A stretch of DNA of 64,000 bases from Sphingomonas sp. (lineage in GTDB: Bacteria; Pseudomonadota; Alphaproteobacteria; Sphingomonadales; Sphingomonadaceae), in contig NZ_JANYGG010000067.1 in assembly GCF_025362505.1 (NCBI RefSeq), positions 1-64,000 of the forward strand, written 5' to 3'. The notes under the pieces are model-generated. The model was given only the letters and a program-made list of their open reading frames with translations, did no database searches and was not told where the DNA came from. Below are positions 1 to 64,000 of the stretch, piece by piece (position 1 is the first letter of the stretch; the number at the start of each line of letters is the position of its first letter). A program made the translations under genes and the position numbers.

Positions 1-75
1 CCTGCCGTGACTCTTGGGAAAATACGGCTCAAGCCGCGCCATCTGCTCGTCCGTCAGCCAGTACAGGTTGCTCAT
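1..75 (-). CDS. IS5-family transposase, N-terminal fragment (continues outside window)
   Basis: Reverse complement of 1-75 reads MSNLYWLTDEQMARLEPYFPKSHGR, the typical N-terminus of IS5-family transposases. Confidence 0.85.
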   Translation of the reverse strand, partial: MSNLYWLTDEQMARLEPYFPKSHGR

Positions 76-137
76 GCTCCGTCTCCTTGCGGAGCCTGAA
101 TCAGATCGCGCCTCTCAAATCAATGGGTCCTGACCCT
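1..137 (-). mobile_element. End of an IS5-family insertion sequence, including a probable terminal inverted repeat (AGGGTCAGGACCCATTGATTTGAGAG on the minus strand)
   Basis: Transposase start at 75 followed by IR-like sequence ending ...AATGGGTCCTGACCCT at about 137; the other end is outside the window. Confidence 0.65.
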
Positions 138-3100
138 AGCCCGATAGAAGCATCGCTGATCCTGAAAGCCTATGAGGAGTCTTGCCAAGGCTGGTTTTGG
201 GCGACCGATGCGAGCGGTTGCCTGACCTATCTGACCGACCGGATCGTTCCGCTTCTGACCGACCAGCCCGACACCATGATTGGCGCGCCGCTCGCCGACC
301 TGTTCGTCAAGGGGGATGAGGGAACCGGTGCGGGTCGGAACCTGCCGTTCATGCTCACCAAGCAATCCAAATTCGAGAAGCTCATCGTGCGGGCCGCGGT
401 CGCGCATGACCCGCGCTTGTGGTCGGTCTCCGGAACTCCCCAGTTCGACGCGCAAGGCCAGTTTACCGGCTTCCGTGGCAGCGGTGTGGACATCACGGAG
501 CAGCGTAAATCGTCCGAACGCGCGTCGCGATTGGCGATGCACGATTCGTTGACGGGCCTGCCCAATCGACTGCGGATGGCGGAAGTCCTGGAAGCCAACC
601 TCAACGGAACGGACATCCACAAGCGGCCTTGCGCCGTGCTGATGCTCGATCTCGATCGATTCAAACAGGTCAATGACACGTTGGGCCATCCGGCCGGTGA
701 TGCCCTGCTCAAGCAGGTCGCCGATCGGCTCTTCAGAATTGTTGGCGACAAGAAACGCATCTTCCGGCTTGGCGGTGACGAATTCCAGGTGATCCTGCGC
801 GATTGCAGTGATCGTGACGTCGTGCTTCAACTCGGCAACAAGATCATTGCAAGCCTGTCGCAACCTTATTCGATCGAAGGCAGCCGGTGCATCATCGGCG
901 CCTCGATCGGGATTGCGGTGAGCCCGATCGACGGACGAAACAGCGACGACCTCATCCGCAACGCCGATCTCGCGCTTTACGCGGCCAAAGGCAGTGGACG
1001 CGGTTGTGTCAGCTTTTTTTCAAGTGACCTGCTGCAGGCGGCCGAAGACAAGCGCGTGCTTGAAGAGGATCTCCGCGATGCGCTCGAAAAAGGCGAAATT
1101 CACGTTTTCTATCAGCCAATCGTAAACGCCAGAAACAATGTGACGACGGGCGTTGAGGCGCTTGTCCGCTGGCACCACCCGGAGCGAGGATCAATTTCGC
1201 CTGCCCTGTTCATTCCGATCGCCGAGGAAGCCAATCTGATCGGCCCATTGGGCGAGTGGATCCTGCGCAAGGCATGCGAAGATGCGGCAAGCTGGCCGGG
1301 CAAGCTGAGGGTCGCGGTCAACGTGTCGCCGATCCAGTTCACGAGCGGATCCTTGCCGTCGATCGTGACATCGGCGCTGGCTTCATCCGGGCTTTCTCCC
1401 GATCGGCTCGAGCTGGAGATTACCGAAGGCGTCTTCCTCAGCGATTCGGCGGCGGCCGACACGGTGTTTGCTTCGCTCAAGCAAATCGGTGTGCGGCTTG
1501 CGCTCGACGACTTTGGCACCGGTTATTCGTCGCTCGGCTACCTGAGGACGGCACCATTCGACAAGATCAAGATCGACCAGAGCTTCGTGCGAGCGGCAAC
1601 GCTTCCCGGGTCTCGTAACGGCGCGATCATCGCGGCCATCGTCGCCTTGGCCGAAGCGCTGGGAATGGAGACGACCGCCGAAGGCATCGAGTCTCATGAT
1701 CAGCTCGCACTCATCCAGAGTCTTCGGGTCAGTCACGTCCAGGGTTATATTTACAGCCAGGCAATTGCCTCCGACGAATTGAAGGAACGGCTTGAGACGG
1801 GCGAGTGGATCATTCCTCCGACCGGTCCGACCAAACAGCGCAGCGACCGCCTTTCCATGTATCGGACAGTTCGGGCAATTTTCGGCAATCACTATCGTTC
1901 GGTCCTGATCCGCAATCTGTCCGAAACGGGAGCGCTGGTCGAAGGGCTCGATGATGTTCCGTTTGGCAGTCAGCTGATCATTGATTTTGGCGAAGGGCAC
2001 CTCGCCTGTGCCACGATCAATCGATCTCGCAATCGCCAGCAGGGTCTCGTGTTTGAACAGGCCTTGGTGAGTGACGGCCGTGGCGGACTGCGGACCGCCA
2101 TGCCGGTGTCTCCCTATACGCTTCAGACGGCGGGACTGCCGGCTTTTGGCAACGTGGAACGCCCGCCGGTTCCCCAGCCAGACAATTCGTCGGCCATGGA
2201 GTCCCTGCGCTCAAAGCTTGGTCTGGCGCCCTCGCGAGCTCCCGTTCCGACCGGTGACGCGAATGGCGCCGGACCGGTCGCGAGTCGCCAGGCATTGGCT
2301 CGCGGCACGGGTCATGGAAACCCCGGCACTGATGGCATTGGTGGTCTTCCGACCGTCGTGGTCCTGGCTGAACAATATCTCGATCAGGTGCGCGGCGACA
2401 CTAGCCGGCATGCCAGTGATTCGCACTGCCTGCACAATCACATCCTGCCCAGTTTCGGTCACATGCGCCCTGATCAACTGGCACCGTCGATGATCGCGAA
2501 TTGGCTCGCCACCAAATCCGAAGAGGAGGATCTTGAGCCGTCCACGGTCACCCGGCTGCAGGCCATCTTAGGGCAATTATATGTGCAGGCCATGCAATGG
2601 GGGTGCGTAAATGGCCTTCGCGATGGCCTTCAAGTCACTTCGGCGCGTGGCAGTCGCGATGTCCACGAACGCCCGTTGACCCGCGACGAGATCGGTCGGT
2701 TGAAGGAAGCCGCGGAAGCCAGCGCCAACCCGCAGCTCAAGCATATCGTCGCGCTGTTGATCCTCACCCGGGTCCGACAACGCGATTTGCTCGAAGCCCG
2801 CTGGGATCAGATCGACCTCGACGCAGGCGTGTGGGTCATTCCATCGGCAAAGGCCGGCAAGGAACGACGCGTCGAGCTATCGCGAGAGGCAATCGAGATT
2901 ATTCGCAAATTGCCGCGATGGGAGAAATGCTCCTACCTCCTCGCCAACCCGGTCACTCAAAAGCCTTATCGCTCGTTCCTCAACAGCTGGGACACCGTCA
3001 GAATAAAAGCGGATCTGGTCGATGTTGAAATCGACGATCTACGCTTCTGCAATGTCGAGAATGACAATCATTCTCCAGTTTCAGCTAATCAGTTTCCGGT

Positions 3101-3173
3101 TCGTCAGTTAAAAGCGATTACCGATAATTTCTCTCGTCCCGCCAGGCGCAAGTCAACCGCCGCGAAAAGTTGA
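123..3173 (+). CDS. PAS-GGDEF-EAL protein with PilZ-like domain and C-terminal truncated tyrosine-recombinase-like domain; native 5' end apparently interrupted by the IS
   Basis: RLGGDEF; EALVRWHH, NVSPIQF, DDFGTGYSSL, KIDQSFV, AEGIES, QGY; NLSETG PilZ motif; SAM-like core-binding segment and LTRVRQRDLLEARWDQIDL...SAKAGKERRVEL...DDLR. ORF track starts at TTG 87; in-frame ATG at 123 lies inside the IS end. Confidence 0.85.
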   Translation: MGPDPSPIEASLILKAYEESCQGWFWATDASGCLTYLTDRIVPLLTDQPDTMIGAPLADLFVKGDEGTGAGRNLPFMLTKQSKFEKLIVRAAVAHDPRLWSVSGTPQFDAQGQFTGFRGSGVDITEQRKSSERASRLAMHDSLTGLPNRLRMAEVLEANLNGTDIHKRPCAVLMLDLDRFKQVNDTLGHPAGDALLKQVADRLFRIVGDKKRIFRLGGDEFQVILRDCSDRDVVLQLGNKIIASLSQPYSIEGSRCIIGASIGIAVSPIDGRNSDDLIRNADLALYAAKGSGRGCVSFFSSDLLQAAEDKRVLEEDLRDALEKGEIHVFYQPIVNARNNVTTGVEALVRWHHPERGSISPALFIPIAEEANLIGPLGEWILRKACEDAASWPGKLRVAVNVSPIQFTSGSLPSIVTSALASSGLSPDRLELEITEGVFLSDSAAADTVFASLKQIGVRLALDDFGTGYSSLGYLRTAPFDKIKIDQSFVRAATLPGSRNGAIIAAIVALAEALGMETTAEGIESHDQLALIQSLRVSHVQGYIYSQAIASDELKERLETGEWIIPPTGPTKQRSDRLSMYRTVRAIFGNHYRSVLIRNLSETGALVEGLDDVPFGSQLIIDFGEGHLACATINRSRNRQQGLVFEQALVSDGRGGLRTAMPVSPYTLQTAGLPAFGNVERPPVPQPDNSSAMESLRSKLGLAPSRAPVPTGDANGAGPVASRQALARGTGHGNPGTDGIGGLPTVVVLAEQYLDQVRGDTSRHASDSHCLHNHILPSFGHMRPDQLAPSMIANWLATKSEEEDLEPSTVTRLQAILGQLYVQAMQWGCVNGLRDGLQVTSARGSRDVHERPLTRDEIGRLKEAAEASANPQLKHIVALLILTRVRQRDLLEARWDQIDLDAGVWVIPSAKAGKERRVELSREAIEIIRKLPRWEKCSYLLANPVTQKPYRSFLNSWDTVRIKADLVDVEIDDLRFCNVENDNHSPVSANQFPVRQLKAITDNFSRPARRKSTAAKS
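3057..3075. promoter_or_regulatory. Fur-box-like 19-bp palindrome GAGAATGACAATCATTCTC
   Basis: 16/19 match to the classical Fur box GATAATGATAATCATTATC; perfect 8-bp arms. Confidence 0.55.
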
Positions 3174-3280
3174 CGTCGCAAGCGGTATTCGTCGGCTCGC
3201 TCTTCACATAATAATTAATCTATATTAGTAAATTTGCTCTTCCCGACCACGGTATGGGCAAAGTTCGAAAAGATCGAAGA

Positions 3281-5293
3281 TTACAGTCCCCCGAGCAGCC
3301 GGTCGATCGTCTTGGCGAGGTCGCGCAGCACCTTGGTCCCGTCGCTCCACTCGGGTGGCAGCGGTGACTCACTAGGCTCGGGTGGCGCGACCGGCTGCGG
3401 CACGTGGAACGCCTCGGGCAACAACGGGCCGGCGCGCCGATCGATGCTCAGCGCCGGCGCCATGAAGCTCTTCCAGATCGCCGCCGGCAGCGTCCCGCCA
3501 CTGACCTTCCCGAGCGACTTGTTGTCGTCCCGACCGACCCACACCCCGACCACCAGGTCGCCCGCGAAGCCGACGAACAGCGCGTCGCGATTGTCCTGGC
3601 TCGTCCCGGTCTTGCCAAACGTCGGCACACTCAGCGCGGCCCGCTTGCCGGTGCCCTCGTTGGCCGCCGACCACAGCAGGTCGAGCATCGGCGCCCAGTC
3701 TCGGTTGGGGTCGAGCCGCCCGTCGCGCTCGAGCAGGCCCGAGAACATCGAACGCGGCGCATCGCCCTTCACCGGCAGCCCGCGCGGGCTCACCGGATAG
3801 CGTCCCCCGGCAACCGCGGCATAGGCCGAGGTCAACTCGATCAGGCTTGTGCCCGACGCGCCGAGCGACAGGCTCGGCCGGTCGGCGAGCGCGCTGCCGA
3901 TTCCGAGCTCGCGTGCGGCACGGATGATGTTCGCCCGCCCGACGCGCTCGGCGAGCCGCACTGTCGCCGCGTTCGACGAGCGCGCGAACGCCTCGCGCAT
4001 CGTGATCCGCCCGCGATAGACGCCGTCGCTGTTGACCGGCTTCCAGCCATCGATGGTGACCGGCGTATCCTCGATGATCGTGTCGGGCGTGTAGCCGGCG
4101 CGCAACGCGGCGAGGTAGACGAACAGCTTGAACGCCGACCCCGGCTGTCGCCGCGCCTGCGTCGCGCGGTTGAACGGCGAATCCCGGTAGCTCTTGCCGC
4201 CGACCATCGCGACCACCTCGCCGGTTGGCCGCATCGCGACCAGCGCGACCTGCGCATCGCCGACCGGTGACCCGTTGATCGCGCGGATCGCCAGCCGCTG
4301 AAGCGCCGGGTCGAGCGTCGTTGGCACCGTCACCTGGCCGTAATCGGCGGTGAAACTGGCCTGCGCAGCGGGTGCGACCCAGTCGGCGAAATAGGTCCCG
4401 GTTGGCACTCGACTATCGACCCCGACCGGACGCGCGAGCCTGGTCGCGCGCGCTCGACCCGCAGTGATGACCTTGGTCTCCACCATCTCGGCGAGCACCA
4501 GCCGGCTCCGCGCCTGGGCGGCGGCGAGGTGCTGCGTCGGGGCAAGTCGTGACGGCGCCTGGACCATCCCGGCGAACATCGCCGATTGCGCAAGGCTCAG
4601 CTGCTGCGGCTCGCGCCCGAAATAATGGTGCGCGGCGGCGCGCAGGCCATAGACGCCATCACCGAAATATACCGACGACAGATAGCGTGAGAGAATCTCC
4701 TGCTTGGTCAGCCACGCCTCGAGCCAGAAGGCGATGATCACCTCCTGCGCCTTGCGCTTGAGGCTGCGGTCCGACGACAGGAAGCTGGTCTTGGCGAGCT
4801 GCTGGGTGATCGTCGACCCGCCCTCGCGCACGCCGCCAGCCCGGATGTTGGCGACCATCGCGCGCGCGATCCCGCGGGGGTCGATCCCCCAGTGCGAATA
4901 GAAGCGCCGGTCCTCGATTGCGACGAACGCCGCCGGGGTCAGCGGGTTCAGCTTCGTCACGTCAACTGGCGCGTCCTTGACCGCGCCGCGCCGCGCGATC
5001 GGCTCACCATTGTCGGCGACGATCAGCATCGCCGGCGCCGGCAACGGTTCGAGCGCCCGCGACAAGGGCGCGGTGATCACCAGCCACAGGATGGTGATGA
5101 GGAACAGCGCGAAGAAGGCATAGGCGCCGTATTTGAGCACCCGCCGGCGGCGCAGGCGGCGCACGGCCCGGGCGACCGGATCGATCGGGGGACGTCCATC
5201 GCCCGGCGGCGGCGCAGGCGCGAGCGGATCGGGCAGGTCCTCGACGTTGGTCCCACCGCGCCGCCAGATCTGATCGCTGTCCGCCATCGTCAT
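3281..5293 (-). CDS. mrcA/pbp1a: Bifunctional transglycosylase/transpeptidase, penicillin-binding protein 1A family
   Basis: EDRRFYSHWGIDPRGIARA, GGSTITQQLAK (GT51) and RQPGSAFKLFVY, SSNAAT, GKTGTSQ (transpeptidase). Confidence 0.9.
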   Translation of the reverse strand: MTMADSDQIWRRGGTNVEDLPDPLAPAPPPGDGRPPIDPVARAVRRLRRRRVLKYGAYAFFALFLITILWLVITAPLSRALEPLPAPAMLIVADNGEPIARRGAVKDAPVDVTKLNPLTPAAFVAIEDRRFYSHWGIDPRGIARAMVANIRAGGVREGGSTITQQLAKTSFLSSDRSLKRKAQEVIIAFWLEAWLTKQEILSRYLSSVYFGDGVYGLRAAAHHYFGREPQQLSLAQSAMFAGMVQAPSRLAPTQHLAAAQARSRLVLAEMVETKVITAGRARATRLARPVGVDSRVPTGTYFADWVAPAAQASFTADYGQVTVPTTLDPALQRLAIRAINGSPVGDAQVALVAMRPTGEVVAMVGGKSYRDSPFNRATQARRQPGSAFKLFVYLAALRAGYTPDTIIEDTPVTIDGWKPVNSDGVYRGRITMREAFARSSNAATVRLAERVGRANIIRAARELGIGSALADRPSLSLGASGTSLIELTSAYAAVAGGRYPVSPRGLPVKGDAPRSMFSGLLERDGRLDPNRDWAPMLDLLWSAANEGTGKRAALSVPTFGKTGTSQDNRDALFVGFAGDLVVGVWVGRDDNKSLGKVSGGTLPAAIWKSFMAPALSIDRRAGPLLPEAFHVPQPVAPPEPSESPLPPEWSDGTKVLRDLAKTIDRLLGGL

Positions 5294-5401
5294 CCTTGAT
5301 CGAACGGCGCCCGTCAGGTGCCACTGCCTTAGTCCAGTAAAACAGTTGGTCCGCTATATCCAGACGGTTGATGAACCGCGCATTGCGGCTAAACCCGTCA
5401 G

Positions 5402-6889
5402 ATGCCCCGCCGGTCCCGCCTTGCCTCAACGTTGCTCCTGCTTGGCGCGGTCGCGGCGCTCGGCGCCTGCCACCGCGCCAAGACCGGCTCGATCGACGTC
5501 ACGGTGATCGGCGACACTCCAAAGTTCGCCGACCCGGCGGCGGGAACGCTGTCGAACGCCGACGCGCTCTTGCTCGCCAGCGCGGCGCAGGGGCTCGTGC
5601 GGTTCGACGCGCGCGGCCAGATCGACCAAGGGCTCGCCGAGCGGTGGAACGTCAGCGACGACGGCCTCAGCTACATCTTCCGGCTGGAATCGGGGAAATG
5701 GCCGTCAGGGCGCAAGATCGACGGGCGCGAGGTGGCGCGGATCCTCAATCGGGTACGTCGCTCGAATGGCCTCAACACACTGAAGGACACGGTCGGGGCG
5801 ATCGACGAGATCGTCGCGATGACCGACCGCGTGATCGAAATCAGGCTGAGCGCCCCGCGCCCGAACCTGCTCCAGCTGCTCGCCCAACCTGAATTCGCGA
5901 TTTTCCGCGCGAACGACGATGAGACCGAGGGCAGCGGCCCCTTCATGCTGTTGCCATCGAAGCCCGAAGAACCGCTCCACTTGCGCCGAATGACCCCGGG
6001 CTCGGATGGCGACGAGGAGGTGCGCGAAGACGTCCACCTCGCCGGGCTCCCGGCGCCGTCGGCAGTCGCGCGCTTCAAGGCCGGCGACGGCGACGCGGTG
6101 TTCGGCGGGAATTTCTCCGACCTACCGGTCGTCCGGATGATCGGCGTACCCCGCGGCACGCTGCGTTTCGACCCGGTCGCGGGATTGTTCGCGCTCGTTC
6201 CCGGTCGTGCCGGCGGGCCGCTTGCCGACAAGGCGCTGCGCAGCCTGATTGCGCGGGCGATCGACCGGGACGCGCTGGTCTCGTCGTTCGACGTCGACGG
6301 CCTCACGTCACGCACCACGCTCTTCCAGCCAGGCCTCGAGGGAATTGGCGACATCGCGCCGCCGGCCTGGGCCGCCGTCCCGCTAGCACAGCGCCGGCCC
6401 GCGCTGATCACCGACGCGAACCGCCTGTTCGGAAAGAAACCCCGGCCGGAACTGACGATCAGCCTGCCGGCGGGACCGGGATCGACACTGCTGTTCAACC
6501 GGCTGGCCGCCGACCTCGCGCCGCTCGGACTGAAATTGGTCCCCGCTCCTGCAGGCGCCCCGGTCGACCTGAAGCTGATTGATGAGGTCGCGCCGTCCAG
6601 CTCGCCCGCATGGTTCGTGCGCCGTCTGCGGTGCGATCGTGTGCCCTTGTGCGATCCGGACATCGACGCGCTCAGCGACGCGGCGCGCACAACCATGTCG
6701 CCCCAGCAGCGCGCCCAGTTGTTGGTGCTGGCGGCACAGCGGATCGATGCCGAAAATCTGCTGATCCCGCTGGCCGCGCCGATCCGCTGGTCCCTGGTGT
6801 CGGCCGACGCGCCGGGCTTTGGCGAGAACCGTTTCGGTCGCCACACGTTGGTTGCGCTGGGCACCAAGCCCATCAGAGGAAAAGAGTGA
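5402..6889 (+). CDS. ABC transporter substrate-binding lipoprotein, family 5 (peptide/nickel type)
   Basis: Signal with lipobox LGAC; AERWNVSDDGLSYIFRLESG typical of SBP_bac_5. Confidence 0.8.
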   Translation: MPRRSRLASTLLLLGAVAALGACHRAKTGSIDVTVIGDTPKFADPAAGTLSNADALLLASAAQGLVRFDARGQIDQGLAERWNVSDDGLSYIFRLESGKWPSGRKIDGREVARILNRVRRSNGLNTLKDTVGAIDEIVAMTDRVIEIRLSAPRPNLLQLLAQPEFAIFRANDDETEGSGPFMLLPSKPEEPLHLRRMTPGSDGDEEVREDVHLAGLPAPSAVARFKAGDGDAVFGGNFSDLPVVRMIGVPRGTLRFDPVAGLFALVPGRAGGPLADKALRSLIARAIDRDALVSSFDVDGLTSRTTLFQPGLEGIGDIAPPAWAAVPLAQRRPALITDANRLFGKKPRPELTISLPAGPGSTLLFNRLAADLAPLGLKLVPAPAGAPVDLKLIDEVAPSSSPAWFVRRLRCDRVPLCDPDIDALSDAARTTMSPQQRAQLLVLAAQRIDAENLLIPLAAPIRWSLVSADAPGFGENRFGRHTLVALGTKPIRGKE

Positions 6890-6890
6890 C

Positions 6891-7286
6891 ATGGCCCAGC
6901 CGCTGACCAGGATAAACAGGCTGGGATCGAGCGATCCCCGGGCTGTCCGCCAACGCGTCGAGGCGATGGAGAAATTGCTCGAGGGGCTGATCACCATCCC
7001 CGGCACCAACCGCAAGTTCGGGCTCGACGTGATCCTGGACCTGGTGCCCGTCGCCGGCGATGTCGCGGCGGCGGCGCTCGGCAGCTACATGATCTGGGAA
7101 GCGCGCAACCTCGGCATGTCGAAAACCAAGATGGCGCGCATGGCGGGAACGGTCGGGTTCGATTTCCTGCTCGGGCTGATCCCGTTCATCGGCGCGGTGC
7201 CGGATTTCTTTTACCGGTCGAACAGCATCAATCTAAGACGCATCAAGCGCCATCTCGATCGATATCATCCACCGGCGGAGCGATAG
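6891..7286 (+). CDS. DUF4112 domain-containing protein
   Basis: LDVILDLVPVAGDVAAAALGSYMIWEARNLGMSK...GLIPFIGAVPDFFYRSN. Confidence 0.8.
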   Translation: MAQPLTRINRLGSSDPRAVRQRVEAMEKLLEGLITIPGTNRKFGLDVILDLVPVAGDVAAAALGSYMIWEARNLGMSKTKMARMAGTVGFDFLLGLIPFIGAVPDFFYRSNSINLRRIKRHLDRYHPPAER

Positions 7287-7306
7287 CCACGTTGATCGGA
7301 TTCCGG

Positions 7307-8836
7307 TCAATGTCCTGTCTCGCCAACGGCGGACCTGCGCGCGCTCGGTAAAAGTGATCCAGCGATGCGCAATAAATAATAAAATACGGTATTTATAAGG
7401 ACCGGGATAACCAAGGCGGCCAAATAGTCCTTATCGAGGTTGAGTGACATCGCGAAGATAGAAAGCACGAAGGGGAACATAACCCAGTCTCCGTCCGCGA
7501 GTATATTTCGCGTAGCGATCGTCATCGCTCCAAAATAAATACCCAATGGCAGCACCAGCACCAAACTCCACCATCCTGCGTTCCAGTACAAATCTGCAAA
7601 CGTTGTGACGCCGATCTGGTTAACCGATTGAATTCCAAGCAACTGACTGAGAACTAAACCAGAATTCGATGTAATTGGTTTGTCCTGCCATAAAAATCTC
7701 GGAATGAACATATAGCCGGAGTTTTTCAGTTCATCCGATGGCAGCCCATTATCAAACTGAGAGATGACAAACGCTGCCGGCATAACATAGTCGACCCTGG
7801 CTATAGCAGGAATCTCTTCTCCGGGTAACTTCTCTCCGTTCATGTATTCCTGAGCGTAACCCAAACGTTCGCTCAGTGAAGCCTGACCGGACTGTCCGTG
7901 TTCCTGGAGATTTCGGATCCGCGTGTAGTTCGTCACCGGGTTGATGAGTGCGAACAGCGTGACGATCACCGCCGAACCGATGATAATTCGCCGGACGTTG
8001 ATTTTAAACGAAATAATCCCGAGCACTGCGATGAGCGCGGGATATAGTAACACGGACTTGTTGAGGCTGATGAGTGACAGGAAAGTCAGTGCGATCAGAC
8101 CGACCACCACCACGACCTTCGCCAGCAAGTTGCGGTCGAAATCTCGCCCGACAATAAACAGGCCGGTGAACTCAATGGCCTGGGCAACGCTGCCGATGCT
8201 CGAAGGAACTCGCCGGGAAAATTCAAATGTGTCCGCAATTGTCGCCAAGCTCGTAACAAAGAACCCGGCCAGGAATGTGATCAGCCCGACGTTGAAAGAA
8301 TGTGCGCCAAGGCTGGACAGGCGACGCCGCGCTCCTTGGTAAGCGAAAATGCGCAATCCAGCGGCAACGCCGATGAGCAACATGTCCATCCCGGTCAGCC
8401 ACACGAGATTTACCTTGGCCGCGTCGGCGACAGAAGTGACGAACAGATAGTCAATTCGCTCCCTGACGAAGTCGGGTGCGGCCACATCATAGAGGCTGCC
8501 TGCGCCCATCACTACCAGCGCGATCAGTCGCAATCCGAAGAGCGGCGTCAGCAGCGCGTTGCTTTCCTGCCTGACCATCATGAAATTGGCGATCGCTGCC
8601 GTGACCAGGATCGTCAGGGGGGCGATGACGTTCACGGCTGACTCGCCGCCAAGATGATAGAGTGCGGTGCACAGCAGGGTTACCGCCAGCATCACCGCGA
8701 TTTCCGGCATCAGCAGGGCGAGTTGCCGGGCTGCGAAGCTGCCCGGGTCGATGCCCCTGCCTTCACGCGCCGGGAAAGACGCGAACAATGTCGCCGCCGG
8801 ACTAGTCACCGCTGATCTTCGGTGCCCCGACATCAC
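7307..8836 (-). CDS. Multi-pass membrane protein, Wzy/O-antigen-polymerase-like
   Basis: About a dozen hydrophobic segments and a large hydrophilic loop; overlaps the nadA 3' end (alternative GTG start at 8809). Confidence 0.5.
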   Translation of the reverse strand: MMSGHRRSAVTSPAATLFASFPAREGRGIDPGSFAARQLALLMPEIAVMLAVTLLCTALYHLGGESAVNVIAPLTILVTAAIANFMMVRQESNALLTPLFGLRLIALVVMGAGSLYDVAAPDFVRERIDYLFVTSVADAAKVNLVWLTGMDMLLIGVAAGLRIFAYQGARRRLSSLGAHSFNVGLITFLAGFFVTSLATIADTFEFSRRVPSSIGSVAQAIEFTGLFIVGRDFDRNLLAKVVVVVGLIALTFLSLISLNKSVLLYPALIAVLGIISFKINVRRIIIGSAVIVTLFALINPVTNYTRIRNLQEHGQSGQASLSERLGYAQEYMNGEKLPGEEIPAIARVDYVMPAAFVISQFDNGLPSDELKNSGYMFIPRFLWQDKPITSNSGLVLSQLLGIQSVNQIGVTTFADLYWNAGWWSLVLVLPLGIYFGAMTIATRNILADGDWVMFPFVLSIFAMSLNLDKDYLAALVIPVLINTVFYYLLRIAGSLLPSARRSAVGETGH

Positions 8837-9800
8837 CCTGTCCGACCGTCCGCCCGGCCATCTCGAGCATCCGCTCGAGCGGGACGCGGGCGCGGTCCAT
8901 GAGGTCGGTCGACAGCTCGATCCGCGGCCTGAGGTCGCGCAGCGCGTCGTGCAGCTTTTCCAGCGTGTTGAGCGCCATGTACGGGCACATGTTGCAATTG
9001 CAGTTGCCGTCGCCGCCGGGCGCGCCGATGAAGCGCTTGTGCGGCGCAGCTTTCTCCATCTGGTGGATGATGTGCGGCTCGGTCGCGACGATGATCGTCT
9101 GCGCGGGCGAAGTCAGCGCGAAGTCGAGGATCGCCTTGGTCGACCCGACCAGCGTCGCATGGTCGACGATCTGCGGCGGGCATTCGGGGTGCGCGGCGAC
9201 CGGTGCACCCGGATTCTCGGCCATTAGCTTCAGCAGTTCGGTCTCGGAAAAAGCCTGGTGGACGATGCAGATGCCCGGCCACAGCAGCATCTCTCGACCG
9301 GTGCGGCGGGCAAGATAGCCGCCGAGGTGCCGGTCGGGACCGAAGATGATCTTCTGGTCGAGCGGGATCTGCTTGAGGATGATGTCGGCCGACGACGAGG
9401 TGACGATGATGTCACTGAGCGCCTTCACCTCGGCCGAGCAATTGATGTAGGTCAGCGCGATATGGTCCGGGTGGGCCTCGCGGAACGCTTTGAACTGGTC
9501 GGGCGGGCAGCTGTCCTCCAAGCTGCATCCGGCGTCCATGTCGGGCAGGATGACAGTCTTTTGCGGCGACAATATCTTCGCCGTCTCCGCCATGAACCGG
9601 ACCCCGCAGAAGGCGATGACGTCGGCATCGGTCGCCGCGGCCTTGCGCGACAGGTCGAGGCTGTCGCCGACGAAATCGGCGAGGTCCTGCAACTCGGGCC
9701 GCTGGTAATAATGCGCCAGGATGACCGCGTTGCGCTCCTTCTTGAGGCGCGCGATCTCATCGATCAGGTCGGGTCCGCGTAGGCGGGAGTGGACGGTCAC
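8802..9800 (-). CDS. nadA: Quinolinate synthase
   Basis: AHYYQRPELQDLADFVGDSL, FCGVRFMAETAKIL, CNCNMCPYMALNTLEKL; ORF extends to 9899, start at GTG 9800 preferred. Confidence 0.95.
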   Translation of the reverse strand: MTVHSRLRGPDLIDEIARLKKERNAVILAHYYQRPELQDLADFVGDSLDLSRKAAATDADVIAFCGVRFMAETAKILSPQKTVILPDMDAGCSLEDSCPPDQFKAFREAHPDHIALTYINCSAEVKALSDIIVTSSSADIILKQIPLDQKIIFGPDRHLGGYLARRTGREMLLWPGICIVHQAFSETELLKLMAENPGAPVAAHPECPPQIVDHATLVGSTKAILDFALTSPAQTIIVATEPHIIHQMEKAAPHKRFIGAPGGDGNCNCNMCPYMALNTLEKLHDALRDLRPRIELSTDLMDRARVPLERMLEMAGRTVGQGDVGAPKISGD

Positions 9801-9810
9801 TTGATACTCC

Positions 9811-10500
9811 TCAACGGCCCGTGGCCATGACCTCATTATAAGAGCGCGAGCGATCGATGTAAGACGGGTCGTTCGTCGGATCTGAAGCGAATCGTGCAAC
9901 TACTTTGGCGTCAGCGATCCCCGCGGCGCGGAGCGGCAGCGCGAAACTATGCTCGACGGCTTGACGCGCCGCCTCGCGGGCGAGCCGCATCGGGGTTGCG
10001 GCCTGCGCCTGTTTGCGGAGGTCGGCGACGGCCTTAGAACGGTTCGCGTCATCGAGCTGGGTGCGGCTGTCGGTCAGCGCGCCGAGCACGCCACCGCTGC
10101 CGTATTCGCGCGCCGCCGCCAGATCGACCTCGGGGCCGGCGATCTCGATCTCGGGGAGCCTGACCGACAGGGTTTTCGTGTCGTCGTCCCACGTCACGTC
10201 GCGCTCGCCGAGCTTGGCAAGGTCGAGCTCGTAGCGCACGTCGCCGGGGAGGACGAGCGTCCGCTCCGAGGTGAACATCAGCTGCGACTGCTTCGACGTA
10301 ACGACCGACACATAGCGCGCGACGAACGGCACCAGCCGGTTCTGCGCGCGCATCGATTCGAGGCTGGCGCGAGCGATGCTCGTCACGTCGCCGCCGAACA
10401 GCTTGCGCTTGAGGTCGAGCCCACCGCCGACGAGCAGGCCGACGACCAGCGCGGCAAGGATCGCGACGATCGCGATGGGGTTCAGGGGGCGGCGGTCCAT
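9811..10500 (-). CDS. DUF4230 domain-containing protein, membrane anchored
   Basis: N-terminal TM and DUF4230-like sequence (LVPFVARYVSVVTSKQSQLMFTSERTLVLPGDVRYELDLAKL). Confidence 0.75.
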   Translation of the reverse strand: MDRRPLNPIAIVAILAALVVGLLVGGGLDLKRKLFGGDVTSIARASLESMRAQNRLVPFVARYVSVVTSKQSQLMFTSERTLVLPGDVRYELDLAKLGERDVTWDDDTKTLSVRLPEIEIAGPEVDLAAAREYGSGGVLGALTDSRTQLDDANRSKAVADLRKQAQAATPMRLAREAARQAVEHSFALPLRAAGIADAKVVARFASDPTNDPSYIDRSRSYNEVMATGR

Positions 10501-11360
10501 GTCTCTCCGTTAGTCTGAACAATCCCGCGCCGTTCAAGGTCCACGAGATGCGCCAGCACCGACCCGCCCGCCGCCGGGACCAGCCGCTGGTCGAGCCCCG
10601 GATAGGCACCCGCAACGATGTCGGGGATGGTATCCCGCCCCTCGCCGAGCAGCCGCAGGATCTGCTTCTCGCGCTGCATTCGATGGCCGATCATCCCGCG
10701 GACGAGTTGCTGCGGCTTGGTCACCGCCGGGCCATGCGCGGGATAGAACACCCGATCCTTGCGGTGCCGCAGCTTGTCGAGGCTCGCCATATAGGCGGCC
10801 ATGTCGCCATCGGGCGGGACCACGACGGTGGTCGACCAGCCCATGACATGATCGCCGGTGAACAGCGCATCGCCAAACTCATAGCAGAGGTGGTTCGAGG
10901 TGTGCCCCGGCGTGGCGACCGCGACCAGCCGACCGCCGTCGACCTCGATCGCCTCGCCGTCGCCCAGCACCCGGTCGGGCGCATAGCCGAAGTCGAAACT
11001 GGCATCGGCGCGCGGCCCGACCGTGTCGAGCGCAAGCGCCGCGCAGCCGATGATCGGCGCGCCGGTCGCAGCCTTCAGCGCGGCGGCGGCCGGGCTATGG
11101 TCACGGTGGGTGTGGGTGCAGGCGATGGCGACGACCGGCCGGCCGCCGATCGCCTCGACCAGCGCATCGATGTGCGCGGGAAGGTCGGGCCCGGGGTCGA
11201 TCACGACGACTTCCGTTCCACCGACAAGGTAGCTCTGCGTGCCCGTGTAGGTGAACGCCGACGGATTATGCGCCAGCAACCGCGCCACGCCGGGCTCGAT
11301 CTGTTCGATCCGCGCGTAGGGCTGGTCGGAAAGGTCGGGGGGATTCACCGGCGCGCTCAC
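10482..11360 (-). CDS. MBL-fold metallo-hydrolase (LACTB2-like)
   Basis: THTHRDHSPAAAALK, PGHTSNHLCYEFGDALFTGDHVMGWS. Confidence 0.85.
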   Translation of the reverse strand: MSAPVNPPDLSDQPYARIEQIEPGVARLLAHNPSAFTYTGTQSYLVGGTEVVVIDPGPDLPAHIDALVEAIGGRPVVAIACTHTHRDHSPAAAALKAATGAPIIGCAALALDTVGPRADASFDFGYAPDRVLGDGEAIEVDGGRLVAVATPGHTSNHLCYEFGDALFTGDHVMGWSTTVVVPPDGDMAAYMASLDKLRHRKDRVFYPAHGPAVTKPQQLVRGMIGHRMQREKQILRLLGEGRDTIPDIVAGAYPGLDQRLVPAAGGSVLAHLVDLERRGIVQTNGETWTAAP

Positions 11361-12556
11361 TTTCCTCGCTTGGCAGACTTTGACATCGCCTCGCGACGAT
11401 AGGCGAATGCTGTCGGAAATACTTCCTCAAACAAGCGCTTCATCGCCGTGTCCCAGCCGAGCCCGGCGGCATGTTCGCGTGCGGCGCGCGCCATCTCGGC
11501 CAGTCCGGGATCCCCGATCAGCGCGCGGATATTGGCAGCCATCGCGGCTGGATCGTCGACCGGCCCGAGCCGCCCGAGCGCCGCGGGAACCCGGTCGATC
11601 ATCGCCCCCGCCGCGACCCCTGCGACAGGCAAGCCCGAGGCCTGCGCCTCTATCACCGAGATGCCGAACGTCTCGTCGGCCATGCCCGACACATAAAGGT
11701 CCGCGCTCGCCAACCAGCGCGAAAGCAAGCCGCGATCGGTGATGAAGCCGGTGCACAGCACGCCCGGCTCATCGGCAAACTCCTCGATCAGCGGACCTGC
11801 GCCAACCAGGACAAGCCGCGCGCCGAGGTTTGCCGGAAGCTGACGAAATGCCTCGACCACCGTTTCGGGGCGCTTCTCGCGGTCGAGCCGTCCGACGTAG
11901 ATCAGCAGCGGCTGGCCCGGCCCCGCGCCCGCTTCGCGCCGAAGCGCCTCGTCGCGCCGGTCGGGCGAGAAATCATCGATGTCGACCCCGAGCGGCGCGA
12001 CGCTTACCCGCTCGACGCCGATCGCGCGCAACTTGTCCGCTCCGCCATGCTCGCTCAGCGCCACCACGCGATCGAACCGGCGATAGAGCGCCGCGACATA
12101 ATGGTATGCGATCTGCGCCGAGGTGGTCGCGAGCCACTGGCCGCCGAGCCGCTCGCCAATTCGCGAAGCGTAAGCGGTCGGAAAGTCAGTCATGAACGAA
12201 GCGACCAGCGCAGTCTCCGGAAAGCGATTGCGATGCGCGATCGCCACCCATGGCAGGTTATACGCATCCTCGCATTCGATCAGGTTGGGCCGGAACCGCT
12301 CGAGCGCCGCACGGACCGCACCGTTGCGCAGCAGCAGCCGGTAGTTAGGAATACCCGGCACGTGCGGCGAGCGGAGCGTGATGGTGATTGCCCGTCCCTC
12401 CTCGACCACGGCATCTTCGGCGCCAGGGATGATCAGCAGGTGGCGATCATCGGTTTGTTCGAGAATGTAGCGCCGCTTGCGATTGAGATAGACGCGCACC
12501 CCGCCGCCCTTCTCGGACCAGCTCTGGGTGAGGTCGGCATAGAGACGCTGGGTCAT
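11357..12556 (-). CDS. Glycosyltransferase family 4 / group 1
   Basis: YVGRLDREKRPETVVEAF, DETFGISVIEAQASGLPVAG. Confidence 0.85.
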   Translation of the reverse strand: MTQRLYADLTQSWSEKGGGVRVYLNRKRRYILEQTDDRHLLIIPGAEDAVVEEGRAITITLRSPHVPGIPNYRLLLRNGAVRAALERFRPNLIECEDAYNLPWVAIAHRNRFPETALVASFMTDFPTAYASRIGERLGGQWLATTSAQIAYHYVAALYRRFDRVVALSEHGGADKLRAIGVERVSVAPLGVDIDDFSPDRRDEALRREAGAGPGQPLLIYVGRLDREKRPETVVEAFRQLPANLGARLVLVGAGPLIEEFADEPGVLCTGFITDRGLLSRWLASADLYVSGMADETFGISVIEAQASGLPVAGVAAGAMIDRVPAALGRLGPVDDPAAMAANIRALIGDPGLAEMARAAREHAAGLGWDTAMKRLFEEVFPTAFAYRREAMSKSAKRGK

Positions 12557-12679
12557 GCCCGGCCCGTTACGAGCAAATGTCCCGAAACGACCAAAAATCG
12601 TCGGGATATTTTACGGCTCGATCGTGGGTTGATTTGCTTGGTGCGGGACAAGTGGCAGAATTCCGCTATTCCCCACAAT

Positions 12680-12695
12680 TGGCACGGCCCGTGCA
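12680..12695 (+). promoter_or_regulatory. Candidate sigma54 promoter TTGGCACGGCCCGTGCA
   Basis: GG-N10-GC spacing; one mismatch to TGGCACGNNNNTTGCW. Confidence 0.4.
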
Positions 12696-12705
12696 AAGTA
12701 GAGAC

Positions 12706-12777
12706 TGTCCACTTGGTTCCACGACCACATAAAGGGACGGTGCAGCGGTTTCTGGTCCCGCGACACCGTCCCTTTTT
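12706..12777 (+). ncRNA. Candidate ~72-nt small RNA downstream of the sigma54-like site, ending at an intrinsic terminator
   Basis: 12-bp stem AAAGGGACGGTG/CACCGTCCCTTT (12731-12742 with 12764-12775) then T run; no supported CDS on this strand. Confidence 0.35.
12731..12777. terminator. Rho-independent terminator hairpin, possibly bidirectional
   Basis: 12-bp perfect stem with T-tract on + and TTTAT on -; 45 bp beyond the grxD stop. Confidence 0.75.
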
Positions 12778-12821
12778 CGTTGCGGCCACGCGTCGTGACT
12801 CCACAGCCCGATCGGTCGGGA

Positions 12822-13148
12822 TCAGGCCGCGTCAGGCGCGGCGTCGACCAGTTGCTTGAGTTCACCGCTCTCGAACATTTCCATCATGATGTCCGATCCA
12901 CCGACGAATTCGCCGTGGACGTAGAGCTGCGGGACCGTCGGCCAGTCGGAATAGGCCTTGATCCCCTGGCGAAGCTCCTGGTCCTGCAACACGTCGACAG
13001 TCTCGAACGGCACCTCGAGATGATCGAGGATCTTGATCGCACGACTCGAGAAGCCGCATTGCGGGAACAGCGGCGTGCCTTTCATGAACAACAGGACGTC
13101 GTTGCCCTTGACCAGCTCGTCGATGCGGGCAGTTGCGGGGTCGCTCAT
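12822..13148 (-). CDS. grxD: Monothiol glutaredoxin, Grx4 family
   Basis: LLFMKGTPLFPQCGFSSRAIKIL, WPTVPQLYVHGEFVGGSDIMMEM. Confidence 0.95.
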   Translation of the reverse strand: MSDPATARIDELVKGNDVLLFMKGTPLFPQCGFSSRAIKILDHLEVPFETVDVLQDQELRQGIKAYSDWPTVPQLYVHGEFVGGSDIMMEMFESGELKQLVDAAPDAA

Positions 13149-13390
13149 TGATGATCTCCGGAAGGAATGGCCGTTGTCAGTTGCAGGGCGTGAAGTTCGC
13201 CCCCCATGCGCCCCCCCAGCGCGGCGTAGACGGCCTGATGCTGGCGCACCCGATTCATGCCCGCGAAGCTCGCCGACACGACTTTCGCGGCATAATGGTC
13301 GCCGTCCCCGCGCAGGTCGGTGATCTCCACCGCCGCGTCGGGAATGGCCGCCACGATCAGCGCCTCGATCTCGGTCGCGGCCATCGCCAT
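13145..13390 (-). CDS. BolA family protein
   Basis: DGDHYAAKVVSASFAGMNRVRQHQAVYAALGGRMGGELHALQL. Confidence 0.9.
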   Translation of the reverse strand: MAMAATEIEALIVAAIPDAAVEITDLRGDGDHYAAKVVSASFAGMNRVRQHQAVYAALGGRMGGELHALQLTTAIPSGDHQ

Positions 13391-13392
13391 GA

Positions 13393-13719
13393 TCAGCTCT
13401 TCGATTCGATCAGCTGGCGGCGCGCGTCGACGGTCTTGTGCGCCAGCGCCTCGCGGATCTTCGCGTCGTCGATCTCGATCCCTGCGGCGGTCAGGTCACC
13501 GAGCAGCTTGCGAATGACGTCCTCGTCGCCGGCTTCCTCGAACTCAGCTCGGATGACCTCCTTCGCATAGGCTTCGCCCTCGACTTCGGTCAGCCCCATC
13601 AACCGCGCTGCCCATTCGCCAAGCAGCCGGTTGCGGCGCGCAAGAATGCGGAACGCCATTTCTTCGTCCCGGGCGTACTTCGCCTCGAACGCCTGTTCGC
13701 GATCATTGAAGGTGGTCAT
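13393..13719 (-). CDS. DUF1476 protein (F1-ATPase inhibitory zeta-subunit family)
   Basis: FNDREQAFEAKYARDEEMAFRILARRNRLLGEWAA. Confidence 0.9.
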   Translation of the reverse strand: MTTFNDREQAFEAKYARDEEMAFRILARRNRLLGEWAARLMGLTEVEGEAYAKEVIRAEFEEAGDEDVIRKLLGDLTAAGIEIDDAKIREALAHKTVDARRQLIESKS

Positions 13720-13764
13720 GCGGCGCCTTTCTCTCTTATCCGCGAGATAGGAGCGCGCGCGCCG

Positions 13765-14763
13765 CTAGTCCAGCGTCACCACAAGCTTGCCGACGACCGA
13801 GCGCGACGCAAGCGCGGCAATCGCCTCGCCGCCGCGTTCGAGCGGATAGGTCGCGCTCACGACCGGCGCGATCCTGCCTTCTTCCCACAGCCGGAACAGT
13901 GTCTCGACATGGGCGGCGTTGGCGGCGGGATCGCGCGCGGCGAACGCGCCCCAGAACACGCCGCACACGTCGCAGCTTTTGAGCAGGGTAAGGTTGAGCG
14001 GCAGCTTCGGGATGCCCGCGGGGAAGCCGACGACGAGGTAACGCCCTCCCCACGCGATCGCGCGCAACGCCGGCTCGGCATAGTCACCGCCGACCGGGTC
14101 GTAGATCACGTCCGCGCCCTTCGGACCGACAGCGGCCTTGAACTGCTCGGACAGCGCCTTCTGCCCGTCACGGTCGAACGGGCCGCGCGGATAGACGAGG
14201 GTTGCATCGGCGCCGGCCTTCGTCGCGGCGGCGGCCTTCTCCTCGCTCGACACGGCGGCGATCACCCGCGCGCCGCGCGCCTTGCCAAGCTCGATCGCGG
14301 CAAGCCCGACCCCGCCCGCCGCGCCGAGGACCAGCAGGGTCTGGCCCGCTTCGAGGTGGCCACGGTCATAAAGCGCATGGATCGAGGTGGCATAGGTCAG
14401 CAGCAGCGCGGCGCCGTCGACGAAGCTGCGACTGGCGGGCAGGCGAAACGCGGAGGTCGCCGGGATCGCGACCGATTGGGCCAGCCCGCCATAGCCCGAC
14501 ACCGCAATCAGCCGGTCACCGACCGACCAGCCTTCGACGCCTGCGCCGACCGCGCTGACCTCGCCGGCGATCTCGCCCCCCGGTGCGAACGGGCGCGGGG
14601 GACGCAACTGGTACCTGTCTTCGATGATCAGCACGTCGGGGTAGTTGATCGCCGCGGCATGGACGCGAACCTTGAGCTGGCCGGCGCCGGCCTCGGGTTC
14701 GGGAAGGTCGTCGAGGCGGAGTGTTTCTGGGCCGCCGGGGGCATGACTGAGGAGGGCTTTCAT
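13765..14763 (-). CDS. NADPH:quinone oxidoreductase / zinc-type alcohol dehydrogenase-like MDR protein
   Basis: MKALLSHAPGGPETLRLDDLPEP, GAAGGVGLAAIELGKARGARVIAA. Confidence 0.9.
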   Translation of the reverse strand: MKALLSHAPGGPETLRLDDLPEPEAGAGQLKVRVHAAAINYPDVLIIEDRYQLRPPRPFAPGGEIAGEVSAVGAGVEGWSVGDRLIAVSGYGGLAQSVAIPATSAFRLPASRSFVDGAALLLTYATSIHALYDRGHLEAGQTLLVLGAAGGVGLAAIELGKARGARVIAAVSSEEKAAAATKAGADATLVYPRGPFDRDGQKALSEQFKAAVGPKGADVIYDPVGGDYAEPALRAIAWGGRYLVVGFPAGIPKLPLNLTLLKSCDVCGVFWGAFAARDPAANAAHVETLFRLWEEGRIAPVVSATYPLERGGEAIAALASRSVVGKLVVTLD

Positions 14764-14840
14764 ATGCCAGCGGTACAAGCGCGGTTCGCGCAAGGAAAGG
14801 ACCGCCTCCTGGGCGGAGACGGCCCAATCATAGCTGGCGC

Positions 14841-15008
14841 TTACAGGTCGTTGATGACGCCCTTGATCTTGCCCTTGGTTTCCTGGACGTCGCCCTTGAG
14901 TTCCTGGCGCTCGCCCTCTGCGCGGGTCTCGGGATTGTCCGATTCCTGCTTGGCGTTGCCGACGGCATTGTTGACAGCGCCTTTGATCTTGTCGGTGAAT
15001 TCACCCAT
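14841..15008 (-). CDS. CsbD family stress protein
   Basis: MGEFTDKIKGAVNNAVGNAKQESDNPETRAEGERQELKGDVQETKGKIKGV. Confidence 0.85.
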   Translation of the reverse strand: MGEFTDKIKGAVNNAVGNAKQESDNPETRAEGERQELKGDVQETKGKIKGVINDL

Positions 15009-15042
15009 CGTCTCGCTCCTTGCGAAGTTTGTGTTGCCGATC

Positions 15043-15067
15043 AACGAGCTGCTTGCCGCGAAGTTGC
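15043..15067 (-). promoter_or_regulatory. Near-consensus EcfG promoter (GCAAC-N16-CGTT) upstream of csbD
   Basis: One mismatch to GGAAC-N16-CGTT, 35 bp from the csbD start. Confidence 0.4.
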
Positions 15068-15233
15068 TCGGTCGGTCGCATGCACTCCCTGCGCTGCCGA
15101 AATGGTGGGAACGGAACGTGCCGGTCGAGCGAACCATTGACCGCATTCACTGCCACTGGAGGAGACACATGACCCGCACTCAGCCTCGACCCATTCCTGC
15201 CATTACGCCGCTAAGATTAGCGACCCACTGCGC

Positions 15234-15719
15234 TCACTCTGCGTCAGGCTTTGGCGTCGACATCAAGGTTGCCAACCCGAGGGCAGCCTGACGCTCGGCG
15301 TCCTTCGCGGAGGCCGTTGAGGCGCTAGCGCCTTTCACTTCGACCAACAGCGCGATGTAGGGCTTGGTATCGAGGTTGAGCGTGTCGTGAAGCGGCGAAA
15401 AGCCGTCCCAATAAGTCTCGCCGGTCTTTTCGTCATAATCCTTGTGACTGCCGTCGGCTTCGGTCACCCGAATCTTCGCTCCTGAAAGAACATAGCCGAC
15501 GCGCGGTGGATGCGTGTGCCAGTGGTCGAGGGCGCCGGGCGGTAAGGTATATTGCAGGACTCGGACATGCTCGTTGTCCAGCAGGAGCTTGAAGTTGCCC
15601 GGCGAAGATACGAGCGCGTCGACCGGTCCCTTGGTCGCGGGCCGCGGCTCAGCCAATGCAGCAACCGGTGCAAGCAGCGTCAACGCGGCTGCAGCTGCGA
15701 TATTCAACGTCGATCTCAT
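15234..15719 (-). CDS. Secreted cupin-domain protein
   Basis: Signal peptide; LDHWHTHPPRVGYVLSGAKIRVTEADG. Confidence 0.75.
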   Translation of the reverse strand: MRSTLNIAAAAALTLLAPVAALAEPRPATKGPVDALVSSPGNFKLLLDNEHVRVLQYTLPPGALDHWHTHPPRVGYVLSGAKIRVTEADGSHKDYDEKTGETYWDGFSPLHDTLNLDTKPYIALLVEVKGASASTASAKDAERQAALGLATLMSTPKPDAE

Positions 15720-15915
15720 GAAAATCCCCCGGTTTCGCCACAAGCAACGCAACGCGAACAGAACAGGCACTCAGCATAGCGGCTGCACTGGAAGCTTTCC
15801 ACCGGGAAGTAGACGAAAGGGCACCTCAAGTCCCAATGCCGGCTTAATTTTCGACGAACCAGAAAACATGCTATGATCAGTCTGTTTAGTTATAATTCAC
15901 AGGAGGTTACAAACT

Positions 15916-16488
15916 ATGCGTAAACCCTTTTTGACCGCAGCATGCGGTTTCGCCATCTTTGCTTTTGCTACTGCGGCCACTGCGCAGCACGCTGGCGGCG
16001 GTGGAGGTATGGGTGCCAGTGGCGGCATGGGTGGCGGAATGAGCGCCATGGGACAGGGCATGGGTGCCAGTGGCGGCATGGGCGCCTCCGGTCGAGCCGG
16101 TGACTTCGCTTCACAGCGCGGCCAATTCGGCCGTGATTTCGCCGCCCAGCAGCACCTGACGCCGACGGAATATCAAGCCCAGGCGCAGCAGCACCGGGCC
16201 GATGCCCTGGCGATCGCCAAAGCGGCTCGAAGCGGTGCGGCTCTGCCGAAGGGGACCGACGCCCGTATTCGCGAGGCTTTAAAGAATGACATGGAAACAT
16301 GGCGTGACACCTTCAAAGTGGATCGGAAATCATGGCAAGCCATGCGCGATCAGTGGCTCGTGGACCGGAAGTCGCTGTCTCCTCAGCAATGGGCCGAACA
16401 GCGCGCGGCATGGTTCGCCGCCAGGGATACTTGGATCGCGAATCAAAAGCAGTGGGCGAGCGCCCGCTCGACAAATCGCACGCATTAA
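15916..16488 (+). CDS. Secreted Gly/Met-rich hypothetical protein
   Basis: Strong RBS (AGGAGG), signal peptide, GGMG repeats, Trp-rich C-terminus. Confidence 0.65.
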   Translation: MRKPFLTAACGFAIFAFATAATAQHAGGGGGMGASGGMGGGMSAMGQGMGASGGMGASGRAGDFASQRGQFGRDFAAQQHLTPTEYQAQAQQHRADALAIAKAARSGAALPKGTDARIREALKNDMETWRDTFKVDRKSWQAMRDQWLVDRKSLSPQQWAEQRAAWFAARDTWIANQKQWASARSTNRTH

Positions 16489-16513
16489 GTCGCTAACGGA
16501 AATACAAGATCAT

Positions 16514-16542
16514 GGGGTCGGCACTGTCGCCGGCCCCTTTTT
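16514..16542 (+). terminator. Rho-independent terminator
   Basis: GGGGTCGGC-actgtc-GCCGGCCCC followed by T5. Confidence 0.8.
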
Positions 16543-16826
16543 GCTGGCCGATTAAATTATTAAACGCCGATGTCCGCAATTGGGTCGGAGGCCGCTTCGC
16601 CATCCGGCTCCCCGGCTAAACCCGGGCCGCCCGAGTTCAAGGTGCCTTTAAGCCCGTATTGAGCGTGATACACGTCCATGGGAGTGGGTTCGCGCGGTTT
16701 AAGCACCGCTCGCTGACGGTCACGTCTCTATCTGGAACAACGATGCTCTGTCGTGTCCGCCATGCGCGGGCCTTTGCGGCATCGTGGCCAGCGTTAGCGA
16801 TCTGCCCCCCCTTGAAGGACCAAAAA

Positions 16827-17252
16827 ATGACCGACTCAACTCATGACATCGTCGATACGGCCGTAGCCGCCGGCTCGTTCACCACCCTGGTTGCCACTGT
16901 TACGGCAGCCGGTCTCGTCGGCACGCTGAAGGGCGCGGGTCCGTTCACGGTCTTCGCTCCTTCGGACGACGCGTTCGCCGCGCTGCCCGCCGGCACTGTC
17001 GAAACCCTGGTCAAGCCCGAGAACAAGGACAAGCTGACCGCGATCCTGCTGCTCCACGTCCTGCCGGGCAAGGTAATGGCCACAGACGTCGCCGGCCAGG
17101 TCATGGACCCGACCACCGCAGGCGGCGGAACGGTTCATGTTGATGGCACCCACGGTGTGACCGTCAACGGCGCCAAGGTGGTGACCGCCGATATCGCATG
17201 CTCGAACGGCGTCATTCACGTGATCGACGCGGTGCTGTTGCCCAAGGGCTAA
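16827..17252 (+). CDS. Fasciclin (FAS1) domain protein
   Basis: [25 protein letters not shown]-like, [20 protein letters not shown]. Confidence 0.9.
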
Positions 17253-17266
17253 TTAGCAAAGAGCGT

Positions 17267-17292
17267 GACCGGGGGCAGCGATGCCCCCGGTC
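17267..17292. terminator. Perfect 11-bp hairpin with GCGA tetraloop between convergent genes
   Basis: GACCGGGGGCA-gcga-TGCCCCCGGTC; no T-tract. Confidence 0.55.
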
Positions 17293-17357
17293 ATCGACTT
17301 CAACCGTGCTCGTTTATCAGGCGATACGGCGCTCGTGCCTAGTCGCAAGCAGCACGC

Positions 17358-18002
17358 TCAGAGGCCGGCTTCGACCGCCAGACGGATGAGGTCAGCTGTC
17401 GTATGCAGCCCCAGCCGATTGATGAGGATCGCGCGGTGCATCTTGACGGTCTTTTCGGCAAGGTCGAGTTCGGCCGCGATCTGCTTGTTGAGCAGGCCGT
17501 TGGCGACCAGCTTAAGCACCTGTCCTTGCCGCGGTGATAGTGCCTTCACCATTTCCGCGGCGCGGATTCGGCGCATGCTCGATGGCGCTGATGCAGCGGA
17601 GTCGATTTCGACCTGCGACCCCAGAAAATACAACAGTGCGTCATGCTCGTCGTAAATCGGCGCGACGAGGACCGCGTTTCGGAACGGTTGGCCGTTGCGC
17701 TTGTAGTTGAGGATCTCGACGAGCACCGGCCGATGTTCGCGCACCCCCCGACGGATTTCCTCCGTGAGCCACGGCTCTGTCGCCGGCCCCGACAGGAAGC
17801 GGCAGTTCCGCCCAACCACTTCCTCGGTCGAATAACCCGTCAGTTCGCAAAACGCGGCATTGCACGCGACGATCGGATTGTCCGGCAACCTTGGATTGCT
17901 GATCACCGATGGAATCGGGCTGTCGGTCACGAGGCGGACGTGGCGATTGTTAGCGCCAAACAGATCAACTGGTGGAACCATGTCAGCGGTGTGTCCGGCC
18001 AT
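17358..18002 (-). CDS. LOV-HTH (LuxR-type) blue-light-responsive transcription factor, EL222-like
   Basis: [71 protein letters not shown] plus [36 protein letters not shown]. Confidence 0.9.
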
Positions 18003-18091
18003 TCTTCTCCATCATTCCGATGTTAGCATGCTCTGGCACCCGATTTAAGGCCGTCGCTACCGATTACGGGACGCGAGGACACCGCTCGCCG

Positions 18092-18883
18092 TTAGATGAG
18101 CCCTGCCAGCGGGCTCGACGGATCCGCGTAACGCCGCTTTGCCATCCGCCCCGCGCGATAGGCCAGTCGCCCCGCCGCGACCGCGTGGCGCATCGCGTGG
18201 GCCATCAGCACCGGCTCCTTCGCCTCGGCGATGGCGGTGTTCATGAGGACCCCATCACAGCCAAGCTCCATCGCCGCCGCGGCGTCGCTCGCGGTGCCGA
18301 CGCCGGCGTCGACCAGCACCGGGACCCGCGACTGTTCGACGATCAGCCGGATCGTGACCGGGTTCTGTACCCCGAGCCCCGAGCCGATCGGTGCGCCGAG
18401 CGGCATCACCGCGACCGCCCCGGCATTCTCGCAGCGCTTCGTCATGATCGGGTCGTCGGTGCAATAGACCATCACCTCGAACCCTTCCTTCGCGAGAAGC
18501 TCGGTCGCGCGGATGGTTTCGATCATGTCGGGATAGAGCGTCTTGGCCTCGGCCAGCACCTCCAGCTTGACGAGGTTCCACCCGCCCGCCTCGCGCGCCA
18601 GCCGCAAAGTCCGCATCGCCTCTTCGGCGGTGAAGCAACCCGCGGTATTGGGCAGATAGACGATCTTGGTCGGGTCGATAAAATCGCTCAGCCGCGGCGC
18701 GTTCGGATCGGTCACATTGACCCGCCGAACGGCGACCGTGACGATCTCGGCCCCCGACGCCTCGACCGCTGCGGCATTCTCCTCGAAACTCTTGTACTTG
18801 CCGGTGCCGACGATCAGCCGCGACGAGAAGGTGCGGCCAGCGACGGTCCATGTGTCGGCAGGGATACTCGGGTGCGCGTTCAT
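18092..18883 (-). CDS. thiG: Thiazole synthase
   Basis: [70 protein letters not shown]. Confidence 0.97.
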
Positions 18884-18884
18884 C

Positions 18885-19103
18885 TCAACCACCTCCGACG
18901 AAATGGACGATCTCGTAATCGTCGCCATCCTCGACACGGAGCGTCCCGAATGTGGACCGCGGCACGATCTCGAGATTGCGCTCAACCGCGACGCGCAATG
19001 GGTCGAGCCCGATCGAGTTGACCAGCTCGGCCAGCGTCATCCCCTCGGGCACGCGTCGATGCTCGCCGTTGATGCGGAGCGACAGGGTGGAATCGATCGT
19101 CAT
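18885..19103 (-). CDS. thiS: Sulfur carrier protein ThiS
   Basis: [19 protein letters not shown]...[13 protein letters not shown]...[10 protein letters not shown]. Confidence 0.93.
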
Positions 19104-19160
19104 TGACTTGGGCGAGATAGGTGGCGCAGTCCCGACGCGCAACTGACGATCGGCGGGGCG

Positions 19161-19595
19161 ATGAGCGATACTATCTTCGTGGTGAACGGACCCAACCTCA
19201 ACCTGCTGGGGTCGCGCGAACCCGACATCTATGGCCGCGACACGCTCGACGACATCGGCGCGATGCTGACCGCGCAGGGCGAGCGGCTCGGCTTGACCGT
19301 CGATATGCGCCAGTCGAACCATGAAGGACAGCTGATCGACTGGCTGCACGAGGCGCAGGCGGTGGGGGCGAAGGCGGTGATCCTCAACCCGGGTGGCTTC
19401 ACCCACACTTCGGTCGCGCTGCGCGACGCGGTCGCCAGCATCACGGTGCCGGTGATCGAGGTGCATCTGTCGAACCCCGAGGCGCGCGAGGACTTTCGTC
19501 ACAAGAGTTTCGTCGGCGCGGTGTGCAAGGGTTCGATCCGCGGCTTTGGGGCGATGAGCTATACGCTCGCACTGGACGCGACAGCGCGGCTCTGA
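19161..19595 (+). CDS. aroQ: Type II 3-dehydroquinate dehydratase
   Basis: [51 protein letters not shown]. Confidence 0.97.
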
Positions 19596-19630
19596 CAGGG
19601 GAGCCGACTGATTACCGTAGGGACACATTG

Positions 19631-20134
19631 ATGGCCGATGACAAGGCGAAGCCCGCCGATGGCGGGATGACGAAGCCCGCCGAGAGTAGCATGCGGATTG
19701 ACGCGAAGCTCGTGCGCGAGCTCGCCGAACTGCTCACCGCCAACGAGCTGACCGAGATCGAGGTCGAGGACGGCAACCGCAAGATCAGGGTGCGGCGCGA
19801 GGCAGCGCCGGTGCATGTCGCGCACCATTCGCCGGCCCCGTTGTTCGCTCCGGGGGCGGCGGCACCGGCCGCGGCCGCCGACGCCCCCGCTGCCGCTCCG
19901 GTCGACGCGGTCAAGTCGCCGATGGTCGGCACCGTCTTCCTCTCGGCCGAGCCGGGCGGCAAAGTGTTCGTGGCGCCGGGCGATGCGGTCAAGGCGGGCG
20001 ATACACTGATGATCATCGAGGCGATGAAGGTGATGAACCCGATCCTCGCCCCCAAGGCCGGCACTGTTCGCCAATTGCTCGTCGCCGATGCCCAGCCGGT
20101 CGAATATGACCAGCCCCTGGTGGTGATTGACTAG
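19631..20134 (+). CDS. accB: Acetyl-CoA carboxylase biotin carboxyl carrier protein
   Basis: [16 protein letters not shown]...[19 protein letters not shown]. Confidence 0.97.
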
Positions 20135-20135
20135 C

Positions 20136-21497
20136 ATGCCGATCACCAAGCTGCTCATCGCCAACCGCGGCGAGATCGCTCTCAGGATCCACCGCGCGTG
20201 CCACGAGATGGGCATCAAGACCGTCGCGGTCCACTCGACCGCCGACAGCGACGCGATGCACGTTCGCCTAGCCGACGAAACGGTATGCATCGGACCGCCG
20301 TCCGCAGCCGACAGCTATCTCAACATCCCCGCGATCATCTCGGCGGCCGAGATCACCCACGCTGACGCGATCCACCCCGGCTACGGCTTCCTGTCCGAGA
20401 ATGCCCAGTTCGCCGAGATCGTCGAAAGCCACGGGATCATCTGGGTCGGTCCCAAGCCCGAGCATATTCGCATCATGGGCGACAAGGTCGAGGCCAAGCG
20501 CACCGCCGCGAAGCTCGGACTGCCGCTCGTCCCCGGCTCACCGGGACCACTCAAAACCATCGCCGAAGCGAAGGAAATTGCGGCACAGGTCGGCTATCCA
20601 GTGCTCATCAAGGCCGCATCGGGCGGCGGCGGGCGCGGAATGAAGGTGGTGCCCGACGAGGACCAGCTCGAAAGCCTGATGAGCCAGGCCGCCTCGGAGG
20701 CCCGCGCCGCGTTCGGCGATGACACGGTCTACCTCGAGAAATATCTCGACGACCCGCGCCACATTGAATTCCAGGTGTTCGGCGACGGCAAGGGCAAGGC
20801 GATCCACCTCGGCGAGCGCGACTGCTCGATCCAGCGCCGCCACCAGAAAGTCCTGGAAGAAGCCCCCTCCCCGGTCATCTCGCCCGAGCAGCGCGAACGC
20901 ATGGGCGGGATCGTCGCCAAGGCGATGGCCGACATGCACTATCGCGGCGCCGGCACGATCGAGTTCCTCTACGAGCATGGCGAATTCTACTTCATCGAGA
21001 TGAACACCCGGCTCCAGGTCGAGCATCCGATCACCGAGATGATCAGCGGCATCGACCTCGTCCGCGAGCAGATAAGGGTGGCCCAGGGGGACGGCCTGTC
21101 GTGCACCCAGGACGAGATCATCCTCCACGGCCACGCGATCGAATGCCGCATCAACGCCGAGGATCCCGAGACCTTCGCCCCTTCACCGGGCCTCGTGAAG
21201 AATTTCGTCGCGCCCGGCGGAATGCACGTCCGCGTCGATAGCGGGCTTTATGCCGGCTACCGCGTGCCGCCTTACTATGACAGCATGATCGGCAAGCTGA
21301 TCGTCTATGGCTCGACCCGCGAACGCTGCATCATGCGGTTGAAACGCGCGCTGGAAGAGTTCGTCGTGGAGGGCATGAAGACGACCATCCCACTCCACGT
21401 CCGCATCGCCAACGACCCCGCCTTCCAGTCAGGCGACTACACCATCAAGTGGCTCGAACGCTGGCTCGAAGAGCAGCGTACCGGTCCGGCCGAGTAG
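20136..21497 (+). CDS. accC: Acetyl-CoA carboxylase biotin carboxylase subunit
   Basis: [35 protein letters not shown]...[14 protein letters not shown]. Confidence 0.97.
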
Positions 21498-21592
21498 CGC
21501 GTCAAAAACAGCATCGACATCCCCCGCCGCGCAACCTAGCCTCCGCCCCGAAGCGTGAGGCCGGGCGACACGGCTGGCGCGGGAGAGAGAAG

Positions 21593-22837
21593 ATGGCGAC
21601 CTTGGCGAGCCCGCGAAGTGCAGCCGGAACGGGCGCGGCGCTGACCGTTGCGCTCGCGCTGCTGGTGCTGCTCAATTACGTCGATCGTGGCGCGCTGGCG
21701 ATTGCCGCGCCGGGGCTCAAGACCGAGCTCGCGCTGACCGCTACCGGGTTCGGCATCGCGGTTTCCGCCTTTGCCTGGATCTACGCCCCCGCCCAGCTCG
21801 TCGTCGGCTGGCTGTCCGACCGCTTTTGCGTCTACCGCCTCGTCGCCGCCGGCCTCGCGCTGTGGGCGCTGGCGACCACGCTGACCAGCTTCGTGGGCGG
21901 GCTCGCCTCGCTCGTCGTGCTCCGACTCGCGCTCGGCATCGGCGAAGGGGTCGCCTTCCCCGCAGCATCGAAGATCATCGCCGCCAAGGTTTCCAGCGCG
22001 CACCGCGGCATCGCCAACAGCACCATCGCCTCCGCACTTTATTTCGGCCCCGCTCTGGGGATTTTTGCCGGCGGGCTGATCATGGTCCATCTTGGCTGGC
22101 GGGCGGTGTTCCTGATCTTCGGGCTGGCGACGTTTGTCTGGCTGGTGCCGTGGCTGCTGGTGTCTCGCCCCCACTGGCGCGAGCGCGGCACGTCTCACGA
22201 GATGGTTCCGCTGCGCCGCGTCGCGCGCGAGAAAGCGGTGTGGGCGATGGGCATCGGCCATTTCGCCAACACCTATGCGTTCTTCTTCCTGCTCGCCTGG
22301 TTGCCGCTGTTCCTGGTCAAGACGCGCGGGCTCGCGGTCGGCGACATGACCCGCCTGCTGACCACCGTCTATCTCGTCCAGGCGGTCTCGGCGCTGTTGC
22401 TCGGCTGGTTGTCCGATCGGCTGGTGGCACGCGGGGTCGATGAAGGCCGCCTGCGCAAGGGACTGATGGCCGCCGGACTCAGCCTGACGGGAATCGCGGT
22501 GCTTGGCGTCGGATTGGCGGGCGACACCGCCCACATCGCCTTCTGGCTGCTGTTCGCGGGGATCGCCGGCGGCCCGTGCGGATCGAACGTCTACGCCATT
22601 TCGCAGATGTTCGCGGGCCCGCGCGCGGCGGGAAGCTGGGTCGGGATCGTTAACGGCATCGGCAATTGCTCGGGGATCGTCGGGCCGATCCTGACCGGCC
22701 TGATCGTCGACGCGACCGGAAGCTATCTCAACGCCTTCTACATTGCCGGCGCGGTGTCGCTGCTCGGTGGGCTGTGGTGGGCGTTCGCGATCCCGGCGGT
22801 GCGGCCGATGGTGCTGGACGACGACGCGACCACTTGA
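21593..22837 (+). CDS. MFS transporter
   Basis: 12 TM-like segments; LLNYVDRGALAIAAPGLK, GWLSDRF. Confidence 0.85.
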   Translation: MATLASPRSAAGTGAALTVALALLVLLNYVDRGALAIAAPGLKTELALTATGFGIAVSAFAWIYAPAQLVVGWLSDRFCVYRLVAAGLALWALATTLTSFVGGLASLVVLRLALGIGEGVAFPAASKIIAAKVSSAHRGIANSTIASALYFGPALGIFAGGLIMVHLGWRAVFLIFGLATFVWLVPWLLVSRPHWRERGTSHEMVPLRRVAREKAVWAMGIGHFANTYAFFFLLAWLPLFLVKTRGLAVGDMTRLLTTVYLVQAVSALLLGWLSDRLVARGVDEGRLRKGLMAAGLSLTGIAVLGVGLAGDTAHIAFWLLFAGIAGGPCGSNVYAISQMFAGPRAAGSWVGIVNGIGNCSGIVGPILTGLIVDATGSYLNAFYIAGAVSLLGGLWWAFAIPAVRPMVLDDDATT

Positions 22838-22945
22838 ATCGGTGCGATATCGTGTGCTCCATTTCGGACCCGATCTACCCCGCTTTGGCCCGTTCTGAAC
22901 CCTCATTCCGTCGCAAAGGACATCGCCGGAGCGTAACTCCGCACG

Positions 22946-23368
22946 ATGTTCCTGTCACGGATCACCCCCTGGAGCCGATCCGCCGAGCAACCCTCGCTGG
23001 CCGGGTTCGACGCGGCGCGGCGCTACTTCGCGAGCCACTTCAGCCGCACCGATCCAGCCCGAGAGCGCCTGTTCGTCGCCTACCTCGACGCATCGGCGCG
23101 ATGCCTGCACTTGGCGCGCCACGATGGCGATGCGGCGGGGATCGACTGGCCGCTCCGCTCGATCCTCCTCGAAGGCGCGCGGCGCGGCTGTGCCGGCCTG
23201 ATCGTGGCGCACAACCACCCCAGCGGCGACCCTACCCCGAGCGCCGCCGACCGCACCGCCACTCGCCGCCTGGCGACTGCGGGCGATGCGATCGGCCTGA
23301 CGCTGGTCGATCACCTGCTCTTCGCCGGCGACGAATGCGCGAGTTTCCGCAGGATGGGGCTTCTGTAA
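22946..23368 (+). CDS. RadC-like JAB-domain protein without the N-terminal RadC region
   Basis: LIVAHNHPSGDPTPSAADRTATRRLATAGDAIGLTLVDHLLFAGDE. Confidence 0.8.
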   Translation: MFLSRITPWSRSAEQPSLAGFDAARRYFASHFSRTDPARERLFVAYLDASARCLHLARHDGDAAGIDWPLRSILLEGARRGCAGLIVAHNHPSGDPTPSAADRTATRRLATAGDAIGLTLVDHLLFAGDECASFRRMGLL

Positions 23369-23516
23369 GAAGCACCTTTCGATCATCCCGTCAGGGGAAA
23401 GCAGAATCCGGCGGCCGAAGTAAACTGCCGCCCCCCTGAGCGGAAGGGGGATGAACCGCCAGCAAGCCGTTCATGGTGGGTGGCGGGCGCCAGCGAGCCA
23501 GTGCCCCAAGCAGCCC

Positions 23517-23978
23517 CTAACCCTTCTTCGCCGCCCCCAGCGACCGCTGGATCTCCTCGGTCATCTGGTTGTTCAGCTTGATCAGCCGGTGGACATTGTC
23601 GCTGATCTCGAGCAGCGCCTCGGCGTCCTTGTAGGTCTGCAGCGCCTGCTTGTCCGATGCCGTCGCGCCGACCTTCTGCCCGACCATGATGATCGACAGC
23701 AGCACCAGCTGCAGGAACGTCTGCGCGATCCACGAGATCAGCGGGCCAATCCCCGCGGCGATTGCCGCGGGCAGGCTGATCAGCGTCAGTCCGGTGAAGG
23801 CATAGGCGCACCACATCGTGCCCACGCCATTGGTGATGGTGAGCGCCAGCCGGCCGTTGAAGCCGTTGAGCTCGGCCATCGTCGTGTGCACCCCATGCGC
23901 CTTGTGACGCGCCAGCTGCGGGTGGGCGACATGGCCGCCAGGATGCTTGGCGACGGATTGATCATCGGTCTGAGACAT
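23517..23978 (-). CDS. Membrane protein, DUF1003-like
   Basis: TMWCAYAFTGLTLISLP...QTFLQLVLLSIIMVGQKV. Confidence 0.5.
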   Translation of the reverse strand: MSQTDDQSVAKHPGGHVAHPQLARHKAHGVHTTMAELNGFNGRLALTITNGVGTMWCAYAFTGLTLISLPAAIAAGIGPLISWIAQTFLQLVLLSIIMVGQKVGATASDKQALQTYKDAEALLEISDNVHRLIKLNNQMTEEIQRSLGAAKKG

Positions 23979-24230
23979 CGGCTATTGCTCCGGTTGCGCG
24001 ACGTGCCGTTGTGCGTCCGGGATCGTGGCGAATGCAATGCCTTAAACACAGCCGGTAGACTGGCGCATCACGACTGATCTCTCCCGTTCGTCGAATGTCA
24101 GCGGCGGTTCAGCTTGGCATGGGTAGCGGGACGCAAAGATATGTTGTTACGGGGCTCACCACTGAGCATGTCGCTCCGTCATGCCCTTTCCTGCCGCCGC
24201 CACGGCGCTTAACCCGAGTTTCCCGGTTCC

Positions 24231-26447
24231 ATGACCCGTTCGACCCTGTTGTCCTGCGCCGCGCTGGCTGTTGCCCTGCTTCCTGCCACGCCCGTCTGGG
24301 CCGGCGACCTTGTGCCGCCGGTGGGCAATTCGCGAGATACTGGCGAGGTTGCGCCCGTTTCCGCGGTCGCATCCGCGACGCCGTCCGCGCCTGGCAGCAC
24401 GGGCGAGATCGTCGTGACCGGGCGGCGGCTCGATACGGCGCGCGATTCGATCGCGCCGGCGCTGGGCGCGAGCGACTATTCGTTCAGCCGCGCGACGCTC
24501 GACAAGCAGCCCGGCGGCGCCAACCTCAGCCTCGCCGCGACCTTGCTTCAGGCCCCCGGCGTGACCCAGGACAGTTATGGCGCGGTCCATGTCCGCAACG
24601 AGCACGGCAATCTCCAGTATCGCCTCAACGGGATCATCGTGCCTGAAAGTATCTCGGGCTTCGGGGCGACCTTCGACCAGCGCATCGCCAGCTCGATCGA
24701 CCTGCTCACCGGCACGCTGCCCGCGCAATATGGCTATCGCACGTCGGGGGTGATTAACCTCAAGACGCAGTCGGGGGCGTTCGCCAACGGCGGCGAAATC
24801 GGTGTCTATGGCGGCAGCCGCGGCACGATCCAGCCCAGCGCGAGCATCCATGGCTCCGAAGGCCACTTCAACTATTTCGCCAGCGGTTCCTACCTTCAGA
24901 ACGACATTGGGGTCGAGAACCCGACCGCGAGCAATAATGCGATCCACGATCAGACCAAGCAGTACCGGGGCTTCGTCTATCTGTCGGACATCCTCTCCGA
25001 AAGCAGCCGCATCTCGGCGTTCGGCGGTACTTCGATCGGCCGGTTTCAGATTCCCAACGTGCCTGGTCAGTCGCCTGCGTTCACGGTCAATGGCGTGTCC
25101 GATTTCGACAGCGCGAAGCTCGACCTCAACCAGCGCGAGGTCACGCACTATGGCGTGCTCGCCTATCAATATGCCGGCGAGAATCTGAATTTCCAGGTGG
25201 CGCCGTTCGTGCGCTATTCGCAGACACGCTTCACCCCCGATCCCAACAACGGCGACATCATCTTCAACGGCTTTGCCGATGCCGCCAGGCTGTCGAGCCT
25301 TGCCGCTGGGGTGCAGGCCGACGGATCGACCAAGGTCGGCGCCAGCCACACCGTCCGCTTCGGCCTGTTCTTCCAGAATGAGCGCACGCGCACGGCGGTG
25401 ACCTCGCGCGTGCTGCCGGTCGATGAGGACGGCAACCCATTAGTCGGCATGGCCCCCTTCTCGATCGCCGATCGCGGCGGGCGCAACGGCCAGCTGTACG
25501 GCGCCTATCTCCAGGACGAATGGTCGGTCACGCCCAAGCTGACGATCAACTATGGCGCCCGCTTCGACATCGTGCGCGCCTATACCCGCGAGCAGCAGCT
25601 TAGCCCGCGCGTCAACATGGTGTGGGTACCGACCAATGCCGTCACGCTCCACGCCGGCTATGCGCGCAACTTTACGCCGCCGCCGCAAGAACTGATCGGC
25701 GCGCCGACGCTGGCGCTGTTCAACGGCACGACCAAGGCCAGCGAGATCACGACCGCCGACCCGGTGCGCGCCGAACGCGAGCATTATTTCGACGCCGGGA
25801 TCGAGATCCACCCGGCGCGCGGGCTAAAGCTTGGACTCGACAGCTATTACAAGCTCAAGCGCAACCTGCTCGACGAGGGCCAGTTCGGCTCTGCGCTCGT
25901 CCTGTCGCCGTTCAATTACGCCAAGGGCTATGCATGGGGGATCGAGCTCAGCGGCAACTACACGCGCGGGCCGTTCGACGTTTATGCCAATGTCGCGCAC
26001 GGGCAAGAGAAAGGCAAGAACATCAATTCGAGCCAATATTTCTTTGCGCCCGACGAGCTCGCCAAAGTCAGCAACCGCTATATCTTCACCGACCACAGCC
26101 AAGACTGGACCGCGTCGGGCGGGGCCAGCGTGACGATCCGCAATGGCCCGGGAACGCTCGTGCCGACGGCCAGCTTCATCTACGGCAGCGGGCTGCGCAA
26201 GGACGATCCCAACCCGCTCACCGCCATCCCCAACGGCGGCAAGCTGCCGGCCTATTTCACGATGAACGTGGGAATCGCTCAGAACTTCACCGGGCCGGGG
26301 CCACTCAAGGGGATGACGCTGCGGGTCGATGTCGCGAACCTGTTCGACAAGTCCTATCTCATCCGCGACGGGTCTGGGGTCGGCGTCGGCGCCCCGCAAT
26401 ATGGCGCGCGGCGGGGCATCTTCGCGGGGCTTTCGAAGAAGTTCTAA
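24231..26447 (+). CDS. TonB-dependent receptor
   Basis: Signal peptide, GEIVVTGRR, plug-like region, C-terminal ...RRGIFAGLSKKF. Confidence 0.9.
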   Translation: MTRSTLLSCAALAVALLPATPVWAGDLVPPVGNSRDTGEVAPVSAVASATPSAPGSTGEIVVTGRRLDTARDSIAPALGASDYSFSRATLDKQPGGANLSLAATLLQAPGVTQDSYGAVHVRNEHGNLQYRLNGIIVPESISGFGATFDQRIASSIDLLTGTLPAQYGYRTSGVINLKTQSGAFANGGEIGVYGGSRGTIQPSASIHGSEGHFNYFASGSYLQNDIGVENPTASNNAIHDQTKQYRGFVYLSDILSESSRISAFGGTSIGRFQIPNVPGQSPAFTVNGVSDFDSAKLDLNQREVTHYGVLAYQYAGENLNFQVAPFVRYSQTRFTPDPNNGDIIFNGFADAARLSSLAAGVQADGSTKVGASHTVRFGLFFQNERTRTAVTSRVLPVDEDGNPLVGMAPFSIADRGGRNGQLYGAYLQDEWSVTPKLTINYGARFDIVRAYTREQQLSPRVNMVWVPTNAVTLHAGYARNFTPPPQELIGAPTLALFNGTTKASEITTADPVRAEREHYFDAGIEIHPARGLKLGLDSYYKLKRNLLDEGQFGSALVLSPFNYAKGYAWGIELSGNYTRGPFDVYANVAHGQEKGKNINSSQYFFAPDELAKVSNRYIFTDHSQDWTASGGASVTIRNGPGTLVPTASFIYGSGLRKDDPNPLTAIPNGGKLPAYFTMNVGIAQNFTGPGPLKGMTLRVDVANLFDKSYLIRDGSGVGVGAPQYGARRGIFAGLSKKF

Positions 26448-26887
26448 ACGGCCTTCAACACTTCCGCCGCGTGGCCCGGGACCTTGACCTTGCGCCACGC
26501 CTTGGCGACCTTGCCGTTGCGGATGAGGAAGGTGGCGCGCTCCATCCCCATATATTTGCGGCCGTACATCGACTTTTCGACCCAGGTGCCAAACGCCTCG
26601 CTCAAAGCGCCGTCGGCGTCGCTGGCGAGCGGGACCTTGAGGTCGTATTTGGCGATGAACTTATCATGTTTCTTCATCTCGTCGCGCGATACACCGACGA
26701 CCCGCGCGCCGGCCGTGGCGAAATCACCGGCGAGTTCGGTGAAATCCTGCGCTTCGCGGGTGCAGCCCGAGGTGTCGTCCTTCGGGTAGAAATAGAGCAC
26801 GGTCGCTCCCGGCGCTTCGAGATCGATGGTCGAGCCGTCGCTCAAGCGCAGCGTCGCCGCCGGAACCGCATCACCTTCGTCGATCAT
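26444..26887 (-). CDS. bcp: Thioredoxin-dependent peroxiredoxin (Bcp/PrxQ family)
   Basis: YFYPKDDTSGCTREAQDFTEL. Confidence 0.92.
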   Translation of the reverse strand: MIDEGDAVPAATLRLSDGSTIDLEAPGATVLYFYPKDDTSGCTREAQDFTELAGDFATAGARVVGVSRDEMKKHDKFIAKYDLKVPLASDADGALSEAFGTWVEKSMYGRKYMGMERATFLIRNGKVAKAWRKVKVPGHAAEVLKAV

Positions 26888-29574
26888 GACCGCTTCACCT
26901 CTTGCCAGAATGAAGCGATCCTTTGCCGTGCTGCGGCCTGCGCTTCAAGCAGCGCGTCCCAATCGGGCTGGCCGCACGCTTCGGCGACCAGCGCGCGGCT
27001 GGCGGGGGCGGGCTCGCCGCCGTGCGCGACGAGGCGCAGGATGACGAGCATCCGCAGCAGCAGGCGCATGTCGACGTCGAGCGCGGCGTCGATCAGGCCC
27101 GCATCGGCAAGCTGTTCGATCGCAATCTCGAGGCTGGGGTCGAGCCCGACGCCGTTCGTGAGCTGGAGCGTGTGGATCGCGAACTCGAGGTCAACAAGCC
27201 CGCCTTTGCCCAGCTTGATGTCGAGCGGGCCAGCGGCGGGCTTGTGGCGCGCCATGTCGAGCCGCATCGTAGCCGCGTCGGTGCGGGTCTTCGCCGCGTC
27301 GCGTGGCGTACAGAGGAGCGCGTTGACCATTTTGACCACCCGCTCGCGCGCCGCAGCACTGCCGTAGACCGGCCGCGCACGGCACAAGGCCATATGTTCC
27401 CACGTCCATGCTGCCTCGCGCTGGTAGGTGCCGAACGCATCGAAGCGGACCGCCAGCATGCCCTTGGCGCCTTGCGGACGGAGACGCGTATCGACCTCGT
27501 ACAGCGGGCCGGCGGCGGTGGGGACGCTCAGCGAGGAGACGATGCGGCTGGCGAGGCGGTTGTAATAGTCGGTTGCGGTCAGTGGCTTGGCGCCGTCGGA
27601 CGAAGCCCCGGCGGGCGCATCGAACAGGAAGATGAGATCGAGATCGGAGGCATGGGTCAGCGCGCGCCCGCCGAGCCGGCCAAGGCCAAGGATGACCAAT
27701 TCACCACCCCTGATCCGGCCATGGGTTGCGGCGAACTCGTCGTGGGTGGCGCTGGCGAGAACCTCTACCGCGCCCTCGGCAAGGTCGCTGTAGCCGCGCG
27801 AGATGACTAGCGGATCGCGGTGCGCGGTAACGAGCTGGACACCGTAGGCGAAGCGGCGCTCGTTGACGATCCGCCGCGTGATCTCGAGCGAATGGTCGAG
27901 CGGGCCACCGGCGATGGCCGCGGCGAGATCGGCGGCGACGCGGACGGCGCCGGCCGGCTCGGCGAAGCTCGAATCGTCGACCAGCCCGTCGAGCAAACCG
28001 GGCCTCCGGGCGAGTTGGTCGGCGAGGATCGGAGCGTGGCTGAGGATCTGCGCGAGCAGCCGGGCAAGCGCCGGGCGCGCTTCGAGCAGGCGGAACAGAT
28101 TGACCCCGCTCGGCACCCGCTCGATGACGTCGGCAAGACGGTTGAGCGCGTGCGACGGGTCGCCCGCGGCGGCGATTGCGGTCATCAGCGTCGGCAGCAT
28201 CGCCTCGAATGCAGTTTGCGCGGCGATCGAGCGCAGCGACCGTGCCCGCCCCGAGCGCCAGTCGGCGATGCGGCGGGCGGCGGTATCGGGGTCGGCGAAC
28301 CCGATGTTCTGCAGTTGGTCGCGGAGCTGCTGGGGGTCGGACGAGAGCCGCTCACCAGCTTCGCTGACCAGGGCATCGAACTGCAAGCCGACCGCGGCGA
28401 CATGGGGCGCGAGGCTGGCGATCAGCGCGCTGCCGGCGGTCAGGCCGGATAGCCGGGCAACGCCATCGAGCGCCTGCGGATCGGCGGGCAGGCGGTGGGT
28501 CTGCTGGTCGTTGACCATCTGCAACCGGTGCTCGGTGGTGCGTAACGCGCGGTAGGCGGCGGCAAGGCCAGCGGCGATTTCGGGCTGTAGCCAGCCGGCG
28601 TGGTTCAGCGCGGCGAGCGCATCGATCGTGGCGGGGGCGCGCAGGCTCGGGTCGCGGCCACCGTGGATCAGCTGCTGGACCTGGGCGAAAAATTCAACCT
28701 CGCGAATCCCGCCATTGCCGCGCTTCAGGTCGAACCCGGGGCCGATCGAGCGGCCTTTCTCGTAATGGTCGCGGATGCGGACCGACAACTGCCGGATTTC
28801 GTCGATTGCTCCATAATCGAGCGCGCGGCGCCACACGAACGGGCGAATTTCATCGAGGAAATGCGTACCGAGCGCGACGTCCCCCGCAGCGGCGCGGGCG
28901 CGGATGAAGGCGGCGCGTTCCCACGGCAATGCCGAGCTTTCGTAATGGGTGATGGCGGCGTCGACTGGCAGGACGATCGGGGTGATTTCGGACGACGGGC
29001 GAAGGCGCAAGTCGACCCGCGCAACATAACCGTCGGCGGTGCGCGCCTGGAGCAATTCGACCATCCGTCGGGCAATCCGCGCTGCGCTTTCGCCGGGATC
29101 GTCACGCGGGCGGCGCGGAAGGGCGTGCGGATCGAACAGCAGGATCAGGTCGACATCGGACGAGTAGTTGAGTTCGCGGCTGCCGAGCTTGCCCAGCGCG
29201 AGCACCGCAAGGCCGCGCGGCTCGGCGCCCGGCACGCGCTCGGCGATCGCCTGGACGAGCGCCGCGTCGATCGCGGCGTCGGCAAAGTCGGACAGCGCGC
29301 CGGTGACCCGTTCGAGCGGCAATTCGCCCGCGAGGTCGCCGAGCGCGACGGCGAGCGCCAGCGCCCTGCGGCGGCGGCGAAGGACGGCTCCGATTTCGCC
29401 TTCGCCACTGGCCAGCGCGAATCCGATTGCCGCGTTGCTTCCATCATCGACGAAGGTCGCCACCAGCTCGGGAAGGAGCCGCGCGGCATCACGCAGGAAG
29501 GGCGCAAATTCGATCGCGCGAGCGACCGCGGCGGTGCGTTCGGGCGGGCCAACCGTGTCGTTCATGCCACGCAA
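26884..29574 (-). CDS. glnE: Bifunctional glutamine synthetase adenylyltransferase/deadenylyltransferase
   Basis: Two nucleotidyltransferase domains: KLGSRELNYSSDVDLILLF and RLGGRALTHASDLDLIFLF. Confidence 0.95.
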   Translation of the reverse strand: MRGMNDTVGPPERTAAVARAIEFAPFLRDAARLLPELVATFVDDGSNAAIGFALASGEGEIGAVLRRRRRALALAVALGDLAGELPLERVTGALSDFADAAIDAALVQAIAERVPGAEPRGLAVLALGKLGSRELNYSSDVDLILLFDPHALPRRPRDDPGESAARIARRMVELLQARTADGYVARVDLRLRPSSEITPIVLPVDAAITHYESSALPWERAAFIRARAAAGDVALGTHFLDEIRPFVWRRALDYGAIDEIRQLSVRIRDHYEKGRSIGPGFDLKRGNGGIREVEFFAQVQQLIHGGRDPSLRAPATIDALAALNHAGWLQPEIAAGLAAAYRALRTTEHRLQMVNDQQTHRLPADPQALDGVARLSGLTAGSALIASLAPHVAAVGLQFDALVSEAGERLSSDPQQLRDQLQNIGFADPDTAARRIADWRSGRARSLRSIAAQTAFEAMLPTLMTAIAAAGDPSHALNRLADVIERVPSGVNLFRLLEARPALARLLAQILSHAPILADQLARRPGLLDGLVDDSSFAEPAGAVRVAADLAAAIAGGPLDHSLEITRRIVNERRFAYGVQLVTAHRDPLVISRGYSDLAEGAVEVLASATHDEFAATHGRIRGGELVILGLGRLGGRALTHASDLDLIFLFDAPAGASSDGAKPLTATDYYNRLASRIVSSLSVPTAAGPLYEVDTRLRPQGAKGMLAVRFDAFGTYQREAAWTWEHMALCRARPVYGSAAARERVVKMVNALLCTPRDAAKTRTDAATMRLDMARHKPAAGPLDIKLGKGGLVDLEFAIHTLQLTNGVGLDPSLEIAIEQLADAGLIDAALDVDMRLLLRMLVILRLVAHGGEPAPASRALVAEACGQPDWDALLEAQAAARQRIASFWQEVKRS

Positions 29575-29677
29575 CCCACTTCAAATAGGATTATAAGGGA
29601 AACATACCGGCTCACCGCCCGTTTATGACGCGATGACTCGATCACGTCACTTGTTGAAGGGCACGGAAGCCGATCAG

Positions 29678-29821
29678 ATGAATCGTCGTATGATCAAGGT
29701 CGAATTTCCGCCGGCTCAGGCCGGCATCGCCGCTGCCCTGCGCCGTGCGTTCCAGGCGTTGCCGCTGGATCAGGATCCGTGCGCGCGCGACATTGACGAG
29801 TTACTCGCCCGGCTCAGCTAG
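29678..29821 (+). CDS. Small hypothetical protein, possible NepR-like microprotein
   Basis: MNRRMIKVEFPPAQAGIAAALRRAFQALPLDQDPCARDIDELLARLS; pattern similarity to the NepR core. Confidence 0.4.
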   Translation: MNRRMIKVEFPPAQAGIAAALRRAFQALPLDQDPCARDIDELLARLS

Positions 29822-29901
29822 ACCATGATTAAAGCCTGATTCACGCTTCGGGCGGAAGAGCGGAGCGCTGTCACCTCAACCGATCAGGCTCTCGGCCAAA
29901 A

Positions 29902-30573
29902 TCAGGCGATCTCGCCGGGTACGGCGTCACGTTCGCGGCTGAGTTCGTCGACCTGGCTCATGATCGTCTGAAGCGCGGTGCGGTTGGGGTCGGTGATGTG
30001 CTGTCGGCGCGACGGCAGTTTGCCCCCAGTCAGCAGCGCCTCCAGAGCGACCCGTCCGCGCGCGACGCGGCTCTTGATCGTGCCGACCGCGCAGCCGCAG
30101 ATTTCGGCTGCTTCTTCATAGGCGAACCCGCCCGCGCCGACCAGGATCAGCGCCTCGCGCTGCGGCTGGGGCAAGTGAAGCAACGCGCGCTGCATGTCGC
30201 CAAGCTCGATATGCTTGTCCTGGCTGGCCGGCGCGGCAAGGATCTTGGCTGCGGTGATATCGTCCCATTCACCCTTGAACCGCGCGCGGCGCATCTGGCT
30301 CAGGAACAGGTTGCGCAGGATGATGAAAGTCCAGGCGCGCATGTTGGTGCCGGCTTGGAACCGCTTGCGCGCCGCCCAAGCTTTCAGAAGTGTTTCCTGT
30401 ACGAGGTCGTCGGCGAGATCGCGGCTGCCCGAGAGTGAACGGCCGAAGGCGCGCAAGTGCGGGATGACCGCGCCGAGCTGGTCCTTGAACTCGTTATCGG
30501 GCAGCGGCACCGGCTCGGGGCGCGGCGGCTCGACATAATCGTCATCGTCTTCGTCGCTGGTCACAATCCCCAC
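29902..30573 (-). CDS. ecfG: EcfG-family RNA polymerase sigma factor (general stress response)
   Basis: FGRSLSGSRDLADDLVQETLLKAWAARKRFQAGTNMRAWTFIILRNLFLSQMRRARF; genomic context with PhyR and NepR. Confidence 0.93.
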   Translation of the reverse strand: MGIVTSDEDDDDYVEPPRPEPVPLPDNEFKDQLGAVIPHLRAFGRSLSGSRDLADDLVQETLLKAWAARKRFQAGTNMRAWTFIILRNLFLSQMRRARFKGEWDDITAAKILAAPASQDKHIELGDMQRALLHLPQPQREALILVGAGGFAYEEAAEICGCAVGTIKSRVARGRVALEALLTGGKLPSRRQHITDPNRTALQTIMSQVDELSRERDAVPGEIA

Positions 30574-30645
30574 CCTATCAGCTGCTCGCGGCCAAGGGTT
30601 CGCGAGCCTTTGTAAGTCACCAAGCGCTCCGTGGATCCTAGAAGC

Positions 30646-30783
30646 TCAACGGGCGATGAACAAGATGATCGCAAACAGTGCTACGACAAGGATCAGCCCA
30701 TAGGTCAGCACATTGCGGGCGACGCCCGGTGTGCTGCCGGCCCGCGCCTCGGTCGTGGTGAGATGTTCCTGTTCTTCGGCCAT
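30646..30783 (-). CDS. 45-aa single-TM small protein upstream of ecfG
   Basis: MAEEQEHLTTTEARAGSTPGVARNVLTYGLILVVALFAIILFIAR; preceded by a perfect EcfG promoter. Confidence 0.65.
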   Translation of the reverse strand: MAEEQEHLTTTEARAGSTPGVARNVLTYGLILVVALFAIILFIAR

Positions 30784-30824
30784 GCTGTGCTGTGTCCCCA
30801 CGAAGTCGTTCGGTTCGCAGAGGC

Positions 30825-30849
30825 AACGAAGCTTGGACGTCCATGTTCC
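30825..30849 (-). promoter_or_regulatory. EcfG promoter GGAAC-N16-CGTT
   Basis: Plus strand AACGAAGCTTGGACGTCCATGTTCC; perfect match; ~42 bp upstream of the 45-aa ORF. Confidence 0.8.
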
Positions 30850-30990
30850 GCTTTGTTGGCGGTGGCCTTGGAGCCCGATCGGTCGCGGCGGAAGCACTCC
30901 GCGCTTACGCCGATAGGGTGAGCCAGCCCTGGATCATCCGTTAGTCCGTTATTCGCGCCTTAGATCATTTCAATCCAAAACGATCATGGT

Positions 30991-31791
30991 CTAATCCGCC
31001 GGAATGGTCGCCGCGTCGAAGAACAGCGCCTGACTGATCGCCGCCTTGACCGTCGACCGCTGGAACGGCTTGGTGATCAGGAACGTCGGCTCGGGACGGG
31101 TGCCGGTCAACAGCCGCTCGGGGAAGGCGGTGATGAAGATCACCGGCACCGAGAATTCGGCAAGGATGTCCTTGACCGCGTCGATGCCGCTGGAATCGTC
31201 GGCCAGTTGGATGTCGGCGAGGACAAGGCCCGGCGGATGCTGGCGCGCCTGCGCGATCGCCTCGTCGCGGGTGACAGCGACGCCAGTGACGTTATGGCCA
31301 AGGTCGCGGACGATCGTTTCGATATCCATCGCGATGATCGGTTCATCCTCGATGATCAACACGTTGGCGAGCGTCTGGCGCTCGATCTCGGTCAGCGCCT
31401 CAGTGACGAGGCTGTCGACGTCGTCGGGGCCGCAACCGATCAGGAAGGCGGTGTCTTCGGTCGAAAAGCCCTCCAGGCTGGTGAGGAGGAGCGCCTGACG
31501 CGACAGCGGCGTGATCCGCGACAGGCGCGCGCGGGCGATCCCCTCGGGATTGTTGTAGCCGTCGCCGGGCTCGTCGCCCTCTTCGATATTGGCGCTCGAC
31601 CAGATCGCGTGGAAGGTGCGGTAGAGGCCGAGGCGCGGATCGACGTCGCGCGGGAAATCCTCGGGGCTGGCGACGATTGCCTCCAGCGTGGCGCGAACGA
31701 ACGCGTCGCCGTGCGCCTGGCTGCCGGTCAGGGCGCGCGCATAGCGGCGCAGGAACGGAAGGTGTGGAGCAAGGTCTTGACCAAGCGACAT
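30991..31791 (-). CDS. phyR: PhyR: sigma-factor-like domain plus receiver domain
   Basis: SFTED-like sigma region 4 plus NVLIIEDEPIIAMDIETIVRDLGH...LVLADIQLADDSSGIDAV. Confidence 0.95.
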   Translation of the reverse strand: MSLGQDLAPHLPFLRRYARALTGSQAHGDAFVRATLEAIVASPEDFPRDVDPRLGLYRTFHAIWSSANIEEGDEPGDGYNNPEGIARARLSRITPLSRQALLLTSLEGFSTEDTAFLIGCGPDDVDSLVTEALTEIERQTLANVLIIEDEPIIAMDIETIVRDLGHNVTGVAVTRDEAIAQARQHPPGLVLADIQLADDSSGIDAVKDILAEFSVPVIFITAFPERLLTGTRPEPTFLITKPFQRSTVKAAISQALFFDAATIPAD

Positions 31792-31922
31792 CGGCGGTGG
31801 AACTCCTGTTTCGGGACGCGTCGGCCCTTTTGGGCGTGGGCTGGCGTCGATGCAAGTGCGCGAAATCGCGGCCGCGGTCGACAGGCGCGCGAACAGCGCC
31901 CCCTTGGCGCATGTCGAACAGT

Positions 31923-31947
31923 GGAACAAAGCAGCGCGGCTTTGGTT
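31923..31947 (+). promoter_or_regulatory. Candidate EcfG promoter GGAAC-N16-GGTT upstream of nepR
   Basis: One mismatch in the -10 element. Confidence 0.5.
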
Positions 31948-32058
31948 TCCCGTCACGGGATTCAATACCGCCTTGCGCCAATTGACGCTGGGCGGGAGCG
32001 GTCCTAGTTGCGACACACTGTTGATGTTCTGACGATTTCGCTGTGACGCGTAAAAAAT

Positions 32059-32346
32059 ATGGAGCGCGCGCGCGAGCGTCGCCCGCCCGAGGGGGACGAG
32101 AGGTTGAGTGGCAGCAACGAAGCCGATCCGCAAAGTGGCGCCGATCCGCAAATCCGGCGCGCTGGCGACGCGGGTGCCGGTGAAGATAAAAGCCAGGGCG
32201 GCGAAAAGGGGACCAAGGTGGCACCGAACAAGAAACCGCCACGCCGACCAACGGACGTCGGTCGCGCGCTGCGGTCGGTCTACGACAACACGCTGCGCGA
32301 GGATATTCCGGCCGATCTCAAGGATCTGCTTGGCCGGCTCGGCTAG
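32059..32346 (+). CDS. nepR: Anti-sigma factor NepR
   Basis: VGRALRSVYDNTLREDIPADLKDLLGRLG; divergent from phyR. Confidence 0.9.
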   Translation: MERARERRPPEGDERLSGSNEADPQSGADPQIRRAGDAGAGEDKSQGGEKGTKVAPNKKPPRRPTDVGRALRSVYDNTLREDIPADLKDLLGRLG

Positions 32347-32382
32347 GAACGCGGTTATCCTTCGTTCCGTGAACTACTTCTG

Positions 32383-33909
32383 ATGGCCGCATCCTTCGCC
32401 CGGTTGCCGACCGCTGCCAAGCTGTTCCTGCTCATATCGCTGGCTTTGCTGCCGATCGGGCTGGCGATGATCTGGACGGCGCGGACCGGAATCGATCGCG
32501 CCAACGCCGCCCTCGACCAGCGCGCCAAGGAACAGGATCGGGCCGCCTCGCGCGCGATCGAAAGCCTGATTGCGCGCAACGCGCTTGCCCTGCGAATCGC
32601 GGCGAGTAGCGCGCTCGCCACTCCGGACGCCAATGACTGCGAGGAAGCACGGCGGTCGCTGGCGATCGCGCCGGCGGTATCGCGCACCTTTTCAATTGAG
32701 GGACCCGACGGCAGCGAGCATTGCAACACGCCGGAGTTTCGCGCTCCCAATGGCGCGCGCTTCGCACCACCGGGTGGAATCGCGCTGTGGATCGACCCAG
32801 TCGGAAAGGCGCTGTTTGTCCGGGTCGGCGTGGTTGACGGGATGGCGACTAACCGCATTTCCTTTGCCGAGGTCGCCAGCGCGGCGCGTGACGTCGCGAC
32901 CGATATAGTCGGTCTGCAGGTAGATGACGGGATCAACAGCACCGCGATCATCGGCGAGCAGAGCAACGAGCGCATCCGCCGGGCCCATGCGACCATGCAC
33001 GACATCGCGAACGGCCAGCTTTCGGTGCGCGTTACCGTGCCGACGCAGCGTTTGTCGGCTGGCGAATGGCTGATCCTGCTGCTGCCGGTGATCATGTGGG
33101 TCGTCGCCGCACTGATCAGCTGGCTGCTGGTAACGCGGCTGCTGATCCGCCCGCTTCGCCGGCTCGAGCGGGCGGTGGCGACCTATGACCCGAGTGCGGG
33201 CGGTTTTACCCTGCCGCGCGGAATCGGACCCGCGATCGAGATTGAGAGCCTAGGCCAGGCGTTCGCCCGCTCGGTCGAACGGATCGAAAGCTCGGAGCGC
33301 GAGATGGGCGAGGCGCTCGAGGGTCAGCGGCGGCTGGTCCGCGAGGTCCACCACCGGGTCAAGAACAACTTGCAGGTCGTTGCGTCGCTGCTCAGCATCC
33401 ACGGCCGCAACGTCACCGGTCCCGAGGGCAAGTCGGCGTATGCGGCGATTGCGCGGCGGGTCGATGCGCTCGCCGTCGTCCACCGCAATCATTTCGCCGA
33501 GGGTGAGGACAATCGCGGGATCGCGCTTCGCTCGCTGCTGACCGAATTGTCCGCCGGGCTGCGCGGATCGGCACCGGAGAGCGCGCGGCAGACCTCGATC
33601 ATGCTCGACGTCGATAGTGCCGCGACGACCCAGGATGTGGCGGTCGCCGCTGCTTTCCTTGTCACCGAGGTGGTCGAATTTTCGATGCTGCGGCTGGCCG
33701 CCGCGCCGATCGAGATCACGCTGAGGCGGACAAGCGAGCTTACCGCGCGGCTATCGGTTGAAAGCTCGGCGCTGACTGAAGCGGACGCTGGCGACAAGGA
33801 CAAGGTGCAGTTCGAGCGGGTCATCACCGGGCTTGCTCGCCAGCTGCGTTCGACGCTCGATTTGCGGCTCGGCCGGATGAGCGTCGACTTGCCGGTTTTC
33901 CCCGGCTGA
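32383..33909 (+). CDS. phyP: HisKA_2-type sensor histidine kinase-like protein with degenerate ATPase region (PhyP-like)
   Basis: REVHHRVKNNLQVVASLLSIHGR; ATPase N-box replaced by LVTEVVEFSMLRLA and no clear G-box. Confidence 0.8.
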   Translation: MAASFARLPTAAKLFLLISLALLPIGLAMIWTARTGIDRANAALDQRAKEQDRAASRAIESLIARNALALRIAASSALATPDANDCEEARRSLAIAPAVSRTFSIEGPDGSEHCNTPEFRAPNGARFAPPGGIALWIDPVGKALFVRVGVVDGMATNRISFAEVASAARDVATDIVGLQVDDGINSTAIIGEQSNERIRRAHATMHDIANGQLSVRVTVPTQRLSAGEWLILLLPVIMWVVAALISWLLVTRLLIRPLRRLERAVATYDPSAGGFTLPRGIGPAIEIESLGQAFARSVERIESSEREMGEALEGQRRLVREVHHRVKNNLQVVASLLSIHGRNVTGPEGKSAYAAIARRVDALAVVHRNHFAEGEDNRGIALRSLLTELSAGLRGSAPESARQTSIMLDVDSAATTQDVAVAAAFLVTEVVEFSMLRLAAAPIEITLRRTSELTARLSVESSALTEADAGDKDKVQFERVITGLARQLRSTLDLRLGRMSVDLPVFPG

Positions 33910-33947
33910 ACTTTTTTCGGCCTGCCACGATTTTTTTAAAAAGGCTC

Positions 33948-33973
33948 GGAACCGGGACCGAATTAAGGACGTT
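33948..33973 (+). promoter_or_regulatory. EcfG promoter GGAAC-N17-CGTT
   Basis: GGAACCGGGACCGAATTAAGGACGTT; consensus hexamers and allowed spacing. Confidence 0.75.
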
Positions 33974-33979
33974 TAAGAT

Positions 33980-34115
33980 CTCGGATAGCGAATTTTGCCC
34001 CCCCGCTCTCGCTATCCGATCAAATGGGCCCGGAACCGCCAACCCTCCCCCCCCCGGTAGTGGTTCCGGGCCCAAAATTTACCAGAGCCCGGTCGAAAGA
34101 TCGGGCTCTTTTTTT
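33980..34115 (+). ncRNA. Candidate GSR-controlled small RNA with two C-rich hairpin loops and an intrinsic terminator
   Basis: HP1 TCGGATAGCGA/TCGCTATCCGA (loop with C7), HP2 TGGGCCCGGAACC/GGTTCCGGGCCCA (loop with C9), HP3 AGAGCCCG/CGGGCTCT followed by T7. Confidence 0.7.
34084..34115 (+). terminator. Rho-independent terminator
   Basis: AGAGCCCG-gtcgaaagat-CGGGCTCT then T7. Confidence 0.9.
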
Positions 34116-34140
34116 GCGGGTGCTTGGCGAGATAGCTCGG

Positions 34141-34944
34141 CTAGTCGCCGGGAGGGATGGCCGGCAATTCGACCGCGTCGGCAGTGACCTCGGGGACCGC
34201 CTTGCGGGCGGCGCGCCAGTGGGTGATGCGGATCGCCACGATCGCGAATTCATACAGGGCGTAAAGCGGCACCGCGAGCAGCAGCATCGACACCGCGTCG
34301 GGCGGGGTCAGCACCGCCGACACCGCCAGCACGATCACCACCGCATAGCGCCGCGACTTGCTGAGCTGCTCGCGGGTGATGAGCCCGGCGCGCTCGAGGA
34401 TCATCAGCAGGATCGGCAGCAGGAAGGCGACGCCGAAACCGAACAGGAAGCGGGTGACGAAAGTCAGATAATTGCCGACCCCGGGCAGCGCCTCCTGTTG
34501 GACCCCGCCGATATTGCCCTGATAGCTGAGCAGGTAATGCAGCGCGAACGGCATGGTGACGAAGTAAGCGAACGCCGCGCCGCCGGTGAAGAAGAACGGG
34601 GTCATCAGCAGGAACGGCAGGAAGGCGCGCTTTTCCTTGGCGTACATGCCGGGCGCGACGAACCGCCAGATCTGGGTGGCGAGGACCGGAAAGCTGATCA
34701 TCAGCGCGGCGAAGAAGGCGACCCTCACCTCGGCGAAAAAGGCCTCGAAAATGTCGGTGTAGATGAGCTTGCCCTGCCCCGCGCGAAGCAGTGGCTGGAC
34801 GAGGATGGCGAAGATTGGCCTGGCAATTATGAGGCACAGGCCGAACGCGACGACCAGCGTCGCGACGCACCATAGCAGGCGGCGGCGAAGCTCGATCAGA
34901 TGGTCGATCAACGGCGCCTTGCTGTCGTCGAGGTCGCTGATCAT
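34141..34944 (-). CDS. tatC: Twin-arginine translocase subunit TatC
   Basis: APLIDHLIELRRRLLWC, FVAPGMYAKEKRAFLPFLL. Confidence 0.97.
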   Translation of the reverse strand: MISDLDDSKAPLIDHLIELRRRLLWCVATLVVAFGLCLIIARPIFAILVQPLLRAGQGKLIYTDIFEAFFAEVRVAFFAALMISFPVLATQIWRFVAPGMYAKEKRAFLPFLLMTPFFFTGGAAFAYFVTMPFALHYLLSYQGNIGGVQQEALPGVGNYLTFVTRFLFGFGVAFLLPILLMILERAGLITREQLSKSRRYAVVIVLAVSAVLTPPDAVSMLLLAVPLYALYEFAIVAIRITHWRAARKAVPEVTADAVELPAIPPGD

Positions 34945-35351
34945 GGCAGCTCGCGCTTCGGCAGGTCGAGCGGGAGCGACGGTTCATCACTGGCGGTGGG
35001 AGCCGCAACGGGCCGCTCGGAGGGCAGCGGCATCATGTACGGCGGCGCGGCGTCAGACATTGCGGGCGGCTCGACCGGCGCCGGCTGGGCGAGCGGTTCG
35101 GGATAGCTGACGGTCGACGGGAATTGCGCCATGATCCGCGCATTCTCATCGCGCCACTTCTTCTCCATCTCCTCGAGCTCGGCCTCGCGAACAATATTCT
35201 CGATGCCCGCGGTGAAGTGGCGCGCGTAACCCCGCGCGCGACCGACCCAGCGACCGACGGTCATCATCACCCGCGGCAAATCCTTGGGACCGATGAAGAT
35301 CAGCGCCGCGACCGCGACGATCAGCAGCTCGGACGAATCGATTCCGAACAT
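34941..35351 (-). CDS. tatB: Twin-arginine translocase subunit TatB
   Basis: MFGIDSSELLIVAVAALIFIGPKDLPRVMMTVGRWVGRARGYARHF. Confidence 0.95.
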   Translation of the reverse strand: MFGIDSSELLIVAVAALIFIGPKDLPRVMMTVGRWVGRARGYARHFTAGIENIVREAELEEMEKKWRDENARIMAQFPSTVSYPEPLAQPAPVEPPAMSDAAPPYMMPLPSERPVAAPTASDEPSLPLDLPKRELP

Positions 35352-35365
35352 TCAGGCGGCCGTGC

Positions 35366-35758
35366 TCAGTTGGTCGGCTCACCGCTCGGCGGAACGCCGC
35401 GCGGCGGCGATGGCGGGGCACTCTCGGTCGGGGGCGAATCGGGGGTCATCTCGACATGGTCAGGATGCGCGTTGGGCGCCTTGGGCACGATCGGCTCGAG
35501 CGGGGAGGCCTGGGGCGGCGGGGTATAGGCCTGCGGCGGGAGGGCGTAGGTCGGCTGCTGGGGCGGAAGCTGCTGCGGAGGCGGGGCGAGGCGCGGGTCG
35601 GCCTTGCCCTGCCCCAATTCCTCGTCGGCCATGCCTTGCTTGAAGCTTTTCAGCCCCTTGGCGACGTCGCCCATCATCGAACTGAAGCGATTGCCGCCGA
35701 ACAGGAGGAGGACGACGACTCCGAGGATGAGCCAGTGGATGAGGCTGAAACCGCCCAT
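35366..35758 (-). CDS. tatA: Twin-arginine translocase subunit TatA/E
   Basis: [43 protein letters not shown]. Confidence 0.95.
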
Positions 35759-35793
35759 GATATGCACTCCGGGAAAGGATCGTTGCCCACACC

Positions 35794-36360
35794 TTAGTCC
35801 TCATCGGCGCCTGTTTCCAGCGATAGGCTGAGCGCCGCCTCATCGAGCGGGTCGAGCAGCCCGGCGGCCTTGAGATCGTCGATCCCCGGCAGGTCGCGGC
35901 GCGAGGAGAGGCCGAAGTGGGTCAAGAAGGCCGGGGTGGTCGCATAGAGCAACGGCCGGCCGGGGCTTTCTCGGCGCCCGGCGGTGCGCACCCAGCTCGC
36001 CTCCATTAGCACGTCGATCGTCCCCTTCGAGATTTGTACCCCGCGGATCGCCTCTATTTCCGCGCGGGTGACGGGCTCGTGGAAGGCGATGATCGCGAGA
36101 CATTCGGTCGCCGCGCGTGACAGCCGGCGCGGTTCCTCGCGGGTGCGGCGGAGCAGGTGGGCGAGATCGGGGGCGGTCTGGAAATGCCAGCGGCCACCGC
36201 GTTCGACGAGCTCGATGCCGTGGCCGGTGTAACGTTCGGCGAGGCTGGCGAGCGCGGCGGAGACGTCGCCCTCTCCGGCATGAAGCGCGATATCGTCGGG
36301 GCTGAGTGGGTCGCCCGAGGCGAACAGCACCGCTTCGACCGCACGCGTGAAATCGTCCAT
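35794..36360 (-). CDS. scpB: Segregation and condensation protein B
   Basis: [44 protein letters not shown]. Confidence 0.95.
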
Positions 36361-37109
36361 CAGGCGATCACCCTCAGTTCGAGCGGCGCGAACGGTTCGT
36401 CCTGCGCGAGTTCGAGCCGCCCCTGCCGCGCCAGCTCCAATGCCGCGACGAACGACGAGGCGAGCGCCGACTTGCGGTACAGCGGGTCGAGCGCGGGCGG
36501 CAGGAACGCTTCGAGCCGGGTCCAGTCGAGCGCCGCGCCGATCAACCGCCCGACCCGCTCGATCGCTTCCTCGATCGCCATCACCGCGCGGTGGGCGACG
36601 ATGTGCATCGCCGGCTGGGTGCGCGCCTTGACCCGGCCATAGGCGGCGAACAGCTCGAACGGGGTAGATTGCCACACGGCGCTTCGTGCGAGCCGCAGGC
36701 CTTCGGGCGCGCCGCGCGCGAACACGTCGCGGCCAAGCCGGTCACGGCCCATCAGCCGCGCCCCGGCGTCGCGCATCGCATCGAGCCGGGCGAGGCGCTG
36801 CTGGAGCCGCCAGGCGAGTTCTTCGGGGCTTGGGTCGGCCTCGGCGTCCCTGGGCAGCAGCAGGCAGGATTTGAGGTAGGCGAGCCATGCCGCCATAACG
36901 AGATAATCGGCGGCGATCTCGAGTCGCAGCACCTTCGCGCCGTCGAGATAGGCGAGATATTGTTCGACCAGCGCGAGGATCGAGATTTCGCGAAGGTCGA
37001 CCTTCTGCGATCGGGCGAGCGTCAGTAGCAGGTCGAGCGGGCCCTCCCAGCCGTCGAGGCTGAGCGTCAGCCCATCATCGGCGTTGCTGAAGGCAAACTC
37101 GCTGGTCAC
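36360..37109 (-). CDS. scpA: Segregation and condensation protein A (GTG start)
   Basis: WEGPLDLLLTLARSQKVDLREISILALVEQYLAYL. Confidence 0.93.
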   Translation of the reverse strand: MTSEFAFSNADDGLTLSLDGWEGPLDLLLTLARSQKVDLREISILALVEQYLAYLDGAKVLRLEIAADYLVMAAWLAYLKSCLLLPRDAEADPSPEELAWRLQQRLARLDAMRDAGARLMGRDRLGRDVFARGAPEGLRLARSAVWQSTPFELFAAYGRVKARTQPAMHIVAHRAVMAIEEAIERVGRLIGAALDWTRLEAFLPPALDPLYRKSALASSFVAALELARQGRLELAQDEPFAPLELRVIA

Positions 37110-37120
37110 GTCACCATTCG

Positions 37121-38128
37121 TCAGGCGAGCGCCAGGAGCTGGTCGCGGGTGTCGATCGCCTCGGCCAGCGTCATCCCCTCGCCGCCGGTGAAGCGCGTCG
37201 CCATGGCGCGCGTCAGACGGGCGTCGCCCTCGGCGGTCATCGCCGGAACCGCCTCGGCGACGCGGATCATTTCGTCGAGCTTGCCCGAGCAATGCAGCGC
37301 GGCATCGCAACCCGCCGCGACGCACGCCACGGCGCGGGTGCCGACGTCGCCGCTCAGCGCCTCCATGCCAATGTCGTCGCTCATCAGGAAGCCGCCGAAC
37401 CCGATCCGCTGGCGGATGATCGAGTTGATCACGGTCGGCGACTGGCTGGCGGGGAGCGTCGCGTCCCACGCGCGGTAGAGGATGTGGCTGGTCATCCCCA
37501 TGGGTGCGTCGGCGAGCCGCTCGAACGGTTCGAGGTCGATCACGAGATCTTCCTCGCCGGCGTCGACGACGGGCAATTCGAGGTGGCTGTCGACCAGCGC
37601 GCGGCCGTGGCCGGGGATATGCTTGATGACGCCGACCACGCCAGCCGAGGCGAGCCCTTCGAGCTGCGCGCGGCCAAGCGCCGCGACCTGCATCGGCTCC
37701 GAGCCCAGTGCGCGGTCGCCGACGATGTCGCTCGCGCCCGGCTGGCGGACGTCGAGCATCGGCAGGCAGTCGACCGTGATCCCGACCTCGGCGAGCGTCA
37801 ACGCGATCGCGCGGGCGTTCCAGCGGGCGGCCTGGATCGCGGACGCGGGCGCCAACCTGTAGAGCCGGTCGAACGCCTCGTTGGCCGGGAATGCGGGCCA
37901 TTCGGGCGGGCGCATCCGCGCGACGCGGCCGCCTTCCTGGTCGATCAGGATCGGCAGGTCATCGCGGTCGTGGAGATCGCGCAGCGAGTCGGTTAGCGCT
38001 TTGAGCTGGCCCCGATCCTGAATGTTGCGGGCGAACAGGATGTAGCCGGCGGGGCTGGCGTCGCGGAACAGGCTGGCCTCGTCGGCGGTCAAGTCGAGCC
38101 CCGACAGGCTCAGGATCGCAGCGAGCAT
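37121..38128 (-). CDS. nagZ: Beta-N-acetylhexosaminidase
   Basis: ILIDQEGGRVARM, IKHIPGHGRALVDSHLELPVVDA. Confidence 0.95.
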   Translation of the reverse strand: MLAAILSLSGLDLTADEASLFRDASPAGYILFARNIQDRGQLKALTDSLRDLHDRDDLPILIDQEGGRVARMRPPEWPAFPANEAFDRLYRLAPASAIQAARWNARAIALTLAEVGITVDCLPMLDVRQPGASDIVGDRALGSEPMQVAALGRAQLEGLASAGVVGVIKHIPGHGRALVDSHLELPVVDAGEEDLVIDLEPFERLADAPMGMTSHILYRAWDATLPASQSPTVINSIIRQRIGFGGFLMSDDIGMEALSGDVGTRAVACVAAGCDAALHCSGKLDEMIRVAEAVPAMTAEGDARLTRAMATRFTGGEGMTLAEAIDTRDQLLALA

Positions 38129-38847
38129 CAGCCGATCACCACGCAATTCTCGCCCGCGACGCGCAGTGTCTGGCACATCGCCTTCGCATCGGCCGCCGTC
38201 TGCGCACCGGCACGCAAACGGTAAAGCTTGCTGCCCGGGACCGGCACGACGATCTTGGTCAGGGCACCAAGCGAAGAGAAGCGCGCGGTCAACGCCTTCC
38301 ACGCCGCCTCGGCCTTCACGTTGGACGAGAAAGCGCCAAGCTGGATGACCGACCCCGAGCCGCCGGCAGGGATTTGCGGGGCTGCCTCGGCCGGAGTTGC
38401 CGGTTGGACGGGCACGAGCTCCTTGGTCTCGTTCGGCGGCAGCGTCTTGGGTTTCGGCTCGGGCTTGGGCTCGGGCCTGGTCTCAGGCCGCGCGATCGGC
38501 GTCTCGGTGACCGCGTTCATGTCGATCTGTGCGTCGGTGTCCGACCCCGCACTTGTCGCAAAGGCGGTCTGGCTGTCGCCGGCGACATCAAGCCCGCCGG
38601 GATCGCTCGGCTTGACCTTGTAGGGGCGCGGGTCGGCCTTGATCAGCTCAGCGGGTCCGCTGGTCGGCCCGGCGGCGCGGCGGCCGATGATGAATGCCGT
38701 CGCCGCGATCAGTGCGACGGCGAGCCCGACCATCAGCAAAGCGGCGAGCATCTTCTTCGCCGACACCCCGCGCGGGCCATCCTCGTCGGGCACCGCCTCG
38801 AGCCACGGCAATCCCTCTTCGTCGAACGCGGCGCGGCGGTCACTCAT
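38128..38847 (-). CDS. SPOR-domain protein
   Basis: LPWLEAVPDEDG, TM, C-terminal IQLGAFSSNVKAEAAW...YRLRAGAQTAADAKAMCQTLRVAGENC. Confidence 0.85.
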   Translation of the reverse strand: MSDRRAAFDEEGLPWLEAVPDEDGPRGVSAKKMLAALLMVGLAVALIAATAFIIGRRAAGPTSGPAELIKADPRPYKVKPSDPGGLDVAGDSQTAFATSAGSDTDAQIDMNAVTETPIARPETRPEPKPEPKPKTLPPNETKELVPVQPATPAEAAPQIPAGGSGSVIQLGAFSSNVKAEAAWKALTARFSSLGALTKIVVPVPGSKLYRLRAGAQTAADAKAMCQTLRVAGENCVVIG

Positions 38848-38874
38848 CTTGGATTCTTCCCTGTCGGCTTCGCG

Positions 38875-39615
38875 TCAGTATACGACGATACAAGTCTTCT
38901 TCGCCGCGCGCAGCCGCTGGCACGTTACCTCGGCATAGGCCTGGCTCGGCGTGACGAACTGGACGCGGTAGAACATTTTACGCGATCCCTTCAGGCGGAA
39001 CGGCAGCACCGCCTTGGGCAGGGCTTCGAGCAGCCCGCGATATTTATAGCGGAACTTCACCGCGGCGGCCTCGGCATCGCGGACGCTGTTGTAGGCGCCG
39101 AGCTGGACCACACGACCCGGCAGGCCGACACGCGGCGAGTAAGCGACGCGCGGCACGGCATCACGGTGAACGCGGACGCGCGCGGAACTGGCGATGCGGC
39201 GGACCGCGCGGACCTGCTCGGGACGAAGGTGCAACGTGGGAGTTTCGTGACGGCCTGGAGCAGCGGGCGCGGCCATGCGTGCTTCCTTGCTCGCAACCCG
39301 GGCGAGCGCGGGAGGGGTTTGCGCCGACTTCAGCGTCGGAGCCGGCACCGGCGTCAACGGACGTGCTGGCGAAAGGGCCGTAGGCAGGACCGGCGGCGGC
39401 GAGGCAACATGGCTCCCGCGTCCGAGGATAAACGCACCCGCCGCGATCAGCGCCGCGACCATCAGCGCGACCGGCCACATCAGCCCCGATTCGGGAGATA
39501 GCGGCTTGGCGGCTGGCCCAACCGCCACCCGAGGCGATACCGGCTCGGCGTCGAGCCACGGCAGGCGGCCGTCATCGTTCGGCGGCGAAGAGGGGGACGG
39601 TGGCGTGGTCGCCAT
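38875..39615 (-). CDS. SPOR-domain protein (paralogue of the neighbour)
   Basis: LPWLDAEP, TM, VQLGAYNSVRDAEAAAVKF...YRVQFVTPSQAYAEVTCQRLRAAKKTC. Confidence 0.8.
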   Translation of the reverse strand: MATTPPSPSSPPNDDGRLPWLDAEPVSPRVAVGPAAKPLSPESGLMWPVALMVAALIAAGAFILGRGSHVASPPPVLPTALSPARPLTPVPAPTLKSAQTPPALARVASKEARMAAPAAPGRHETPTLHLRPEQVRAVRRIASSARVRVHRDAVPRVAYSPRVGLPGRVVQLGAYNSVRDAEAAAVKFRYKYRGLLEALPKAVLPFRLKGSRKMFYRVQFVTPSQAYAEVTCQRLRAAKKTCIVVY

Positions 39616-41345
39616 CAGCGCATTTCCTCGGCGGCGGCGACTCCCATCAGTGCCAGTCCGCTGCGTATGACTTGCGCCAGTGCGCGCGCCAACTCAAGCC
39701 GGGCGCGGGTCAGAGCGGGTTGATCTTCCAGCACAAAGCGGCGCGACGGATCGTCGTTGCCGCGGTTCCACAGGGAATGGAACGCCGCGGCGAGGTCACC
39801 CAGGAAGAAGGCGATGCGGTGCGGCTCGTGGGCCAGCGCCGCCGCCTCGATGATGCGCGGGAATTGCGCCGCCTGCTTGACGAGGGCGAGCTCCTCGGCG
39901 CCGAGCAGGGTGAGGTCGGCCGGCGCCGCGATGTCGATCCCCGCCTCGACCGCTTTTCGCTGCAGCGACGCGATCCGCGCATGGGCGTATTGGACGTAGA
40001 ACACCGGATTGTCCTTCGACGCCTCGACCACCTTGGCGAAATCGAAATCGAGCGGCGCGTCAGCGCGGCGGGTCAGCATCATGAAGCGCACGACGTCCTT
40101 GCCGACTTCGCGCACGACATCGGCGAGGGTAACGAAATTGCCTGAGCGCTTGGACATCTTGATCGGCTCGCCGGCGCGCAGCAGGCGGACCATCTGGACC
40201 AGCTTGACGTCGAGATCGACCCGCCCGTCGGTCAGCGCGGTAACCGCCGCCTGGACGCGCTTGACCGTGCCGGCATGGTCGGCGCCCCAGATGTTGACGA
40301 GGTGGTCGGCCTTGGCCGCCTTCTGCAAATGATAGGCGGCGTCGGCTCCGAAATAGGTCCAGCTACCGTCCGATTTCTTCATCGGCCGGTCCTGGTCGTC
40401 GCCGAACTGCGACGAGCGGAACAGGGTCAGCTCGATCGGCTCCCAATCATCGGGGGTTTCGCCCTTCGGTGCCTCAAGCACGCCCTGGTAGACGAGGCCC
40501 TTGCCCTCGAGCGCCGCCATGCCCTGCGTGACGAGCCCGCTCTCGTGCAGCTCCATCTCGGACGCGAACACGTCGTGGTGGATGCCAAGCAGCGCCAGAT
40601 CGGCGCGAATGAGGTCGAGCATGGACGCGACGGTGCGGCGTTTGAACAAGGCCAGCCATTCACCCTCGGGCGCGGCGGCATATTGATCGCCATATTCGGC
40701 GGCGAGCAGGTTGCCGACCGGGACAAGGTAATCGCCCGGATAGAGCCCCTCGGGGATCTCGCCGATCTGCTCGCCCAACGCCTCGCGGTAGCGCAGGTGC
40801 GCCGAGCGGGCGAGCGTGTCGACCTGGCTGCCGGCGTCGTTGACATAATATTCGCGGGTGACGTCGAACCCGGCCGCCTCGAGCAGCGACGCCAGCGCAT
40901 CGCCGACGACCGCGCCGCGGCAATGGCCCATGTGCATCGGCCCGGTCGGGTTGGCCGAGACATATTCGACGTTGACCCGCCCGCCGTTGCCGACGGTCGA
41001 GCGGCCATAGTCGTCACCGGCGGTGAGGATCGCGGTGAGTTCTTCGCGCCATGCCGCCTCGGTCAAACGGAGATTGATGAAGCCGGGGCCAGCGACCTCG
41101 ACCGCGGTCACTCCGGGCATCGCCTCGATCTTCGGCGCGATCAGCGCGGCAAGGCTACGCGGATTGGTCCCGGCCGGCTTGGCGAGCACCATCGCGGCAT
41201 TGGTCGCAAGGTCGCCGTGGCTCGCGTCACGCGGCGGCTCCACCGCGACGTTCTTGCGGTCGAGCCCGGCGGGCAGCGCGCCCTCGGCTTCGAGCGCGGA
41301 CAGCGCCTCATCGAGCAGGTGCGAATAGCGGGCATAGAGGGACAA
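39615..41345 (-). CDS. argS: Arginyl-tRNA synthetase
   Basis: [31 protein letters not shown]. Confidence 0.97.
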
Positions 41346-41445
41346 GATCGATCACCGGTTCAAGTGCGGGAGGCCGGGCGTCTAGCGCAGCATCGCGGCT
41401 ACGTCACGGGCGCTCGTCATCCCGCACTGATCGGGCAGAAGCCTC

Positions 41446-42606
41446 TCAGAACCGATCCGGCAGGTTCACCGGGCCGACCAGCTCCTCGTGGCGGGCGATG
41501 GCGAAGCGGTCGGTCATCCCGGCGATGAAGTCGGCGATGCCGCGCAGCCGGGCGGTCTCCCCCTCGCCGCGCCGCCAGCCGGGCGGGAGTTGGACGCCGC
41601 CGTCGCGGTAAGCGATCGCGAGGTCGGTGACGATGCGCTGCGCTTCGATCCGGATTGGGGTTAACGCAGCGCTGTTGTAGAGGCGGTCGTAGAGGAAGCG
41701 TTTGAGCTCGCGCTCCTCGGCGGAAAAGGCAGGCGAGAAGCCGACCAGCTGGAAGCCGGCGGCCCGGACCTCGTCGATCGTCGTCACGCCAGCTTCCGCG
41801 ACGCGGCGGCGGGTCTCGTCGAGGACATCGCCGACCATCGTCCCGATCATGTCGCGGACCAAGGCGCGCTGGCGGCGCTCGGGAGCGAGGCCGGGATGGC
41901 GCGAGGCGATCGCCGCCCAGTGGCGCTCGACGATCGGCACATCGAGCAACTCGGCCATCGTCAGGATACCCGAGCGCAGCCCGTCGTCGATGTCGTGATT
42001 GTCGTAGGCGATGTCGTCGGCGATGGCGGCGACCTGCGCCTCGAGGCTGGGCCAGCTGGCGAGGTCGAGGTCGAACCCGGCGTTGGCTTCTTCCAGCGCC
42101 CACGGCGCGGACGCGACCGGGCCGTTGTGCTTGGCGAGGCCCTCGAGCGTTTCCCACGTCAGGTTCAAACCGTCGAAATCGGGATACACGCTTTCGAGGC
42201 AGGTCACGAGCCGCAGCGTATGGGCGTTGTGGTCGAACCCGCCGGCGTCGGCCATGGTACGCTGGAGCGCGTCCTCGCCGCCATGCCCGAACGGCGGGTG
42301 GCCAAGGTCGTGGGCAAGGCACAGCGCCTCGGTCAGATCCTCGTTGAGGCCGAGTACGCGCGCGATGGTGCGGCCGATCTGCGCGACCTCGATCGAATGG
42401 GTCAGGCGGACCCGGAAATGATCGCCGTCGGGGGCGATGAACACCTGCGTCTTGTGGCGCAGGCGGCGGAAGGCGACCGAGTGGACGATCCGGTCGCGGT
42501 CGCGCTGGAAGGCATCCCGCGGTCCACGCGGGGCGCTGTCAGGTTCGGCGAAACGCCGGCCGCGCGATCGTGATGGGTGCGCAGCGAGCGTTTCGGCGAG
42601 TTTCAT
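41446..42606 (-). CDS. dgt: dGTPase-like HD-domain triphosphohydrolase
   Basis: FQRDRDRIVHSVAFRRLRHKTQVF, LCLAHDLGHPPFGHGGEDAL. Confidence 0.92.
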   Translation of the reverse strand: MKLAETLAAHPSRSRGRRFAEPDSAPRGPRDAFQRDRDRIVHSVAFRRLRHKTQVFIAPDGDHFRVRLTHSIEVAQIGRTIARVLGLNEDLTEALCLAHDLGHPPFGHGGEDALQRTMADAGGFDHNAHTLRLVTCLESVYPDFDGLNLTWETLEGLAKHNGPVASAPWALEEANAGFDLDLASWPSLEAQVAAIADDIAYDNHDIDDGLRSGILTMAELLDVPIVERHWAAIASRHPGLAPERRQRALVRDMIGTMVGDVLDETRRRVAEAGVTTIDEVRAAGFQLVGFSPAFSAEERELKRFLYDRLYNSAALTPIRIEAQRIVTDLAIAYRDGGVQLPPGWRRGEGETARLRGIADFIAGMTDRFAIARHEELVGPVNLPDRF

Positions 42607-43877
42607 GGAGTATCGAGTTTCCTGACGGGTTGCCCCTCTGGGCTGGTCCAGGTGAAGCCGTCAATACGCGCGTCGGCGAGATCCTCGATGAAGGTCGCGC
42701 TGTCGTCGCTATTGTGGAACGGACCGATCAGCAGCTTCGTCTTGCCGTCGACCTGGGAAACGAACGGGCGGATGCCGGTGAACAGCTCGGGCTTGCGCGC
42801 GACGATGCGGCTGAACTGCGCGCCGAGCGCGGCCTCGTCGGTCCCGCTGGCGAGCTGCACCCAGACGCGCCTGATCGCGAATGGTCGGGGCGTTGGTTGG
42901 GTCGGTGGCGGAGCGGCGACCGCGACGGTTGCCGGGGGCGGAGCTGGCGGCCTGCTGGCTGACGCCGCCTGACTCGGCTGGCGGAGCAGCGCGTCGATCC
43001 CGGCGAGGCGATCGCCGGTGACCGGCTGGATCTCGAGGCGATAGCTGGGCGCGGCTGGCGGCGGGGTAACGCCGGCGACCTGCGTGGCACTGCCATCGCC
43101 GGGGAAGATGCCGAGGTGGACCGCGGCCGCTTTTTGCGCGGGAGAAAGCGTCGACAGGCGGCGGAAGAAGGGATCGAGCCGGCTCGAAAGACCGGGCATG
43201 GCAGCATCGAGCGCCCGGTCGGCGCCGTCGGGATCGCCGCCGAGCGCGAGGACGAAAGCGCGAGTACGGCTGGTGGCGGTGTCGGGACGCAGGAGGAGCG
43301 GCGCGAGCGCGGTCTGCGCGCCCGCGCGGTCGCCGGAGATGGCGAGGCTGAGCGCGAGGCGGCGGCGCGCTTCGGCGGCGTCGGGGCCGTTGAGGCCGAG
43401 GCGGTAATCGGCTTGGGCAAGCGCCTGCTGGCCGAGCAAGTCGCGGGCGAGGCCGCGGTCGGCGGCGAAGCTCTCCACCGCCGCGCCAGCGCGTTGGGCC
43501 TTGTCGAATTCGGGCAGCGCCTGGGCCGCTTCGCCCATCGCCGCGAGCGCGGCGCCCATCCCCGCCTTGGGCGCGGGCGCGGTCGGCCAGACGTCGGCGG
43601 CACGCCCAAAAAAGCCGACTGCCGCCTCGGCATCGCCGGTCGCCAGTGCGGCCAGGCCAGCGCCGACCAGCGCTTTGTAATCGCGGGGGCTCTGGGCGAG
43701 GATCCGGACATTGCGGGCCAAAGCGTCGGCGGGGCCCTCGGCGCCGAGCGGCGCGACCGGCAGTGGCGGCGCAGCCCCGTCGATATATTGCGCATGCCCC
43801 GGACCGGCCAACAGGAGCGCGGCGGCGGCAAGCGACGTCCGCCACGCGAGATTGTGGTGCAACATGATCCTCCCCAT
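42603..43877 (-). CDS. TPR and SPOR-domain protein, secreted
   Basis: Signal peptide, TPR-like repeats, C-terminal VQLASGTDEAALGAQFSRI. Confidence 0.75.
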   Translation of the reverse strand: MGRIMLHHNLAWRTSLAAAALLLAGPGHAQYIDGAAPPLPVAPLGAEGPADALARNVRILAQSPRDYKALVGAGLAALATGDAEAAVGFFGRAADVWPTAPAPKAGMGAALAAMGEAAQALPEFDKAQRAGAAVESFAADRGLARDLLGQQALAQADYRLGLNGPDAAEARRRLALSLAISGDRAGAQTALAPLLLRPDTATSRTRAFVLALGGDPDGADRALDAAMPGLSSRLDPFFRRLSTLSPAQKAAAVHLGIFPGDGSATQVAGVTPPPAAPSYRLEIQPVTGDRLAGIDALLRQPSQAASASRPPAPPPATVAVAAPPPTQPTPRPFAIRRVWVQLASGTDEAALGAQFSRIVARKPELFTGIRPFVSQVDGKTKLLIGPFHNSDDSATFIEDLADARIDGFTWTSPEGQPVRKLDTP

Positions 43878-44020
43878 GCCGTACCCGAGCTTGCTGGAGC
43901 CTTGCTGAAAAGCCCCTAGCGGCAAGGCGTTGCGTGAAGGGGATGAATGGTTGGAAGAGATCCCCACGACAAAGGGCGGAGGTTGCCCCCCGCCCTTCAA
44001 TCGATCCGTGGCCTGAACCC

Positions 44021-45364
44021 CTACTGGTTGTTCTGGCGATTGAGGAAGCGCGGGATGTCGATCGGATCGCGGCGGAAGCCGGGGGCTTCTCCCTCGTCGA
44101 TTTGCGCCTTGGGCGCGCCGCGAGCGATGTTCGACATGCGCTCGAACAAGGTGCCGCTTTCACGCTTGGCCTCGCCGTCGTCGGCCGGTGGCGCAATCGG
44201 CGCGGCGCCGACCGGGCTGGTCAGGATGTCGTCGCTGTCGAGCAGCAGTTCGTCGTCGCCGGCTTCGTCGGTCAGATCGAGCGGCGCCTCGTCGGCGACA
44301 GGCGGCTTGGCGGCAGCGACGACCGACGCCGGAGCGGCGGCCGGCGCGCGGCTTGTCGGGAAGGAGAACACCTTGCCCGGCGCGGGCGCGGCTTGGGCGT
44401 CGGCCTCGATCCCGGTGGCGACGACCGAGACGCGGATGCGGCCTTCCATGTTATTGTTGAACGCCGACCCCCAGATGATGTTGGCGTCGGGGTCGACCAG
44501 TTCCTTGATGTGGCTGGCGGCCTCGTCGACCTCCATCAGACGCATGTCCTCGCCGCCGGTGATCGAGATGATGACGCCCTTGGCACCCTTCATCGAGACG
44601 CCGTCGAGCAGCGGGTTCGAGATCGCCTTTTCGGCCGCCTCGATCGCGCGATTGTCGCCCGACGCCTCGCCGGTGCCCATCATTGCCTTGCCCATCTCGC
44701 CCATCACCGAGCGGACGTCGGCGAAGTCGAGGTTGATGAGGCCCGGCATGACCATCAGGTCGGTGATCCCGCGCACGCCCTGCTGGAGCACTTCGTCGGC
44801 CATTTCGAACGCCTGCTTGAAGGTCGTGTCGGCATTGGCAAGGCGGAACAGGTTCTGGTTTGGGATGACAATCAGCGTGTCGACATGCTTCTGCAGTTCC
44901 TCGATCCCGGCGTCGGCCGCGCGGCCGCGGCGCGAGCCTTCGAACGCGAACGGCTTGGTCACCACGCCGACGGTCAGGATGCCGCGATCACGCGCGGCCT
45001 TGGCGATGACCGGGGCAGCACCGGTGCCGGTGCCCCCGCCCATGCCCGCGGCGATGAAGCACATGTGCGCGCCGTCCAGTGCGCGTTCGATGTCCTCGAG
45101 CGTCTCTTCGGCGGCGGCGCGGCCGATCTCGGGCCGCGACCCGGCGCCGAGGCCCTGGGTAATCTTGAGGCCAAGCTGGATGCGGCGGTCGGCGGCGCTG
45201 GCATTGAGCGCCTGCGCGTCGGTGTTGGCGACGAGGAACTCGACCCCCTGCACGTCCGACTTGATCATGTTGGCGATGGCGTTGCCGCCGGCTCCGCCGA
45301 CGCCGATCACGGTGATCCGCGGACGAAGCTCGTCGACTTCCGGTCGGATGAAATCGATGCTCAT
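44021..45364 (-). CDS. ftsZ: Cell division protein FtsZ
   Basis: [34 protein letters not shown]. Confidence 0.98.
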
Positions 45365-45491
45365 AGGATCAACCCCCAAATTGCCAGCACATTGAACTCT
45401 GGGCGGGAATCTTGCACTAACCGACTCCCACCCCCAAGCGAAAAATGGTCCGCGACGCAAAAAAGATAAGCAACTGATTCATTATGAGACA

Positions 45492-45535
45492 TTAGTGAGT
45501 CCGCGATGCATCACTGGTGAGTCCCGGCTGCATCA
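45492..45535. repeat. Two imperfect 22-bp tandem repeats upstream of ftsZ, each carrying GAGTC
   Basis: TTAGTGAGTCCGCGATGCATCA / CTGGTGAGTCCCGGCTGCATCA, 17/22 identical. Confidence 0.8.
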
Positions 45536-46786
45536 ATAGCCCTGCTTGAGCGCGCTGATCAGCTTGCCGACCAGGCCGGTCGCGGGCCTTTTCTCGCGCA
45601 TGCCGACCGCGATGTCGCGGATGTCACCGGTGCCGCTGGCAGCAAGGTTGGCAAGGCCGACGAGTGTCGCGAAGGCCGGACCGCTGTGCGCTTCAGGCAG
45701 CCCGGTAATCCCGCGCGGCCGCCCGACCCGGACCGCACGGCCGAGCACGCCCTGCATATAGTCGGCGATGTTCTTGAGCTCGGACCCGCCGCCGGTCACC
45801 ACCACCTGGCGCCCGACCGGGCCGGTAAAGCCCAATGCCTTCAGGGCGAGCTCGATCTCGCCGGTCAGCGTCTCGATCCGCGCGCGGATGACGGTCATCA
45901 GCTGCGCCCGGGTCAGCCGCAGCGGCTCGGCATGGTCGTCGGAACCGACCGAGCGCGCGTCGATCATCTCGTGATTGTCGCGTGGGGACGTCATCGCCGA
46001 TCCGTAAAAGGTCTTGAGCCGCTCGGCGTCGCGCCGCTGGATGCCGAAGGCGCAGGCGATGTCGTCGGTGATGTCCCGCGCGCCAAGCTCGATCGAGCGC
46101 AGCCCGACGAGCATTCCGCCAAGGTGGAGCGAGACGTTGGTCACATCGGCGCCCAGTTCGATCAGCGCGACGCCGATCTCGCGCTCTTCCTCGGTCAGGC
46201 AGGCGACCGCCGCGGCGACGGGGGAGGCGATGATCGCGTTGACGCCAAGGTGCGCCGAGCGAATGACATAGTCGATGTTCTTCAAGGGCGCGGCGTCGGC
46301 GGCAACGACGTGGATGTCGACCCCCAGCCGGTCGGCGAACAGCCCGATCGGCTGCTTGACGCCCTGGTTGCGGTCAATCGTGAACAGCGCGGGATGGGCG
46401 TGGAGCACGAGCTGGCCGGTGCGGTCGATGGCGTTGCGGCCGGCGACGAGCAATTGATCGATGTCGGCCTGCTCGACCTGATGGCCGCCGAGCTCGACCT
46501 CGACATTGGCGAGATCGCTGATCAGCGACTTGGCCCCGAAACTCGCCCAGACGTCGTCGACCGTCACGCCCGACATGCGCTCGGCGAGCTCGACCGCCTC
46601 GCGCACCGCGACTTCGCTCGCCTCCATGTCGGTGATGTAGCCGCGCTTGACCCCGCGGCTTTCGCGCTGGCCGGTGCCGAGCACGCGCAGCCGTCCGTCG
46701 GGATCGCGCGTCACGATCATCGCGCTGACCTTCGACGAGCCGATGTCGAGCGCGGTAAACAGGGGCTGGTCGTCGGTCGCGGACAA
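45533..46786 (-). CDS. ftsA: Cell division protein FtsA
   Basis: FTALDIGSSKVSAMIV, VVVTGGGSELKNIADYM. Confidence 0.97.
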   Translation of the reverse strand: MSATDDQPLFTALDIGSSKVSAMIVTRDPDGRLRVLGTGQRESRGVKRGYITDMEASEVAVREAVELAERMSGVTVDDVWASFGAKSLISDLANVEVELGGHQVEQADIDQLLVAGRNAIDRTGQLVLHAHPALFTIDRNQGVKQPIGLFADRLGVDIHVVAADAAPLKNIDYVIRSAHLGVNAIIASPVAAAVACLTEEEREIGVALIELGADVTNVSLHLGGMLVGLRSIELGARDITDDIACAFGIQRRDAERLKTFYGSAMTSPRDNHEMIDARSVGSDDHAEPLRLTRAQLMTVIRARIETLTGEIELALKALGFTGPVGRQVVVTGGGSELKNIADYMQGVLGRAVRVGRPRGITGLPEAHSGPAFATLVGLANLAASGTGDIRDIAVGMREKRPATGLVGKLISALKQGY

Positions 46787-46788
46787 GA

Positions 46789-47763
46789 TCAGTCTTTCGT
46801 TGCGGCGGTGGGCGGCGCGGGGGGCGGTGGGGCGGACGAAGTGGCCGATGCGCCGGCGGCGTTGGTCGCGGTTTCGGAGACGGCGATCGCCTCACCCGGC
46901 GCGCGCGCCAGGCGGACGGTCATCTTGCCCGGCAAGCGCAGGTCGAACCGCTTCAGCCCGCGCCCCAGAAGGCCGGCCGACTTGTCGAGCCTGGCGAATT
47001 TTTCGAGCGCGTCCTTCGCGGCGGCCTCGCCCTCGGGGAGGACGACGGTCTCGCCCGACTGGAACGACAGGTCCCAGCGGCGCCGGCCGACCCAGCTCGC
47101 GGCGGCGAGTTGCGGCTTCAACGTCGGCTGGTCGGCGAGCAGACGGTCGAGCGCGCCAGCCTGCTGGTTCGCGCCGGGGCCGATCAGCAATGGCAGGTCG
47201 GGCATCTGCGACACCGGCACGCGGTCGAGCACCACCCCGGTCTGGTCGATCAGCGACAGCTGCTGGTTGTCCTGCCACAGCGCGGCGGGCTTGCGCTCGA
47301 CGATGTCGATGACCAGCCCGTTGGGTAGCCGCCGCGACACGCGCGCATCCTTGACCCAGCCATACTGAAGCAACCGATCGCGGATCGCGGACACGTCGAC
47401 CAGCGCCTCGGCCGGCTTGCCGCTGACGGAGCCGATTTCGGCGGCGCGGTGGAGCTCGTCGGTGACGACCGCATCGACCAGCGAACGCTCCATCTTGTTG
47501 AGGCCGATGATCTGGTAGCCATCGACCGCGAATCCGGCCTGACCGAGCGCCTGGCCGATCGCATTGCCGGCACTGGCGGGGAGCCCCATCGCGACGATTG
47601 CCAACGCGGCGATGGCGACGACGAACAGTCCGAAAACAATGCGCGCGAGCCGATTGGCCTGCGCCTCCTTGACCGGGAGGTGCGCGGCGATCCGCTTCGT
47701 CACGCTTTTCGACACGGGCTTGCGGCCGCGCGCGCCGGAACTGCGGCGGTCGGCGGCGCTCAT
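46789..47763 (-). CDS. ftsQ: Cell division protein FtsQ
   Basis: POTRA-like GYQIIGLNKMERSLVDAV; VSRRLPNGLVIDIVERKPAALWQ. Confidence 0.93.
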   Translation of the reverse strand: MSAADRRSSGARGRKPVSKSVTKRIAAHLPVKEAQANRLARIVFGLFVVAIAALAIVAMGLPASAGNAIGQALGQAGFAVDGYQIIGLNKMERSLVDAVVTDELHRAAEIGSVSGKPAEALVDVSAIRDRLLQYGWVKDARVSRRLPNGLVIDIVERKPAALWQDNQQLSLIDQTGVVLDRVPVSQMPDLPLLIGPGANQQAGALDRLLADQPTLKPQLAAASWVGRRRWDLSFQSGETVVLPEGEAAAKDALEKFARLDKSAGLLGRGLKRFDLRLPGKMTVRLARAPGEAIAVSETATNAAGASATSSAPPPPAPPTAATKD

Positions 47764-48761
47764 GCGCGGGTCTCTTCGATTGCTTCGGCGCGCTTGGTGT
47801 CGCCTCCGGCAAGCGCTTCGGCGATCAGCTGCTCGACCAGTTCGCCGTAGGAAATGCCGCAATGGCGTGCCTGCTCGGGGACGAGGCTGAGCGGAGTCAT
47901 CCCGGGCTGGGTGTTGACCTCCAGCAGGAAGACCCCCGCCTCGCCCTGTTCGTCGTCCCAGCGGAAGTCCGACCGCGACGCGCCCTTGCAGCCGAGCAGG
48001 GCATGGCTCCGCGCGGCCATGTCCATCATCGACGCGGCGATGTCGGCGGGAATCTCGGCCGGGCAGACGTGCTCGGTCACGCCGTCGGTATATTTGGCCT
48101 CGAAATCATAGAAGTCATTGTGAGGTTTCAACTCGGTCACGCACAGCGGCTTACCGCCGAGCACCGCGACGGTCAGCTCCTTGCCGCGTACGAACGGTTC
48201 GGCGAGCAATCGTTCGAAATGCTTCCACGGGCCTTCGCTGTCGCGGCCGATGGGCTGGCCCATATTGCCGCCATCGGTGACGATCGCGACCCCGACCGAC
48301 GAGCCTTCGTTGACCGGTTTCAGCACATAAGGCCGAGCGATCGGGTCGCCCGTGTAGAGGCTCTCGCTGTCGACGACCTTTCCCGCCGGCATGCGGATGC
48401 CGTGGGGGACGAGCACCGCCTTGGTCAGCTGCTTGTCGATCGCGATCGCCGAGGTGGTGCAGCCCGAATGGGTGTAGGGGACGGCCATCAGGTCGAGCAG
48501 GCCCTGCACCGTGCCGTCCTCGCCGGGCGTGCCGTGGAGCGCGTTGAACACCACGTCGGGGTCGAGGTCGAACAGCCGGACGCCGACCTCGCGGTCCATG
48601 TCGAGCTCGGTCACGCGGGTGAAGCCGCGCTCGCGAAGAGCAGCCGCAACCCCCTGCCCGCTCATCAGTGAAATGGTGCGTTCGGCCGACCGGCCGCCCA
48701 TCAGCACGACGATGTGAAGATCCCGGTCGACCATGTTGCCGTCGAGTATCGCCACGTTCAC
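47760..48761 (-). CDS. ddl: D-alanine--D-alanine ligase (GTG start overlapping the murB stop)
   Basis: VVLMGGRSAERTISLMSG, ALHGTPGEDGTVQGLLDL. Confidence 0.96.
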   Translation of the reverse strand: MNVAILDGNMVDRDLHIVVLMGGRSAERTISLMSGQGVAAALRERGFTRVTELDMDREVGVRLFDLDPDVVFNALHGTPGEDGTVQGLLDLMAVPYTHSGCTTSAIAIDKQLTKAVLVPHGIRMPAGKVVDSESLYTGDPIARPYVLKPVNEGSSVGVAIVTDGGNMGQPIGRDSEGPWKHFERLLAEPFVRGKELTVAVLGGKPLCVTELKPHNDFYDFEAKYTDGVTEHVCPAEIPADIAASMMDMAARSHALLGCKGASRSDFRWDDEQGEAGVFLLEVNTQPGMTPLSLVPEQARHCGISYGELVEQLIAEALAGGDTKRAEAIEETRA

Positions 48762-49648
48762 TCCACCCCGATCCGCTGAATTTCCCAATCGAGCTGGACG
48801 CCCGACCGGGCGAGCACGCGGCGCCGGACTTCCTCGCCCAGCGCCTCGATCTCCTGCGACGAGGCACTACCGAGGTTGAGCAGGAAGTTGCAATGCTTCT
48901 CCGACACTTGCGCGTCGCCAACGGTGAGCCCGCGGCACCCGGCGGCGTCGATCAAGGCCCATGCCTTGTACCCTGGCGGGTTCTTGAAGGTCGATCCGCC
49001 GGTGCGGCTGCGCAGCGGCTGCGAGTCTTCGCGCGCTTGGGCGATGCGCTCCATCTCGGCGCCGATCGTGGCGGGATCACCAGGCGTGCCGCGCAGGGTC
49101 GCGGCGATGACCACTACGCCGTCGGGCAACTCGCTGTGGCGGTAGGTGTAGCCAAGCCGATCGAGCGGCCATTCCTCGACCGTCCCATCGCGGCGGACGA
49201 TCGTCGAGCTGACGAGGATGTCGGCGACCTCGCGGCCATAGGCGCCGCCGTTCATGCGGACGAAGCCGCCGACCGTACCGGGGATACCGCGGAGGAACTC
49301 GAGCCCGGCGATGCCGGCGTCGCGCGCGGTCGACGAGACGAGGATGCCCGACGCTCCGCCGCCGCAGCGCAGGATGGTGCCGTCGAGCCGCTCGACCCGG
49401 GCGAACGGCTTGCCGAGCCGGATCGTTACCCCCGGAACGCCGCCATCGCGGACGATCATGTTCGAGCCGAGGCCAAGCGCCATGACCGGCACGGCGGGGT
49501 CGAGGTCGGCAAGGAAAGCGGTGAGGTCATCGCGGTCGGCGGGTTCGAACAGCGTCTCCGCCGCACCGCCCGACTTGAACCACACCAGCGGCGCGAGGGG
49601 CGCCTGCGGAGTCAGCTTGCCGCGCATGGTCAGGGTCGCGACGCTCAT
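48758..49648 (-). CDS. murB: UDP-N-acetylenolpyruvoylglucosamine reductase
   Basis: [33 protein letters not shown]. Confidence 0.97.
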
Positions 49649-51057
49649 TTCCGCGCCCTCGCCGCGCAAATGCCGTCGGCGAGCGACGCGGCCCATTTGG
49701 TGATGTCGCCGGCCCCCATGCAGATCACGAGATCGCCCGCCGCGGCCAAGTCGCGCAAGCTCCCGCACAGGTCGTCGAGATCAGCGACGGTGCGCACCGC
49801 GCGGTGGCCGTGGGCACGCAGCCCTTCGGCTAGCGCGGCGGCATCGACCCCCTCGATCGGCTGCTCGCCCGCTGCATAAACCGGTGCGACGAACACCACG
49901 TCGGCCTCGTTGAAGGCGTTCTGGAAGTCCTCCATCAGGTCGCGAAGGCGGGTGTAGCGGTGCGGCTGAACGACCGCGATCACCCTGCCCGTAGTCGCTT
50001 CTCGAGCCGCCGACAGCACGGCGCGGATCTCGACCGGGTGATGCGCATAATCGTCGATGAACGTCGTGCCGTCGATCTCGCCGACGCGGGTGAAGCGGCG
50101 CTTGACCCCCTGGAATCGCGCGAAGCCGTTGGCGATGGTCGCGTCGGGCATGCCGAGCTCGAGCCCGACCGCGATCGCGGCGAGCGAGTTCTGGACATTG
50201 TGACGCCCGGGCATCGGCATATGGACCGCGCGAATCGTCCGCCGCGAGCCGTCGCGTTGCAGCACGATCACGTCGAACCGCGTGCCGTCCGGCCCCGTCG
50301 TGAGATTATCGGCGCGCAGGTCAGCAAGCGCGGAGAAGCCGTAGGTCACGACCCGCCGGTCGCGGATCCGGCTGAGCAGATTCTGCACCTCGGGATGATC
50401 GACGCACAGCACCGCGAGCCCGTAGAACGGCACATTCTCGACGAACTCGACGAACGCATCCTTGACCACGTCGAAGTCGCCATAATGGTCGAGATGCTCG
50501 GGATCGATGTTGGTGACGACCGCGATCGTCCCGTCGAGCCGCAGGAAGCTGCCGTCGCTCTCGTCCGCCTCGACCACCATCCAGTCGGATTTGCCCAATC
50601 GCGCGTTCGAGCCGTAGGCGTTGATGACGCCGCCGTTGATCACCGTCGGGTCGATCCCGCCAGCATCGAGCATCGCCGCGATCATCGAGGTCGTCGTGGT
50701 CTTGCCGTGGGTCCCGGCGACCGCGATGGTCGACCCCATCCGCATCAATTCGGCGAGCATTTCGGCGCGGCGGACGAGCGGCAGGCGGCGCTCGATCGCC
50801 GCCTCGACCTCGGGATTGCCGCGCGCGATGGCGGTCGAGCAGACGACCACGCTGGCATCGCCGAGATTGTCCGGCGAATGGCCGATCGTGACCGGGATTC
50901 CGGCCTTGCGCAGTCCTTCGACGACATAGCCGTCGGACTGGTCGGAGCCCTGCACCTTGTAGCCCAGCTGGTGCATCACCTCGGCGATACCCGACATGCC
51001 GATGCCGCCAATGCCGACGAAGTGGATCACACCGATTTCGGTGCCCATCGCCTTCAT
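49645..51057 (-). CDS. murC: UDP-N-acetylmuramate--L-alanine ligase
   Basis: [39 protein letters not shown]. Confidence 0.98.
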
Positions 51058-52211
51058 GCCGGCATCCCTTGCGTGGGGGCGGGCGAGGTCTTGCGCGCTT
51101 CAAGCGACGATCCGACGAGCAGTGGCGCGCCGCCGTTGGCAATCCGCTCGACGAGGTCGGCGAGGTCGCGCGCGGCGTGCGGCCGACCGACCGACAACGA
51201 GCGCGCGGCGGCGTTCGCCAGCGCCTGCGGATCGGCGGCGAGCGCCTCGATCTGGCGGGCGAGCGTGTCGGGAGTGAAATCGGCCTGGGCGACCATCCGC
51301 GCGCCGCCTGCCGCCGCCATTTCGCGGGCATTGGCGGTCTGGTGATCGTCGGCGGCGCTCGGCAGGGGGACGAGGATCGCCGGGCGACCGGCGGCGGTCA
51401 GTTCGGCAATCGTCGATGCGCCGGCGCGGGCAATGACGAGGTGCGCGTCGGCGAGCTTGTCGGGCATATCGCCGATGTAGGTCATCAGTTCGGCCGGGAT
51501 GCCGAGTTCGCGATACTGGGCGCGGACCGCTTCGATGTCATCGGGGCGGCACTGCTGGACGACCTGAAGCCGCATCCTGAGCGACGGCGACAGCGCGCCT
51601 AGGCCGGCGGGCACGACGGTGCCGAGCACGCTGGCGCCCTGGCTGCCGCCGGTGACGAGGATCTTGAGCGGCGCGGTTTCGTCGAACAGCGGGAACGGCG
51701 CCTCGCCGAGCCGCGAGATCGATTCGCGCACCGGATTGCCGACGAGGACGGTCTTCGCGGCATAGGCGGATTTCAACCGCTCGACGTTGGCGTAGGAAGT
51801 CGCGATCGCCTTCGCATCGCCGGCGATCATCCGGTTGACCCGGCCGAGCAGCGCATTCTGTTCATGGAGGACGGTCGGCACGCGCATCGCGCTCGCCGCG
51901 AGCATCGCCGGGAGCGCGGGATAGCCGCCGAAGCCGACCACCGCCATGGCATCATATTCGCGGTACAGCGCGCGTGCCTGGCGCCGTCCGGCAAGGATCG
52001 AGCGCCCCGCCTTGAGCATCCCGAACAACCCGCCGTCGAGCCGCCCGGCGGGAAGGACGTGCTTCTCGATCCCTTCGAACAGGCCGGGGATCTTCATGCC
52101 GCGCTCGTCGGTGATCAGCTTGACCGCATGGCCCCGCGCGCGGAGCTCGTTCGCCAGCGCATGGGCCGGCATCATGTGGCCGCCAGTTCCACCGGCAGCG
52201 AGGAATATCAT
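51054..52211 (-). CDS. murG: UDP-GlcNAc:undecaprenyl-PP-MurNAc-pentapeptide GlcNAc transferase
   Basis: [35 protein letters not shown]. Confidence 0.97.
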
Positions 52212-53431
52212 CAGGCCGGAAGGCAATCGCCGCTCCATTTCACGACATAGGGGGAGCGCGCCAGATAGGGATTTCGCCGCGTGAAGGCGAGCAGCAATCC
52301 CATCCCGATCGACAAGGCCAGCATCGACGATCCGCCATAGCTGATGAACGGCAGGGTCATCCCCTTCGATGGCGCGAGCTGGACGTTGACCGCCATGTTG
52401 ATCAGCGCCTGCAGTCCGAACTCGATGACGAGCCCGGCGGCGGCGAGGATCGCGAACGTATTTTCCTCGTCGAGCAGCTTGACCAGCACGCGCACGACGA
52501 TCGCGAGGTAAAGGCAGGCGATAACGAGGCAGGCGATCAGCCCGAACTCCTCGCCGATGACCGAGAAGATATAGTCGGTGTGCGGCTCGGGCAGCCCGAA
52601 CTTGCGGGTGCCGCCGCCCGGCCCCATCCCGAACAATCCGCCGGCGGTAAGCGTGCGCATCGCATTGTCGACCTGGAAGGTGTCGCCCTCGCCGAACAGG
52701 AAGGCGTCGATCCGCGTCGTCGCGACCGAGTAGAACAGGTAGGCCATGACCACCGCGACGACTGCCCCGGCGGCGAGGATGCCGAGCGTGCGCAGCTTGA
52801 CCCCGCCCAAGGCGAGCATCGCCACCCACACCGCGCCGAAGATGATCGTCGAGCCGAAGTCGGGCTGGCGCATCAGCATCACAGCGACCCCGGCGGTGAG
52901 GATCGCGCTGAGCGGAAAGACCGGCAGGCTCTTGTCGGTTTCGCGCAGCGACAGGAGCCAGCCGAGCGCGACGACGAAGAACGGTTTCAGGAACTCCGAC
53001 GGCTGGACCTGGGCGATGCCGACCCCGATCCAGCGTCTGGCGCCATTCACTTCGGGGCCAATGATCGGCACGAACACCAGCAGGACAAGGCACACGAATG
53101 CGCCGACCAGCGACAGCCGCCGTGCACGCTCGCGCGGCATCATCGAAATGATGATCATGACCGGCATCGAGATCGTGATCCACAGCAGTTGGCGGTAAAA
53201 ATAATGCAGCGAGGACAGCTGCAACGTGCCGCCCGAATAGCGCTGCGCGACCGCCGGCGAGGCGGCGGCGACCGCGACCAGCCCGATCCCGATCAGCACC
53301 GCGACGAGCAGCAACAGGACCCGGTCGATCTCCCAGAACCAGCGCCCCATCGCCGAGCGGTCGGAACGGCCGTAGCGGTTGGGATCGACCAGGTTTCGCG
53401 CCTTGATCGTGCCTGCGATGATGCTGTTCAT
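52211..53431 (-). CDS. ftsW: FtsW/RodA/SpoVE family (FtsW)
   Basis: VQPSEFLKPFFVVALGWLL, SYGGSSMLALSIGMGLLL. Confidence 0.97.
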   Translation of the reverse strand: MNSIIAGTIKARNLVDPNRYGRSDRSAMGRWFWEIDRVLLLLVAVLIGIGLVAVAAASPAVAQRYSGGTLQLSSLHYFYRQLLWITISMPVMIIISMMPRERARRLSLVGAFVCLVLLVFVPIIGPEVNGARRWIGVGIAQVQPSEFLKPFFVVALGWLLSLRETDKSLPVFPLSAILTAGVAVMLMRQPDFGSTIIFGAVWVAMLALGGVKLRTLGILAAGAVVAVVMAYLFYSVATTRIDAFLFGEGDTFQVDNAMRTLTAGGLFGMGPGGGTRKFGLPEPHTDYIFSVIGEEFGLIACLVIACLYLAIVVRVLVKLLDEENTFAILAAAGLVIEFGLQALINMAVNVQLAPSKGMTLPFISYGGSSMLALSIGMGLLLAFTRRNPYLARSPYVVKWSGDCLPA

Positions 53432-54726
53432 AGCGCCCCCACTAATGTCCGGAACGCGTCGCCGCGCGCTTCATAATCCTTGAACTGGTCGAAACTGGCG
53501 CAGCCGGGCGAGAGCAGGACCGTCTCCCCCGACTGTGCGTCATGCGCAGCGCGGAGCACTGCGTGGGCGAGGTCGCCGCACTCGGCGACCTTGATGTGCG
53601 GCGCGAGGATGCGGGCGAACAGATCCGAAGCCTCGCCGATGGTGTAGGCCTCGCGGACGTTCTTGAAGAAAGGCGCGCATTCGTCGAGGTGGTCGGCCTT
53701 GGCCTGCCCCCCGCAGATCCAGCGGATCGCGGGGAAGGCGGCGAGCGCCGGGGCGGTGGCGGTGGCGTTGGTGGCCTTGCTGTCGTTGACGAAAACGACC
53801 CCGTCCTTCTCGCGAATTCGCTCCATGCGGTGGGGAAGGCCGGGGTAGGTGCGGAAACCTTCAGCAAGCGCTGCTTCATCGTCAAACAGCGTGCCCACTG
53901 CCCACAAGGCAGCGGACGCATTTTGTCGATTGTGCGGGCCAGCCAAGGCAGGCGAAAGCGCGTCCCCGAATCCCTGATCATCTATATCGTACGACCGTGC
54001 AGTGACCGAATGTTGGGCCAGTCTGTCGAGGCGAAGGGCAATGGCGCGGGTGGAATCGTCTTCGTCGATGATTATTGCGCGATGATCAGGGTCGTTCTGC
54101 ATCTCGAATAATCGCGCCTTCGACGCCACATACGCCTCGAACCCGTCATACCGATCGAGATGATCCGGTGTGATGTTGAGCAGCACCGCGATATCGCAGT
54201 CGAGGCTGAAGGTCAGGTCGATCTGGTAGCTCGACAGTTCGAGCACATAAACGCCACCTGTCGGCAGCGGATCGCGCGACAGGATTGGCAGGCCGAAGTT
54301 GCCGCCCATCAGGCTCGGCACCCCCGCCGTTGCAAGGATGTGGTGGACCAGCGCGGTAGTGGTCGACTTGCCGTTGGTGCCGGTGATTCCGACGACCTTG
54401 TGCGGCGGAAGCTCGGCGCGGGCGCGGGCGAACAGCTCTATATCGCCGATGATCTCGACCCCGGCCTCGCGAGCCCGCGCCGCGATGGGGTGGCGGTTAA
54501 GCGGGAGCCCGGGGGTCACAACGAGGCTGTGGAATTGCGCGAGGTCGACCGCATCGAGATCGGCCAGCTTGGCACCTTCTGGCAACGCCGCCCGCGCCTC
54601 CTCCTTGCCGTCCCACGCCGTGACCCGCGCCCCGCTCGCCAGCAGCGCCTCGACCGTCGCCAGCCCGCTGCGCGCAAGCCCGTACACCGCGTAATGCTTG
54701 CCCGCGAAGGCCTTGGCCGTGATCAC
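53428..54726 (-). CDS. murD: UDP-N-acetylmuramoyl-L-alanine--D-glutamate ligase (GTG start)
   Basis: [49 protein letters not shown]. Confidence 0.96.
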
Positions 54727-55793
54727 CTGAGCTTGAGCGTCGAAAGCCCGGCCAGCGCGAGGACGAAGCTGATGATCCAGAAGCGGATCACCACCGTCGG
54801 CTCGCTCCAGCCGAGATGTTCGAAATGATGGTGGATCGGCGCCATGCGAAACACGCGCTTGCCGGTTCGCTTGAACCAGAACACCTGGACGATGACGCTC
54901 ACCGCTTCGAGTACGAACAGCCCGCCGATGATCGCCAGGACGAACTCGTGATGCGTCGCCACCGCGATCGCGCCCAATGCCCCGCCCAGCGCGAGGCTTC
55001 CGGTGTCGCCCATGAACACCGCCGCAGGCGGCGCATTGAACCACAGGAAGGCCAGCCCCGAGCCGACGATCGCCAGCGTCAGCACGCTGAGGTCGCCTGC
55101 CCCCGGTACATGCGGAATGCCGAGATAGGCCGCAAACTTCGCGTTGCCGACAAGGTAGCTGATCAGGAAGAAGGCCAGCGCGGCAATGATCACCGGCATC
55201 GTTGCCAGCCCGTCGAGCCCGTCGGTCAAATTGACCGAATTGCCGAACGCGACGATCACGAACGCCCCGAACGCGATATAGGCCCAGCCGATATCAATCA
55301 CCGGGCCGTTGTAGAACGGCACGTAAAGGTGCGTGCCGTGGTGGCGGACCATCAGCCAGGTGGCGAAACCGGCGATGAGGAATTCGAACAGCAGCCGGGT
55401 CTTGCCCGACAGGCCCTTGTGGCTCGCCTTCTTGACCTTGTCATAATCGTCGAGGAACCCGATCAGCCCGAAGCCGGCCGTCACCAGCAGGCACGCCCAG
55501 ACATAGGGGTTGGCGAGGTCCATCCACAGCAGGACCGAGACCATCATCGAGACGAGGATGAGCAGGCCGCCCATCGTCGGGGTGCCGCGCTTGGCGAGGT
55601 GGCTTTGCGGTCCGTCGGCGCGGATCGGCTGGCCCTTGCCCTGCTTCGAGCGCAGCCAGCGGATGAACATCGGGCCGAACAGCAGCCCGATCGCCAGCGA
55701 GGTGACGCTGGCCGCGCCGGCGCGGAAGCTGATGTAGCGGATGAGGTTGAGGGCGCCGGGGAAGCCCAGATGTTCGGCGATCAGGTAAAGCAT
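54723..55793 (-). CDS. mraY: Phospho-N-acetylmuramoyl-pentapeptide-transferase
   Basis: [52 protein letters not shown]. Confidence 0.98.
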
Positions 55794-57166
55794 GGCTGCT
55801 CTCCTGCCACTCGTTCGACCAGTGTCGCAAGCCCGACCGAGTTCGATGCCTTGATGAGGACCGCGTCGCCGGGGGCGATGATCGCCAGGAGAAGCGCGGT
55901 CGCGGCATCGGCATCGGCGACGCGCTCGAGCGGGATCGTGCCGCCGAGCGCTTCCTCGAGGGCAAGCATCTCATCGCCGATGAGGATCAAACGGTCGACC
56001 TTCGCGGCGGTTACCGCGGGGGCAAGCGCGGCGTGGAGCGCCTCGCTTTGCCCACCCAGTTCGCGCATCGGGCCAAGCACCGCGATCCGTCGCTGGACGC
56101 CGTGCTCCTCGCCGAGACTCTTCAGCGTTGCTTCCATCGAAGCCGAGTTGGCATTGTAGCTTTCGTCGATCAGCAGCGCCGATCCGCCGGCGAGCCTGAT
56201 CTGGTGGCGCTCGCCGCGGCCCTTGAGCCCGCCCATGTCGGCCAGCGCCAGCCCGGCGATGGCAAGGTCTGCGCCGGCCGCCTCGACCGCAGCGAGGACG
56301 GCGAGCGAGTTCGACACCCAATGATCGCCGCGCTGGCTGATGGTGTAGGTCAGCTCACTTTCCATCAGCCGCGCCGTGATCAGGCTTCCGCCGTTATCGG
56401 ATCGAACGGCATGGAGCGCGGTGATGTCGGCCTCGGGCCCGCCGAAGGTGATGATCTCGGCGGCGTGGCGACGGGCGGCCTTGACCAGCGCATCACGGTG
56501 GGGCGTTTCCTCGGGCACGATCGCGACCCCGCCTGGCTGCAACCCCTCGAAGATCTCGGCCTTGGCCGAAGCGATCGCCTCCATCGAGCCCAGCTTCTCG
56601 ATATGCGCGGGGGCGATGGCGGTGATGATCGCAACGTCGGGGCGGACGAGGCGGGTCAGCACGGCGATCTCGCCCGAATGGTTCATGCCCATTTCGAGCA
56701 CGGCATATTCGCTGTCGCGCGGCATCCGGGCGAGGCTCAGCGGAACGCCGGTATGGTTGTTGTAGCTCTTGACCGAGCGGTGGGCCTTGCCGCTGGAGAC
56801 GCGGTCGAGCGCGGCGAACAGCGCCTCCTTGGTGCTGGTCTTGCCGACCGAGCCGGTCACGCCGAAGATTTTCGCCGAGGTCCGCGCGCGGGCGGCGACG
56901 GCCAGAGCGGTGAGAGCGGCGGCGACATCGGGGACGAGGATGTGCGGACCCGAAACCGCCTGCGAGACGAGCGCGCCCGCCGCGCCCGCCGCAAAGGCAC
57001 TGCCGACGAACTGGTGCCCGTCGGCGACTGTCCCCGGCATGGCGACGAACAAATCACCCGGTCCGACTTCGCGGCTGTCGAAGGTCACGCCGGTGACCTC
57101 GAACGCGATGCTCGCCGTCCCGCCGGTCGCGGTTTCGATTTCAGCGGAGGTCCACAGCGCGCTCAC
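55781..57166 (-). CDS. murF: UDP-N-acetylmuramoyl-tripeptide--D-alanyl-D-alanine ligase (GTG start overlapping murE stop)
   Basis: [46 protein letters not shown]. Confidence 0.96.
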
Positions 57167-58578
57167 GCGGCGCACTCGCGCACCACGGCGACGTCGTCGA
57201 ACGGGACGGTGCGGTCGGCGAGGACCTGCCCCTGCTCGTGGCCCTTGCCGGCGATGAGTACGATGTCGCCGCCCTGCGCCTCGGCGATGGCGGCGGCGAT
57301 CGCTTCGCGCCTCCCGCCGATCTCGCGCAGCCCGGGCGCTCCGGCGATGACCTCGGCGCGGATCCTGGCCGGGTCCTCGGAGCGCGGGTTGTCGTCGGTG
57401 ACGATGGCGAGGTCGGCCAGACGCGCCGCGACTTCGCCCATGGCTGCGCGCTTGCCGGTGTCGCGGTCGCCACCTGCACCGAACACGATGATCAGGCGTC
57501 CGGTAACATGCGGGCGAAGCGCGGCGATCGCGGCCTCGATCGCGTCGGGCGTATGGGCATAATCGACATAGACCGGCACGCCGGCGGGCGAGATGACCGC
57601 GCGCTCAAGCCGGCCGCGCACCGGGGACAGACGGCCCATGCCAGAGAAGGTCGCTGCCCACTCGCCCCCGCTTGCGAGCACCAGCCCGGCGGCAACGAGG
57701 ACATTGGCGGCCTGGTAGGCACCGATCAGCGGCAGCGCGAGCTTATACTCCTTGCCGCCGTGGCGCAGCACCAGCGCCTGCCCGAGCGGGGTCGGCGACT
57801 GGCTAACCAGCTCGATCGTCCCGGCGCCCGGCCCGACCGTGATCAGCTTGAGGCCCCGCGCCGCGGCATGGGCGATGACCGCGCCCGAACGAGCATCGCC
57901 AGTCCACACCACCGCGGTCCCGCCGGCATCGACGACCTCGTCGAACAGCCGCATCTTGGCCGCGAAATACGCGTCCATGTCGGCGTGATAATCGAGATGG
58001 TCGCGGCTCAGGTTGGTGAAGGCGGCGGCGGCGACCGGCTGGCCTTCGGAGCGATACTGGTCGAGCCCGTGCGACGAGGCCTCATAGGCAACGTGGCTGA
58101 TCCCCATCCGGCGCAACCCGGCGAGGTTCGACAGAAAGGTGACGATGTCGGGCGTGGTCAGCCCGGTCGTGACCTGCTCGTCGGCGGTGGTCACGCCCAA
58201 TGTGCCGATCGACGCCGAGCGGTGCCCGGCCATTCGCCACAGCTGGCGGACCATCTCGACCGTCGAGGTCTTGCCGTTGGTCCCGGTGACCGCGACGATC
58301 GTGTCGGGATAGGGGGCGAGCAGTTTGGCGGCGAGCCGGGCGAACAGCCGCCGCGGCTCGGGGTCGGCGAGGTGGACCGCGCCGTCGACCCTAGCTTGCG
58401 GACGGGCGACCACCGCAACTGCGCCGCGCTCGATCGCCGAGGCGATATAGTCCTCGCCGTTGTGCACGCTTCCGGAGAAGGCGCCGAACACCGACCCTTT
58501 GGTCACCTTGCGGCTGTCAATCGCTGCGCCCGTTATTTCGATAGCGGATTCGATCCCGACCAGATCACAAAGGCGCAT
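57163..58578 (-). CDS. murE: UDP-N-acetylmuramoyl-L-alanyl-D-glutamate--2,6-diaminopimelate ligase
   Basis: VAVTGTNGKTSTVEMVRQLW, YVDYAHTPDAIEAAIAALRP, DNPRSEDP. Confidence 0.97.
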   Translation of the reverse strand: MRLCDLVGIESAIEITGAAIDSRKVTKGSVFGAFSGSVHNGEDYIASAIERGAVAVVARPQARVDGAVHLADPEPRRLFARLAAKLLAPYPDTIVAVTGTNGKTSTVEMVRQLWRMAGHRSASIGTLGVTTADEQVTTGLTTPDIVTFLSNLAGLRRMGISHVAYEASSHGLDQYRSEGQPVAAAAFTNLSRDHLDYHADMDAYFAAKMRLFDEVVDAGGTAVVWTGDARSGAVIAHAAARGLKLITVGPGAGTIELVSQSPTPLGQALVLRHGGKEYKLALPLIGAYQAANVLVAAGLVLASGGEWAATFSGMGRLSPVRGRLERAVISPAGVPVYVDYAHTPDAIEAAIAALRPHVTGRLIIVFGAGGDRDTGKRAAMGEVAARLADLAIVTDDNPRSEDPARIRAEVIAGAPGLREIGGRREAIAAAIAEAQGGDIVLIAGKGHEQGQVLADRTVPFDDVAVVRECAA

Positions 58579-58581
58579 CGC

Positions 58582-60294
58582 TCAAGGCGCCTTGGCTTCG
58601 TGGACGAACGGCATCACCTCGGCCATGTTGGCATCGCGGTTCATGTCCGGCCGCACGCCAAGCATCGGCGCGATGCGACTAACGGCGCGCGAATAGGCCG
58701 GGCCGATGTTCCAGGCTGCGGTATGAAAACCAAATGTCTCCTTGGTCGGCTTGGGATCGTCGAGCATCATCACCATAGCGTAACGCGGCTCATCCATTGG
58801 AAATACGCCGGCGAAACTGGTGACGACCGCTGCGCTGGAATAACCGCCGCCTGAAACTTTCTCGGCAGTACCGGTCTTGCCGCCCACCCGGTATCCCGGA
58901 GCGTCGGCACGCCTGCCGGTTCCCTTTGTCACGACGAGGCGGAGAAGGGCGCGCGACTTGTAGCTCGTCGCCTCGGTGAACACGCGGTGGCCGGGACCGA
59001 CGGGGTGAAATTTGTCGACTTTAAGGATGGTCGCGGGATGATAAACGCCGCCGTTGAACAAGGTGGCGTAGCCCGTAGCGAGATGCAGCGGCGTCACTGC
59101 AATGCCGTGGCCGAAACCGACCGTCATTGTCGCGACTTCGCCCCAATTATTGCCTGGAGTAAGCGTGCGACCGCGTTCTCTCAGTTCAATGGCGACGGGG
59201 GCCATGAATCCCATATTCTGAAGAAACGCCCGTTGGCGCGTGGCACCGACTTGCAGCGCGATCTGCGCAGTACCGATATTCGAGCTTTCCTTCATGATCT
59301 CGGCGACCGAGCAGGCACGGCCATACGGGTGCGTATCGTGAACCGTGACTTTGCCGTAATGGAATTCTTTCGGACAATTATACATTTGCCCGAATGATTT
59401 CACGATGCCCAAGTCCATCGCCATGCCGACAGTAAAGGGCTTAAAGGTCGACCCCAGTTCATAGACGCCGAGCGTCGCCCGATTGAAGCGCGCCTCGGGC
59501 GAGCCTCGCCCGGCAATGTTGGGGTTCAACGAGGGCAGCGACGTCATCGCGAGCACTTCGCCGGTGTGGATATCCATCACCACGCCCGCCGCGCCGATGG
59601 CCGAAAATTCCGTCATCGCTGTATTGAGCTCATGCTCGAGTGCTTGCTGCACCTTGCTCGAAATCGACAGGGTGATGGGGGTGCCGCGTGTCGCCGGATT
59701 GGACAGCTGCTTGTCGAATGCGCGTTCCGCCCCTGCCGCGCCATGCCCGTCAATATCGGTGAAGCCGAGCACGTGCGCGGCAAGGCTGGTCTGCGGGTAG
59801 AGCCGGTCGGGGGTGCGCTCGAGCGCGAGGCCCGGCTCGCCGAGCGCGTTGACCGCCTCGACCAGCTGCGGCGAGGCGCGGCGCTGGAGGTAGAAGAATG
59901 GCCTGCCCGAACGGAGCATGGCGAAATAGCTCGCCTCGTCCTTGTCGGGCATCAGCCGGGCGAGGTTACGGGCGAGCGCGAGCTTGTCGCCGATCACCTT
60001 GGGCGGCTGAAGCGCGATGCTCCACACGTCGATCGAGCTGGCGAGCGGCCGGCCGTCGCGATCAACGATGTCGCCGCGCGGCGGGATCAGCGCGCCCGGC
60101 CCGCCACGCCGCCCGGCATGGTCGCCGAACGCGGCGAGGTACAGCAGGCGCAGCGCGATGATCGCGATGATCCCGGCATAGACGATCAGCCCGAACATCA
60201 AGCGCTGGTGGACGATCGCGAGAATCTGCCGCCGCTGTCCGACCAGTCGGAGCCGCTCGGGCCTGGCGACGAGAGCGGGCGTCGGGGCGTTCAT
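58582..60294 (-). CDS. ftsI: Penicillin-binding protein 3 / FtsI
   Basis: YELGSTFKPFTVGMAMD (SxxK), KESSNIGTAQIA (SxN), GGKTGTAEK (KTG). Confidence 0.96.
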   Translation of the reverse strand: MNAPTPALVARPERLRLVGQRRQILAIVHQRLMFGLIVYAGIIAIIALRLLYLAAFGDHAGRRGGPGALIPPRGDIVDRDGRPLASSIDVWSIALQPPKVIGDKLALARNLARLMPDKDEASYFAMLRSGRPFFYLQRRASPQLVEAVNALGEPGLALERTPDRLYPQTSLAAHVLGFTDIDGHGAAGAERAFDKQLSNPATRGTPITLSISSKVQQALEHELNTAMTEFSAIGAAGVVMDIHTGEVLAMTSLPSLNPNIAGRGSPEARFNRATLGVYELGSTFKPFTVGMAMDLGIVKSFGQMYNCPKEFHYGKVTVHDTHPYGRACSVAEIMKESSNIGTAQIALQVGATRQRAFLQNMGFMAPVAIELRERGRTLTPGNNWGEVATMTVGFGHGIAVTPLHLATGYATLFNGGVYHPATILKVDKFHPVGPGHRVFTEATSYKSRALLRLVVTKGTGRRADAPGYRVGGKTGTAEKVSGGGYSSAAVVTSFAGVFPMDEPRYAMVMMLDDPKPTKETFGFHTAAWNIGPAYSRAVSRIAPMLGVRPDMNRDANMAEVMPFVHEAKAP

Positions 60295-60977
60295 CAGTGC
60301 GTGGCTTTGTCCCTGGAGGCGCCGGACTTCGCCGGCTCATGGTGAGGCGACTGCTTGGCGTCAGCTTTGGTGCCGGGCAAGGCCTGCTGCTTGGCAACCG
60401 TCGCGATTATGACCGGCTTGGTCGTTGCCGAAACAGTTACCGCAGGTTTACGGGAAAGTTTCTCCGTCGCAAGCTTGGCGGCGGGCGTGTCGATCGTGGT
60501 CACGCGATAGCTTGCGACATGCATCAGGCTGGCAGGACCTCCGATCTGCGGCGCGGCGCGCTGCGGTGGCTGATCGGCCGCTTGCGTCGCGACGACATCG
60601 GCGTCGTCTTCCACGATCGGCGCGGCGGGCTTCGGCTTGGGTGCCGACGCCAGCACCACCGGCGTGGTCATGTCGACCTCGTCGTTCGGCCGCGCGAGCC
60701 GCGCGAGCTGGTAGCCGCCGTCGACGAACTGCTCGGCCTTGGGCGCCGACAGCGCCAAGACCTTGACGTTCCACCGCTCGAGCTGCTCGAGCCGACCGCG
60801 CGTGCCGATCTCGGTCTGCAGCGTCCGAATGTCGCGCTGCGCAAGCACGATCCTGGTTTCGACCTCCTCGAGCCCGGCGCGCTCGGCGGCGACCCTCAGC
60901 GAGACGAGGTAGCAACTCAGCGCCGCGAAGGCGACGGTGGCAACCGACATGACGGGGCGGAAGGAGCGGACGCTCAT
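60294..60977 (-). CDS. ftsL: FtsL-like division protein with extended low-complexity C-terminus
   Basis: Position between rsmH and ftsI; single TM followed by coiled-coil-like segment. Confidence 0.7.
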
Positions 60978-62032
60978 GCGCGGCCTCCTGAGGTTTTACG
61001 CGGGAACTTGGGCGAAACAGCTGACCGGGGCGAAGTGGGCGATCTAGACGAAACGGGCGACCGTAGCGAAACCGGGGGCGGCTGGTCCCACGCGGGCGCC
61101 GCGGTGCGGACTGCGCTTCGCAGCCGCGCCGAGCGCGCGCGCGGGTTTCGGGCCAGCTCGGCGTCCGAGGCGGACAGCGGCTTGGCGACTTCGTTGAAGC
61201 TGGGCGCGGGACCGGCGGCGGCCAGCGGGCGATGCCGCGATCCGGCCGGCAGGTCGCCGCTGCGCTCCTTCATGAAGCGCTTGACGATGCGGTCCTCGAG
61301 ACTGTGGAAGGTGACCACCGCCAGCCGTCCGCCCGGCCGCAGCGCGCGCTCGGCGGCGCGCAGCCCGGCCTCGAGCTCGTCGAGCTCGGCGTTCAGGTGG
61401 ATGCGGATCGCCTGGAAGGTGCGCGTTGCCGGGTCGGACTTCATCCCCGGGTGATGGCGCAGCGCCTTGCGCACCACGGCGGCAAGCTCGGCGGTCCGCG
61501 TGAGCGGGCGAGCGGCGACGATCGCGCGGGCCACCGAGCGGGCGCGCGGCTCCTCGCCATATTCCTTGATGACCCGCGCGATCTCGGCCTCGTCGGCCTC
61601 GTTGAGGAATTCGGCGGCGGTCAGCCCGGCCTGGCTCATCCGCATGTCGAGCGGGCCGTCCTGGCCGAAGGCGAAGCCGCGCTCGGCCTGGTCGAGCTGC
61701 ATCGAGCTGACCCCGATGTCGAGCACGATCCCGTCGACCGGCAACAGGCCACGCTCCTCGAGCAGCCGGTCCATCTGGCTGAATCGTTCCTCGATCAGGG
61801 TCAGGTGGGCGTCCGGGACGAGGTTCGGCCCGTTCGCGATCGCATCCGGATCGCGATCGAAACCGATCACTCGCCCCGCCCCCGCTCCGAGCAAGGCGCG
61901 TGTATAACCCCCCGCTCCGAACGTGCCATCGACCAGTGTTTCGCCCGGGACGAGGCGAAGCGCGGCGACGACTTCATCGACCAGTACCGGCACGTGGCCC
62001 GGAGGGATGGCCTGGGGCGCATTGGGACTCAT
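60974..62032 (-). CDS. rsmH: 16S rRNA (cytosine1402-N4)-methyltransferase
   Basis: [36 protein letters not shown]. Confidence 0.97.
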
Positions 62033-62544
62033 GCGCTCAGGCCCCGTTCCTCGAGCCGGAAGCGGGCGATGTCTTTCATGTCCTCGGGGATGCGCGCATC
62101 GCCCAGGAACAGCTTTGGATTCCAGATCTGGAACGTCTCGCCGGCGCCGAGAAACAGCGCAAGCTCGCCGATCTGCCCTTTTCGCCGCATCATGGGCGGC
62201 AGGACGATCCGGCCCGACGTGTCGTAGGGGGTTTCCTCGGTGGCGGCGAACGCCATCAGGTTGCGCCGCTGATACTCCAGCTCGGCGTCAGGATTGGTTT
62301 CTTCCTTTTCGAGCAGCCGTTCGAGCTTGGCATGGCGCAGCGCGGCATAGGCCGGGTCATAAGCCGACAGCGCGTCGAACTGGTCATGCTTGGCGAGGAC
62401 GATGGTGCGCGAGTCGCCGCGCCGCTCGATCACCGCGCGCAGGAAGGCGGGCACGGACACACGCCCCTTGGCGTCGACCGCGTTCAGCGCACTGCCTTGG
62501 AACAGATGCTCCAGCGCCACTGCCGACTCCCCTTGTGCGCCCAT
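62029..62544 (-). CDS. mraZ: Division/cell wall cluster transcriptional repressor MraZ
   Basis: [20 protein letters not shown]; head of dcw cluster. Confidence 0.93.
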
Positions 62545-62691
62545 GGCGCACGGACCACTCCCAAGATGCGCTTGACGCGCACCGCGAATTCAGTGCGCAA
62601 AGCCCCCCGTTCGCAAAGGCGGGTGCCTTCGCGACCGTCGTGAATTCGAGATGGGTTGCCCCGCGCTACAGTCGCTGTTGGTAACCTAGGT

Positions 62692-62740
62692 TGGGCGGGG
62701 ATTCAATGGGTTTTCATGCCATTACTGGGGATTTCATGCC
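62692..62740. promoter_or_regulatory. Repeat-rich region upstream of mraZ: TGGG motifs and two TTTCATGCC copies 20 bp apart
   Basis: TGGG at 62692, 62707, 62726; TTTCATGCC at 62712-62720 and 62732-62740. Confidence 0.45.
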
Positions 62741-62824
62741 TAATTGCGGATTTAGGCGCCTTTTCAGTAACTTCGCGTGCCAAGTAAAGGGCAGTGTTCT
62801 CCTATCGTTCGCGGTGGATGAGCC

Positions 62825-62833
62825 TGTGGATAA
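62825..62833. promoter_or_regulatory. Perfect DnaA box TGTGGATAA
   Basis: Exact reverse complement of TTATCCACA; degenerate copy GGTGGATGA at 62813. Confidence 0.5.
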
Positions 62834-62923
62834 GCCTGTTGGTTCGGCGCCCGCACGGTGGGCCGTGCGAAAGTATCGATCAAGTAAAGAGACTCGGGGG
62901 CAGAGTCGTTCGGAGACGAGCGG

Positions 62924-63661
62924 TCAGCGCTCGAGGCGGTCCAGTTCGGCGACCACTGCGTCCAGATTCTGTTGCTCGCTGTCGCCACTGAGCTCGGGAC
63001 TGAGCAGATCGGCGTCGGCGATGATTGTCGCCTTGCCCCGTCCGATGGCACATCGCGCGACCAACCCGGCGGCGGCGATCTCGCATGATCTGCTGGCGAG
63101 CAGGCCCGGCGACGACAGGATAAGCGCGCGGCCATCGAGCCTGGCCTTGGCCGCGCCGCGCTCGGCCGGGGCTTCGAGGGTCACCCCCCAATGGCCGAGC
63201 AGCCCGGTATCGGCGAACCCCGGCGGCGGGCGAAGCGGATCGCCGAACGGGCGCGCGCTCGGCCAGTCGAGCGCAGGATCGGCGAGCAGCAGCACCCGTC
63301 CGCCCTGCCGCACCCAGTCGTCGAGATCGACCAGCGCTGCGGCGGTCTGCGCGCGGGGATGGGCCATCAGCAGCAGGCGAAAGCTGGCGAGGCTTGGGCC
63401 ATCGGCCAGCGCGATCGGCTTAACATTATAGCGTTGCTCCAGCCGCGTCAGCGCCGGCGATCCTCCACCGCCAAGCGTGAAATTCTCACCAAAGACCAAC
63501 GGCAGGCTGGTGAGCAGGAGCAGCGCTGGTCGCGCCGCCAACGGACGAGCGGGGAGCGCAGCGGGAGCGGTGCGGATGAGACCGGCCAACGCAATCGCGG
63601 CCGCCGTCAGCGCGGCCAGCGACAGGCTCGCAACCAGCCAGCGCCGGCGACCTATCCTCAA
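62924..63661 (-). CDS. Hypothetical membrane-anchored protein, DUF4350/GldG-like
   Basis: N-terminal TM; LDDWVRQGGRVLLLADPALDWPSARPFGDP. Confidence 0.6.
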   Translation of the reverse strand: MRIGRRRWLVASLSLAALTAAAIALAGLIRTAPAALPARPLAARPALLLLTSLPLVFGENFTLGGGGSPALTRLEQRYNVKPIALADGPSLASFRLLLMAHPRAQTAAALVDLDDWVRQGGRVLLLADPALDWPSARPFGDPLRPPPGFADTGLLGHWGVTLEAPAERGAAKARLDGRALILSSPGLLASRSCEIAAAGLVARCAIGRGKATIIADADLLSPELSGDSEQQNLDAVVAELDRLER

Positions 63662-63885
63662 CGCGCCGCGCTGTTGCGGGCGATTTTGTTGCCGCTATCG
63701 GCAGAGGGACCGGGAGCGACCCCGAGATCGGACAACGGGTCGCTTGGCTCGTCGATATTGTGTGCGGTGCCGGCCGAATTGGGAATGACCGCGCCCTCTC
63801 GGCTCGAGCGACTGACGACCGCGCCCAGGAGAACCAGCAGGAACACGAACGCAAGGCCCGTCAGCCCGATGCGAATGCGCTGCAC
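63658..63885 (-). CDS. Small membrane hypothetical protein (GTG start; ORF extends to 63945)
   Basis: IGLTGLAFVFLLVLLGAVVSRSS; stop overlaps downstream start. Confidence 0.55.
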   Translation of the reverse strand: MQRIRIGLTGLAFVFLLVLLGAVVSRSSREGAVIPNSAGTAHNIDEPSDPLSDLGVAPGPSADSGNKIARNSAAR

Positions 63886-64000
63886 GCTCTCCCTTCCCCT
63901 CGTTCGCCCTGCAACCAGCCTATGCTTCGCGGGTCTCAATTGCAAACCCGCCTTGACGGCGGCCCTCCTACGAGCAAGAGATGCCGACCATGAACCGAAT

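Follow-up and report, generated by a model that had tools for sequence, protein, structure and literature searches.

A candidate EcfG-controlled small RNA with C-rich loops beside the general stress response genes of Sphingomonadaceae

Introduction

Among models of the alphaproteobacterial general stress response (GSR), sphingomonads have an important place. In the 64,000-nt stretch of Sphingomonas DNA analysed here (the window), the gap between phyP and the convergent tatC is occupied by an EcfG-type promoter motif followed by two hairpins with C-rich loops and a terminator (Table 1), and this raises the question of whether the feature is an RNA gene in its own right and what its product would do. 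An original prediction had read it as an EcfG-driven small RNA (sRNA), and comparative genomics supports this reading well through covariation, promoter conservation and synteny. On these comparisons, we put the probability at roughly 0.7 that the feature is a stand-alone non-coding sRNA gene of the GSR that would be transcribed by EcfG, and whose C loops would most likely pair with mRNAs.

Table 1. Features of the RNA gene and the surrounding stress-response locus (window coordinates).
Feature	Position	Strand	Basis and remarks
ecfG	29902-30573	-	Pfam Sigma70_r2 and r4_2; ECF sigma factor, expected reader of the promoter
phyR	30991-31791	-	Pfam PhyR_sigma2, PhyR_sigma-like, Response_reg
ORF with nepR	32059-32346	+	Pfam NepR domain at C-terminus
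phyP (phyT), HWE/HisKA_2 histidine kinase	32383-33909	+	Pfam; conserved upstream neighbour
EcfG-type promoter, GGAAC-N17-CGTT	33948-33973	+	Read directly; conserved upstream of family members
Predicted sRNA, ~136 nt	33980-34115	+	Fold z, covariance match; predicted start ~7 nt after CGTT
Hairpin 1 (HP1), 11-bp stem, loop with GCCCCCCCG	33981-34019	+	Sequence, alignment, covariation; most conserved element
Hairpin 2 (HP2), 13-bp outer stem and further pairs, loop CCCTCCCCCCCCC	34025-34074	+	Sequence, fold, covariation
Intrinsic terminator with T7	34084-34115	+	Sequence and mechanical terminator detection; hairpin part 34084-34109
tatC	34141-34944	-	Pfam TatC; convergent, downstream neighbour

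Structure of the predicted RNA

On re-reading of the sequence, the original description of the promoter, both stems, the loops and the terminator proved correct in every coordinate given. GGAAC (33948-33952) and CGTT (33970-33973) are separated by a 17-nt spacer, and no sigma70-like site was found in the window region of the RNA. In stem 1, TCGGATAGCGA (33981-33991) pairs with TCGCTATCCGA (34009-34019) at 11 of 11 positions around a loop with a run of seven C, and in stem 2 TGGGCCCGGAACC (34025-34037) pairs with GGTTCCGGGCCCA (34062-34074) at 13 of 13, with CCCTCCCCCCCCC within the loop. The RNA strand folds with -74.1 kcal/mol (z = -10.05), and none of 200 dinucleotide shuffles was equally stable; the opposite strand folds less well (z = -4.7). 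Elsewhere in the locus, nepR probably starts further downstream than the ORF that contains it, and a GGAAC-N16-CGTT site at 30825-30849 on the minus strand, about 250 nt upstream of ecfG, is a possible EcfG promoter for ecfG autoregulation.

Distribution and covariation

When 301 Sphingomonadaceae genomes were searched at the DNA level, the strong matches were mostly restricted to the two hairpins (query positions 34-133). From 32 sequences, aligned without reference to structure and including that of the window, we built a covariance model (R1) that spans both hairpins and matches the window at 33977-34091 with 115.6 bits, the window sequence being part of the model. Homologues were found in 108 of the 301 genomes, from 38 genera, at E<1e-6 and in 139 at E<=1; the E-values are rough, and the sampled relatives are not independent, so that such percentages are not counts of events. 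Across the class, a sample of 289 genomes yielded no confident member outside Sphingomonadaceae, its two confident matches both belonging to that family. The weak matches outside the family were taken as chance: none of the 14 neighbours PhyP, PhyR, EcfG or TatC, and the EcfG promoter was absent in all five that were inspected. The RNA was not found in viral contigs.

Within Sphingomonadaceae, two groups of matches were kept out of the family, namely L150-L152, R1 matches that have no EcfG promoter, and L153-L156, which are C-loop terminators located elsewhere. The three hairpins L153, L154 and L155, from three genomes, are terminator-like, with the form GGCCCGGAA...CTCCCCC...TTCCGGGCC and no EcfG promoter, and two of them come after a reading frame that ends in LVGKI-stop.

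The conservation of the hairpins that had been predicted held, and it extended to covariation. In the structure-free alignment of 32 sequences, 16 of the 28 pairs showed changes on both sides; none of 500 shuffles reached this score, and sliding the partners destroyed the pairing. Among 91 model matches, compensatory changes were present in all 28 pairs, again with 0 of 500 shuffles as good, and the sliding control dropped to 34-42% paired. Because the structure guided this larger alignment and so biases it in its own favour, the structure-free result is the cleaner test.

The covarying pairs also bear on whether the strand encodes a small protein, with an ATG at the base of hairpin 2 as its start. 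In the window this frame is open for 283 aa, and the ATG occurs in 32 family members, but that is only 32 of 105, the ORF lengths are scattered from 10 to 283 codons, and changes in C-run length shift the frame. We therefore regard a coding function as having a next to negligible chance, in agreement with the original view that no plausible coding sequence uses this strand.

A conserved EcfG-type promoter

Taken alone, the promoter motif is at chance level in the window (2 matches against 1.34 expected), and over the genome it is rarer than its reversed control (16 against 42) rather than enriched. Its significance therefore comes from its conserved, fixed position upstream of the hairpins and not from the single match. 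Conservation of the promoter in relatives had been named as a check, and GGAA[CT]-N16/17-NGTT indeed lies just upstream in 103 of the 105 members, with CGTT in 76, GGTT in 19, TGTT in 5 and AGTT in 3, and with a spacer of 16 nt in 90 and 17 nt in 13. The distance from the end of the -10 element to hairpin 1 is near-constant, being exactly 3 nt before the start of the covariance model in 86 members. As background, 13806 further 62-nt windows were taken from these loci, and GGAA[CT]-N16/17-[CG]GTT occurred in 15 of them (~0.1%); this pattern differs from that used for the members, of which 95/105 count when the [CG]GTT ending is applied. The set of 105 leaves out L150-L156, matches without other family features, and since L150-L152 were excluded partly because they have no promoter, the fairer, exclusion-free figure is 100/112, obtained with a slightly different pattern. 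In S. melonis Fr1 the EcfG motif derived from transcriptomes is GGAAC-N17-20-GTT (PMC6599016); as a sequence pattern, it covers the -10 variants of the family promoters.

Position in related genomes

Synteny with phyP-tatC was likewise borne out in most relatives, with phyP/phyR and/or tatC adjoining the RNA gene in 95 of the 105 members and one further member (L130) lost at a contig end. The remaining nine copies are unlinked to phyP or tatC, and all have the promoter: six in genus g2, one in G163, and second copies in G227 and G013.

This arrangement allows the hairpins to be read as a terminator or 3' UTR structure of phyP (and of the convergent tatC) that has no independent RNA function. 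The feature comes right after phyP and before the convergent tatC, and a run of at least four T is often found 3' of hairpin 2 (64/105 members); in many relatives the T-run follows hairpin 2 directly and replaces the separate terminator. In a terminator, however, both a fixed-spacing EcfG promoter and an invariant HP1 C-loop would be superfluous, and the nine unlinked copies with promoters argue that the RNA is not just a phyP 3' UTR or a shared terminator. Nor did the comparative data give any evidence of mere readthrough from phyP, the outcome that had been put forward as a refutation. We consider the terminator reading quite improbable.

Among 30 sampled genomes of the family that lack this RNA, PhyR was found in 27, which means that across the family as a whole the GSR can do without it. 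A recognisable PhyP was found in only 3, so that the RNA tracks the PhyP-bearing lineages. In the three genomes with phyP but no R1 match, no equivalent RNA was found downstream of it, and the surroundings of phyR in the RNA-less genomes held no convincing look-alike, the GGAAC sites there mostly preceding phyR itself.

C-rich loops and the search for targets

The best-conserved part of the RNA is the HP1 loop, with GCCCCCCCGCTC in 62 of the 105 members and a C-run of 6-7 in 94; the 3' part of HP1, TGCCCCCCCGCTCTCGCT, is invariant in the 32 model sequences except for two with an extra C. The HP2 loop is C/T-rich and variable in length (C-run mostly 5-13), and it sits above covarying stems. CCTCC is present in HP2 of 52/105 members and in HP1 of 8/105. 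The C-runs have a mean predicted unpaired probability of 0.88 in HP1 and 0.97 in HP2. The same layout is found in sRNAs whose pairing partners are G-rich or Shine-Dalgarno sequences, and by analogy with those RNAs we propose that this one most likely acts by pairing with mRNAs through its C loops; it probably tunes mRNAs with G-rich start regions during stress.

In a search for such mRNAs, G6-N4-12-ATG was counted 80 times against 20 for the reversed control, a control that ignores codon bias. Among six genomes of the genus, no convincing recurrent target with a G-tract (G6-7) before the ATG emerged, and one shared G-tract (L192/L247) may have its origin in glycine codons of the upstream gene. 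That no conserved mRNA target was found would also suit an EcfG-driven RNA acting through a C-rich single-strand binding protein, or as a sponge for another RNA, instead of by pairing with mRNAs. The length of the HP2 C-run varies while its C-rich character stays, as would suit a composition-specific binder, but GsrN and NfeR1, which have the same architecture, pair with G-rich or Shine-Dalgarno mRNA sequences (PMC5869019, PMC10746234), and we think the protein or sponge reading unlikely. A similarly small chance is given to a broad translational brake, in which the two C-rich loops would occupy G-rich ribosome-binding sites on many mRNAs simultaneously and EcfG activation would lower the translation of growth genes by way of one RNA.

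Comparison with known RNAs

No Rfam family reached its cut-off in a search with curated thresholds. The closest was ar14 (alpha-r14, RF02344), at 32.7 bits where the cut-off demands 58.8, with two relatives scoring 38.3 and 31.5, and a search of the RNA's own genome with ar14 gave no match. We found no description of the RNA in the open-access literature, and the main text of the S. melonis Fr1 EcfG regulon paper makes no mention of non-coding RNAs (PMC6599016). The RNA is thus a new family of a functional kind that is already known.

It would work most like GsrN of Caulobacter crescentus, an EcfG-controlled sRNA whose C-rich loop pairs with the katG leader at a G-tract (PMC5869019). Both would be controlled by an EcfG-type GSR sigma factor (here judged by promoter sequence, in 103/105), both lie near the GSR locus (usually so in Caulobacteraceae relatives of GsrN, and in 95/105 members here), and the exposed C-rich 5' loop of GsrN has its counterpart in the HP1 C-run, with its average unpaired probability of 0.88. 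They differ in that the RNA described here has two C-rich hairpins and is placed after phyP, and in range: BLASTn matches to GsrN are limited to Caulobacteraceae (PMC5869019), whereas this RNA is confined to Sphingomonadaceae, as judged with R1 in 289 class genomes. The analogy to GsrN that had been claimed is therefore supported, as a resemblance in promoter, locus and loop rather than a demonstrated homology in sequence. The link to the GSR locus is less exceptional than the original prediction implied, for EcfG-controlled sRNAs with C-rich loops near this locus have been described in Caulobacteraceae and predicted in Rhizobiales (PMC5869019). The putative Rhizobiaceae GSR sRNAs share an EcfG site and a C-rich loop near ecfG-nepR-phyR (PMC5869019, Figure 9); they were predicted from transcriptome data and position, and are compared here by description only.

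The alpha-r14/NfeR1 and "cuckoo" RNAs (RF02344; PMC10746234, PMC3927594) resemble the RNA in their successive hairpins, pyrimidine-rich anti-Shine-Dalgarno-like loops and intrinsic terminator. Their loops each carry CCUCCUCCC, whereas those described here are mostly homopolymeric C. NfeR1, an RNA responsive to nitrogen status that pairs with ntrB through its anti-SD loops (PMC10746234), is transcribed from a sigma70 promoter, in contrast to the conserved EcfG-type site found here.

Proposed role in the stress response

From these comparisons we infer how the RNA would be transcribed and depend on EcfG, which mRNAs it would act on and in which direction. Under stress, PhyR captures NepR, and the EcfG thus freed would transcribe the gene from its GGAAC-N17-CGTT promoter. 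The ~136-nt product would fold into two stable hairpins with single-stranded C-runs, plus the terminator, and its C-rich loops would most likely pair with G-rich stretches at or near the ribosome-binding sites, or in the 5' leaders, of several mRNAs. Such pairing would block translation or alter mRNA stability, and EcfG, an activator, would thereby gain a means of indirect repression, or of activation such as GsrN exerts on katG.

As far as its main text goes, the S. melonis EcfG regulon study covered protein genes only (PMC6599016), and an RNA branch of the response, conserved and encoded at the GSR locus itself, could account for indirect and negative effects of EcfG. Erythrobacter litoralis, a sphingomonadalean, was reported to have no apparent gsrN-like gene (PMC5869019); the RNA would show that EcfG-controlled RNAs with C-rich loops recur in a lineage without a previously reported GsrN-like gene. 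Many sphingomonads have a conserved, unannotated candidate sRNA gene, with its own stress-sigma promoter, beside the GSR master switch.

Variation in copies and neighbouring genes

In genus g2 (L134, L139, L141-L143 and L149) the RNA lies away from phyP and tatC in all six sampled genomes, and its HP1 stem has been rewritten while the EcfG-like promoter and the C loops are kept. The unlinked second copies in G227 (L145) and G013 (L147), each with an EcfG promoter, suggest paralogous RNAs in some species. A gene for an entericidin EcnA/B-type lipoprotein usually stands between the sRNA and tatC (77/105 relatives); the window is without it, and there the sRNA almost touches tatC. In S. parapaucimobilis YK209 the order is ecfG, phyR, nepR, phyP, the RNA (unannotated), entericidin and tatC, and the entericidin gene (L260:5220-5354) is preceded by a GGAAC-N16-CATT site. 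The YK209 GSR locus is located, together with tatABC and scpAB, on NZ_CP155750.1, an 853-kb replicon labelled as a plasmid, which suggests that this replicon is a chromid or a mislabelled piece of the chromosome.

Follow-up and report, generated by a model that had tools for sequence, protein, structure and literature searches.

A dense GANTC cluster conserved upstream of ftsZ in Sphingomicrobium points to a probable CcrM-methylation-responsive promoter

Why does the short gap between ftsA and ftsZ in this sphingomonad hold so many GANTC sites, and could they couple division to DNA methylation by CcrM? In fast-growing Caulobacter, the essentiality of CcrM is explained by its control of ftsZ. 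In the window (the whole stretch of DNA analysed, 64,000 nucleotides), ftsZ (44021..45364, (-) strand, 447 AA; its translation matches TIGR00065 with E 1.5e-125) starts with an ATG at 45364-45362, and ftsA (45533..46786, (-) strand, 417 AA; TIGR01174, E 1.7e-88) ends with a stop codon at 45533-45535. The 168 bp that separate them (45365..45532, (-) strand) form the inferred ftsZ promoter region and contain the cluster. The initial annotation placed GANTC at 45407, 45423, 45476, 45497 and 45519, positions that proved exact on recount; all five lie inside the gap, at -47, -63, -116, -137 and -159 from the ftsZ ATG. No other part of the window is as rich in GANTC: a scan found at most three sites in any other 170-bp stretch. 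The window as a whole carries 99 GANTC in 64 kb compared with 336 in dinucleotide shuffles, hence the pentamer is avoided across it. Fewer than one site had been expected by chance in the gap, an estimate that agrees with our two values: 0.25 from the window's own background rate, and a mean of 0.73 in 20,000 dinucleotide shuffles of the gap, in which the probability of five or more sites is about 5e-5. The GC content of the gap is about 51%. The lowest-GC stretch of the window is at 7250-8250 (48-56%), where it overlaps a 509-AA open reading frame (7307-8836, (-) strand), and is possibly acquired DNA.

The regions upstream of ftsZ were compared in 53 genomes of the same genus (taken to be Sphingomicrobium), with two outgroup samples, 77 further loci mostly from Sphingomonadales and 29 genomes across Alphaproteobacteria. 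The GANTC density noted in the window is kept in close relatives: all 53 same-genus genomes have three to six sites within 170 bp upstream of ftsZ (mean 4.28; three sites in 9 genomes, four in 25, five in 14 and six in 5), a total of 227 compared with 45 +/- 6.5 in shuffles. Adjoining 170-bp segments hold on average 0.11-0.30 GANTC and the 150 bp downstream of ftsZ, a non-coding control, 0.37, while the most frequent of 23 composition-matched control pentamers reaches 0.96 per ftsZ upstream sequence in the 53 genomes. Redundancy is ruled out as the cause, since the mean is still 4.31 among the 35 representatives of a non-redundant set, obtained by clustering at 75% identity, whose alignment has a mean pairwise identity of 51%. 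The cluster belongs to ftsZ, as it stays with this gene where ftsA is displaced: in the 20 genomes whose flank shows ftsA at a greater distance or not at all, the mean is 4.25, and in several of them an unrelated gene lies between ftsA and ftsZ with the cluster remaining at ftsZ. Unrelated genes that separate ftsA from ftsZ, or replace ftsA upstream (loci L086, L088, L092, L095, L118, L121 and L122), are transporter-like (MFS-type or ZIP-type, as read from their translations), oxidoreductase-like and others. The 77 other loci have on average 1.06 GANTC, mostly 0-2 and none in 22 of them, and across the class 27 of the 29 genomes have 0 or 1 upstream of ftsZ. These comparisons indicate that the cluster is under selection and that, among the lineages sampled, its density is a genus-level feature and not a sphingomonad-wide one.

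The rank of ftsZ among all genes was assessed in a closed relative, G024 (2.46 Mb, 65% GC), with crude gene calls made in this analysis. GANTC is half as frequent in this genome as its base composition would predict, and is denser in intergenic (2.5 per kb) than in genic DNA (1.6 per kb). When its 2298 genes are ranked for upstream GANTC, ccrM comes first with six sites and ftsZ ties for second place with four, together with genes that include an MreB-like gene and one encoding a CckA-like kinase. G024 has two other very dense clusters: one, in L200 (about 9600-9880), precedes a salicylyl-CoA hydroxylase-like gene, and the other, in L215 (about 1980-2300), lies beside maf, with DnaA-box-like words. 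The maf region may be near the replication origin; the origin position derived from GC skew differs from that of the maf cluster by about 230 kb.

The genome from which the window comes has ccrM, together with gcrA, as judged by profile and structure matches. CcrM is encoded full-length, its closest solved structure being Caulobacter CcrM (6pbd, E 9e-156); its RAMA domain scores over the cut-off and its NF050803 match reaches 611 bits, below the strict cut-off of 830. The GcrA orthologue matches PF07750 over the cut-off in two stretches, as well as structures 5yiu and 5yix, and has both the DNA-binding and the sigma-interacting domains. The ccrM gene of this genome (L264, contig C17, 10433-11581, (-) strand) itself carries seven GANTC in the 190 bp or so that precede its start, a pattern that suggests methylation feedback on ccrM. 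The initial annotation had proposed methylation-dependent timing of ftsZ, with a 22-bp repeat unit as a possible protein-binding site. By comparison, methylation-dependent control as such is well supported, because the density is conserved and because the genome has both ccrM and gcrA.

The genus alignment contains a conserved core-promoter-like block, TTTTCGCTTGG-N~20-CAAnGATTC, in which CAAnGATTC and TTTTCGCTTGG constitute a predicted core promoter, plus a distal pair of sites. In the window all these elements are on the (-) strand. The GANTC at -47 (45407..45411) reads GATTC on the ftsZ sense strand and is of the -48 type, kept in 34 of 35 representatives; it overlaps a predicted -10-like element, CAAGAT (45409..45414), proposed from its position and its conservation within the CAAnGATTC block. 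The site at -63 (45423..45427, GAGTC) is of the -66 type, kept in 25/35, and lies in the predicted -35/-10 spacer. The TTTTTCGCTTGG block (45434..45445), the predicted -35 region, belongs to the best-conserved columns of the alignment, and the TTGGGG in it sits 17 bp from CAAGAT. An additional -57-type site, found in 20 of the 35 representatives, is absent from the window. Further from ftsZ, the distal conserved element TGTCTCATAATGAATCA (45475..45491; consensus GTCCCATAATGAATCA) combines the GANTC at -116, found in a TGAATC context in 18/18 aligned copies, with a -10-like CATAAT. Beyond it lie two GACTC sites, one at -137 (45497..45501) in the inner copy of the repeat, the distal GACTC/GAGTC being kept in 30/35, and one at -159 (45519..45523) in the outer copy, common to the nearest relative, L085, and not widely kept. 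Thus the -48, -66 and -116 types and the distal GAGTC/GACTC are conserved across the genus, and the -159 site is lineage-specific. The distal pair around GTCCCATAATGAATCA may be a second promoter or an accessory site. A scan of the region for the sigma70 consensus gave no match, and a model of -35/-10 elements, trained with the upstream regions of G024, was discarded as it barely separated the two strands.

The variable base of these sites is informative in two ways. In the spacer site (-66 type), N is C, G or A among relatives around a constant GA..TC, as expected if the methylase target, and not one fixed sequence, is selected. At several sites N hardly changes (48/50 proximal sites read GATTC), which argues that sequence constraints beyond methylation also act. 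Other conserved words are present in the region. A GTTCAACGCGTTG-like block, downstream of the promoter block and upstream of the ribosome-binding site, is degenerate in the window (45386-45399); in several relatives it includes a perfect palindrome, CAACGCGTTG. One branch of the genus (L109, L111, L112, L114, L116 and L119) has as its distal module an inverted repeat GTCCC/GGGAC, its arms a few bases apart, placed immediately before GAGTC, which is a possible protein site or hairpin.

The 22-bp imperfect tandem repeat described at the distal end of the gap is real, with 17/22 identical positions, although its frame is shifted by 2 bp (45490..45533, (-) strand, instead of 45492-45535). Its copies, 45490-45511 and 45512-45533, carry one GANTC each, and its score is above that of every one of 3000 mononucleotide shuffles at period 22, and of every one of 400 at any period of 12-40. 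A genome search found the unit at one place only. The tandem pair is common to L085 (18/22) and absent from L089-L091 (8-10/22), which rules it out as a conserved unit. Since L085 is the one relative, among those checked, that shares the pair, the repeat is a duplication of recent date, through which one further GANTC was gained. The idea that the repeat unit is a functional protein-binding site is unsupported, the pair being limited, among the relatives checked, to the window lineage and L085.

How, then, might the sites act? The Caulobacter precedent comprises direct activation of ftsZ by CcrM methylation (PMC3973325), recruitment of RNA polymerase by GcrA on binding to methylated GANTC (PMC3667746), and a shared, defined activation time of those start sites in which a GANTC falls between -10 and -35 (PMC4287350). 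We consider it likely that the gap is a CcrM-methylation-responsive ftsZ promoter, read probably by GcrA with sigma70, in a scheme whose promoter positions, methylation, activation rather than repression, and timing we infer. CcrM would methylate the promoter sites, which would have been selected as methylation marks; replication would leave them hemimethylated, and late in the cycle CcrM would bring back full methylation. Methylation of the two or three core-promoter sites, in the predicted spacer and -10, would raise ftsZ transcription, the likeliest cause being recognition of m6A at these core sites by GcrA in complex with sigma70-RNA polymerase, and the distal pair may act as a second such promoter or as an accessory site. 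FtsZ output would then track replication and methylation state, and division would probably be tied to DNA methylation as in Caulobacter.

For GcrA as the reader protein, the arguments are about evenly balanced. YGAKTCK, the extended GcrA motif of Caulobacter, is matched by 0 of 5 sites in the window and is not enriched at ftsZ (20% of the genus cluster sites fit it, compared with 31% of GANTC sites across G024). At ftsZ the heptamer TGATTCA/TGAATCA dominates (65/227 sites, in sequences related by descent), and the heptamers enriched in intergenic regions of G024 include the GcrA-type TGATTCG. The absence or rarity of YGAKTCK here lowers the probability of a GcrA reading, yet this reading is still viable because the extended motif is not needed by Brevundimonas GcrA (PMC7987155). 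The favoured explanation as a whole is weakened by this misfit, by the near-fixed N, by the observation that loss of CcrM hardly affects ftsZ in Agrobacterium (PMC11514494), and by a bioinformatic study in which GcrA control of division genes is not conserved outside Caulobacterales (PMC7987155).

The main rival is a direct effect of methylation without GcrA, in which m6A in the predicted -10 (AAG-mA-TTC) and in the spacer alters melting or blocks a repressor. It is favoured by the overlap of the best-kept site (34/35) with the predicted -10, by the lack of YGAKTCK enrichment at ftsZ and by the finding that only 31% of the GcrA-bound cell-cycle start sites of Caulobacter have a GANTC within 50 bp (PMC4287350); as GcrA is intact in this genome and may, as in Brevundimonas (PMC7987155), need no extended motif, we regard such a direct effect as rather improbable. 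It is quite unlikely that the sites are parts of a motif for another regulator (TGATTCA/TGAATCA, also TGAGTC), GANTC being incidental: the frequency of this heptamer and the near-fixed N at several positions would fit, but the spacer N varies while GA..TC is kept, the different heptamers have only GANTC in common, and the region upstream of ccrM is equally GANTC-dense.

A role in replication or chromosome organisation, with hemimethylation as a mark and ftsZ merely as the location, would be in keeping with the cluster beside maf in G024, in a region maybe near the origin. We hold it to be very improbable, as the ftsZ cluster is fixed relative to the start codon and to the -35/-10-like blocks and remains with ftsZ after displacement of ftsA. 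Finally, the gap could simply be intergenic DNA that is richer in AT than its GC-rich genome, a composition that brings the expectation up to 0.73. This chance reading is refuted by the conservation of the cluster and has practically no probability left, the excess persisting against composition-matched shuffles, 23 pentamers, 35 non-redundant relatives and the downstream non-coding control.

If methylation-responsive control of ftsZ is the preferred reading, it remains to place it beside other cell-cycle inputs. No CtrA site (TTAA-N7-TTAA) was found in the 53 genus and 77 other ftsZ upstream regions. The DnaA-type box TGTGGANAA is absent from the ftsA-ftsZ gap of the window, and is found upstream of ftsZ in 4/53 Sphingomicrobium genomes versus 24/77 other loci. 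In the latter (L019-L077) it lies mostly 93-111 bp upstream of ftsZ, often with one GANTC 20-35 bp nearer the gene, and it occurs in none of six flanking 200-bp segments. This placement near -100 in other Sphingomonadales is akin to the DnaA-regulated ftsZ promoter of Caulobacter, which has two DnaA boxes (PMC3193534), a likeness from which the window and most of Sphingomicrobium depart. Plausibly, a DnaA-box design gave way to a GANTC-dense one in the history of this genus. More tentatively, and at a low probability, ftsZ could be a multi-mark methylation switch, in which several CcrM sites, one of them within the -10, would all have to be in the proper state at the same time, and which replaced a DnaA-box-plus-single-GANTC design. 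Were this true, the response would be sharper and more replication-coupled than that of single-site Caulobacter promoters, and the DnaA-box-plus-single-GANTC design would be the older one, retained in other Sphingomonadales.

CcrM control of ftsZ had seemed weak or absent outside Caulobacter (PMC11514494, PMC7987155), and here some of the densest CcrM-site clusters are at ccrM and ftsZ, in a genus of another order than Caulobacter. This suggests an independent strengthening of methylation control over division in this genus. Surveys built on the Caulobacter YGAKTCK motif could overlook such promoters. Cultured Sphingomicrobium species with closed genomes make the promoter model open to direct test; one cultured species, S. 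lutaoense, has three GANTC in its ftsZ region.

The arrangement has several known counterparts. The region upstream of ctrA in Sphingomonadales, with up to five GANTC in 300 bp, shows the same type of clustering in the same order, whereas here the gene is ftsZ, the density is higher and the feature is confined to one genus among those sampled (PMC8116508). The GcrA-dependent Caulobacter promoters of mipZ, with two juxtaposed GANTC, and ctrA P1 likewise have sites near -35/-10 (predicted here) and close GANTC pairs (PMC3667746), but ftsZ has more sites here and the dominant context is TGATTCA rather than TGATTCG. The closest parallel is the CcrM-activated ftsZ promoter of Caulobacter crescentus: both are alphaproteobacterial ftsZ genes in genomes with CcrM and GcrA, and both carry GANTC in a promoter region where relatives keep it too (PMC3973325, PMC11514494). 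Unlike the Caulobacter promoter, the one predicted here has no full CtrA site and no YGAKTCK enrichment, and carries three to six sites, at least two of them in or beside the predicted core promoter, with a second, distal pair. We regard this genus-wide conserved, methylation-site-dense ftsZ promoter as probably an unusually dense variant of Caulobacter-type control.
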